A stretch of 38,836 nt of DNA from Bathymodiolus brooksi methanotrophic gill symbiont (GTDB lineage Bacteria > Pseudomonadota > Gammaproteobacteria > Methylococcales > Methylomonadaceae): positions 1 to 38,836 of the forward strand of contig JAJJBE010000096.1 in NCBI GenBank assembly GCA_020996635.1, read 5' to 3'. How positions within the stretch are numbered: position 1 is the first letter of the stretch; each line of letters starts with the position of its first letter. The notes beneath the pieces were generated by a model that was given only the letters and a program-made list of their open reading frames with translations, had not been told where the DNA came from and did not search any database. This document shows positions 1-38,836 of this stretch, in pieces. The position numbers were made by a program, and so were the translations under genes.

Positions 1-1
1 G

Positions 2-603
2 AGCCTATTTGGTGTTCATTTAATCCCGAGCGCCAACCAGCTTAGAAACCTTCTTGATCCTGTCCCCGCAGAAACTCTCTCACCTATTTACAGGGAAGTA
101 TTTAGGGGCTTGCAGCAAAGCGGAAAAATCAACGAGTTCCATGTGCTTGATAAGACGATTTTAGTGGCTATTGATGGCGTAGAATACTTTAGTTCACAAA
201 CGATTCACTGCGATTGCTGTTCAACTCAATAGCTAAAAATCATCACTTCGCTGCGCTCCGTTTCCCTGATTTTCAGCGGAGGTGGAAAATCGAAAATGAA
301 AACAACAATACTTTAAAAACAAAAAGCTACAATTTTAAACATAACTTTGGGCATGGTAAACAGCACCTGTCATCTTTGTTAGCAAGCCTAAATATTTTAG
401 CTTTTTTAGTTCATACGGTACTTGAATGGTTTGATCAATGCTATGCGCTAGTCAGAAATGAGTTGAGCAGCAGAAAAACATTTTTTGACGATATAAGAGC
501 GCTTACTCGCTACATGCAGTTTGATAGTTGGCCATCCTTACTAAAATTTATGCTGGAAGGGTTGGAAGTTCCGATACCAAAAATAGGAGAAAACCTAAAT
601 TGA
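2..603 (+). pseudogene. Remnant of an IS4-like DDE transposase, middle deleted, 5' end outside the window
   Basis: Two pieces of one transposase lie back to back in different frames. Bases 2-232 (frame 2) encode a segment ending in LDKTILVAIDGVEYFSS then QTIHCDCCSTQ and a TAG; the DG-YFSS stretch resembles the region around the first catalytic Asp in this transposase group. From about 277 to 603 (frame 1) the C-terminal part follows, with RRWKIENENNNTLK and FKHNFGHGKQHLSSL, which resembles the catalytic-Glu signature (R/Y...E...K) of IS4-type enzymes. The roughly 150-200 residues that normally separate these parts, including the second Asp, are absent, and the join shifts the frame. The element is therefore dead. 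The family call rests on remembered motifs, and no terminal repeat was found on the gyrA side. Confidence 0.75.
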
Positions 604-649
604 GAACTGCTGGTGACAGCCCATATAAGGCATTTAAATGGCTTGCTTA

Positions 650-658
650 TGCTATAAT
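650..658 (+). promoter_or_regulatory. Extended -10 promoter, probably for gyrA
   Basis: TGCTATAAT is a perfect extended -10 (TG-N-TATAAT). No good -35 is present, which is usual for this class. Transcription would start near 665, giving a leader of about 120 nt before the gyrA start at 786. The leader holds a small hairpin (AAAACAG at 698-704 with CTGTTTT at 715-721). Confidence 0.5.
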
Positions 659-785
659 TCTTAGCTGCTAGGAATCATATCGAATGTTACCCATTAAAAA
701 ACAGTAATGAAGCGCTGTTTTATAAATTAATTTTAAATTTTTGCAGATAATACCGATTATTTGCATTTTTATGAGCATGGAACGA

Positions 786-3404
786 ATGTCAGAGTTTGCT
801 AAAGAAATTACTATAGTTAATATCGAAGATGAGATGGAGCAATCCTATCTTGATTATGCGATGAGCGTTATTGTTGGTCGTGCACTCCCTGATGTTAGAG
901 ATGGATTAAAACCAGTTCATCGACGCGTTTTATATGCGATGAGTGTTTTAGGTAATGATTGGAACAAGGCTTATAAAAAATCAGCCCGTGTCGTTGGTGA
1001 TGTTATTGGTAAATATCACCCGCATGGTGATACCGCTGTTTACGATACAATCGTAAGAATGGCGCAGCCCTTTTCGTTGCGTTATATGTTAGTTGACGGG
1101 CAAGGAAACTTTGGTTCTGTTGATGGTGATTCGCCTGCTGCAATGCGTTATACCGAAGTGCGTATGGCTAAAATTGCTCATGAAATGCTGGCTGATTTAG
1201 ATAAAGAAACGGTTGATTTTGCATCAAATTATGATGAATCAGAATCTGAGCCAACTGTTTTACCTGCGCGTGTTCCAGCATTGTTAGTGAATGGTTCTTC
1301 TGGTATCGCGGTAGGTATGGCAACCAATATCCCGCCACATAACTTAGGTGAAGTCATCACCGCTTGTTTAGCCATGATTGATACACCTGATATTGAGGTG
1401 AGAGATTTAATGGAATACCTGCCTGGCCCTGATTTTCCTACAGCAGGGATTATTAATGGTATTGGCGGTATTTATGATGCTTATATGACTGGACGTGGCA
1501 AAGTTTATATTCGTGCGCGTAGTCATGTTGAAGATTACAATCAAGGCTCTCGACAAGCCATTATTGTGACGGAACTACCTTATCAAGTTAATAAAGCACG
1601 CTTATTAGAGAAAATTGCTGAATTAATTAAACTTAGCAAAATTGAAGGTATCTCTGGTTTACGTGATGAATCTGATAAAGACGGCATGCGTATGGTGATT
1701 GAATTACGTCGTGGCGAAGTACCTGAAGTTGTCTTAAATAACCTTTATAAACAAACCCAAATGCGGACAGTATTTGGTATTAATATGGTTGCCATTTTAG
1801 ATGGTCGCCCTCTATGCATGAATTTAAAGCAAATTCTGCATGCTTTTGTTAATCATCGTCGTGAGGTCGTTACCCGTCGTACGGTTTATTTATTAAGAAA
1901 AGCACGTGAACGTGCGCATGTATTGGAAGGCTTAGCGGTTGCTATGTCCAATATTGATGACATGATCACTTTAATTAAAGCAGCTGCCAATCCGGCAGAG
2001 GCGAAAAAAGGACTGTTAGAAAAAACCTGGAATGCAGGCTTAGTGGGTTCTCTCCTAGATCGTGCGGATGCAGATAGATCTCGTCCAGATGGGCTTACTT
2101 TAGAGTTTGGTATTCATGGAACTGAATATCGCTTATCTGAGGCACAAGCAAGTGCTATTTTAGATTTACGTTTGCATCGATTAACAGGTTTAGAGCAAGA
2201 TAAAATCGTTAATGAATATAAACAACTTCTTGAGTTAATTGATGGTTATTTAGCCATTTTAAATAGTGCAGTGCGCTTAATGGAAGTGATTCGTGAAGAG
2301 CTGGAAGCAATCAAAGAAGAATATGCTGACGAACGTCGCACTGAGTTGGTGGTTGATTCCTTAAGTTTATCTGAAGCTGACTTTATTACCGAAGAAGATG
2401 TGGTTGTAACGATGTCGCATGAAGGTTATGTTAAGTCGCAACGCTTAGAAGAATATCAAGCGCAACGCAGAGGTGGTCGAGGAAAATCTGCAACAGCGAC
2501 AAAAGAAGAAGATTTTGTAGAAAAATTAATTGTTGCGAATACCCATGATACGGTTTTATGTTTTTCTTCTGCGGGTAAAGTGTATTGGTTAAAAGTCTAT
2601 CAATTACCGATTGCTAGCCGTGCTTCTCGTGGTAAACCCTTTGTTAATTTATTGCCACTAGAACAAGGTGAAAAAATTAATGCCATGCTAACTGTGCGTG
2701 AATATAGTGAGTCGCAATTTATTTTTATGGCAACAGCGGCGGGAACAGTTAAGAAAACTCCACTTAAAGAGTTTGAGCGTCAGCGTAGTAATGGCAAGAT
2801 TGCCATTGATTTACGTGAAGGAGATGAATTAGTCGGTGTAGCTGTTACTGATGGCGAACGTGATATTTTATTATTCAGTAATAGCGGAAAAGTTGTTTGC
2901 TTTAATGAATCTGATGTCCGTTCTATGGGGCGTACTGCAACAGGTGTCCGTGGTATGCGTCTTAATGAAGAGCAAAAAATCATCTCTTTGATTATTTCTT
3001 CAGAAGGTTCTGTTCTGAATGTTACTGAAAATGGTTATGGTAAACGCACAAAATTAGCCGAGTTTACGCGTCATAAGCGTGGTGGGCAGGGCATGATTGC
3101 CATGCAGACTTCGGATAGAAATGGCGCCTTAGTCGGAGCTGTTTTAGTTGAAGAGCATGATGAAATAATGTTGATTACCAGTGGTGGTGTGTTAGTTCGT
3201 ACACGGGTTGATGAAATTTCTGTTATTGGACGTAACACTCAGGGAGTGAAGGTTATTCGTTTAGATGCAAAAGAAAAAGTAGTCGGTGTGGATAAAATTG
3301 ATGGTTTAGTTGATAGCGATGAGCTAGAGGAATCAGATGAAGCTACTCTTGCTGATAATGAAAGCACTAATACAGAAACAAATAATAGTAATGAGGCTGA
3401 ATAA
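786..3404 (+). CDS. gyrA: DNA gyrase subunit A
   Basis: GyrA is the breakage-reunion subunit of DNA gyrase, acting as an A2B2 enzyme with GyrB to introduce negative supercoils. The 872-residue product is close to E. coli GyrA (875). The catalytic tyrosine is Tyr122 in [10 protein letters not shown], and the resistance-determining helix reads [10 protein letters not shown] with Thr83 and Asp87. The GyrA box QRRGGRG that starts the C-terminal DNA-wrapping domain is present, and an acidic Ser/Asn/Glu-rich tail ends the protein. I chose the ATG at 786 (MSEFAKEIT) because homology begins there and GGAACGA precedes it; the frame stays open to an ATG at 741 but that extension looks untranslated. The stop overlaps the serC start by one base (TAATG), so it heads the supraoperon. 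Confidence 0.97.
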
Positions 3405-4483
3405 TGACATCTACTTATAATTTTAGTGCGGGACCTTCGGTATTACCGGTAGACGTTTTAAAGCAAGCTCAAGAAGAAATGTTAAATTGGCAAAATTCAG
3501 GTATGTCAGTGATGGAAATGAGCCATCGTGGAGCTGAATTTATGTCGATAGCTAAAAATTTGCACCAAGATTTACGCGAATTAATGAATATTCCTGATAA
3601 CTATAAAATCTTATTTTTACAGGGTGGTGCAACAGCACAGTTTTCATTTATTCCTGCCAATATCTTGGCGGGTAAAACAAAGGCTTGTTACATCAACACA
3701 GGGGCATGGTCAGAAAAAGCAATTAAAAGTGCAAAGCCTTATTGTGATGTGATTATTTCTGCCAGTTCCGAAAATAACAAGCATACAGCCATTCCTGATC
3801 GTTCTGAATGGCAGTTAGATGAGCAAGCTGCTTATTTGCATTACACGCCTAATGAAACAATTCATGGGGTTGAATTCGCTGGTGTTCCTGATGTGGGTGA
3901 CTTACCCTTAGTTGCTGATATGTCTTCAAATATTCTATCTAAAGAAATTGATGTGAGTCAATTTGGTCTTATTTATGCGGGGTCACAAAAAAATATGGGG
4001 CCTACGGGGGCGACCATTGTTATCGTTAGAGATGATTTATTGGGTCATGCCCAAGTAGGCTTACCTGATATTTTTAACTATGAAAAGCAAGCGGCTCAAG
4101 ATTCCATGCTAAATACACCGGCTACTTATAACTGGTATTTAGTAGGGCTCGTTTTACAGTGGTTAAAGGCGCAAGGTGGCATAGCCGCCATGGAAGAAAT
4201 CAACAAGCGTAAAGCAGCCGCTTTGTATACTGCCATTGATCAATCTAGCTTATATAGCAACCCTGTTGCAAAAGCTGACAGATCACGTATGAACGTGCCT
4301 TTTATTTTAGCGAATAAAGATTTAGATGCTACTTTTCTTAAAGTAGCCAAAATACAGGGATTTTTATCTCTAAAAGGACATCGGTCCGTTGGTGGTATGC
4401 GAGCTAGTATTTATAATGCTATGCCAGAATCAGGTGTGAGTGCTTTGATTCAATTTATGGCTGAATTTGAACGTACTCATTAA
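3404..4483 (+). CDS. serC: Phosphoserine aminotransferase
   Basis: SerC converts 3-phosphohydroxypyruvate and glutamate to phosphoserine and 2-oxoglutarate in serine synthesis, and also acts in pyridoxal phosphate synthesis. The 359-residue length is normal. The family opening TYNFSAGPSVLP, the LQGGATAQF motif and the PLP-binding Lys196 in AGSQKNMGPTGAT are all visible, as is the C-terminal GHRSVGGMRASIYNA. The start overlaps the gyrA stop by one base and pheA follows after 9 bases, which implies translational coupling. In a C1-assimilating bacterium serine synthesis may also feed one-carbon metabolism, but that is inference. Confidence 0.97.
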   Translation: MTSTYNFSAGPSVLPVDVLKQAQEEMLNWQNSGMSVMEMSHRGAEFMSIAKNLHQDLRELMNIPDNYKILFLQGGATAQFSFIPANILAGKTKACYINTGAWSEKAIKSAKPYCDVIISASSENNKHTAIPDRSEWQLDEQAAYLHYTPNETIHGVEFAGVPDVGDLPLVADMSSNILSKEIDVSQFGLIYAGSQKNMGPTGATIVIVRDDLLGHAQVGLPDIFNYEKQAAQDSMLNTPATYNWYLVGLVLQWLKAQGGIAAMEEINKRKAAALYTAIDQSSLYSNPVAKADRSRMNVPFILANKDLDATFLKVAKIQGFLSLKGHRSVGGMRASIYNAMPESGVSALIQFMAEFERTH

Positions 4484-4492
4484 TTTATTATT

Positions 4493-5578
4493 ATGACTGA
4501 TGTAATTCCTTTAAGTGAGTTAAGAAAGCAGATTGATGAAATCGACCAAGCGATACTTCAACTGATTAATAAGCGCGCAAAATTAGCTGAAGAAGTGGCT
4601 AGAACAAAACTAGCATCAGGTGATGATGCTAGTTTTTATCGGCCTGATCGTGAAGCTCTAGTTTTAAGACGTATACAAGAGCATAACCCAGGGCCATTAA
4701 GTGATGCAACGGCTGCTTATTTCTTTAGGGAAATCATGTCAGCTTGTTTGGCACTAGAAAAACCAATGCAAATTGCTTTTTTAGGGCCAAAAGGAACATT
4801 TACCCAGCAAGCTGCTTTTAAACATTTTGGTCATGCTGTATATACTGAAGCTGTATCGACGATAGAGGGTATTTTTAAAGCGGTAGAAACAGGGCATTGT
4901 GATTTTGGTGTTGTGCCCATTGAAAACTCTACAGAAGGTGTTGTTACACATACCTTAGACAGTTTTAATGAATCACCTTTAAAAATTTGCGGTGAAGTTG
5001 AAATTCGAATTCACCATAATTTGATGTCTAATGTTGCTAATTTAAAAGAAATCACAGAAATTTTTTCACATAAGCAGTCTTTAGCGCAATGTCGAAAATG
5101 GCTAGAACAAAACCTACCTGAGGTTTTATGTACTGAAGTTAATAGTAATGCAGAGGCTGCAAGGTTAGCATCTATTACTAAAGGGGGGGCTGCCATTGCA
5201 GGTGAGGTAGCGGCAGAGATATATGCTGTGACTATTTTAGAAAAATGTATTGAAGACGAGTTAAACAATACCACACGCTTTGTTATTATTGGGCGTTTGG
5301 ATACCAACTCAACCAGCAAAGATAAAACCTCATTATTAGTTTCTGTTAAAAATGATGCGGGAGCTTTACACGAAATTCTTCAGCCATTTGCAAAGCATGG
5401 AATTGATATGACACGAATTGAGTCAAGACCTTCGCGTGAAGGCCTTTGGCAGTATCGTTTTTTTATTGATATAGAAGGGCATTGTTCTGATGAAAAGCCT
5501 AAACAAGCTATTGCGGAATTAGAATCTAAAGTCATGCAACTAAAAGTATTAGGGTCTTATCCTAAAGCGGTTTTATAA
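4493..5578 (+). CDS. pheA: Bifunctional chorismate mutase / prephenate dehydratase (P-protein)
   Basis: This makes phenylpyruvate from chorismate by way of prephenate. Residues 1 to about 90 form an AroQ-type chorismate mutase (LRKQIDEIDQAILQLINKRAKLA). Residues about 92-270 form the dehydratase, with AFLGPKGTFTQQAA, NSTEGVVTHTLD and the TTRF motif carrying the catalytic Thr. The end is an ACT domain (ESRPSREGLWQYRFFIDIEGH), which normally mediates feedback inhibition by phenylalanine. The 361-residue length fits the proteobacterial fused form. It lies 9 bases after serC with no clear ribosome site, so coupling to serC translation is likely. Confidence 0.97.
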   Translation: MTDVIPLSELRKQIDEIDQAILQLINKRAKLAEEVARTKLASGDDASFYRPDREALVLRRIQEHNPGPLSDATAAYFFREIMSACLALEKPMQIAFLGPKGTFTQQAAFKHFGHAVYTEAVSTIEGIFKAVETGHCDFGVVPIENSTEGVVTHTLDSFNESPLKICGEVEIRIHHNLMSNVANLKEITEIFSHKQSLAQCRKWLEQNLPEVLCTEVNSNAEAARLASITKGGAAIAGEVAAEIYAVTILEKCIEDELNNTTRFVIIGRLDTNSTSKDKTSLLVSVKNDAGALHEILQPFAKHGIDMTRIESRPSREGLWQYRFFIDIEGHCSDEKPKQAIAELESKVMQLKVLGSYPKAVL

Positions 5579-5592
5579 CGCTATTTAATTTT

Positions 5593-5617
5593 AGAAGCGC
5601 TAAATAATAGTGCTTCT
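5593..5617 (+). other. Stem-loop in the pheA-hisC gap
   Basis: AGAAGCGCT (5593-5601) pairs with AGTGCTTCT (5609-5617), including one G-U pair, around a 7-base loop. A pyrimidine-rich run ending in six or more Ts (5635-5641) follows about 18 bases later, too far for a classical terminator. It may be a partial attenuator or an RNA-processing site inside the operon. Confidence 0.3.
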
Positions 5618-5653
5618 TACTCATCCTCATCTTCATTTTTTTACAAATTTATT

Positions 5654-6760
5654 ATGCAACAAAGTATTGAGCAACTCGCTAATTTAGGCGTGCAAAAATT
5701 AGTTCCTTACCAGGCAGGAAAACCTGTCTCTGAGTTGCAGAGAGAGTTGGGGTTAACTAAAATTATTAAGTTGGCTTCCAATGAAAACCCTTTAGGGCCA
5801 AGCCCAAAGGTTTTAGCTGCGATTCAAAAAGAATTATCTGAACTTTCGCGTTATCCGGATGGTAATGCTTTCGACTTAAAAGCTGCATTATCTAAAAAAT
5901 ATAGCGTTACTCAAGAGCAAATAACATTAGGCAATGGATCTAATGAAATTTTGGAATTACTGGCACGTGCTTTTTTAAATACAGAAGCAGAAGTGATTTT
6001 TTCACAACATGCTTTTGCTGTTTACCCTATCGTGACACAAGCGGTTGGAGCTGTTGCTAAGGTAGTCCCTGCTATTAATTATGGGTATGATTTAAAGGCA
6101 ATGTTGGCGGCTATTACAGATAAAACTCGGTTGATTTTTATAGCAAACCCAAATAATCCAACAGGGACTTATTTAACGGAAGTTGCTTTAGCTGACTTTT
6201 TATCAAAAGTACCAGAAAATGTCATTTGTGTTTTAGATGAAGCTTATTTTGAATATGTAGCAAAAGCAGATTATCCAAATTCTGTTTCTTGGTTAAAACA
6301 GTATCCTAATTTAGTGATTACGCGTACATTTTCTAAAGCTTATGGATTGGCTGGTTTACGTGTGGGTTATAGTTTATCTTCAGCTGAAATGGCAGATATT
6401 TTAAACCGTGTTCGTCAACCTTTTAATAATAATGCATTAGCATTAGTTGCGGCTGAGGTAGCATTAAATGATGCTGAGTATTTAACGACAACAATAGCTT
6501 TAAATGATGCAGGAATAGCGCAGTTAAAAACTGCTTTTTCTGAGCTAGGTTTATCTTGGATTGATTCTGTCGGTAACTTTATTACTGTTGATTTGGGCAG
6601 AGATGCGGCTAGCATTAATACTGCTTTATTAGCTAAAGGTGTTATTGTCCGTCCTGTTGCTAACTATGAGATGCCTAATCATTTAAGAATTAGTATTGGA
6701 ACCGAAGCTGAAAATGCATTTTTTATTAAAGCATTGAAAGACGTTTTAAGACATGTTTAA
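5654..6760 (+). CDS. hisC: Class I/II aminotransferase, HisC type (histidinol-phosphate / aromatic aminotransferase)
   Basis: This is a PLP aminotransferase of the histidinol-phosphate family, 368 residues. Motifs seen are KLASNENPLGPSPK, the NPNNPTG loop, LDEAYFEY and the PLP-binding Lys228 in RTFSKAYGLAGLRVGY. Its place between pheA and tyrA matches the hisHb gene of the Pseudomonas supraoperon, whose product is thought to serve aromatic transamination (phenylpyruvate and 4-hydroxyphenylpyruvate) as well as histidinol phosphate. The sequence alone cannot separate these roles. The 3' end overlaps tyrA by 8 bases. No strong ribosome site precedes the ATG. Confidence 0.93.
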   Translation: MQQSIEQLANLGVQKLVPYQAGKPVSELQRELGLTKIIKLASNENPLGPSPKVLAAIQKELSELSRYPDGNAFDLKAALSKKYSVTQEQITLGNGSNEILELLARAFLNTEAEVIFSQHAFAVYPIVTQAVGAVAKVVPAINYGYDLKAMLAAITDKTRLIFIANPNNPTGTYLTEVALADFLSKVPENVICVLDEAYFEYVAKADYPNSVSWLKQYPNLVITRTFSKAYGLAGLRVGYSLSSAEMADILNRVRQPFNNNALALVAAEVALNDAEYLTTTIALNDAGIAQLKTAFSELGLSWIDSVGNFITVDLGRDAASINTALLAKGVIVRPVANYEMPNHLRISIGTEAENAFFIKALKDVLRHV

Positions 6761-7622
6761 AAAGATTTGCATTATCGGGGTCGGGCTTATTGGTGGCTCT
6801 ATTGCTCGTGCTGCGCGTAAAAAAAACTTATGCCAGAATATTTCTGCTTTTGGACGAGAGCAAGATCTAGCTAATCTAAAGCGTGCTAAAGAATTAGCGG
6901 TCATAGATTCTTATAGTACTGATTTAGCTGAAGCAGTAAAAGATGCGGACTGTGTCATTATTGCAACCCCAGTTGGTGCAATGCCTGCTATCTTTAAGAA
7001 ATTACAGCCGCACTGGTCTGAGCATACCTTATATATGGATGCAGGAAGCACCAAGGGAAGTGTAATTACTGCATTAAAGGCAACTTTTGTTGATATTCCT
7101 AGTAATTTTGTTCCGGCTCACCCCATTGCTGGCGCAGAAAATAGTGGGGTTGATGCAGCGCGAGATGATTTATATGTTGATAAGCGCTTAATTTTAACGC
7201 CAGTCGCAGAAACAGCTCCAGCCTTTATTCAATTAGCCAGCGATTTGTGGCAAGGTATCGGGGCGAACGTAACAACAATGGATGTAGAGCAGCATGATGC
7301 GGTATTAGCTGCAACCAGCCACTTACCGCATATTTTAGCGTTTTCCTTAGTTAATTTTTTAGGTAAAAAAGACGAGACGGCTGATACTTTTAAATATGCA
7401 GCAGGTGGTTTTAAAGATTTTACACGCATTGCATCGAGTGATCCAACGATGTGGATTGATATTTGTAAGGCCAATAAGCAGCAAATAATTCCTTTAATTG
7501 AGCAGCTATGTATTGAGCTAAATGGCGTTAAATCCAAATTAGAAAAAGATCAATCTCAAGCTTTATATGACAGTTTTTCCTATGCTAATCAAGCAAGGCA
7601 ACGTTTTTTAGATCAACAGTAA
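6753..7622 (+). CDS. tyrA: Prephenate/arogenate dehydrogenase
   Basis: TyrA oxidatively decarboxylates prephenate (or arogenate) on the way to tyrosine. The N-terminus carries a Rossmann nucleotide-binding loop, CIIGVGLIGGSIARAARKK. The catalytic region shows HPIAGAENSGVDAARDDLY and the active-site histidines in AATSHLPHILAFSL. At 289 residues it is a compact TyrA without chorismate mutase or a C-terminal ACT domain. It overlaps hisC by 8 bases and ends 4 bases before aroA. In Pseudomonas supraoperons tyrA is fused to the EPSP synthase gene; here a TAA separates the two. Cofactor and substrate preference cannot be read from the sequence with confidence. Confidence 0.95.
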   Translation: MFKKICIIGVGLIGGSIARAARKKNLCQNISAFGREQDLANLKRAKELAVIDSYSTDLAEAVKDADCVIIATPVGAMPAIFKKLQPHWSEHTLYMDAGSTKGSVITALKATFVDIPSNFVPAHPIAGAENSGVDAARDDLYVDKRLILTPVAETAPAFIQLASDLWQGIGANVTTMDVEQHDAVLAATSHLPHILAFSLVNFLGKKDETADTFKYAAGGFKDFTRIASSDPTMWIDICKANKQQIIPLIEQLCIELNGVKSKLEKDQSQALYDSFSYANQARQRFLDQQ

Positions 7623-7626
7623 ACCT

Positions 7627-8949
7627 ATGACAGAATCGATACAATTTACAGTGCAAGCGGGTGGAAATATCCAAGGTGAAGCACGAGTTCCAGGTGATAA
7701 ATCAATTTCTCACCGCTCTATTATGCTAGGTTCATTGGCCGTCGGAACGACCCATGTGACTGGTTTTTTAGAAGGGGATGATGCTTTAGCCACATTACGA
7801 GCATTTCAAGCAATGGGAGTTGAAATTGAAGGGCCTAAAAATGGAGAGGTTACTATTCAGGGTGTTGGCCTAGATGGGTTAAAAGCTGCTAAAGAAGCTA
7901 TGTACCTTGGTAATTCAGGGACTTCTATGCGCTTATTAAGTGGCCTATTGGCAGGGCAGGCTTTTGATTCTATCTTAACTGGGGATGCGTCATTATCGGG
8001 GCGACCTATGCGCCGTGTGATAGACCCATTAAGTAAAATGGGGGCAAAAATTGAAGCGACAGAAAAAGAAACGGCTCCTTTAGTTATAAGAGGTCAAGCG
8101 GGAAACCTACAAGGGATTCATTACGATATGCCTATTGCTAGTGCGCAAGTTAAATCTTGTTTATTACTAGCTGGCTTATATGCGCAAGGAGAAACCTCGG
8201 TGACAGATCCTGCTCCTACACGAGACCATACTGAAAGGATGTTATCTGGTTTTTCATACCCTGTTAAACAAGAAGGGAACCGTACGAGTGTTGCGCAAAA
8301 CGGACAATTAACCGCTACTGATATCGATGTGCCAAGTGATATTTCTTCGGCTGCTTTTTTCTTAGTGGGTGCTTCAATTGCGCCTAATTCAGATTTAACC
8401 TTAAAGCATGTCGGTATTAATCCTACACGTACAGGTGTAATAGATGTTTTAAAATTAATGGGTGCGAATATTGAGCTAAGTAATCAGCGTGATGTGGGTG
8501 GCGAGCCTGTTGCTGATATACGAGTGCGTTCTGCAAAATTAAAAGGCATTGCAATACCGGAAGAATTAGTTGCATTAGCTATTGATGAATTTCCAGTTTT
8601 ATTTGTGGCTGCTGCTTGCGCTGAGGGAGAAACAGTTTTAACAGGCGCTAAAGAGTTGCGTGTTAAAGAGTGTGATCGAATCCAGGTCATGGCGGATGGT
8701 TTGCAGATTTTAGGTGTGAATGCAAAGCCTACTGAGGATGGCATGATTATACAAGGCGGAGCTATTGGCTCTGGTAAGGTGATTTCACATGGAGACCACC
8801 GTATTTCTATGGCGTTTGCTATTGCGGCTTTACGAGCATCAGGTACTATCGTGATTGATGACTGCGCTAATGTTAATACCTCATTCCCTGATTTTGTTAA
8901 GTTAGCAAGTCGTTTAGGGCTTAATATTAGTAGTGAGAATGTTTTATGA
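7627..8949 (+). CDS. aroA: 3-phosphoshikimate 1-carboxyvinyltransferase (EPSP synthase)
   Basis: EPSP synthase joins phosphoenolpyruvate to shikimate 3-phosphate, the sixth step of the shikimate pathway and the target of glyphosate. The 440-residue protein shows VPGDKSISHRS at residues about 21-31, LGNSGTSMRLL (phosphoenolpyruvate site), SAQVKSCLLLAGLYA, the DEFPVLFVAAACAEG stretch with the catalytic Asp, and the late RVKECDRI and GDHRISMAFA motifs. The wording of the first motifs is closer to class II, less glyphosate-sensitive enzymes than to E. coli AroA, but sensitivity is not proven. Its last bases overlap the cmk start by 4 (ATGA). Confidence 0.96.
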   Translation: MTESIQFTVQAGGNIQGEARVPGDKSISHRSIMLGSLAVGTTHVTGFLEGDDALATLRAFQAMGVEIEGPKNGEVTIQGVGLDGLKAAKEAMYLGNSGTSMRLLSGLLAGQAFDSILTGDASLSGRPMRRVIDPLSKMGAKIEATEKETAPLVIRGQAGNLQGIHYDMPIASAQVKSCLLLAGLYAQGETSVTDPAPTRDHTERMLSGFSYPVKQEGNRTSVAQNGQLTATDIDVPSDISSAAFFLVGASIAPNSDLTLKHVGINPTRTGVIDVLKLMGANIELSNQRDVGGEPVADIRVRSAKLKGIAIPEELVALAIDEFPVLFVAAACAEGETVLTGAKELRVKECDRIQVMADGLQILGVNAKPTEDGMIIQGGAIGSGKVISHGDHRISMAFAIAALRASGTIVIDDCANVNTSFPDFVKLASRLGLNISSENVL

Positions 8950-9605
8950 GTATCCCTGTTATAACAATCGACGGTCCAAGTGGAGCAGGTAAAGGAACGG
9001 TTAGTCGTGCTGTTGCTAAAAAATTAGCGTGGAATTATTTAGATAGTGGTTCAATTTATCGCTCGCTCGCTATTTCTGCTTTAGATAAACAAGCCAATTT
9101 AGATGATGAGCAAGTCATGGCGCAAGTAGCCACTGATATGGATCTTGCTTTTGATTGTGGTGATGAGTTAACGGTGCTTTTAGAGGGTGTAGATATTACC
9201 CATAGACTACCTACCGAAGAAACTGGGTCAGTGGCTTCTAAAGTTGCTGCTTATCCAGAGGTAAGGGCGGTTTTACTGCAAAAACAAAAAGATTTTAGGC
9301 AGCTTCCTGGATTGGTGGCTGATGGTCGTGACATGGGGACCGTAGTTTTTTCAGATGCTGAAATTAAAGTTTTTTTAACAGCGAGTGCGGAAGAAAGAGC
9401 GAAAAGAAGGTTTAAGCAGTTGAAAGAGAAAGGAATTGATGCTAATATTGATAAGCTTACTAAAGAGATTCAAGAGCGTGACCGTCGCGATATCGATCGG
9501 AAAGCCGCGCCATTGGTCGCAGCGGACGATGCTGTTTATATAGATTCATCCCATTTATCAATAGATGAAGTGATTAATCAAGTATTAGCATTAGCTGAAA
9601 AGTAA
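8946..9605 (+). CDS. cmk: Cytidylate kinase
   Basis: CMP kinase phosphorylates CMP and dCMP to the diphosphates and helps recycle nucleotides from RNA turnover. The 219 residues begin with a P-loop, DGPSGAGKGTVSRAVAK. The NMP-binding part has YLDSGSIYRSLA, GRDMGTVVFSDAEIKVFLTAS follows, and the LID-type QERDRRDIDRKAAPL lies near residues 175-192. It shares an ATGA overlap with aroA and is followed by the rpsA leader. The cmk-rpsA pairing is widely conserved in proteobacteria. Confidence 0.96.
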   Translation: MSIPVITIDGPSGAGKGTVSRAVAKKLAWNYLDSGSIYRSLAISALDKQANLDDEQVMAQVATDMDLAFDCGDELTVLLEGVDITHRLPTEETGSVASKVAAYPEVRAVLLQKQKDFRQLPGLVADGRDMGTVVFSDAEIKVFLTASAEERAKRRFKQLKEKGIDANIDKLTKEIQERDRRDIDRKAAPLVAADDAVYIDSSHLSIDEVINQVLALAEK

Positions 9606-9715
9606 TAACTTTGAGGGTTGTATGATGACATACAGCTTTATTTTAATGAAAGACTATATAGACTGAGCGAAAGGGTTATTTTAAATTCTTTTAAAGCTGG
9701 TCTAGGGAAAACAAA
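9606..9715 (+). promoter_or_regulatory. rpsA 5' leader with a hairpin
   Basis: The 110 bases between cmk and rpsA carry a short hairpin, TGTATG (9619-9624) with CATACA (9629-9634). In other gammaproteobacteria S1 represses its own mRNA through a structured leader, so this may be the equivalent region. I see no strong promoter here. AGGG about 8 bases before the start is the only ribosome-site candidate, which fits the unusual initiation of rpsA mRNAs. Confidence 0.4.
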
Positions 9716-11377
9716 ATGAGCGAGAGCTTTGCGGAATTATTTGAAGCAAGTTTAGTCCAAACGGAAATGCGTGTTGGTTCTATGCTAATTGGTACTGTTG
9801 TTGATATCGACAACGATAAAGTTATTGTTAGTGCAGGATTAAAATCAGAAGGTGTCATACCAAAATGGCAGTTTTTAGATGAAAAAGGTGATCTAGAAGT
9901 TAGCGTTGGCGACGAAGTTGAAGTTGCATTAGACCTAATTGAAGATGGATTAGGGGCTACTTTACTTTCTCGTGATAAAGCGAAGAAACATAAAGCCTGG
10001 GGTGAGTTGGAAACTGCTTTCGAAGCAGAAGAAACTATCACTGGTCGTATCAATGGTAAAGTTCGTGGTGGTTTCACGGTTGCTGTTGGCGCATTACGTG
10101 CTTTCTTACCGGGTTCATTAGTTGATGTTCGTCCAATCAGAGACACAACATTCCTTGAAGGTCGTGATTTAGAATTCAAAGTTATTAAAATCGATCAAAA
10201 ACGTAACAACGTAGTTCTATCACGTCGTGCTGTTGTAGAGAAAGAATACAGCGCAGAAAGAGATGAGCTACTTAAAACACTGGCTGATGGAATCGTCGTT
10301 AAAGGGATAGTTAAAAACTTAACTGACTACGGTGCATTCATTGACTTAGGTGGTATCGATGGTTTATTACATATCACTGATATGGCATGGAGACGTGTTC
10401 GTCACCCATCTGAGTGTGTTGAAATCGGTCAAGAAATCGAAGTTAAAGTTCTTAAATTCGATAAAGAAAAAACTCGTGTTTCATTAGGTATGAAACAAAT
10501 GGCTGAAGATCCATGGTCAGCAATCAGCGACCGTTACCTACCAGGTACTCGTGTAACTGGTAAAGTTAACAACTTAACTGACTACGGTTGTTTTGTTGAA
10601 GTTGAAGAAGGCGTTGAAGGTTTAGTTCACGTTTCTGAAATGGATTGGACAAACAAAAATGTTAACCCAGCTAAAGTGGTTGCACTAGGCGACGAAGTTG
10701 ATGTAATGATTCTTGAAATTGACGAAGAACGTCGTCGTATTTCTTTAGGTATGAAACAATGTAAAACTAATCCTTGGGATGAATTTGCAGCGACTCATAA
10801 CAAAGGCGATAAAATTTCAGGAAAAATCAAATCAATCACTGATTTCGGTATCTTTATCGGATTGGATGGTAGCATTGATGGTCTGGTTCATATGTCTGAT
10901 ATTTCTTGGTCAGATACTCCTGAAGATTCAATTCGTGGTTACCAAAAAGGTGATGAAGTAGAAACAGTGATCTTAGCTGTTGATGCTGAACGTGAGCGTA
11001 TTTCTTTAAGTATTAAACAACTAGAGCAAGACCCTTTCCAAAACTACATTGCAATTCATGCAAAAGGTAGCATTGTAACGGGTACTGTGAAAGAAGTTGA
11101 TGCTAAAGGTGCTGTAATTACTTTAAGTGATGCTATGGAAGGTTACTTAAGAGCTTCTGAAATTCAACGTGACCGTGTTGCAGATGCAACAACTGTGTTA
11201 AAAGTTGGCGATGAAGTTGAAGCTAAATTTATCGGCGTAGATAAAAAGAACAAATCTATCTCTTTATCTATTAAAGCGAAAGATTCTGATGAAGAAACAG
11301 CTGTAATGAAAGATTTTTCAGAGCAAGCTGCTAGTACATCAACTATGGGTGATTTATTCAAGCAATTGGATAAATAA
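9716..11377 (+). CDS. rpsA: 30S ribosomal protein S1
   Basis: S1 binds mRNA upstream of the start codon and brings it to the 30S subunit. The 553-residue length is normal for the six-domain proteobacterial form. Six S1 repeats can be followed: [104 protein letters not shown] and [21 protein letters not shown]. The start [13 protein letters not shown] is typical. Codon use is clearly more biased than in neighbouring genes (GGT, CGT, AAC, GAA), as expected for high expression. It is the last gene before a strong terminator. Confidence 0.98.
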
Positions 11378-11397
11378 ACTTAAATAGTCTGAGAAGA

Positions 11398-11432
11398 GGG
11401 ATTTAATTTTTAATGATTAAATCCCTTTTTTT
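11398..11432 (+). terminator. Rho-independent terminator after rpsA
   Basis: GGGATTTAAT (11398-11407) pairs perfectly with ATTAAATCCC (11416-11425) around an 8-base loop, followed directly by seven Ts. It closes the gyrA-to-rpsA run. Confidence 0.92.
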
Positions 11433-11490
11433 ATGTCTATAGAAAAGTATAAGCTGTGTCTTGAAATAATTTACAATACTAGGAATTAGA

Positions 11491-11796
11491 GTGACTAAAT
11501 CTGAATTAATTGAACAGTTATCAAAAAAACAACCGCATTTGGCATTACAGGATGTTGAATTAGCTATTAAATGTATTTTAGAGCAAATGGCTCAATCGTT
11601 GGCAACAAATGAAAGAATAGAAGTGCGTGGTTTTGGTAGTTTTTCATTACATCATCGTAAGCCAAGAATAGGGCGAAACCCTAAAACTGGTGAAGCTGTT
11701 TCCTTAACAGAAAAATATGTGCCACACTTTAAACCAGGTAAAGAATTACGTGATCGTGTTGATAGCTCTAAAGATCAATACAAAATAACAGATTAA
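11491..11796 (+). CDS. ihfB: Integration host factor subunit beta
   Basis: IhfB pairs with IhfA to form the DNA-bending protein IHF, used in sigma-54 promoter activation, recombination and nucleoid structure. The 101 residues show the HU/IHF fold: [13 protein letters not shown], then [21 protein letters not shown] with the DNA-intercalating Pro arm, and [13 protein letters not shown]. The start is GTG at 11491, with AGGA 6 bases upstream. The rpsA-ihfB order is conserved in gammaproteobacteria, but here a strong terminator separates the two. IHF is also relevant to the sigma-54 promoters of the nearby glnA and ntrBC. Confidence 0.95.
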
Positions 11797-11798
11797 AG

Positions 11799-11863
11799 AT
11801 ACTTTCTAATAAGAAAGTATTGTGTTTTGATGAGGGTAGTTTGTAGCTACCCTTATTAATTTT
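11799..11863 (+). terminator. Two stem-loops after ihfB, probable terminator pair
   Basis: The first is ATACTTTC (11799-11806) with GAAAGTAT (11813-11820). The second is AGGGTAG (11833-11839) with CTACCCT (11847-11853), followed by the T-rich TATTAATTTT. Neither has a perfect T run. Confidence 0.5.
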
Positions 11864-11891
11864 AAATATTTATAAGAGTTTAAATATTAAT

Positions 11892-12137
11892 ATGATACGA
11901 ATAATAGCGATAATTTTTTTTGCTACAATTGCAATTCTAGCACTTGGGTTTTCATTATTAAATTTTCAAATTGTTGATATTAATTTATATATTACACAAG
12001 TACAACTACCTTTAGCAGTGGCTTTGACTATTGAATTAATTGCAGGTATTTGTATTGGTTTTATTGCGACTTATGTGCATACTGTTAAGTTGAAATCTGA
12101 AAATAAAATTTTAAGCAGACATTTAAATAAAAAATAA
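11892..12137 (+). CDS. lapA: LapA-type inner-membrane protein (DUF1049)
   Basis: LapA works with LapB (YciM) in E. coli to control lipopolysaccharide synthesis through LpxC turnover. The 81-residue protein has two membrane segments, about residues 2-25 (IIAIIFFATIAILALGFSLL) and 42-65 (LAVALTIELIAGICIGFIAT), then a short basic cytoplasmic tail. The length, the NFQIVDINLY-type link and the position after ihfB fit LapA. The usual next gene, lapB, is absent: ntrC follows in convergent orientation after 3 bases. Confidence 0.85.
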   Translation: MIRIIAIIFFATIAILALGFSLLNFQIVDINLYITQVQLPLAVALTIELIAGICIGFIATYVHTVKLKSENKILSRHLNKK

Positions 12138-12140
12138 AAA

Positions 12141-13562
12141 TTACTCTTTAATTTCTAAATCTTTTATTTTTCTCGTTAAGGTATTCCTTCCGTACCCGAG
12201 CAGACTAGCCGCTTCTTGTCGGCGTCCTTGTGTATGTTTTAAAGCGGTTTGAATTAAAACTTTTTCTGCTGATTCAATTACTTTTTTAGCGATATTACTT
12301 TCGCTTGCTACTAGCATTCTTGCTACATTTTCTTGTAAAAGATCACTCCAGCCCATGTTATCAGACTTAAAATTTTTCTGATTTTTTTCAAGTTCTAAAA
12401 ATTCAGGTGGCAAGTCTTTAATATGAATTTCACGCCCTGCAGTCATTACCGTTAACCAACGACACATATTTTCAAGTTGGCGAATATTTCCTGGCCAACT
12501 TAATTGGCATAAAAAACCTTCCGCTTCTATACTCAGAGTTTTCACTTCAGTTTCTAATTCTTTCGCTGCAAGGTGTAAAAAGTGCTGCAATAAGGTAGGG
12601 ATATCTTGACTACGTTCGTTCAGGGCAGGAATTTGAATGCGAATAACATTAAGTCGGTGAAATAAGTCCTCCCTAAATACACCTTGCTCGACTAATGATT
12701 CAAGGTTTTGATGAGTCGCTGCAATAATTCTGACATTGACTTTAGTCGCAGTGCGTGCGCCTAAAGGATAAAATTCATGGCCTGCAAGCACGCGTAATAA
12801 ACGGGTTTGTAGTTCAACGGGCATATCAGCAATTTCATCTAAAAATAAAGTGCCATTATTTGCTTGCTCAAAGCGACCAGCTCTGCGTGAAACGGCACCA
12901 GTAAAAGCACCTTTTTCATGGCCAAATAATTCAGATTCTAATAAATCTTTTGGAATTGCAGCCATATTTAAGGCAATAAAAGCTTCTTTTGATCTTGGGC
13001 TGTGCTGGTGCAAGGCCTTAGCAACAAGTTCTTTTCCTGTGCCTGATTGTCCGTTAATAAGTACGGTTATATTGGATTTAGCTAAGCGGCCTATAATTCT
13101 AAAAACCTCTTGCATTGCAGGTGCTTCACCAATGATCTCAGGGGTATTGGCTAAGCTGTTTGCAGGGGCTGATGTTTTTTTATTTTGTTGTCGGCAAAAT
13201 AAACAAGCTCGCTCAACAATAGCTGTCATTTCGTTTATATCAAACGGTTTAGGTAGGTATTCAAAAGCACCGCCATGAAAAGATGATACTGCACTATCCA
13301 AATCAGAGTGTGCCGTCATAATGATGATTGGTAATTCGGGATGAGATTGTTGTACTTTTTTTAATAAAACTAAACCATTAATTCCTGGCATACGAATATC
13401 CGATAAAATAGCATCGGGAGTATCATGTACTAGTGCATCAAGCATGGACTGGGCATTGCTAAAGCATTGGGTAGATATCTCAGCTTTATTTAAGGCTTTT
13501 TCTGTTACCCAGCGAATTGATTTGTCATCATCAGCTATCCATACGCAAAAATTAGTATCCAT
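12141..13562 (-). CDS. ntrC: Nitrogen regulation response regulator NtrC
   Basis: NtrC activates sigma-54 promoters under nitrogen limitation after phosphorylation by NtrB. The 473 residues hold a receiver domain with phospho-acceptor Asp55 (AILSDIRMPG) and the KPF motif, a central AAA+ domain with Walker A GQSGTGKE at about 169-176 and the sigma-54 contact loop GAFTGA, and a C-terminal Fis-type helix-turn-helix (GRRQEAASLLGYGRNTLTRK). The start overlaps the end of ntrB by 11 bases. It converges on lapA with only a 3-base gap and no visible terminator between them. Likely targets in this window are glnA and ntrBC itself. Confidence 0.96.
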   Translation of the reverse strand: MDTNFCVWIADDDKSIRWVTEKALNKAEISTQCFSNAQSMLDALVHDTPDAILSDIRMPGINGLVLLKKVQQSHPELPIIIMTAHSDLDSAVSSFHGGAFEYLPKPFDINEMTAIVERACLFCRQQNKKTSAPANSLANTPEIIGEAPAMQEVFRIIGRLAKSNITVLINGQSGTGKELVAKALHQHSPRSKEAFIALNMAAIPKDLLESELFGHEKGAFTGAVSRRAGRFEQANNGTLFLDEIADMPVELQTRLLRVLAGHEFYPLGARTATKVNVRIIAATHQNLESLVEQGVFREDLFHRLNVIRIQIPALNERSQDIPTLLQHFLHLAAKELETEVKTLSIEAEGFLCQLSWPGNIRQLENMCRWLTVMTAGREIHIKDLPPEFLELEKNQKNFKSDNMGWSDLLQENVARMLVASESNIAKKVIESAEKVLIQTALKHTQGRRQEAASLLGYGRNTLTRKIKDLEIKE

Positions 13563-14604
13563 TAATATTTCCTAAAGGTAAAAAGATAGAGAAGATTGTT
13601 TGCTTTTCATCGCTGCTAAATTCAATAAGTCCGCCATATTGATTAATAATAGATTGTGAAATAGGTAGGCCAAGCCCAGTTCCATCCTCTTTCCCTGTTA
13701 CCATAGGGTAAAAAATTTGCTGCATTAATTCAGGTTTTACGCCTACACCATTATCGATAATATCAATTTTAGCAATTAATTTATGGCATTTATTGGCAAT
13801 GGTCATTTGCTGTGAAATTCGAGTGCGTATTGTGATTTCGCCATGCTCACCTGTAATAGCTTGAGCTGCATTCCGAAGGATATTTAAAAATGCTTGTATT
13901 AATTGATCCTTATCGGCATTTAGTTCAGGAATACTTGGGTCATAATTACAATGTATCTTGATTGAGTCATTAACCTCAGCTTGTACGAGTTGCCTAACTC
14001 GTTCTAATGGTTCATGAATATTTAATTTAACTTTATTGGGAATCTTATTGGATCCCAGCATTTTATTCATTAACATTGTGATGCGGTCAGTTTCTTCAAT
14101 AATAATGCGTGTGTACTCTTTTAGAGAATCGTCTTCTAATTCTAATAATTGTGCGGCACCACGCAAGCCGCCTAACGGGTTCTTAATTTCATGAGCGACA
14201 CCGCGCATTAGTATTTTTGATGCATTTTGCTGTGTTAATAGCTGTTCTTCTTTTGATATACGTAAATGCCGATCAATTTGCTGTAATTCAACGATTAAAC
14301 TAGATAATTGATTATTTTCAAGTATGGGAGTAACGCTGCAATTTAATGTGATGTTTTTATGGGGTAATTTTAATGTTAATTCTCGGTCTACAAAGCTATC
14401 ACCTTGCTTGATAGCACGTTCTAACTCTGAAATTAATGCAGCTTGTGCGAAGAATAATTTATTTGCAGGTTTTCCAATTAAATGGCGTGCGCTATCATCA
14501 AAAAGTACTTCTCCAGCAGTGTTAATCTTTAATAAAGATAATTGTTTATCAAAAACTAAAATTGCAGAATTTAGGTAATCAATAATTTGCTGAGCAGTGG
14601 GCAT
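13552..14604 (-). CDS. ntrB: Nitrogen regulation sensor histidine kinase NtrB
   Basis: NtrB phosphorylates or dephosphorylates NtrC according to PII protein status. It is soluble, 350 residues, with no membrane segment. A PAS domain lies at about 5-110 (NSAILVFDKQLSLLKINTAGE), the phospho-acceptor is His138 in GVAHEIKNPLGGLRGAAQLLE, and the ATPase domain has the N box (LRNAAQAI), the DNGVGV G1 box and GTGLGLPISQSI. Its stop lies inside the start of ntrC. A sigma-54 type promoter sits just upstream, so the pair is probably self-activated. Confidence 0.95.
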   Translation of the reverse strand: MPTAQQIIDYLNSAILVFDKQLSLLKINTAGEVLFDDSARHLIGKPANKLFFAQAALISELERAIKQGDSFVDRELTLKLPHKNITLNCSVTPILENNQLSSLIVELQQIDRHLRISKEEQLLTQQNASKILMRGVAHEIKNPLGGLRGAAQLLELEDDSLKEYTRIIIEETDRITMLMNKMLGSNKIPNKVKLNIHEPLERVRQLVQAEVNDSIKIHCNYDPSIPELNADKDQLIQAFLNILRNAAQAITGEHGEITIRTRISQQMTIANKCHKLIAKIDIIDNGVGVKPELMQQIFYPMVTGKEDGTGLGLPISQSIINQYGGLIEFSSDEKQTIFSIFLPLGNINGY

Positions 14605-14639
14605 ACATGTAAGGGGTAGTTGGTGTTAATAGTATTTAA

Positions 14640-14655
14640 AGCAAAAAATAAGCCA
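14640..14655 (-). promoter_or_regulatory. Sigma-54 (-24/-12) promoter for ntrBC
   Basis: The minus strand reads TGGCTTATTTTTTGCT. It carries GG and GC with the required 10 bases between them and matches TGGC-N7-TTGCT of the -24/-12 consensus; the A and C after TGGC are replaced by TT. Transcription would start near 14629, about 25 bases before the ntrB ATG. I see no strong ribosome site. Confidence 0.65.
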
Positions 14656-14766
14656 TATTGAGAATTATTTTTAAAGCTATATCCCCTATTAAAACAGTTA
14701 GTTAATGTGTGCTGCTAGAATGAATGTAATAGTTTTTAAATATTGTGGTGCGCTGTGGAGAGTATT

Positions 14767-14781
14767 GCACCAAAATAGTCA
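14767..14781 (-). promoter_or_regulatory. NtrC-like upstream site for ntrBC
   Basis: GCACCAAAATAGTCA matches the GCAC-N7-GTGC layout of NtrC sites in the first half and GT in the second. It lies about 110 bases upstream of the -24 element, the usual enhancer distance. A second half-site (TGGTGC, 14746-14751) lies close by. The match is imperfect. Confidence 0.4.
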
Positions 14782-14793
14782 AAAATTGGGTAT

Positions 14794-14830
14794 AAAAAAA
14801 GGGTAACTAAAAAAATAGTTACCCTTTTTT
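14794..14830 (-). terminator. Rho-independent terminator after glnA, bidirectional in form
   Basis: GGGTAACTA (14801-14809) pairs with TAGTTACCC (14816-14824). Seven As flank the left side and six Ts the right, so both strands end in a U run. On the minus strand it lies 33 bases past the glnA stop and separates glnA from ntrBC. Confidence 0.9.
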
Positions 14831-14862
14831 GCTAATACCTTAAGCTAAATAGCAAGGAAAGC

Positions 14863-16272
14863 CTATAAGCTATAGTACATATCAAATTCAACAGGGTGAG
14901 TACTCATGCGTAAAAGAGTCACTTCTTCCATTTTTAATTCAATATAAGCATCAATTGCATCATTAGTAAATACACCGCCACGAGTTAGGAACTCACGGTC
15001 TTTATCTAATGCAGCTAGTGCCTCATCAAATGAAACAGCAACTTGAGGAATTAATTTTTCTTCTTCTGGTGGTAAGTCATATAGATCTTTATCCATTGCT
15101 TCACCAGGATGAATTTTGTTTTGGATACCATCAAGGCCGGCCATTAACATTGCAGCGAAGCAAAGGTAAGGGTTAGCAGTTGAATCACCAAAACGTAACT
15201 CAATACGACGGCCTTTTGGGTTGTTAACAAAAGGAATACGGATAGATGCTGAACGGTTACGAGCAGAGTAAGCAAGCATAACAGGTGCTTCAAAACCAGG
15301 TACTAAACGTTTGTAACTGTTTGTTGATGCATTTGCAAAAGCGTTAAGTGCTTTTGCATGCTTGATAATACCGCCGATGTAGAATAAAGCAGTTTCAGAT
15401 AAACCGCCGTATAAATCGCCTGAAAACAGGTTGTTACCTTCTTTAAATAAAGATTGGTGAACGTGCATACCGTTACCATTGTCACCAACAAGAGGCTTAG
15501 GCATAAAAGTAGCTGTTTTTCCGTATGCGTGAGCAATGTTAGCAACAACATATTTTAATTCTAAAACTTCATCCGCTTTTTTAACTAGCGTATTGAATTT
15601 AGTACCAATTTCACATTGTCCAGCCGTTGCAACTTCATGATGATGCACTTCAGTGACTTGTCCCATTTCTTCTAGAGCTAAGCACATTGCTGCGCGCATG
15701 TCGTGTAGAGAATCAACAGGAGGAATTGGAAAATAACCGCCTTTTACACCAGGACGGTGACCTGTATTGCCATCCTCATATGCTTTTTCTGAATTCCAGC
15801 CTGCTTCTTCAGAATCAATTTTGTAGCCGCAGCTACCCATGTCATTATTCCAACGAACATCATCAAAGACGAAAAATTCATTTTCAGGACCAAAATAAGC
15901 AGTGTCAGCAATACCTGTAGATTGCATATAAGCTTCTGCACGTTTTGCAATTGAACGTGGATCACGCTCGTAGCCTTGCATATCATTAGGCTCGATGATG
16001 TCACAACGTAAAATTAATGTATTATCATCAAAGAAAGGGTCGATAACAGCAGTCGATGCATCAGGCATCAGAATCATGTCTGATTCGTTAATTCCTTTCC
16101 AACCTGCAACAGAAGACCCGTCGAACATGTTGCCTTCTTCAAAAGTATCTTCATCGATAGAATGTGCAGGGAAAGTTACATGCTGCTCTTTTCCGCGTGT
16201 ATCACTAAAACGAAAATCAACAAATTTGATATCGTTTTCCTTAATCATTTTTAAAACGTTCTCTACTGACAT
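14863..16272 (-). CDS. glnA: Glutamine synthetase, type I
   Basis: GlnA makes glutamine from glutamate, ammonia and ATP as a dodecamer and is the main ammonia-assimilation enzyme. The 469 residues match the enteric type I-beta form. Seen are [25 protein letters not shown], the [19 protein letters not shown] nucleotide/glutamate loop, [18 protein letters not shown] and [11 protein letters not shown]. The adenylylation loop [11 protein letters not shown] near residue 398 has the target Tyr, so control by GlnE and PII is expected. A good ribosome site (AGGAGA) precedes the ATG. Upstream there are a sigma-54 promoter, an NtrC-like site and a possible sigma-70 promoter. The stop codon is TAG. Confidence 0.98.
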
Positions 16273-16345
16273 CTAAGTGTCTCCTGATGGTTATTATTAT
16301 TGGCTAAGCTACACGTCTTAGAGGCGGGGCAGCATAAGTCTGATC

Positions 16346-16374
16346 ATTATAGTATAAAAAATCAATACTGATAA
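16346..16374 (-). promoter_or_regulatory. Possible sigma-70 promoter for glnA
   Basis: On the minus strand TTATCA (16374-16369) and a perfect TATAAT (16351-16346) are 17 bases apart. It lies just downstream of the sigma-54 element, which would give glnA a basal and an NtrC-dependent start, as in enteric bacteria. Confidence 0.45.
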
Positions 16375-16380
16375 TTTAAA

Positions 16381-16396
16381 TGCACATTATATGCCA
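16381..16396 (-). promoter_or_regulatory. Sigma-54 (-24/-12) promoter for glnA
   Basis: The minus strand reads TGGCATATAATGTGCA. TGGCA and TGCA are exact and GG and GC are 10 bases apart; the main departure in the -12 block is G for the first T of TTGC. Transcription would start near 16370, giving a leader of just under 100 nt. Confidence 0.75.
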
Positions 16397-16459
16397 GAGT
16401 GTAAGTGATTGATGTATTATGAGTTAAGCAAATTTAATAAAATTTATTATTCAATTTTT

Positions 16460-16476
16460 GCACCAAAAGAGGGTGC
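16460..16476 (-). promoter_or_regulatory. NtrC-like enhancer site upstream of glnA
   Basis: GCACCAAAAGAGGGTGC has perfect GCACC/GGTGC arms, the half-site sequence of NtrC. The centre is two bases longer than the enteric consensus (GCAC-N9-GTGC rather than N7). It lies about 65-80 bases upstream of the -24 element. Confidence 0.55.
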
Positions 16477-16501
16477 TTGAGTATTCTTATAAAACCTTTA
16501 T

Positions 16502-17263
16502 TTAAACAGGGTTATCGCTATCAATAAAAATACACTCAATGCTATATTCGGCTTGTATTTTTTGCATTAATGCTAATACTCCAAAAATCTCCGTGGCGTA
16601 GTGACCGCCAGCAAACATATGGATATTGTTTTCTTGGCTTTCATGCTAGTCATGCTCAGAAATTTCACCTGTAATATAGGCATCTAAGCCAGCTTCTTGG
16701 GCTAACACCCAGTCTTTATTGGCTCCTCCGGTAATAATGCCAATGGATTTAATTAACTGTGTTTCATCAGGACAAGCAATGATAATGTCATGATTGAGTA
16801 TAGATTGAAGTTTTGTACTTAGCTCTTTTGCATTTATAGGCTTTATTAAGTCTCCTTTAATACCAGTAGGAGATCCTTTGTAATTACCAAAAGCAGAGCT
16901 CTGTTGAATGCCTAAAAGTTTTCCTAAAACTGCAGCATTACCAATTTTAGGATGTGCATCAAGAGGTAAATGATAAGCAAATAAGTTAATATTATTTTGT
17001 ACTAGAGGATAGATACGTTTAGCAAAGCTATTAGTTAATGTTTTAGCACCTTGAAAATACCAAAAAAGGCCGTGGTGGACAATTAAGGTATCGGCGCCCA
17101 GTGTCACTGCTTGTTTAATAGAATCGAGCGTGGCAGAAACGGCAAAAGCAATCTTTTTAATTTCTGTCGCTCCTTCAACTTGTAAGCCGTTAGGGCAATA
17201 GTCTTTGAAATCTTGAGTTTGAAGGGTGTTTTCCAAATAACTATTTAATTCTGACCTATGCAT
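16502..17263 (-). pseudogene. NIF3/YbgI family (DUF34) metal-binding protein, interrupted by an in-frame TAG
   Basis: The family is a widespread di-metal protein, proposed GTP cyclohydrolase I type 2 or metal-linked enzyme, with no settled role. Reading from the ATG at 17263, 205 codons end in YITGEISEHD and a TAG at 16648-16646. The same frame then continues without another stop for 47 codons: HESQENNIHMFAGG, HYATEIFG, and so on to FIDSDNPV and TAA at 16504-16502. With one residue in place of the TAG the product would be 253 residues, the normal family length. The truncated form keeps the first metal ligands (IVHHGLFW) but loses the GHYATE His and Glu ligands. It is either a single-base pseudogene, an amber readthrough case or a sequencing error. 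The start overlaps the Nudix gene by 8 bases. Confidence 0.88.
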
Positions 17264-17765
17264 CAGAATAGGCCTCGAACTTTGTCCAAAGCGATTTGAA
17301 AGTTTCTGTTAAACTCGGGTCATTATTTTTTACACGTAAAGAAATGTCCTTAGTGGAAAACCACTGGCCATCATCAATCTCTTTAGCTTCTAAAATAAAA
17401 GGGCCGTTATGAGAGAAACGATAGACTTGTACAAATTCCATGCCTGTTTCTGGTAATGCAGGAAGTTTAAATAGGAACTTTAACGTTGAGTCTACACAAA
17501 CTCCTAGTTCTTCAATAGTTTCTCTATGCGCGCAAGTATCGTAACTTTCTCCCGCATCAACATGGCCTGCGGCAGAGGTATCCCATAGCCCTGCATTGAT
17601 ATCTTTATTTAATGAGCGTTTTTGTAAAAATAATTGATTTTTATCATTAAAAAGTAAAATGTGTACAGCTCTATGGCGAAGCCCAAGTTGGTGTACTTCA
17701 TTTCGTGCTTTATTTTCGATAAATTGGTCATTTTTATCGACGACAGCAATAAGTTCTTCGTTCAT
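17256..17765 (-). CDS. Nudix hydrolase, YfcD-like
   Basis: A Nudix hydrolase of 169 residues, which would cleave a nucleoside diphosphate linked to another group; the substrate is unknown. The Nudix box is complete: GHVDAGE at about residues 72-78, then RETIEELG with a 7-residue gap (SYDTCAH). The region before it (HRAVHILLFNDKNQLFLQKRS) and the overall layout resemble YfcD and isopentenyl-diphosphate isomerase-like Nudix proteins. I chose the ATG at 17765 (MNEELIAVVDKNDQF), preceded by TTGGA. The frame stays open to a GTG at 17822, but that codon lies in the arm of the inverted-repeat element. It overlaps the broken NIF3 gene by 8 bases. Confidence 0.85.
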   Translation of the reverse strand: MNEELIAVVDKNDQFIENKARNEVHQLGLRHRAVHILLFNDKNQLFLQKRSLNKDINAGLWDTSAAGHVDAGESYDTCAHRETIEELGVCVDSTLKFLFKLPALPETGMEFVQVYRFSHNGPFILEAKEIDDGQWFSTKDISLRVKNNDPSLTETFKSLWTKFEAYSDA

Positions 17766-17805
17766 AATTATCCAAGTTAAAAGGATTTTCCCTTTTGTAT
17801 TTATT

Positions 17806-17966
17806 ATACTTCGCGCGGTCACAGATGTGGATTTTATATCAAGTTGATTTTAGTCGATAGCAAGGCGATAAAATAGGCGCATAGCTGGCTACGCAACTGT
17901 TTTATCAACGCAGCTATCGGCTAAAATCGACCGATAGAAAACCGCAGTCGTGACCGCGCGAAGTAT
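17806..17966. mobile_element. Inverted-repeat element, MITE-like, 161 bp
   Basis: The ends are a perfect 17-bp inverted repeat (left 17806-17822 ATACTTCGCGCGGTCAC, right 17950-17966). The inside is also nearly self-complementary: GATTTTAG-CGATAGC pairs with GCTATCG-CTAAAATC, GATAAAATAG pairs with CTGTTTTATC, and the tip is AGGCGCATAG-CTGG-CTACGCAAC (17875-17897). There is no coding capacity. It is more G+C-rich at the ends than its surroundings. No clear target-site duplication was seen (flanks TTATT on the left, GGCTA on the right). It sits between the divergent Nudix and tetR genes and would form one very long hairpin in RNA or single-stranded DNA. Confidence 0.8.
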
Positions 17967-18005
17967 GGCTATTCTAAATCAATCATAAGTGAGTGTGGAA
18001 GTAAT

Positions 18006-18575
18006 ATGGCAAGGCGTAGTGAGCATAGTCGTAATGAAATTAAGACGATGGTATTAGAGGCTGCTGAAAATATTGTACGTGAGCAAGGCTTTAGTGCATT
18101 AAAAATTAGGCAAATTTCAGCCGATATGGGGTATACCGTTGCCAGTGTATACATGGTTTTTGAAAATATGGATGATCTTAATACACAAATTAAAACGCGT
18201 ACCACAGAAAAGATATTGCAGGATATTACATCTGAAAAAGAGTGTTTAGCCATTGCGATAGCTTATTTTGAGTTTGTATTGAAGGAGCGTGGATTATGCC
18301 GCATGTTATTGCAGCATCAAACATTGAGAAATTTACCATCAGAAAAAGCCTATGATAGAGCACAAGCAGAATTGCAAATGTGTTTTTGTGATTCATTAAA
18401 CGTTATAAATTCAGGCTATACCGAGCTTGAAATAGATAAGGCATCAAAGGTATTGATGAGTGCTGTTCAAGGGGCGTGTCTACCTCTATTAATGCAAAAC
18501 TCAGTAGACCAAACCAGTATTAAAAATAATATCGAATTACTATTAACTTGTTTTTTGCGGGGCTGGCGGAAGTAG
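18006..18575 (+). CDS. TetR/AcrR family transcriptional regulator
   Basis: A 189-residue one-component repressor of the TetR type. The N-terminal DNA-binding domain (residues about 10-56) reads EIKTMVLEAAENIVREQGF, then ALKIRQISADMGYTVASVYMVF with the typical helix-turn-helix and YxxF end. The C-terminal ligand domain resembles the WHG/TetR_C_33-like group, and its ligand is unknown. The ribosome site GGAAG precedes the ATG. It begins 39 bases past the inverted-repeat element, which could therefore hold its promoter or operator. The stop is TAG TAG. The last 33 bases overlap the 3' end of lplT on the other strand. Confidence 0.88.
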   Translation: MARRSEHSRNEIKTMVLEAAENIVREQGFSALKIRQISADMGYTVASVYMVFENMDDLNTQIKTRTTEKILQDITSEKECLAIAIAYFEFVLKERGLCRMLLQHQTLRNLPSEKAYDRAQAELQMCFCDSLNVINSGYTELEIDKASKVLMSAVQGACLPLLMQNSVDQTSIKNNIELLLTCFLRGWRK

Positions 18576-19709
18576 TAGTGAAATAACGAAAGTACAAATA
18601 AAAATAAAAACGCCTAGGCTAAGCATGGTGGTAACAGGGCTTATATCAATTGAGCTCGCATAGGTATAGCAGCCTACGCCGATTAACATGGCAACATTTT
18701 GGAAAAAGTTTTGCAGAGCAACAGCGGAACCACTACCAATACTTTTATAGCCAATTTCTTGCAAAGCAGCATTAATGGGTACGATAAACATGCCGCCAGC
18801 GCAGCCTATTGCTAAAAGCATGGAACGAGCCTCCCATAAGGTATCCGTAAAGCTTAATAAGGCAATAAAAATGCTCATTAGTAAAGCAGGGATACGTACA
18901 CGACGAATATTTTCTAAAGAAATTAAACGCGGTACAAGGGCGGATCCAATAATGATTCCAATAGCTAAAAAGAGTGTTAATTCAGCGATTTCACTGGCAT
19001 TTTTACTAAATAAGATGAGTGGTGCCCAAGCAATTAAAATAACCCGTAAAGTGGCGGCTGCAAGCCAAAATAAAGAACCACCTAAAACAGCAAAGCGAGC
19101 GCGAGGGCTGGATAAAAAATCACATAAGTGTTGATAGAAATGTCTAATGCTTCCAGAGTGGGTTTCTTTGTTGGATTTATTTTTTGGTAGTAATAGGCTG
19201 ATTAATGCAGAAATGATAAATAAAACAATGATACTGCTGAGTGCTAAAGAAATAGAATAGTCTGCAATTTGAGCACCAATGACCATGCCGAGAAGAATGG
19301 CTAAAATGGTTGAACCTTCAATTAAACTATTTGCTTTAACAAGTTGTTGTTGGTCAACTAGCTCGGGTAAAATCCCATATTTTGCTGGGCTATATAAAGC
19401 AGCTCCTGCTCCTACTAATGCATAAGCAAGCAAAGGCTCGATATTAAGTAATAAAAGGATGGCTCCCATCGCTTTAATTAAGTTGGCAAACAATAAAATT
19501 TTTGATTTTGCATAATAGTCTGCAAAAGCACCGACCCAAGGTGCAAAAATAATAAAGGAAATTAAAAACATGCTTTGTAGTGCAGGGATATACCAAGGGG
19601 CAAGTTCATTTGATTGCATAACAATAGCAATGACGGTAAATAAAATCGCATTATCAGCAAAGGCAGAAAGAAATTGGGCGAGCAATAATGAGGTGAGTCT
19701 TTTATTCAT
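18543..19709 (-). CDS. lplT: Lysophospholipid transporter LplT-like MFS protein
   Basis: LplT flips lysophospholipids across the inner membrane for re-acylation by Aas. The 388-residue protein is a 12-helix major facilitator with the LplT-type opening LLAQFLSAFADNAILFTVIAI and the loop GAFADYYAKSK after helix 2. Later helices include LFLAIGIIIGSALVPRLISL and LLAIGCAGGMFIVPINAAL, close to LplT wording. No acyltransferase gene (aas) is adjacent, so it may act with an unlinked one or carry another lipid. Its 3' end overlaps tetR by 33 bases, converging. Confidence 0.85.
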   Translation of the reverse strand: MNKRLTSLLLAQFLSAFADNAILFTVIAIVMQSNELAPWYIPALQSMFLISFIIFAPWVGAFADYYAKSKILLFANLIKAMGAILLLLNIEPLLAYALVGAGAALYSPAKYGILPELVDQQQLVKANSLIEGSTILAILLGMVIGAQIADYSISLALSSIIVLFIISALISLLLPKNKSNKETHSGSIRHFYQHLCDFLSSPRARFAVLGGSLFWLAAATLRVILIAWAPLILFSKNASEIAELTLFLAIGIIIGSALVPRLISLENIRRVRIPALLMSIFIALLSFTDTLWEARSMLLAIGCAGGMFIVPINAALQEIGYKSIGSGSAVALQNFFQNVAMLIGVGCYTYASSIDISPVTTMLSLGVFIFICTFVISLLLPPAPQKTS

Positions 19710-19766
19710 AGTCAGTCTTGTTTTTTATTTCTTTAAGAAAAATAAAAGTATAACGTGAATTAATTA

Positions 19767-20492
19767 ATGAGTATGCAAGATAATTACATAATACGGCGTA
19801 GTCAGCGAGCAAAACGAGCGCGAATTATTGTTACAGCAGAGACTGTGGAGTTAGTCGCGCCGGTTAAAATGCCGATTAAGTTATTGCAACAATTTGCGAA
19901 TAGTAAAAGTGACTGGATAGTAGCGACACAAAAAAAGATTCAGCAAAAAAAGAACAGTACAGTGCGTTTATCTCCCGAGCTATATCAAGAAGAGAGTCTG
20001 CTTATGTTTTCGGGGCAGCAATACCCACTATATTTACAATTTACTACTTGTTCGCGGTTAAGTTTTAACTTTGATAACGCTTTTACCGCTACGCTTCCAG
20101 AGCAATTAAAATTAGGCTGCCAACAAGAACGTAGTGATTTAATACGCTCGACATATAAAGACTGGTTATGGCAGCAATGCTTAGATAAAGTAGAAATTGT
20201 TTCTGAAAAATACGGGAAACTATATCAACTAAACCCTAGATCAATCCGAATAAGAGAGCAAAAAAGTCGCTGGGGAAGTTGTGGAATTCATGATGATATT
20301 TATATGAATTGGCTTTTAATATTAGCACCAGAGGCAGTATTGGAATATGTCGTGATACATGAAATATGTCATATAAAACATCGAAATCATTCAAGGAATT
20401 TTTGGAGTTTAGTGGCTCAGCACTGCCCTCAATATAAAAGCCATCGATCATGGCTGAGAACGCACGGTGCCAGCCTTATGCTAGGTGTATAA
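19767..20492 (+). CDS. YgjP-like metallopeptidase-domain protein (DUF45)
   Basis: A 241-residue member of the YgjP/WLM-type DUF45 family, with a zinc-peptidase fold of uncertain substrate; YgjP itself has been described as a UTP pyrophosphatase. The metal site is HEICHIKHRNHSRNFW (HExxH plus a downstream His), preceded by the family motif KSRWGSCGIHDDIYMNWLLILAP. The N-terminal RRSQRAKRARIIV matches the usual strand. The ATG at 19767 has no clear ribosome site, and a second ATG lies two codons on. It is divergent from lplT with a 57-base gap. Confidence 0.87.
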   Translation: MSMQDNYIIRRSQRAKRARIIVTAETVELVAPVKMPIKLLQQFANSKSDWIVATQKKIQQKKNSTVRLSPELYQEESLLMFSGQQYPLYLQFTTCSRLSFNFDNAFTATLPEQLKLGCQQERSDLIRSTYKDWLWQQCLDKVEIVSEKYGKLYQLNPRSIRIREQKSRWGSCGIHDDIYMNWLLILAPEAVLEYVVIHEICHIKHRNHSRNFWSLVAQHCPQYKSHRSWLRTHGASLMLGV

Positions 20493-20524
20493 AGGGTGAT
20501 TTATCGAGTTTATGTCTAGTAATT

Positions 20525-20552
20525 TTGGAGTAGGCTCTAAATCAGATATAAT
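20525..20552 (+). promoter_or_regulatory. Sigma-70 type promoter before gnnA
   Basis: TTGGAG (20525-20530) and a perfect TATAAT (20547-20552) are 16 bases apart. It would drive gnnA and probably the genes to fhcC, since later gaps are short. Confidence 0.55.
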
Positions 20553-20582
20553 ACGAGAATTTTTAATTTTACAAGAAATGAT

Positions 20583-21515
20583 ATGTCTAAACTTAAATGT
20601 ACTGTAATCGGAACGGGTTACTTAGGTAAGTTCCATGCTGAAAAATATGCTTCTCTGCCAAATTGTGAGTTGGTTGCTGTGGTTGATATTAATGAACAAG
20701 CTGCAAAAGATGTTGCAGATAAGCATGGTGCTGAAGCACTAACAGATTATCAGTCTTTATTGGGTAATGTGGATGCAGTTAGTATTGTTGTTCCTACAAC
20801 TTTGCATCATCAAGTATCTAAAGACTTCTTAAATGCAGGGGCACATGTACTGGTAGAAAAACCTATTACAGTAACCGTTGCCGAGGCTGATGAGTTAATA
20901 GTCATTGCAAAAGAGAAAAATCTTATTTTACAAGTAGGTCATTTGGAAAGGTTTAACCCGGCAGTTATGGGTTTAGGTGAAATGGACGATAAGCCTGTAT
21001 TTATTGAATCACACCGTTTGTCACCGTTTAACCCGCGAGCTAATGATGTGAGCGTAGTATTAGATTTAATGATTCATGATATTGATATTATTTTAGCCAT
21101 TGTTGATTCTGAAGTAGATCGTATGGAAGCCAGTGGTACTTCTGTATTAACAAAAGGAACAGACATTGCTAATGCAAGGTTAACCTTTAAAAATGGCTGT
21201 GTTGCTAACGTAACAGCGAGTCGTATTAGTATGAAAATGGAACGTAAAATGCGTATGTTTCGTCCTAACTCATATATCTCAGTTGATTTTCAAGAGCGCG
21301 TATTAACCAAGCACTTTACTGGTGATAAAGAAATGTTCCCAGGCGTACCTTCTATTGAAACTGAGAAATCAGTGTTTGAGAATGGTGATGCCTTATTAGA
21401 AGAAATAAAGCAATTTGTTGCCTGTATAGAAACTGGAGATGCACCATTAGTTAATGGAGAAGCCGGAAGACGCGCATTAGCAACTGCAATTGAAATCACT
21501 AAGTTGCTTCAGTAA
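20583..21515 (+). CDS. gnnA: Gfo/Idh/MocA oxidoreductase, probable UDP-GlcNAc 3-dehydrogenase
   Basis: NAD-dependent sugar oxidoreductase of 310 residues. The Rossmann loop is VIGTGYLGKFHAEKYASL at about 8-25, and the catalytic lysine is Lys93 in VLVEKPITV, followed by GHLERFNPA and MIHDIDI. In Acidithiobacillus GnnA oxidises the 3-hydroxyl of UDP-GlcNAc and GnnB then aminates it, giving UDP-GlcNAc3N for lipid A with amide-linked chains. The immediate partnership with a DegT aminotransferase points to that pair here. Other Gfo/Idh plus DegT pairs make O-antigen amino sugars (WlbA/WlbC type), so the name is inference. A promoter and hydrophobic-sugar context lie directly upstream and downstream; no lpx gene is adjacent. 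Confidence 0.72.
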   Translation: MSKLKCTVIGTGYLGKFHAEKYASLPNCELVAVVDINEQAAKDVADKHGAEALTDYQSLLGNVDAVSIVVPTTLHHQVSKDFLNAGAHVLVEKPITVTVAEADELIVIAKEKNLILQVGHLERFNPAVMGLGEMDDKPVFIESHRLSPFNPRANDVSVVLDLMIHDIDIILAIVDSEVDRMEASGTSVLTKGTDIANARLTFKNGCVANVTASRISMKMERKMRMFRPNSYISVDFQERVLTKHFTGDKEMFPGVPSIETEKSVFENGDALLEEIKQFVACIETGDAPLVNGEAGRRALATAIEITKLLQ

Positions 21516-21574
21516 TTGAAAGTTTTATAGAATATCTCTTACTTATTATAAATATATAAAAAGGAAGTCACCGT

Positions 21575-22672
21575 ATGATCCCAATGGTCAACCTGAAAGC
21601 ACAATACGCAGAAATTAAAGATGAAGTTGAAGCGGGTTTAGCAACAACAATTGAAAATTGTTCTTTTATTCTTGGACCGAATGTTCAAGGCTTTGAAAAA
21701 GAGGCAGCAGAATATTTAGGTGTTAAACATGCAATCGGTGTAGCTTCAGGAACAGATGCTTTACATTTGGCTTTAATCGCTGAAGGAATTAAAGCGGGTG
21801 ATGAAGTCATTACCAGTGCATTTACTTTTATCGCGACGGCTGAAGCAATTAAATATGTAGGTGCAATACCAGTTTTTGTTGATGTAGATCCTAAAACATT
21901 CAACATTACTGCTGCAACGATAGAAGCGGCGATTACTGATAAAACAACAGCGGTCATGCCAGTACATTTATTTGGTTTGCCAGTTGATATGCCAGCGATT
22001 CAAGCGGTATGTGCTAAACATGATTTAAAAATCATTGAAGATTGCGCACAATCGTTTGGGGCATCTATTGATGATAAGCAAACAGGAAGCATGGGAAATG
22101 CAAGTGGATATAGTTTTTTTCCTAGTAAAAATTTAGGTGCTTTTGGAGATGGCGGTTTAGTCGTTACAAATTCTGATGAAACAGCTGATAAATTAAAGCA
22201 ACTACGTAATCATGGATCTAACGTTCGTTATTATCATGATGTTATTGGCTTTAATAGTCGCTTAGATGATATGCAAGCAGTCGTTTTACGTGCAAAATTA
22301 AAACGTATTGATCGTTATAATGATAGCCGTCGTCATGCCGCGCATTTATATTCAGAATTAATGGCTGATTTACCAGTAGAAACGCCTTATGAGGATGGAG
22401 TTGGTGTACACGTTTATCATCAATACACATTATTATCAGATCGTCGTGATGACATCTTAAAAGCATTGCAAGATAAAGGCGTGGGTTGTGCGGTTTATTA
22501 CCCTGTTCCATTGCATCAACAAAATGTCTTTAAAGAAGATTGCGCAGGGCAAGTTTTACCTGAAACGGAAGCAATTGCAGCTCGTTGTATCTCATTACCA
22601 ATCTGTTCAGAACTAAGTGACGACACGGTAAGAGAAATTGTTGCTATTATTCGTAATGTTTTTGAAGATTAA
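21575..22672 (+). CDS. gnnB: DegT/DnrJ/EryC1 family sugar aminotransferase, probable GnnB
   Basis: PLP-dependent aminotransferase of 365 residues that aminates a keto-sugar nucleotide. The family layout is clear: MIPMVNLKAQYAEIKDE, GVASGTDALHLAL, DEVITSAFTFIATAEAI, VHLFGLPVDM, IIEDCAQSFGA, and the PLP lysine Lys185 in GYSFFPSKNLGAFGDGG. A strong ribosome site (AAGGAAG) precedes the ATG. It follows gnnA by 59 bases and the two are read as a pair making a 3-amino sugar, likely UDP-GlcNAc3N. The exact substrate is inferred from the neighbour. Confidence 0.78.
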   Translation: MIPMVNLKAQYAEIKDEVEAGLATTIENCSFILGPNVQGFEKEAAEYLGVKHAIGVASGTDALHLALIAEGIKAGDEVITSAFTFIATAEAIKYVGAIPVFVDVDPKTFNITAATIEAAITDKTTAVMPVHLFGLPVDMPAIQAVCAKHDLKIIEDCAQSFGASIDDKQTGSMGNASGYSFFPSKNLGAFGDGGLVVTNSDETADKLKQLRNHGSNVRYYHDVIGFNSRLDDMQAVVLRAKLKRIDRYNDSRRHAAHLYSELMADLPVETPYEDGVGVHVYHQYTLLSDRRDDILKALQDKGVGCAVYYPVPLHQQNVFKEDCAGQVLPETEAIAARCISLPICSELSDDTVREIVAIIRNVFED

Positions 22673-22699
22673 ATAAAAGTAGAACTGGAAAACTATTAA

Positions 22700-23440
22700 A
22701 TGGACCAAACTCCTATTTATGCATTAGATTTTGATGGTGTTATTTGTGATAGCGCCATTGAAACAGCCATTACTGGCTGGAAAGTAGCAACACAATTATG
22801 GTCAGATATGGCTGGAACTGTGCCAACTGAACAGCATATTGACCAGTTCCGTCAGTTGCGTCCTTTATTAGAAACAGGCTATGAGTCTATTTTATTTATG
22901 CGCTTGTTACAACAAGGCGAGTCTGTAGAAAGCATTAAGGTTAATATCTTCAGTTTTTTAAAAGAGCTAGAAGGCGATACAGAGGCATTGAAAACCTTAT
23001 TTGGCCAAACTCGTGACCAATGGATAAAGAGAGCACGAGCTGAATGGGTGCAAATGAATCCTTTATTTGCCGGTGTTGCAGATAAATTACAAGTATTAAA
23101 TGGCTCCCCTTGGTACATTATTACTACCAAACAAGAGCGTTTTGTTGAAGAAGTTTTAAAGGTTAATCAAGTTGAATTGCCTTCTGAAAATATTTTTGGA
23201 CTGGATGCAAAGCTAAGTAAAGAAGAGGTTTTGTTAATGCTGCAAGAAAAGCATGGTGATACTCCGCTATGCTTTGTTGAAGATAGATTACCCACCCTAA
23301 TTAATGTGCAAAATAATAATAAGTTAACGAAGGTTAAATTGCAGTTGGCTGATTGGGGATATAACACCGACCAAGATAAAGTTTTAGCTAAAAATAAAGG
23401 GATTTCATTAGTTTCATTACCAGAATTTTTACATAATTAA
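22700..23440 (+). CDS. HAD-superfamily hydrolase
   Basis: A 246-residue haloacid dehalogenase-type protein, probably a phosphatase. Motif I is LDFDGVICDS at about residues 9-18 (nucleophile Asp, acid Asp), motif II is the Thr of IITTKQ, motif III is a Lys near AKLSKEE, and motif IV is VEDRLPTL. The cap between residues about 20 and 120 is helical. The substrate is unknown. It sits 27 bases after gnnB and 16 before the pterin dehydratase, so it could serve either sugar or pterin metabolism; the sequence does not decide. Confidence 0.8.
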   Translation: MDQTPIYALDFDGVICDSAIETAITGWKVATQLWSDMAGTVPTEQHIDQFRQLRPLLETGYESILFMRLLQQGESVESIKVNIFSFLKELEGDTEALKTLFGQTRDQWIKRARAEWVQMNPLFAGVADKLQVLNGSPWYIITTKQERFVEEVLKVNQVELPSENIFGLDAKLSKEEVLLMLQEKHGDTPLCFVEDRLPTLINVQNNNKLTKVKLQLADWGYNTDQDKVLAKNKGISLVSLPEFLHN

Positions 23441-23456
23441 CCAAGAAGGTAGCAAC

Positions 23457-23828
23457 ATGAGTAATGCTTATACTGATAGTGAAGTAAATCAACGTTTAGC
23501 TGATGAGTTACCACATTGGACTTATGAAAAAGGCTGGATTCGTCGCAAGATAAAAACCAGTAGTTGGAAGTCGACATTGATGGTAGTTAACACCGTGGGG
23601 CATCTTGCAGAGGCCGCATGGCATCACCCTGATATGACTATTTCATATGCTTTTGTTATCGTTAAATTAGTAACGCACTCAGCAAAAGGCATTACTGACA
23701 AAGATTTTGAGTTGGCCAAAAAAATTGAAGAAGTAGTTATGTGGGATGCCGCAGAGACATCAAAAGGTGTTTTTGAAGGTACACCAGAAGATCCACGATT
23801 TAAATATATTAAGAGGGAAAGCAAGTGA
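23457..23828 (+). CDS. Pterin-4a-carbinolamine dehydratase family protein
   Basis: A 123-residue member of the PCD/DCoH/PhhB family, which dehydrates 4a-hydroxy-tetrahydropterin. The family signature is intact: EAAWHHPDMTISY, a spaced His in VTHSAKG, and an Asp in ITDKD. No phenylalanine hydroxylase gene is nearby. The gene abuts fhcB (GTGA overlap), so a role with tetrahydromethanopterin rather than tetrahydrobiopterin is likely; PCD homologues are known in methylotroph methanopterin gene islands. A ribosome site (AGAAGGT) precedes the ATG. The specific reaction here is inferred. Confidence 0.85.
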   Translation: MSNAYTDSEVNQRLADELPHWTYEKGWIRRKIKTSSWKSTLMVVNTVGHLAEAAWHHPDMTISYAFVIVKLVTHSAKGITDKDFELAKKIEEVVMWDAAETSKGVFEGTPEDPRFKYIKRESK

Positions 23829-25084
23829 CCGAAATAACGGAAGTACCCAGTCCTTTTTGTGGAATAGGTGCAGATGATTTAAGCGTTCAGGTTGATGGTA
23901 ACTCTGTAAAAGTTACGGCGAATGGTTGTACTGTAAATACGCCAGCATTTGAGCAGTCGATTACCGACACCAGCGCAAGAGTCAATGGCGAAGAAGTTAG
24001 TTTAGGCCTTGCTATTGCTAAAGCAGCTGATTTATTACGTGCTAGCAATCAGCCGATTATGGGTGGATGTGCGTCCGATGTGAACGGTATGCGTGGTGTA
24101 ATGGCGGTTGCTGATAAAGCAGGTGCTGTTGTCGATAATATGAATTTTACGGGCGCACGACGTAATTTCTTAGCATTACAAGATACCGGTTGGATGAATA
24201 CAACTTTAGCGGAAATTAAAAACCGCTGTGATTATTTGTTAGTTGTCGGGGTTGACTTAGAAGGCTTTTCACCACGATTCTTTGAGCGCTATTTATGGAA
24301 CAAAGAATCGATGTTCCTAGATGATACAAGTAATAGGGAAATCGTCTATTTAGGTAAAGCACCTTCTGGTAATGCTTCTACTTCTCCGGCAGGCGTTAGT
24401 GCAAAAGTTTTAGAGTGTGCTGACGCAAATTTACCTGAAGTAATGGCTGTGTTACGCGCACTTGTTAAAAATAAAAAGATTGTTGCTGAATCAGTTTGTG
24501 GAATTGCAGTTAGTGAATTACAAACCATTGCAGAACAATTAAAAGCGACTAAATATAGTGTTGTTACTTGGGCAGCTGGTGCTCTTAATTTTGACCAAGC
24601 AGAGTTAACCGTGCAGATGTTATCGGAAATGGTAAAAGATTTAAACACTGTGGATACGCGTAGTTCTGGCTTTCCTTTAGGGGGAAAAGAGGGCGATCAA
24701 ACCGCGAACCAAGTCTGTGGTTGGATATCTGCTTATCCAGCAAGAGCTAAGTTTTCAGCAGGCTACCCAGAGTATGATCCTTTCTTATTTGATAGTGCAG
24801 TCATGCTAGAGAATGGTGAAGCAGATGCTTTATGTTGGGTACAAGCCTTTAATATCGCTTCCGTGCCACCTAAAACAGATGTACCAACGATTGTTGTTGC
24901 GCGCTCAGGAATGGTTTTTGATAAAGAGCCTGATGTCTTTATACCGGTAGGAACGCCTGGGATCGATCATGCGGGTCATGCTTATCGTTTAGATAGTGTT
25001 GTGGCGATTCGTCTTAAAAAATTACGTCATTCAGGGCTGCCAAGTACGGCAGAGGTACTGAATGCAATTGAACAAGCGCTGTAG
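23825..25084 (+). CDS. fhcB: Formyltransferase/hydrolase complex subunit B (FhcB)
   Basis: FhcB is the subunit of the bacterial formyltransferase/hydrolase complex related to archaeal formylmethanofuran dehydrogenase subunit B. The complex hydrolyses formyl groups from the tetrahydromethanopterin pathway to formate. In 419 residues the molybdopterin-oxidoreductase fold is recognisable (CDYLLVVGVDLEGFSP, TRSSGFPLGGKEGDQTANQV, PGIDHAGHAYRLDSVV). The N-terminus reads PFCGIGADDL, so the iron-sulphur CxxCxxxC cysteines of the archaeal enzyme are missing, which is expected for the bacterial non-redox version. The start is GTG at 23825, overlapping the upstream stop (GTGA). The stop is TAG. Confidence 0.93.
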   Translation: MTEITEVPSPFCGIGADDLSVQVDGNSVKVTANGCTVNTPAFEQSITDTSARVNGEEVSLGLAIAKAADLLRASNQPIMGGCASDVNGMRGVMAVADKAGAVVDNMNFTGARRNFLALQDTGWMNTTLAEIKNRCDYLLVVGVDLEGFSPRFFERYLWNKESMFLDDTSNREIVYLGKAPSGNASTSPAGVSAKVLECADANLPEVMAVLRALVKNKKIVAESVCGIAVSELQTIAEQLKATKYSVVTWAAGALNFDQAELTVQMLSEMVKDLNTVDTRSSGFPLGGKEGDQTANQVCGWISAYPARAKFSAGYPEYDPFLFDSAVMLENGEADALCWVQAFNIASVPPKTDVPTIVVARSGMVFDKEPDVFIPVGTPGIDHAGHAYRLDSVVAIRLKKLRHSGLPSTAEVLNAIEQAL

Positions 25085-25093
25085 GGAATATTC

Positions 25094-26758
25094 ATGTTAA
25101 TAAAACTAACGGGCGGAACGGTTTATGATCCTGCCAGTGGTATCGATGGTCAGGTTAAAACTCTTTTTGTTTTAGATGGTAAATTTATTAATCAGCCGCC
25201 AGCTGAGATGCCTATCGACAAAGAGTACGATTTAAAAGGTAAAGTGGTTATGGCGGGTGCTATTGATATGCATACGCATATTGGTGGTGGTAAAGGTAAT
25301 ATTGCCCGTATGCTGATACCTGAAGACCATCGTAAAGACCCTGTTTATCGCTCAGATATTACGCGATCAGGCTGTGGTCATGCAATGCCTAGTTCATTTA
25401 CAGCAGGCTATCGATACGCTGAGATGGGGTATACAGCGGGTTTTGAGCCCGCTATTTTGCCAGTTAATGCACGTCAAGCGCACATGGAAATGGCAGATAT
25501 TCCCATCTTAGATAAAGGTGGTTATGTGATGTTAGGTAGTGATGATTATTTACTACGTATGCTAACGGCTAAAAAAGACCAAAAAGCAATCAATGACTAT
25601 GTTGCATGGACAATGAATGCAGCAAAAGCAATTGGCGTAAAAGTGGTTAACCCAGGTGGGATTAATGCTTTTAAATTTAATCAGCGTCAGCTAGACCTAG
25701 ATGAAAAAAATGCACATTACAATGTAACACCGCGTGAGATATTACAAGTTCTTGCAACGGCAGTTAAAGAGATTGGTGTTAAACATCCATTGCACGTACA
25801 TGGTTGTAACCTTGGTGTACCGGGTAATGTAGAAACAACCATTGATACCATGCAAGGTATTGGTGGCTTACCCATGCATTTAACGCATATTCAATTTCAT
25901 AGTTATGGTACGGAAGGGGATTTTAAATTTTCTTCAGGTGGAGCGGCAATTGCTGAAGCCATCAATAAAAATAAAAATATTACTGCAGATGTAGGTCAGA
26001 TTTTATTTGGCCAAACCATTACGGCATCGGGTGATAATATGCGTCAGCATGCAAACCATGGCTTTGCAAACCCTAATAAATGGGTCTGTATGGATATTGA
26101 GTGTGATGCAGGTTGTGGTGTTGTGCCATTTAAGTATCGTGATCAAAACTTTGTTAATGCGCTGCAATGGGCGATTGGCTTAGAGATTTTCTTATTGGTA
26201 GATGATCCTTGGTGTGTATTCTTAACGACGGATCATCCAAATGGTGCGCCTTTTACCACTTACCCGCATTTAATTCGTTTATTAATGGATAAGAGTTTTC
26301 GTAACGATATGTTAGCGACTATACATCCAGAAGCGCAAAAAATGACTACATTAGCCTCGATTGACCGCGAGTATTCATTACAAGAAATTGCGATTTTAAC
26401 ACGAGCAGGTGCGGCTAAATTAATTGGTTTAGATGATCGAGGTAGTTTAGGTGAAGGTGCATGGGCAGATATTACGGTTTACACCGAAAATACTGATCGG
26501 GAAAAAATGTTTGAAAAACCTGATTATGTCTTTAAAGACGGTGAATTAGTGGTTGTTGATGGAAAGGTCGTACATACAACATGGGGTACAACTCATATTG
26601 TTACACCTGAGTGGGATAACTCGGTAGAAAAAAGTTTGGAAAAATACTTTGATCGTTTTATGACCATGAAATTGGGTAATTTCAAAATGAGCAATGATGA
26701 AATTACTGAAGATGGCCGAGGCAGTTTAACGGCGCATTCATTAAATAGCATTTCATAG
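25094..26758 (+). CDS. fhcA: Formyltransferase/hydrolase complex subunit A (FhcA)
   Basis: FhcA is the amidohydrolase-fold subunit that hydrolyses the formylated methanofuran-type carrier to formate. The 554-residue length is typical. Metal and active-site regions are visible: AIDMHTHIGGGKGN, LHVHGCNLGVPGN, LTHIQFHSYG and FLTTDHPNGAPF. The N-terminal KLTGGTVYDPASG and the end AGAAKLIGLDDRGSLGEGAWADI fit the urease/dihydroorotase-like shell. It follows fhcB by 9 bases in the usual B-A-D-C order. The stop is TAG. Confidence 0.96.
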   Translation: MLIKLTGGTVYDPASGIDGQVKTLFVLDGKFINQPPAEMPIDKEYDLKGKVVMAGAIDMHTHIGGGKGNIARMLIPEDHRKDPVYRSDITRSGCGHAMPSSFTAGYRYAEMGYTAGFEPAILPVNARQAHMEMADIPILDKGGYVMLGSDDYLLRMLTAKKDQKAINDYVAWTMNAAKAIGVKVVNPGGINAFKFNQRQLDLDEKNAHYNVTPREILQVLATAVKEIGVKHPLHVHGCNLGVPGNVETTIDTMQGIGGLPMHLTHIQFHSYGTEGDFKFSSGGAAIAEAINKNKNITADVGQILFGQTITASGDNMRQHANHGFANPNKWVCMDIECDAGCGVVPFKYRDQNFVNALQWAIGLEIFLLVDDPWCVFLTTDHPNGAPFTTYPHLIRLLMDKSFRNDMLATIHPEAQKMTTLASIDREYSLQEIAILTRAGAAKLIGLDDRGSLGEGAWADITVYTENTDREKMFEKPDYVFKDGELVVVDGKVVHTTWGTTHIVTPEWDNSVEKSLEKYFDRFMTMKLGNFKMSNDEITEDGRGSLTAHSLNSIS

Positions 26759-26792
26759 TGTTTACATTATTACTAAAGTGAGTTCATAGATT

Positions 26793-27689
26793 ATGATTAT
26801 TAATGGTGTAAGCATTGATGAAACCTTCGCCGAAGCGTTTCCAATGAAAGCAACCCGTGCAATTATTACCGCACAAAATGAAAAATGGGCAATGATTTCT
26901 GCGCAAGCGATGACAGGTTTTGCAACCTCAGTGATTGCTTGTGGTTGTGAAGCAGGAATTGAGAAAGTGCTTGATCCATCCGAAACTCCAGATGGGCGAC
27001 CGGGTGTTTCGGTATTGATTTTTGCAATGGGTGGCAAAGGCTTAGCAAAGCAATTGGAAACACGTGCAGGACAATGTGTTTTAACCTCACCAACATCTGC
27101 TTTATTTGCGGGGATTGATGAAGGCCTACAAATTCCACTAGGTAAAAATTTACGTTATTTCGGTGATGGCTTTCAAACCTCTAAAAAGATTAATGGCAAA
27201 CGTTACTGGCGTATACCTGTCATGGATGGTGAATTTTTAACCGAAGCAACAACAGGACGTGTTGATGCGGTTGGTGGTGGTAACTTTTTAGTGTTAGCCA
27301 AATCACAACCACAAGCTTTAGCAGCGTGTGAAGCGGCTATTGTAGAAATGAAAAAATTACCCAATGTGATTATGCCATTTCCGGGTGGTATTGTACGTTC
27401 AGGTTCTAAAGTTGGCTCAAAATACCCCGCTTTAGGTGCCTCAAGTAATGATGCTTTTTGCCCGACCTTAAAAGGTATCACTAAAACTGATTTACCGCCT
27501 GAGTGTGAATCGGTTATGGAAATCGTAATTGATGGTTTAACGAAAGAAGATATAGATAAAGCCATGCGTGTTGGTATTCAAGCGGTTTGTGATTTAGGGG
27601 CTGAAAATGGTATCCAACGTATTAGCGCCGGAAATTATGGCGGTAAATTAGGGCCATTCCATTTCCACCTACAGGAGATTATGGCATGA
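26793..27689 (+). CDS. fhcD: Formylmethanofuran:tetrahydromethanopterin formyltransferase (FhcD/Ftr)
   Basis: This subunit moves the formyl group from formyl-tetrahydromethanopterin to the methanofuran analogue. The 298-residue protein matches Ftr throughout: MIINGVSIDETFAEAFPMKATR at the start, TSPTSALFAGI, PVMDGEFLTE, FPGGIVRSGSKVGSKYP and ISAGNYGGKLGPFHFHL at the end. It is preceded by a 34-base gap and overlaps fhcC by 4 bases (ATGA). Its presence is a strong marker of methanopterin-linked C1 metabolism. Confidence 0.97.
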   Translation: MIINGVSIDETFAEAFPMKATRAIITAQNEKWAMISAQAMTGFATSVIACGCEAGIEKVLDPSETPDGRPGVSVLIFAMGGKGLAKQLETRAGQCVLTSPTSALFAGIDEGLQIPLGKNLRYFGDGFQTSKKINGKRYWRIPVMDGEFLTEATTGRVDAVGGGNFLVLAKSQPQALAACEAAIVEMKKLPNVIMPFPGGIVRSGSKVGSKYPALGASSNDAFCPTLKGITKTDLPPECESVMEIVIDGLTKEDIDKAMRVGIQAVCDLGAENGIQRISAGNYGGKLGPFHFHLQEIMA

Positions 27690-28498
27690 GTGCATTAACT
27701 TTTACTGCTATAAAAACCACTGAGCAACGTGTTGATATGTCGCCACTGGTATGCCATTTATTAAAAGATTTATCGGTAGCAGAAATTGCTGCGATTGAAT
27801 TACAAAATGGTAAACGTAAAATTCGTGTTGATGAGTTATTTGAAATTTCTGGCGATGATGCACAAAATATCCTTATAAAAAATAGCTACGCTAAACTAGA
27901 TTTTATTGCCAAAGAACTACACGATGGTGTTATGACTGTCGAAGGTGAAATCGGTGCTTATTTTGGAATGAGCATGAAATCTGGTGAGTTAACTGCAAAG
28001 GGTAATGTTGGTTTATATGCCGCTTGTGAAATGAAAAATGGTCTATTAACTATTAATGGTAATGCAGGTGACTTTTTAGGTGCAGCATTACCTGGTAATA
28101 AACAAGGCATGAAAGGCGGCACGATTTTAGTAAAAGGTAATGTTGGCCAGCGATCTGGCGACCACATGCGCCGAGGTAATATACTGATTGAAGGCAATGC
28201 TGGCGACTATTGTGGATCACGTATGATTGCGGGAACTATTGCTGTTATGGGCACAACAGGCCGATTTTTAGGTTATGCAATGCAGCGTGGTACTTTGTTG
28301 TTATGGAAAAAACCTACATTATCAGCAGCATTTAACGATTGTGGTTCACATACTTTAGCTTTTTTACCGATTTTATTTAAATCTTTTAAAAAATTAGATT
28401 CTAAATTTGCCGAAGAGTCTGCTGCTTTTAATCGTGTTCAGCGTTATGGCGGTGATATGGCTGAAAAAGGTCGTGCTGAGGTTTTAGTTAAACTATAG
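27686..28498 (+). CDS. fhcC: Formyltransferase/hydrolase complex subunit C (FhcC)
   Basis: The structural subunit of the complex, 270 residues, related to the C-terminal beta-helix domain of glutamate synthase. Repeats of the form G-x-x-G-x-x-x-G are visible across residues about 75-210 (VEGEIGAYFGMSMKSGE, TAKGNVGLYAACEMKNG, NGNAGDFLGAALPG, VKGNVGQRSGDHMRRG, EGNAGDYCGSRMIAG). It overlaps fhcD by 4 bases and ends the fhc set. A perfect 11-bp stem-loop follows before ribA. Confidence 0.95.
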   Translation: MSALTFTAIKTTEQRVDMSPLVCHLLKDLSVAEIAAIELQNGKRKIRVDELFEISGDDAQNILIKNSYAKLDFIAKELHDGVMTVEGEIGAYFGMSMKSGELTAKGNVGLYAACEMKNGLLTINGNAGDFLGAALPGNKQGMKGGTILVKGNVGQRSGDHMRRGNILIEGNAGDYCGSRMIAGTIAVMGTTGRFLGYAMQRGTLLLWKKPTLSAAFNDCGSHTLAFLPILFKSFKKLDSKFAEESAAFNRVQRYGGDMAEKGRAEVLVKL

Positions 28499-28508
28499 TT
28501 TAAATATG

Positions 28509-28536
28509 ACGCATAAATCAATACCGATTTATGCGT
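28509..28536 (+). terminator. Stem-loop after fhcC, possible terminator
   Basis: ACGCATAAATC (28509-28519) pairs perfectly with GATTTATGCGT (28526-28536). The downstream run TCCCCTTGTTTTA is a weak U tract, so readthrough into ribA is possible. Confidence 0.5.
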
Positions 28537-28564
28537 TCCCCTTGTTTTATTAGGTTTTAACACA

Positions 28565-29164
28565 TTGACAGTTAGCATTAACAATTTAGTACAAACACGT
28601 ATTCCTACAAAATACGGTGAATTTGTATTGCACTATTTTAGCAATACTCAAGATAATAAAGAGCATGTCGCTTTTGTTTTTGGGGATGTTAAGAATAAAG
28701 AAGCTGTACCCGTACGTTTACATTCTGAATGTTTTACTGGCGATGTGTTTGGTTCACGTCGTTGTGATTGTGGCGAACAATTAGATACGGCTCTAAAAAT
28801 GATTAGTGAGCATGGTTTTGGTGTTTTATTGTATTTACGTCAAGAAGGGCGTGGAATAGGTTTGTTAAAAAAAATGCAGGCCTATAATTTACAAGATGGA
28901 GGTATGGATACAGTGGATGCTAATATTCATTTAGGGCATTTGCCTGATGAGCGTGAATATACCATTGCCGCATTGATGCTAAAAAGTTTTCAAATAAAAT
29001 CAATTCAATTAATTACTAATAATCCTGATAAACTTGAACAGTTAAAAGCATTGGATATTGTAGTAACACAACGACTAGCAATAGAAGTTGATTCGAATTC
29101 TGATAACCGTAGTTATCTACAAACTAAAGTCGATAAAATGGATCATAAGTTTAAAAAACTTTAG
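28565..29164 (+). CDS. ribA: GTP cyclohydrolase II
   Basis: RibA opens GTP to the first pyrimidine intermediate of riboflavin synthesis. The 199 residues match the stand-alone form. The zinc site is CFTGDVFGSRRCDCGEQL, and YLRQEGRGIGLLKKMQAYNLQ and the end ITNNPDKLEQL are typical. The start is TTG at 28565, chosen because homology (VQTRIPTKYGEF) begins about 8 residues later and no ATG lies in frame; an AGG lies 11 bases upstream. It is in the same direction as fhc, separated by a stem-loop. The stop is TAG. Confidence 0.93.
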   Translation: MTVSINNLVQTRIPTKYGEFVLHYFSNTQDNKEHVAFVFGDVKNKEAVPVRLHSECFTGDVFGSRRCDCGEQLDTALKMISEHGFGVLLYLRQEGRGIGLLKKMQAYNLQDGGMDTVDANIHLGHLPDEREYTIAALMLKSFQIKSIQLITNNPDKLEQLKALDIVVTQRLAIEVDSNSDNRSYLQTKVDKMDHKFKKL

Positions 29165-29213
29165 ACTTTGGCTTGCGCTTTACAAGCTGAAATTTAGGCT
29201 AGTATTGTGATTT

Positions 29214-29819
29214 TCACCAGAACCAACCATCATCTTCTAGCTCTTCTTTGCAGCTAGCTAGTTGCTTAGCAAAAGTACTAGCCCGGCGGTTAACTTTTTG
29301 GGATGTTCTTATCAACCATGGCTTTTTTAAATAAGATTTCTTTTTAAAACCGCCGTGGCCTTCGTGGTAAGCAAGGTACTGGCTGGCGGTATCCCACTTG
29401 GAAATACCTAATTTTTTAGAACTAACAGTACAATACCAGCCGATAAAATCACTGGCATCCTCAAAGTCATCTCTATCTGTCCCCCAAACTCCTGTATCTT
29501 TAATGTACCAATCCCATGTGCCATCTTGTGCTTGTGGGTAGCCGTAAGCTGAGCTGCGTCTAAACCAAGGAATAAACCCTAATAGGTAAGGGCGAGGAGG
29601 TTGTGCATCGGCAACAAAGCGAGATTCTTGGTGCATGATTGCCATTTGTATTTGAATGGGGACACCCCATTTCTCTTGTGTGTCTTTGGTATATTCATAC
29701 CAATCATCTTTTTCTCGGAAAATTTCGCAAATATTCTCTGTATTTTTAGGTTGTGAAGCAGTACAAGCCGTTAATAAGAGTAAGCAAGTTATAAATGCAA
29801 GCTTTAAAGAGAAAAGCAT
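29214..29819 (-). CDS. Lipoprotein lytic transglycosylase, SLT-like
   Basis: A probable peptidoglycan lytic transglycosylase, 201 residues, attached to a membrane as a lipoprotein. The signal peptide LKLAFITCLLLLTAC ends in a lipobox with Cys19. The catalytic Glu is probably Glu65 in MAIMHQESRF, which resembles the goose-lysozyme/SLT active site, with YGYPQAQDGTWDWY and YLAYHEGHGGF following. It has no LysM or other binding domain. It lies 1 base after the ybiB stop and ends the long minus-strand run, converging on ribA with a 49-base gap. Confidence 0.85.
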   Translation of the reverse strand: MLFSLKLAFITCLLLLTACTASQPKNTENICEIFREKDDWYEYTKDTQEKWGVPIQIQMAIMHQESRFVADAQPPRPYLLGFIPWFRRSSAYGYPQAQDGTWDWYIKDTGVWGTDRDDFEDASDFIGWYCTVSSKKLGISKWDTASQYLAYHEGHGGFKKKSYLKKPWLIRTSQKVNRRASTFAKQLASCKEELEDDGWFW

Positions 29820-29820
29820 A

Positions 29821-30813
29821 TTAATAAGCTTTGGTATGACGGTTTTGCCAATATTGCGTGGCTAGATTATGCGCATCATTTTGATGATCAACTTTACCTA
29901 AAAGTTTTAAGGCAATTGCAGTCGTGCCAATAATACTGGCGCTTGCATATTCATTATCAAGCTCGCCTCGCCATAGCTGTAATAAATGATTGGGTTCTAA
30001 AGTATCAGGTTTTATATGCCGTCTAGCAAATAAAGCGGGCCAAACCTCATCCGATAATTCACCTTCATGCACGCTTTGTACTAAGCACTCTACATCAGGA
30101 TTACGCTCAGTTTCACCACCTTCACCTTTTAAAACAGCCATATGCGGTTGATTGAGTAGTAAAGCAGCTTCTTGATGTACAGGGCGATAGCCTGGATGAA
30201 AAATCCCTTGAATACTGTATTGCGCATTAAAAGGATTAATTAAACGCACGAGTGTATGTACAGGAGAGCGTAGCCCCATTAGCTTACGCAAATGAATCAT
30301 TTTATTCATTGCGGGACAAATTTCAGATAAAGACAGGTGGGCAAAATTATGCGATTTTAATTGCTGTTCAGCATCAGCAAAGTTAAGGGTAGTTGGCAGT
30401 GAAAATAAAGGCAGCATGTCTTCAACAAATAGTCGGCCTTCAGTATGTGAAGCAGAGCCGTGCATTAAAACTTTAATGCCATTTTCAGCTAATAATAAAC
30501 TGCTGAGAATAAACCAAGGTAATTGTCTGCGTTTTCCTGCATAGCTAGACCAATCTAAATCAGCAGTTATACTCGCTGTTGGCAAGGAATCACGGACAGC
30601 CTGCACAAAACCAGCGAGCTCTTCGGGTGTTTCTTCTTTTACCCGCATTAGCATTAAAAAGGCACCCAACTGTAGATCTTCTACTTTACCTTCAAGAATC
30701 ATGCGCATTGCAGTATAGGCTTCTTCTTGTGTTAGTGGTCGTGAGCCTTTTTTACCTTTGCCTAAAATACGAATAATTTCAGCAAAAGGGTGTTCTTTAT
30801 TAGGAGTAGCCAT
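29821..30813 (-). CDS. ybiB: YbiB/TrpD2 family protein (anthranilate phosphoribosyltransferase-like)
   Basis: A 330-residue protein of the glycosyltransferase family 3 fold. The helical N-terminal domain is clear (GSRPLTQEEAYTAMRMILEGKVEDLQLGAFLMLMRVKEETPEEL). The TrpD phosphoribosyl pyrophosphate motif (GTGGD) is replaced by AGKRRQLPWF, which is the YbiB/TrpD2 pattern. E. coli YbiB binds nucleic acids and is not a tryptophan enzyme. It lies 3 bases after regA and 1 before the transglycosylase. Its role in this run is unclear. Confidence 0.83.
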   Translation of the reverse strand: MATPNKEHPFAEIIRILGKGKKGSRPLTQEEAYTAMRMILEGKVEDLQLGAFLMLMRVKEETPEELAGFVQAVRDSLPTASITADLDWSSYAGKRRQLPWFILSSLLLAENGIKVLMHGSASHTEGRLFVEDMLPLFSLPTTLNFADAEQQLKSHNFAHLSLSEICPAMNKMIHLRKLMGLRSPVHTLVRLINPFNAQYSIQGIFHPGYRPVHQEAALLLNQPHMAVLKGEGGETERNPDVECLVQSVHEGELSDEVWPALFARRHIKPDTLEPNHLLQLWRGELDNEYASASIIGTTAIALKLLGKVDHQNDAHNLATQYWQNRHTKAY

Positions 30814-30816
30814 GTT

Positions 30817-31356
30817 TTATGATTTAACGGGGTGTTTATCTAATTTTCTCTGTAAGGTACGACGGTGCATATTTAGAGCGCGAGCAGCAGCAGAAATATT
30901 ACCATCGTGTTCCATTAATACTTTTTGTAAATGTTCCCACTCTAAACGTTTTACTGAAAGTGGATTTTCATTAATTGTAACTGAGCTATCACCTTTATTT
31001 TTATGTAATGCGGCTAAAATTTCATCAGGATCAGCAGGTTTAGTTAGGTAATGAATTGCGCCTAATTTAATGGCCTCCACTGCTGTTGCAATACTTGCAA
31101 AGCCAGTAAGCATGATAATTTGTGTATTGCTATCTAAGGATATTAACTTTTGTACTAGTTCTAAACCAGATTCATGCCCTATGCGTAAATCAATGACTGC
31201 ATATTCAGGCTCTACTTGTTCTGCTAGTGCTAAGCCAGACTTTACATCATAAGCGACCGTTACTTTAAATTCACGTTTTTCTAGGGCGGATTTTAATACA
31301 GAACAGTAGGTTTGGTCATCATCAACGAGTAGTAAAGCAGGAATTTGATTAGTCAT
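30817..31356 (-). CDS. regA: Redox response regulator RegA/PrrA family
   Basis: RegA (PrrA) controls genes for respiration, carbon fixation and nitrogen metabolism in response to RegB. From the ATG at 31356 the product has 179 residues, near the family length. The receiver has phospho-acceptor Asp56 (YAVIDLRIG) and the LTKPADPDEIL end. The C-terminal Fis-type helix-turn-helix NISAAARALNMHRRTLQRKL is highly conserved in RegA. The frame is open upstream to 31449, but that stretch is the regB coding region; 31356 gives an 8-base overlap with regB, and an ATG at 31365 is the alternative. The receiver lacks a long linker, as in RegA. Confidence 0.92.
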   Translation of the reverse strand: MTNQIPALLLVDDDQTYCSVLKSALEKREFKVTVAYDVKSGLALAEQVEPEYAVIDLRIGHESGLELVQKLISLDSNTQIIMLTGFASIATAVEAIKLGAIHYLTKPADPDEILAALHKNKGDSSVTINENPLSVKRLEWEHLQKVLMEHDGNISAAARALNMHRRTLQRKLDKHPVKS

Positions 31357-32707
31357 GAGAGTCATCACTTGGTTGTTCATCAACAGGAAGAATAATATTA
31401 ATACAAGCACCGCCAGTTGGAGCATTGCTAATTTCAACTGAACCACCAAGACGGCGAATTGTAGCGCAACTTAGGAATAAGCCAACACCAAGTCCAGCAC
31501 CACTTTTAATGGGTTCATTACCTAATTTTTTAAGTAATTTTTTAGGGATTCCAGGTCCATAATCACGGATTTGTATGCCAATAAAATTTTTAACATTACA
31601 AGGTGTCACACTAAAGTCGAAGCCTTTTTTAGGCAGTGTCACTTGAGCCGCGTTATTTAAAATATTGATTAATGCGTGCGTTAATGTTTTCTCTGCAAGA
31701 ATCAGTGAATTTAAGGGGGCTAAAGGGTTAATAATAAAATTTAATTTAACCCCAGGTTGTTGATTGCGCCACTGGTTAATCACATCATCTAAATAACTAG
31801 TGAAAATAGTTAAATGCCCAGAATCAGCGCGAATTTCACCTGCTGAAGATGACATAACTGATAGGGCTTGTTTACAGCGCTGAATCTGGTCTTGCATGAT
31901 TTGCATTTTTTCTTGCATCTCTTTTGTAGAGATAGGATTTTTTTCATCCTTTAATTCATGCGCAACAATAGCCATAGTACCTAAAGGTGTACCCATATCA
32001 TGTGCAGCACTTGCGGCAAGCGAGGCTAAAGAAATAAGGCTTTCATCTTGCAGTGATTTTTCACGTGCTTCAGCAATAGTACGCTCGCCAGCTTTAATGG
32101 TATTGGATAGCTCAACAGAGAAAAAAGCAACTAATCCTGCGCTACAAACAAAACCAAACCACATGCCAAAAATATGGAAGTTTAAGAACTCAGTATCTTG
32201 TACTGTATGCTGCATCGAGTGCATAAAATCGACACTTTCAGAAAGCATTAAGTGTGGCTCTACTTCAATTAGTATGGCGTGATAAGGAATTAATGCGGTA
32301 TATAAAGTGGTCGTTAAAATAACCATATACCAGGTATAGGCATGTGGCAAAATAATAGCCGTTAAAATAACAGGAAGTAAAAATATCCAAGTAAAGGGGT
32401 TGGTCGCTCCACCAGTTAAATAAAGTAAGGCTGCAATGGCTAAAACATCAACCGCTAATTGAGAAAATATCTCCATTTCTGTCACAGGAAGGTCGGCCTT
32501 TAAACGCATCCATGTATACAAATTAAATGAAGCAATGGCTAAAATAGTTAGCCATAAAGCATTTTCATGTAGCTGAATATTAAGCACATCAATAGAAATT
32601 AACAGGAAGAGAGATTCTCCGCCTATCATTAAATTCCTAAGAATAAATAGCCATTGTAGGTTTTCTTTGGCAGAAATTTCGGTTTTTGGAACGAAATTAA
32701 TTAACAT
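31349..32707 (-). CDS. regB: Redox sensor histidine kinase RegB/PrrB family
   Basis: RegB is a membrane kinase that senses the redox state of the ubiquinone pool and phosphorylates RegA. The 452 residues have about six membrane segments in the first 200 residues, with the quinone-binding motif GGATNPF at 99-105. The phospho-acceptor is His236 in SAAHDMGTPLGTMAIVAHEL. A Cys at 278 (QIQRCKQAL) sits at the position of the redox-active cysteine of Rhodobacter RegB. The ATPase domain shows LINILNNAAQV, DYGPGIP and GLGVGLFLS. It lies 1 base after ubiB and overlaps regA by 8. No senC gene is next to it, unlike in alphaproteobacteria. Confidence 0.92.
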   Translation of the reverse strand: MLINFVPKTEISAKENLQWLFILRNLMIGGESLFLLISIDVLNIQLHENALWLTILAIASFNLYTWMRLKADLPVTEMEIFSQLAVDVLAIAALLYLTGGATNPFTWIFLLPVILTAIILPHAYTWYMVILTTTLYTALIPYHAILIEVEPHLMLSESVDFMHSMQHTVQDTEFLNFHIFGMWFGFVCSAGLVAFFSVELSNTIKAGERTIAEAREKSLQDESLISLASLAASAAHDMGTPLGTMAIVAHELKDEKNPISTKEMQEKMQIMQDQIQRCKQALSVMSSSAGEIRADSGHLTIFTSYLDDVINQWRNQQPGVKLNFIINPLAPLNSLILAEKTLTHALINILNNAAQVTLPKKGFDFSVTPCNVKNFIGIQIRDYGPGIPKKLLKKLGNEPIKSGAGLGVGLFLSCATIRRLGGSVEISNAPTGGACINIILPVDEQPSDDSHD

Positions 32708-32708
32708 T

Positions 32709-34259
32709 TTATGACCAAAAAATTGCCGTACTAATCACTAATGAACTTAACAATAAGGTCATTAGTGTTCTTTTATGATTGTGCTGCAATTGCTGTTGCA
32801 TCTGTTTCATTTGTCTTTGTTGCTGTTCTGCACGAAGGCTTGTATGAGCTGCATCATCGAGTGCTTGAAAAATTAAACTAGGCACTTCAGGAAATTTCTC
32901 TGCTATTTCAGGGAATTTTTTAATGGCTTCTTTAATTTTAGTTTTAGGACTTAAACGCTCTTTAAACCAGTCTTCTAAAAAAGGTTTAGCAGTAGACCAT
33001 AAATCTAAATCTGGGTAAAGTTGACGACCTAAGCCTTCAATATTTAATAGGTTTTTTTGTAATAAAACCAGTTGCGGCTGCACTTCCATATTAAAACGAC
33101 GGGCAGTTTGAAATAGGCGTAGTAATAGCAGTCCAAAGGAAATATCTTTGAGAGGTTTATCAAAAATGGGCTCACAAACACTACGAATTGCAGACTCAAA
33201 TTCTTCTATACTGGTATCAGCAGGAACCCAGCCAGAATCTATATGTGCTTTGGCAACACGACGGTAATCACGGTTAAAGAAACCTAACAGGTTTTCAGCT
33301 AAATAACGTTGATCTGAATTAGTCAGTGACCCCATAATTCCAAAATCAACAGCAATGTATTTATCGGGTAGCTCAACAAAAACATTGCCTGGGTGCATGT
33401 CTGCATGGAAAAAATTGTCTCTAAAAACTTGGGTAAAGAAAATTTCTACACCACGCTCTGCTAGTTTTTTAAAGTCTGCATTATTTTCCCGTAAAGTGTC
33501 TATTTCTCCAACGGGAATACCGTAGATGCGCTCCATAACGAGTATTTTTTTACGCGTATATTCCCAATGAATATCCGGTACATATAAAGCTTCAGAATCT
33601 TCGAAATTACCGCGTAACTTGCTACAGTTTCCAGCTTCCATCACTAAATCCAATTCATTTAGTAAGGTCTTTTCAAATTCAGCTACAATTTCTTGAGGGT
33701 GCAGACGTTTTGCATCATCCCAAAACTTTTCTGCCAAATTAGCCAGCTCATATAAGAGCCCAATATCAGAGTGAATCCATTTTTCAACATCAGGGCGTAA
33801 TACTTTAACAATGACATCTTCGCCGCTATGTAAAGTGGCTGCATGAACTTGCGCAATAGAAGCAGAAGCCAGTGGGCTACTAGAGAATTCAGCAAAAGCT
33901 TCTTCTATCGGCATGCCTAATTCTTTTTCTATCACTTCACGGGCTTGCTGGTCTGAAAAAGGCGGAACTTTACCTTGTAATTTAACTAGTTCATCAGTAA
34001 TATCATCAGGTAATATATCTTTACGAGTAGAAAGTGCTTGGCCAAATTTAATATAAATGGGTCCTAAGTCTTCTAAGGTACGACGAATTCTTACACCACG
34101 TGCTTCAAGTTTATTTTTACGCCAGAAACTTGGTGATAAAAAAGCTAGGAAGCGTAAAGGTCTGAAAAAATGTGTTTTTAAAATAAGGTCATCTAAGCCG
34201 TGCGTTACAAATACCCAGTTGATGTGTAAAAGTCTTAAAATAAGTTTAGGGTGCTTCAC
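32709..34259 (-). CDS. ubiB: Ubiquinone biosynthesis kinase-like protein UbiB
   Basis: UbiB is an atypical kinase/ATPase (ADCK/COQ8 family) needed for ubiquinone synthesis and linked to lipid extraction in the inner membrane. The 516-residue length is normal. The KxGQ motif is visible in [19 protein letters not shown], followed by [13 protein letters not shown] with the Ala-rich nucleotide loop, VKVLRP, and [11 protein letters not shown] plus [10 protein letters not shown] for the catalytic and metal-binding parts. A Gln-rich coiled stretch and one C-terminal membrane segment ([18 protein letters not shown]) end the protein. It lies 14 bases after ubiJ. Confidence 0.96.
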
Positions 34260-34273
34260 GTAAATTCCTTAGT

Positions 34274-34897
34274 CTAATGATTGGGCTGTTTTAACGCATC
34301 GTTTAAGCGCTGTATTTTGGCTTCAGTGCGTTCAACATCTTCTTTTAATTGATCGACTTGTTGAGTGAAAATATTAATTTCAGGTTCTGGCGGTAAGTCT
34401 TTGCTTTCATCTTGTAAAAACTCTGCAACATTAAGCTTTATGCTATTAATGCTTTCTTGATGCCAATTATGAGCAGATCTAAAAAAATTTCCAACTCTAT
34501 GTGCGACGACATCGCCTGTGTATTTTGATACTTGTTCTTCTAAATCAATCTCTAATTGATCAAATAATTTCTGAAATTGTTGTCCGACAGCTAAGTCACC
34601 TGTAATAGCAACATCACCAGAAAAAAAAGAACGTGCTGGTGTATTACTTAAGCTCATTAACCCAAGTGCTGATAGAGAACCAGTTAATGTGGTATCTACA
34701 GTCTCTTCATAAACATCAATAAACTGAATAATATTATCGCTAGGGCAAAGGTAGATAGTTTCGTTAAAAGGCGTAATGGTGATAGCAATAACCTTTCCTA
34801 TAAGTGGTTTTAGAAATAGGCTAACATCTTCATCTAAACTAATATATTTGTTCAGTGCCGTTTCTAAAGCACTCATCACTAGAGGTTTTATGGTCAT
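34274..34897 (-). CDS. ubiJ: Ubiquinone biosynthesis accessory factor UbiJ
   Basis: UbiJ holds a sterol-carrier (SCP2) domain that binds the hydrophobic intermediates in the soluble Ubi complex. The 207 residues show the SCP2 part at about 10-115 (KPLVMSALETALNKYISLD, LTGSLSALGLMSLSNTPARSF, SGDVAITGDLAVGQQFQKLF) and a C-terminal coiled coil with VDQLKEDVERTEAKIQRL. Position between ubiE and ubiB is the usual proteobacterial order and decides the name, as sequence conservation is low. Confidence 0.9.
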   Translation of the reverse strand: MTIKPLVMSALETALNKYISLDEDVSLFLKPLIGKVIAITITPFNETIYLCPSDNIIQFIDVYEETVDTTLTGSLSALGLMSLSNTPARSFFSGDVAITGDLAVGQQFQKLFDQLEIDLEEQVSKYTGDVVAHRVGNFFRSAHNWHQESINSIKLNVAEFLQDESKDLPPEPEINIFTQQVDQLKEDVERTEAKIQRLNDALKQPNH

Positions 34898-34930
34898 TAA
34901 TTTTATAAGCCTAGGGTAGTGAAGTTATGC

Positions 34931-34963
34931 GTAGGATGGGTAAAGCATTTTTACCCATCCTAC
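34931..34963. repeat. Palindromic repeat between ubiE and ubiJ
   Basis: GTAGGATGGGTAAA (34931-34944) pairs perfectly with TTTACCCATCCTAC (34950-34963) around a 5-base loop. No T run follows on the minus strand (GCATAACTTC), so it is unlikely to end transcription. The GTAGGATGGGTA...ACCCATCCTAC shape resembles dispersed REP-like palindromes found in many bacterial genomes. Confidence 0.7.
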
Positions 34964-34995
34964 TTTCTGTTTAATATGATTGGGGTTAGATCGGT

Positions 34996-35745
34996 TTAGA
35001 ATTTATAGCCGCGGTGAACTGCAACAATACCTTGTGACATATTAAAGTATTCACAGCGCTCTAAACCAGCTTCTTCCATCATTTCTTTTAATTTATCTTG
35101 TACAGGGTGCATACGAATAGACTCTGCGAGATAGCGATAGCTTTCTTCATCTTTAGCAACAAACTTACCGATTTTAGGTAATAGTTTAAATGAATAGAAA
35201 TCATAAACTTTTTCGGTGATTTTATTAGTAGGGTGTGAAAATTCTAAGACAATCACACGGCCACCGGGCTTTAAAACACGCATCATAGAGCGTAACGCAG
35301 CATCTTTATCGGTTACATTACGTAAACCAAAAGCAATACAAACACAATCAAAAGTATTGTCTTCAAAAGGTAGGCATTCCGCATTAACTTGAGCAAAACT
35401 AATGTTTTTAGTGATGCCTCGATCAATTAAACGGTCGCGGCCCGTACGTAGCATTTCTGAATTAATATCAGCTAAAACGATTTTTCCGCTTTTACCAACA
35501 CGTTTAGAAAATAAAGTAGTTAAGTCACCTGTACCACCGGCTAAATCTAAAACATGGTCGCCTTCTCGTGCATTACTGAGTTGTACTGCAACACGCTTCC
35601 AAATACGATGAATTCCAAGTGACATGAAATCATTCATAATATCGTATTGGCTAGCAACAGAATCAAAGACTCCACGCACTAGGTTAACTTTTTCTTTTTC
35701 ATTGACTTGGGTAAAACCAAAATGAGTTGTATTATCAGTAGTCAT
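34996..35745 (-). CDS. ubiE: Ubiquinone/menaquinone methyltransferase UbiE
   Basis: UbiE is the SAM-dependent C-methyltransferase of ubiquinone (and menaquinone) synthesis. The 249 residues show the SAM loop [15 protein letters not shown], the [10 protein letters not shown] acidic strand end, [31 protein letters not shown] and the C-terminal [14 protein letters not shown]. The start [19 protein letters not shown] is typical for gammaproteobacteria. It lies 9 bases after the DUF971 gene, and a 98-base gap with a palindrome separates it from ubiJ. Confidence 0.97.
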
Positions 35746-35754
35746 TTTATTCTT

Positions 35755-36144
35755 CTATTGTTGGGTTGGTTCTATGCGGCTATGTCCTGCCGCGATTAAT
35801 TCATTTAAATAGCTGGTCCAAAGTTCTTCATATTCATTGCCTAATTTATACAATAATTCCCAAGTATAAATCCCACTATTGTGGCCATCACTAAAAGATG
35901 GAGCAATGCCGTAATTTCCTACAGGGCGTATTGAATCGATTGCGACAAGCTCTTTATCTAGTTGTAAAGTTTCTTGTCCAGGTCCATGTCCAATTGCTTC
36001 AGTAGAAGGTGTATAAACACGCAAGTACTCAGCAGGTAGCTGAAATACTTGGCCATTATCAAAACTCACTTCTAAAAGTCGTGAAATCTTGTGTAACTTA
36101 ATTTCAGTTAAAACTGAGTCGATAGGTGCTGCTTTAATACGCAT
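35755..36144 (-). CDS. DUF971 domain protein (gamma-butyrobetaine hydroxylase-like N-terminal domain)
   Basis: A 129-residue small protein that consists of one DUF971 domain. The core is KISRLLEVSFDNGQVFQLPAEYLRVYTPS, with the LDKELVAIDSIRPVGNYGIAPSFSDGHNSGIYTW motif near the centre (written in part). In some proteins this domain precedes a 2-oxoglutarate oxygenase, but here it stands alone. It lies 2 bases after hslU and 9 before ubiE. Its job is unknown. Confidence 0.85.
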   Translation of the reverse strand: MRIKAAPIDSVLTEIKLHKISRLLEVSFDNGQVFQLPAEYLRVYTPSTEAIGHGPGQETLQLDKELVAIDSIRPVGNYGIAPSFSDGHNSGIYTWELLYKLGNEYEELWTSYLNELIAAGHSRIEPTQQ

Positions 36145-36146
36145 AA

Positions 36147-37463
36147 TTATAGAATATAGCGACTTAAATCTTCGTCTTCAACAAACTCAGATAAGTATTG
36201 GTTAACAAATTCAGTATCAATGTTAATGGTTTTTTCCACTAAATCTGGCGCATCATAAGAAATTGATTCTAAAAGGCGTTCTAAAATAGTATGTAAGCGT
36301 CTTGCTCCAATATTTTCAGTTTTTTCGTTAACTTCCCAAGCCAGTTCAGCAATGCGTTTAATGCCCGCTTCACTAAATGTTAGCTCTAAACCTTCAGTTG
36401 CTAGTAATGCTTGGTATTGCTCGGTTAAAGAAGCATCGGGTTCAGTGAGGATACGCACAAAATCATCAACACTTAATGCTTCTAACTCAACACGAATAGG
36501 AAAACGACCTTGCAGTTCAGGAATTAAATCAGAAGGCTTGGTTAAATGGAATGCGCCCGATGCAATAAATAAGATATGGTCAGTTTTTACCATGCCGTGC
36601 TTAGTACTAACGGTACTACCTTCAACTAAAGGCAAAAGATCGCGCTGTACACCTTCACGCGAAACATCACCACCATTCTCAGAGCGTTTGCAGACTTTAT
36701 CGATTTCATCTAAAAAGACGATGCCGTGTTGTTCAACTGATTGCAAGGCGGTTAATTTAATATCATCAGGATTTACCAGTTTAGCAGCTTGCTCTTCTGA
36801 AAGTGCTTTAAGCGCGTCTTTGACTGATAATTTTCGGGTATTGGTTTTATCGTTATCTAGGTTTTGAAACATACCTTGTAACTGGCTAGTCATCTCTTCC
36901 ATGCCAGGAGGAGCCATGATTTCAACACCGACTTTAGGGGCTTTTACTTCAGTTTCTATTTCTTTATCATCAAAATCACCTTCACGTAATTTTTTACGCA
37001 TTTTTTGACGTGTTGATGCTTCCGATTCCGATAACATGCCGCTTTCAGCCCGAGGTAGAAGAATATCTAAAATATCTTCTTCAGCGGCATCTAAAGCGCG
37101 GATTTTAACTTCTTCCATCGCTGTTTCGCGGGTCATCTTAATGGCTGTATCCATTAAATCACGAATAATAGATTCAACATCACGACCGACATAACCCACT
37201 TCAGTGAATTTAGTTGCTTCAATTTTAATAAAAGGGGCATTAGCAAGACGAGCAAGTCGGCGAGCAATTTCTGTTTTACCAACCCCAGTAGGGCCGATCA
37301 TCAGAATATTTTTAGGTGTAATTTCATCACGAATAGCAATATCAACTTTAGAACGTCTCCAGCGATTACGTAATGCAATCGCAACAGAGCGTTTAGCACT
37401 GGCTTGGCCGATAATATGTTTATCTAATTCGCTAGCAATTTCTTTAGGTGTCATATTACTCAT
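36147..37463 (-). CDS. hslU: ATP-dependent protease ATPase subunit HslU (ClpY)
   Basis: HslU unfolds substrates and feeds them to the HslV peptidase. The 438 residues show Walker A with Lys63 in [17 protein letters not shown], the pore loop GYVGRDVE, a long I domain at about 110-240, Walker [14 protein letters not shown], and sensor residues in [16 protein letters not shown]. The C-terminus [10 protein letters not shown] matches the conserved tail that docks into HslV. It follows hslV by 3 bases. Confidence 0.98.
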
Positions 37464-37466
37464 GGA

Positions 37467-38021
37467 TTACGCCTTGTCTTGTGGTTCTGCATCAAGCTCT
37501 TCAATGCGTAAATTATGATTGGTGTAAATACAAATATCCGCTGCGATATGTAATGATTTTTCGACAATTTCACGTGCAGATAATTCTGTGTTTTCTAATA
37601 AAGCGAGGGCAGCAGATTGTGCAAAAGGTCCGCCAGAACCAATTGCAATCAAATCATGCTCAGGTTCGATAACATCACCATTACCCGAAATAATTAAAGA
37701 GGTTTTGCTATCTGCAATAGAAAGTAGGGCTTCTAATTTGCGTAAAGCACGTTCTGTACGCCAATCTTTAGCCATTTCAACCGCCGCACGGGTCAGATTA
37801 CCGTGGTGCTTTTCTAATTTGCCTTCAAAGTGCTCAAAAAGAGTGAAAGCATCAGCGGTTGCACCAGCAAATCCTGCAATAACTTGACCCTTATATAAAC
37901 GGCGTACTTTGCGTGCATTGCCTTTCATTACCGTATTACCTAAAGTAACTTGGCCATCACCACCAATGACGACTTTATTGCCGCGGCGTACAGAAAGTAT
38001 TGTTGTCCCTCTAAAATCCAC
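37467..38021 (-). CDS. hslV: ATP-dependent protease peptidase subunit HslV (ClpQ)
   Basis: HslV is the threonine peptidase of the HslUV protease. The 184 residues show [42 protein letters not shown] and [16 protein letters not shown]. The start is GTG at 38021, with AAAGGT 7 bases upstream. The catalytic Thr would be residue 6, after a short propeptide MDFRG, a form seen in several lineages, whereas E. coli exposes Thr2. I see no clear heat-shock (sigma-32) promoter in the 178 bases upstream. It heads the long minus-strand run to 29214. Confidence 0.97.
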
Positions 38022-38135
38022 TCGACTACCTTTTATGTTGAAAAATTATTGAAAATAAACCCGCTAATTTTACATGGTTAAGCACAGGCTTGATAGAAAA
38101 TAATGCTTATTTATCGATTAATAAAATTGTAAAAC

Positions 38136-38164
38136 TTGTTAGTCACTTAGTTGCAGTATATAAA
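38136..38164 (+). promoter_or_regulatory. Sigma-70 type promoter before the 38200 gene
   Basis: TTGTTA (38136-38141) and TATAAA (38159-38164) are 17 bases apart. Transcription would start near 38171, about 29 bases before the ATG. Confidence 0.45.
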
Positions 38165-38199
38165 GGTGATAATTTAAATTAAAATTTAACATTGAGCCT

Positions 38200-38706
38200 A
38201 TGAAATATATAGTTAGAAAATTAAGTGATGATTTTATTTTTGATGAGCTTGAACAAGTGAGGAAAAACTTTGTTTCTTCGTTAAGTTATACGCTTGAAAG
38301 TGCTGAAGTGTTCTTTAATAAGGATGCTGCTGACCCTTTGGATATTTTTATTCGTTATGATTTTGAAGAAAAAAAAGTAATTCATGGTTTTAATTTAAGT
38401 GAGGAAATTGCTAGAAATTTCCAGCTTGATGTTAATGAATATCATGCTTCTGAAAGTTTGTTAGTGATAAGTGAGAAGCTTAAGGCACTAGCTAAGGAAA
38501 TCGATAAACGCTATAAAGTTGAATCGAAACCTTCAACACTAGAAACTCGCGATAAAAAAGCGACCGACTATGCTAAAAAAGTAAACCGATCTTATAAACA
38601 AGTTTTAAAGGATGCGCTGGAAGAAGATAAAAAGTTAAGAAAAGAACAAGTAAAAAATGTAGCCAAAGAGTTTATTGATGCTGAGTACCAAATAAAAAGC
38701 AATTAA
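38200..38706 (+). CDS. Uncharacterised lysine-rich protein
   Basis: I do not recognise this 168-residue protein. It has no signal peptide or membrane segment. The first half (MKYIVRKLSDDFIFDELEQV) looks like a mixed alpha/beta domain, with FIRYDFEEKKVIHGFNLSEE as a likely strand-helix unit. From about residue 90 it is helical and highly charged (KLKALAKEIDKRYK, then KQVLKDALEEDKKLRKEQVK) and probably forms a coiled coil or a nucleic-acid-contacting arm. Codon use resembles its neighbours. It has its own promoter, is divergent from hslV and is followed after 41 bases by a long palindrome. Its function is unknown, and it may be part of a longer set past the window. Confidence 0.75.
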   Translation: MKYIVRKLSDDFIFDELEQVRKNFVSSLSYTLESAEVFFNKDAADPLDIFIRYDFEEKKVIHGFNLSEEIARNFQLDVNEYHASESLLVISEKLKALAKEIDKRYKVESKPSTLETRDKKATDYAKKVNRSYKQVLKDALEEDKKLRKEQVKNVAKEFIDAEYQIKSN

Positions 38707-38747
38707 GGAACGTGCACGGAATAACATCCCGAAGTTATAACGCAGGA

Positions 38748-38828
38748 TTTTTGTGCCAGGAAGGTTGCTCTCATGAGGCGCATAGTTATTCTACGCAACG
38801 AATGAGAGCCGCCTTCCTGGTGCAAAAA
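38748..38828. repeat. Long palindromic element at the window end, possibly MITE-like
   Basis: The left arm 38748-38774 (TTTTTGTGCCAGGAAGG then TTGCTCTCAT) pairs with the right arm 38802-38828 (ATGAGAG through GCAAAAA) with four mismatches or wobbles in 27. The tip is AGGCGCATAG-TTATT-CTACGCAAC (38776-38799), identical apart from the loop to the tip of the 17806-17966 element. The bases from 38707 to 38747 may belong to an outer arm whose partner lies beyond the window. No protein is encoded. Confidence 0.7.
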
Positions 38829-38836
38829 GACTAGTT

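Follow-up and report, generated by a model that had tools for sequence, protein, structure and literature searches.

A single in-frame amber codon in the NIF3/YbgI gene of a methanotrophic mussel symbiont is most probably an ordinary, recent nonsense mutation

The window, i.e., the whole stretch of 38,836 nucleotides analyzed from the Bathymodiolus brooksi methanotrophic gill symbiont, carries a NIF3/YbgI gene on its reverse strand at positions 16502–17263. The frame was translated over 254 codons, of which the final one is a normal stop. Its sole internal stop is a TAG at codon 206. A NUDIX hydrolase gene lies upstream and glnA lies beyond NIF3, and the NUDIX–NIF3 stretch is collinear in all nine relatives compared. 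The coordinates of the features are listed in Table 1.

Table 1. Features of the NIF3/YbgI locus, with positions in the window.
Feature	Position	Strand	Evidence
NIF3/YbgI frame ahead of the stop, codons 1–205	16649..17263	-	TIGR00486 127.3 bits alone; aligns with 1NMO
In-frame TAG, codon 206 of 253	16646..16648	-	TGG (Trp) in 35/35 Methylococcales loci aligned
Codons 207–253, conserved C-terminal part with HxxxE motif	16505..16645	-	79–85% identity to four same-genus relatives; 14 columns invariant in relatives
His221 codon, putative metal ligand	16601..16603	-	Aligned with YbgI His215; HxxxE motif (PMC8469502)
Glu225 codon, putative metal ligand	16589..16591	-	Aligned with YbgI Glu219; cf. 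SA1388 glutamate coordinating both metals (PMC1779786)
Terminal stop of the full-length frame, normal	16502..16504	-	Translation
NUDIX hydrolase gene, upstream; 8-base overlap with NIF3 start	17256..17822	-	Adjoins NIF3 in relatives examined

When the TAG is read through, the frame matches the Pfam model PF01784 with 224 bits over the whole model (1–256 of 256). The match spans the TAG, which is counted inside it as one in-frame stop. The read-through protein also passes the NCBIfam model TIGR00486, with 171.1 bits against a cut-off of 130.55, while the truncated protein of 205 residues falls slightly under this cut-off. By sequence, the closest solved structure is that of Escherichia coli YbgI (PDB 1NMO), and the alignment covers residues 2–252. 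The read-through frame is therefore a full-length, above-cut-off member of the DUF34/NIF3 (YbgI) family, and it encodes the N-terminal His pair, the HLPLDAH segment, and the C-terminal HxxxE motif. What sets it apart from the family is the TAG ahead of HxxxE, owing to which translation is predicted to yield a fragment of 205 residues. The sequence-only reading of this DNA had described a NIF3/YbgI gene with one amber codon followed by 47 open codons that encode a conserved end. Translation and the PF01784 match bear out this description, and the identity of these 47 codons to the relatives (Table 1) indicates homology rather than a chance open frame.

The codon replaced by TAG can be read from the relatives. 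The 35 aligned Methylococcales loci (34 distinct, since L035 and L008 are the same contig) have the residue context GE(I/M)SEHDWH, in which the Trp corresponds to codon 206. Outside this order, the equivalent residue is Tyr in two Bacteriovorax-type genomes and Ile in E. coli YbgI. Tyr, Phe, or Gln had been expected at this position from the sequence alone; the relatives instead have Trp, and a single G-to-A transition converts TGG to TAG in a codon that is otherwise invariant among the Methylococcales loci aligned. None of the relatives compared has a NIF3 with the same stop or a short protein ending at that point; such a short protein would have spoken against the earlier claim. Indeed, among the 57 NIF3 carriers of the methanotroph family, only the gene at 16502–17263 has an internal stop. 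A one-step change from sense to stop in a gene that is intact in relatives is what is seen in a nonsense pseudogene.

The nearest named relatives are Methyloprofundus metagenome-assembled genomes and a methanotrophic Bathymodiolus endosymbiont. The closest among the genomes compared, G017, is syntenic across the locus with about 79–89% DNA identity, and its intact NIF3 encodes a protein 80% identical to the read-through product. The codons flanking the TAG match those of G017 almost exactly, and in the 14 kb compared with this genome the aligned parts of 12 other ORFs are free of stops. The source genome (2.43 Mb) is a draft of 268 contigs, for which completeness is given as 100% and contamination as 0.02%. 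The age of the change was judged from codon-position differences and branch counts. Differences from G017 are distributed alike over codon positions on either side of the stop, and the amino-acid changes on the source branch and on that of G017 number 7 versus 15 before the stop and 3 versus 1 after it. Thus, the source branch shows no excess of change of the kind that relaxed constraint would leave in a pseudogene, which implies that the stop is young, that it is an error, or that it is tolerated through readthrough.

The part of the protein lost past the TAG holds 14 columns that are invariant in relatives, including His221 and Glu225, so the translated product would lack the complete set of metal ligands, as had been claimed from the sequence alone. 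The homologue SA1388 has both of its metal ions coordinated by a single glutamate, Glu329 (PMC1779786); we read this residue as the HxxxE glutamate. Since the HxxxE ligands lie past the TAG, the predicted 205-residue fragment should be unable to form the metal site and should be non-functional.

TAG is an ordinary stop in this organism. It terminates 30 of the 134 long ORFs in the approximately 282 kb of the genome sampled and 11 of the 39 ORFs listed in the window, NIF3 counted in. The TAG-ended ORFs include 14863–16272 (glnA), 18006–18575, 23825–25084, 25094–26758, 27686–28498, and 28565–29164, in agreement with the earlier statement that neighboring genes, among them glnA, use TAG as a normal stop. 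Release factor 1 (RF1) is intact. Genome-wide recoding of TAG, already excluded by the sequence-only reading, is rejected because RF1 is intact and TAG is a common stop. The search for an amber suppressor tRNA that it had suggested gave no UAG-reading tRNA among the 36 tRNA genes typed, a list that may be incomplete, as 150 of 177 candidates were scored and tRNA-Ser(TGA) was not seen; the one tRNA-Trp has the anticodon CCA. A pattern search for CTA-anticodon tRNAs gave 6 matches versus 11 in the reversed control, and the two matches inside tRNA genes belong to tRNA-Arg(TCT) and tRNA-Glu(TTC). No match to PylS exceeded the cut-off. Neither a CUA-anticodon tRNA nor PylS, the marks of amber suppression and pyrrolysine use, was therefore found in these searches.

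No second stop-split gene was found in the approximately 282 kb sampled. The screen comprised 27 same-frame coding pairs, of which ten were scanned against NCBIfam and the rest were judged by their junctions only. Nine of the ten scanned pairs cover two different proteins, and in the remaining pair (L161) pdxJ is intact and the short ORF after it has no match. Likewise, in-frame stops are absent from all 32 ABC-transporter matches of the source genome.

NIF3 is present in 42 of the 173 good-quality genomes of the methanotroph family and absent from the other 131. Broken copies occur elsewhere. In G193, another member of the family (L178, G193:C1:3705900-3710400, 846–3310), some 2.5 kb of inserted DNA interrupts the gene near residue 88. 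The insert encodes an integrase-like protein and a transposase-like one and is, as judged by eye, possibly of the IS91 type. The remnant in G089, which also belongs to the family (L179, G089:C5:11800-14300, 1012–1503), lacks the N-terminal part and has at least two frameshifts. A class-wide draw of 369 genomes yielded at least one further nonsense-broken NIF3, with two in-frame stops, in G444 (L177, G444:C1:1860500-1862800, 789–1523), a less closely related gammaproteobacterium whose genome is one contig of 2.2 Mb. DUF34 genes are generally non-essential, E. coli ybgI included (PMC8469502). Given these absences, the broken copies, and the non-essential ybgI, NIF3 is dispensable in the methanotroph family. 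The distribution of NIF3/DUF34 is nevertheless uneven: patchy family-wide, the gene is kept intact by nearly all well-covered genomes of one genus, that of the source genome.

Taken together, these results make it probable that the dispensable NIF3 of this locus has been hit by a nonsense mutation of an ordinary kind, which appears to be recent. A G-to-A transition would have turned the TGG of Trp206 into TAG in this Methyloprofundus-group methanotroph, where the new allele may be fixed or may still be segregating. RF1 would end translation normally at codon 206, the resulting fragment of 205 residues would lack both the terminal portion of the fold and the HxxxE metal ligands, and the bacterium would tolerate the loss because NIF3 is dispensable in its family. 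The TAG, the TGG of relatives, the intact codons past the stop, and the failure of the searches to reveal a decoding system are observations, from which we infer a genuine, recent mutation with a non-functional product. Like other bacterial nonsense pseudogenes, including the NIF3 of G444, this is a conserved gene cut by point mutation and lost by relatives; unlike them, it has so far a single lesion and no further decay. This absence of decay past the stop counts against a nonsense mutation, as it is explained equally well by an error or by functional readthrough. The lack of other stop-split genes, which shows that the sampled genome is not pseudogene-rich, and the intact copies that almost every well-covered genome of the same genus keeps count against it as well. 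A sequencing, assembly, or consensus error, with TGG in the cells and an intact gene, is an unlikely but serious alternative, which one wrong base within an otherwise perfectly conserved gene of a 268-contig draft would satisfy; the clean stop-split screen and the 12 intact ORFs in the comparison with G017 are also in its favor. However, stops can arise at few sites, which a random error in one base would be unlikely to strike, and G-to-A transitions are the commonest kind of real mutation.

Functional readthrough and recoding are, even together, improbable. As in amber readthrough, suppression, or pyrrolysine systems, a TAG is followed by a conserved coding stretch; unlike in those systems, no machinery was found, the TAG is unconserved, and TAG is an ordinary stop in the sample. 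Most of what small probability there is falls to near-cognate readthrough of UAG at a level that gives enough full-length NIF3. The codons past the stop are as conserved as those before it, and homologues with Trp, Tyr, Gln, Ala, or Ile at this position suggest that several inserted residues could be tolerated. The 86 nt past the stop also fold somewhat better than shuffled sequences (z −2.1, 7/200), but the wider segment around the stop does not (z −0.29), and folds of almost the same strength occur there in some of the TGG-bearing relatives; a readthrough-promoting RNA structure is thus weak at best. Moreover, conserved programmed readthrough would combine a shared stop with a conserved extension, and here the stop occurs in no relative, so nothing indicates that readthrough has been maintained. 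Hardly any weight is left for a dedicated decoding system (suppressor tRNA or pyrrolysine) or for A-to-I editing of UAG to UGG. Editing would give back exactly the conserved Trp, yet the site is UAGC, not the UACG loop that is the known context of bacterial TadA editing, and it lies outside any anticodon-like hairpin in the predicted fold; a dedicated system is opposed by the tRNA, CTA-pattern, and PylS searches. That the TAG is usefully read through, by near-cognate decoding or by editing to Trp, and that readthrough sets the amount of NIF3 in one species, is slighter still than near-cognate readthrough as such. Of the three options that the sequence-only reading had left, a fresh nonsense mutation is therefore favored over local readthrough and a suppressor tRNA, given that no machinery was found, the stop is unshared, no RNA fold is persuasive, and the gene is often lost. 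An error in the sequence, at which that reading had no more than hinted, is the less likely alternative.

For annotation, the NIF3 gene at 16502–17263 should be flagged as probably a pseudogene rather than entered as an intact, shorter protein. If the TAG is an ordinary nonsense mutation, it carries little weight in itself, and would be another sign of the dispensability and repeated loss of NIF3/DUF34 in the methanotroph family.
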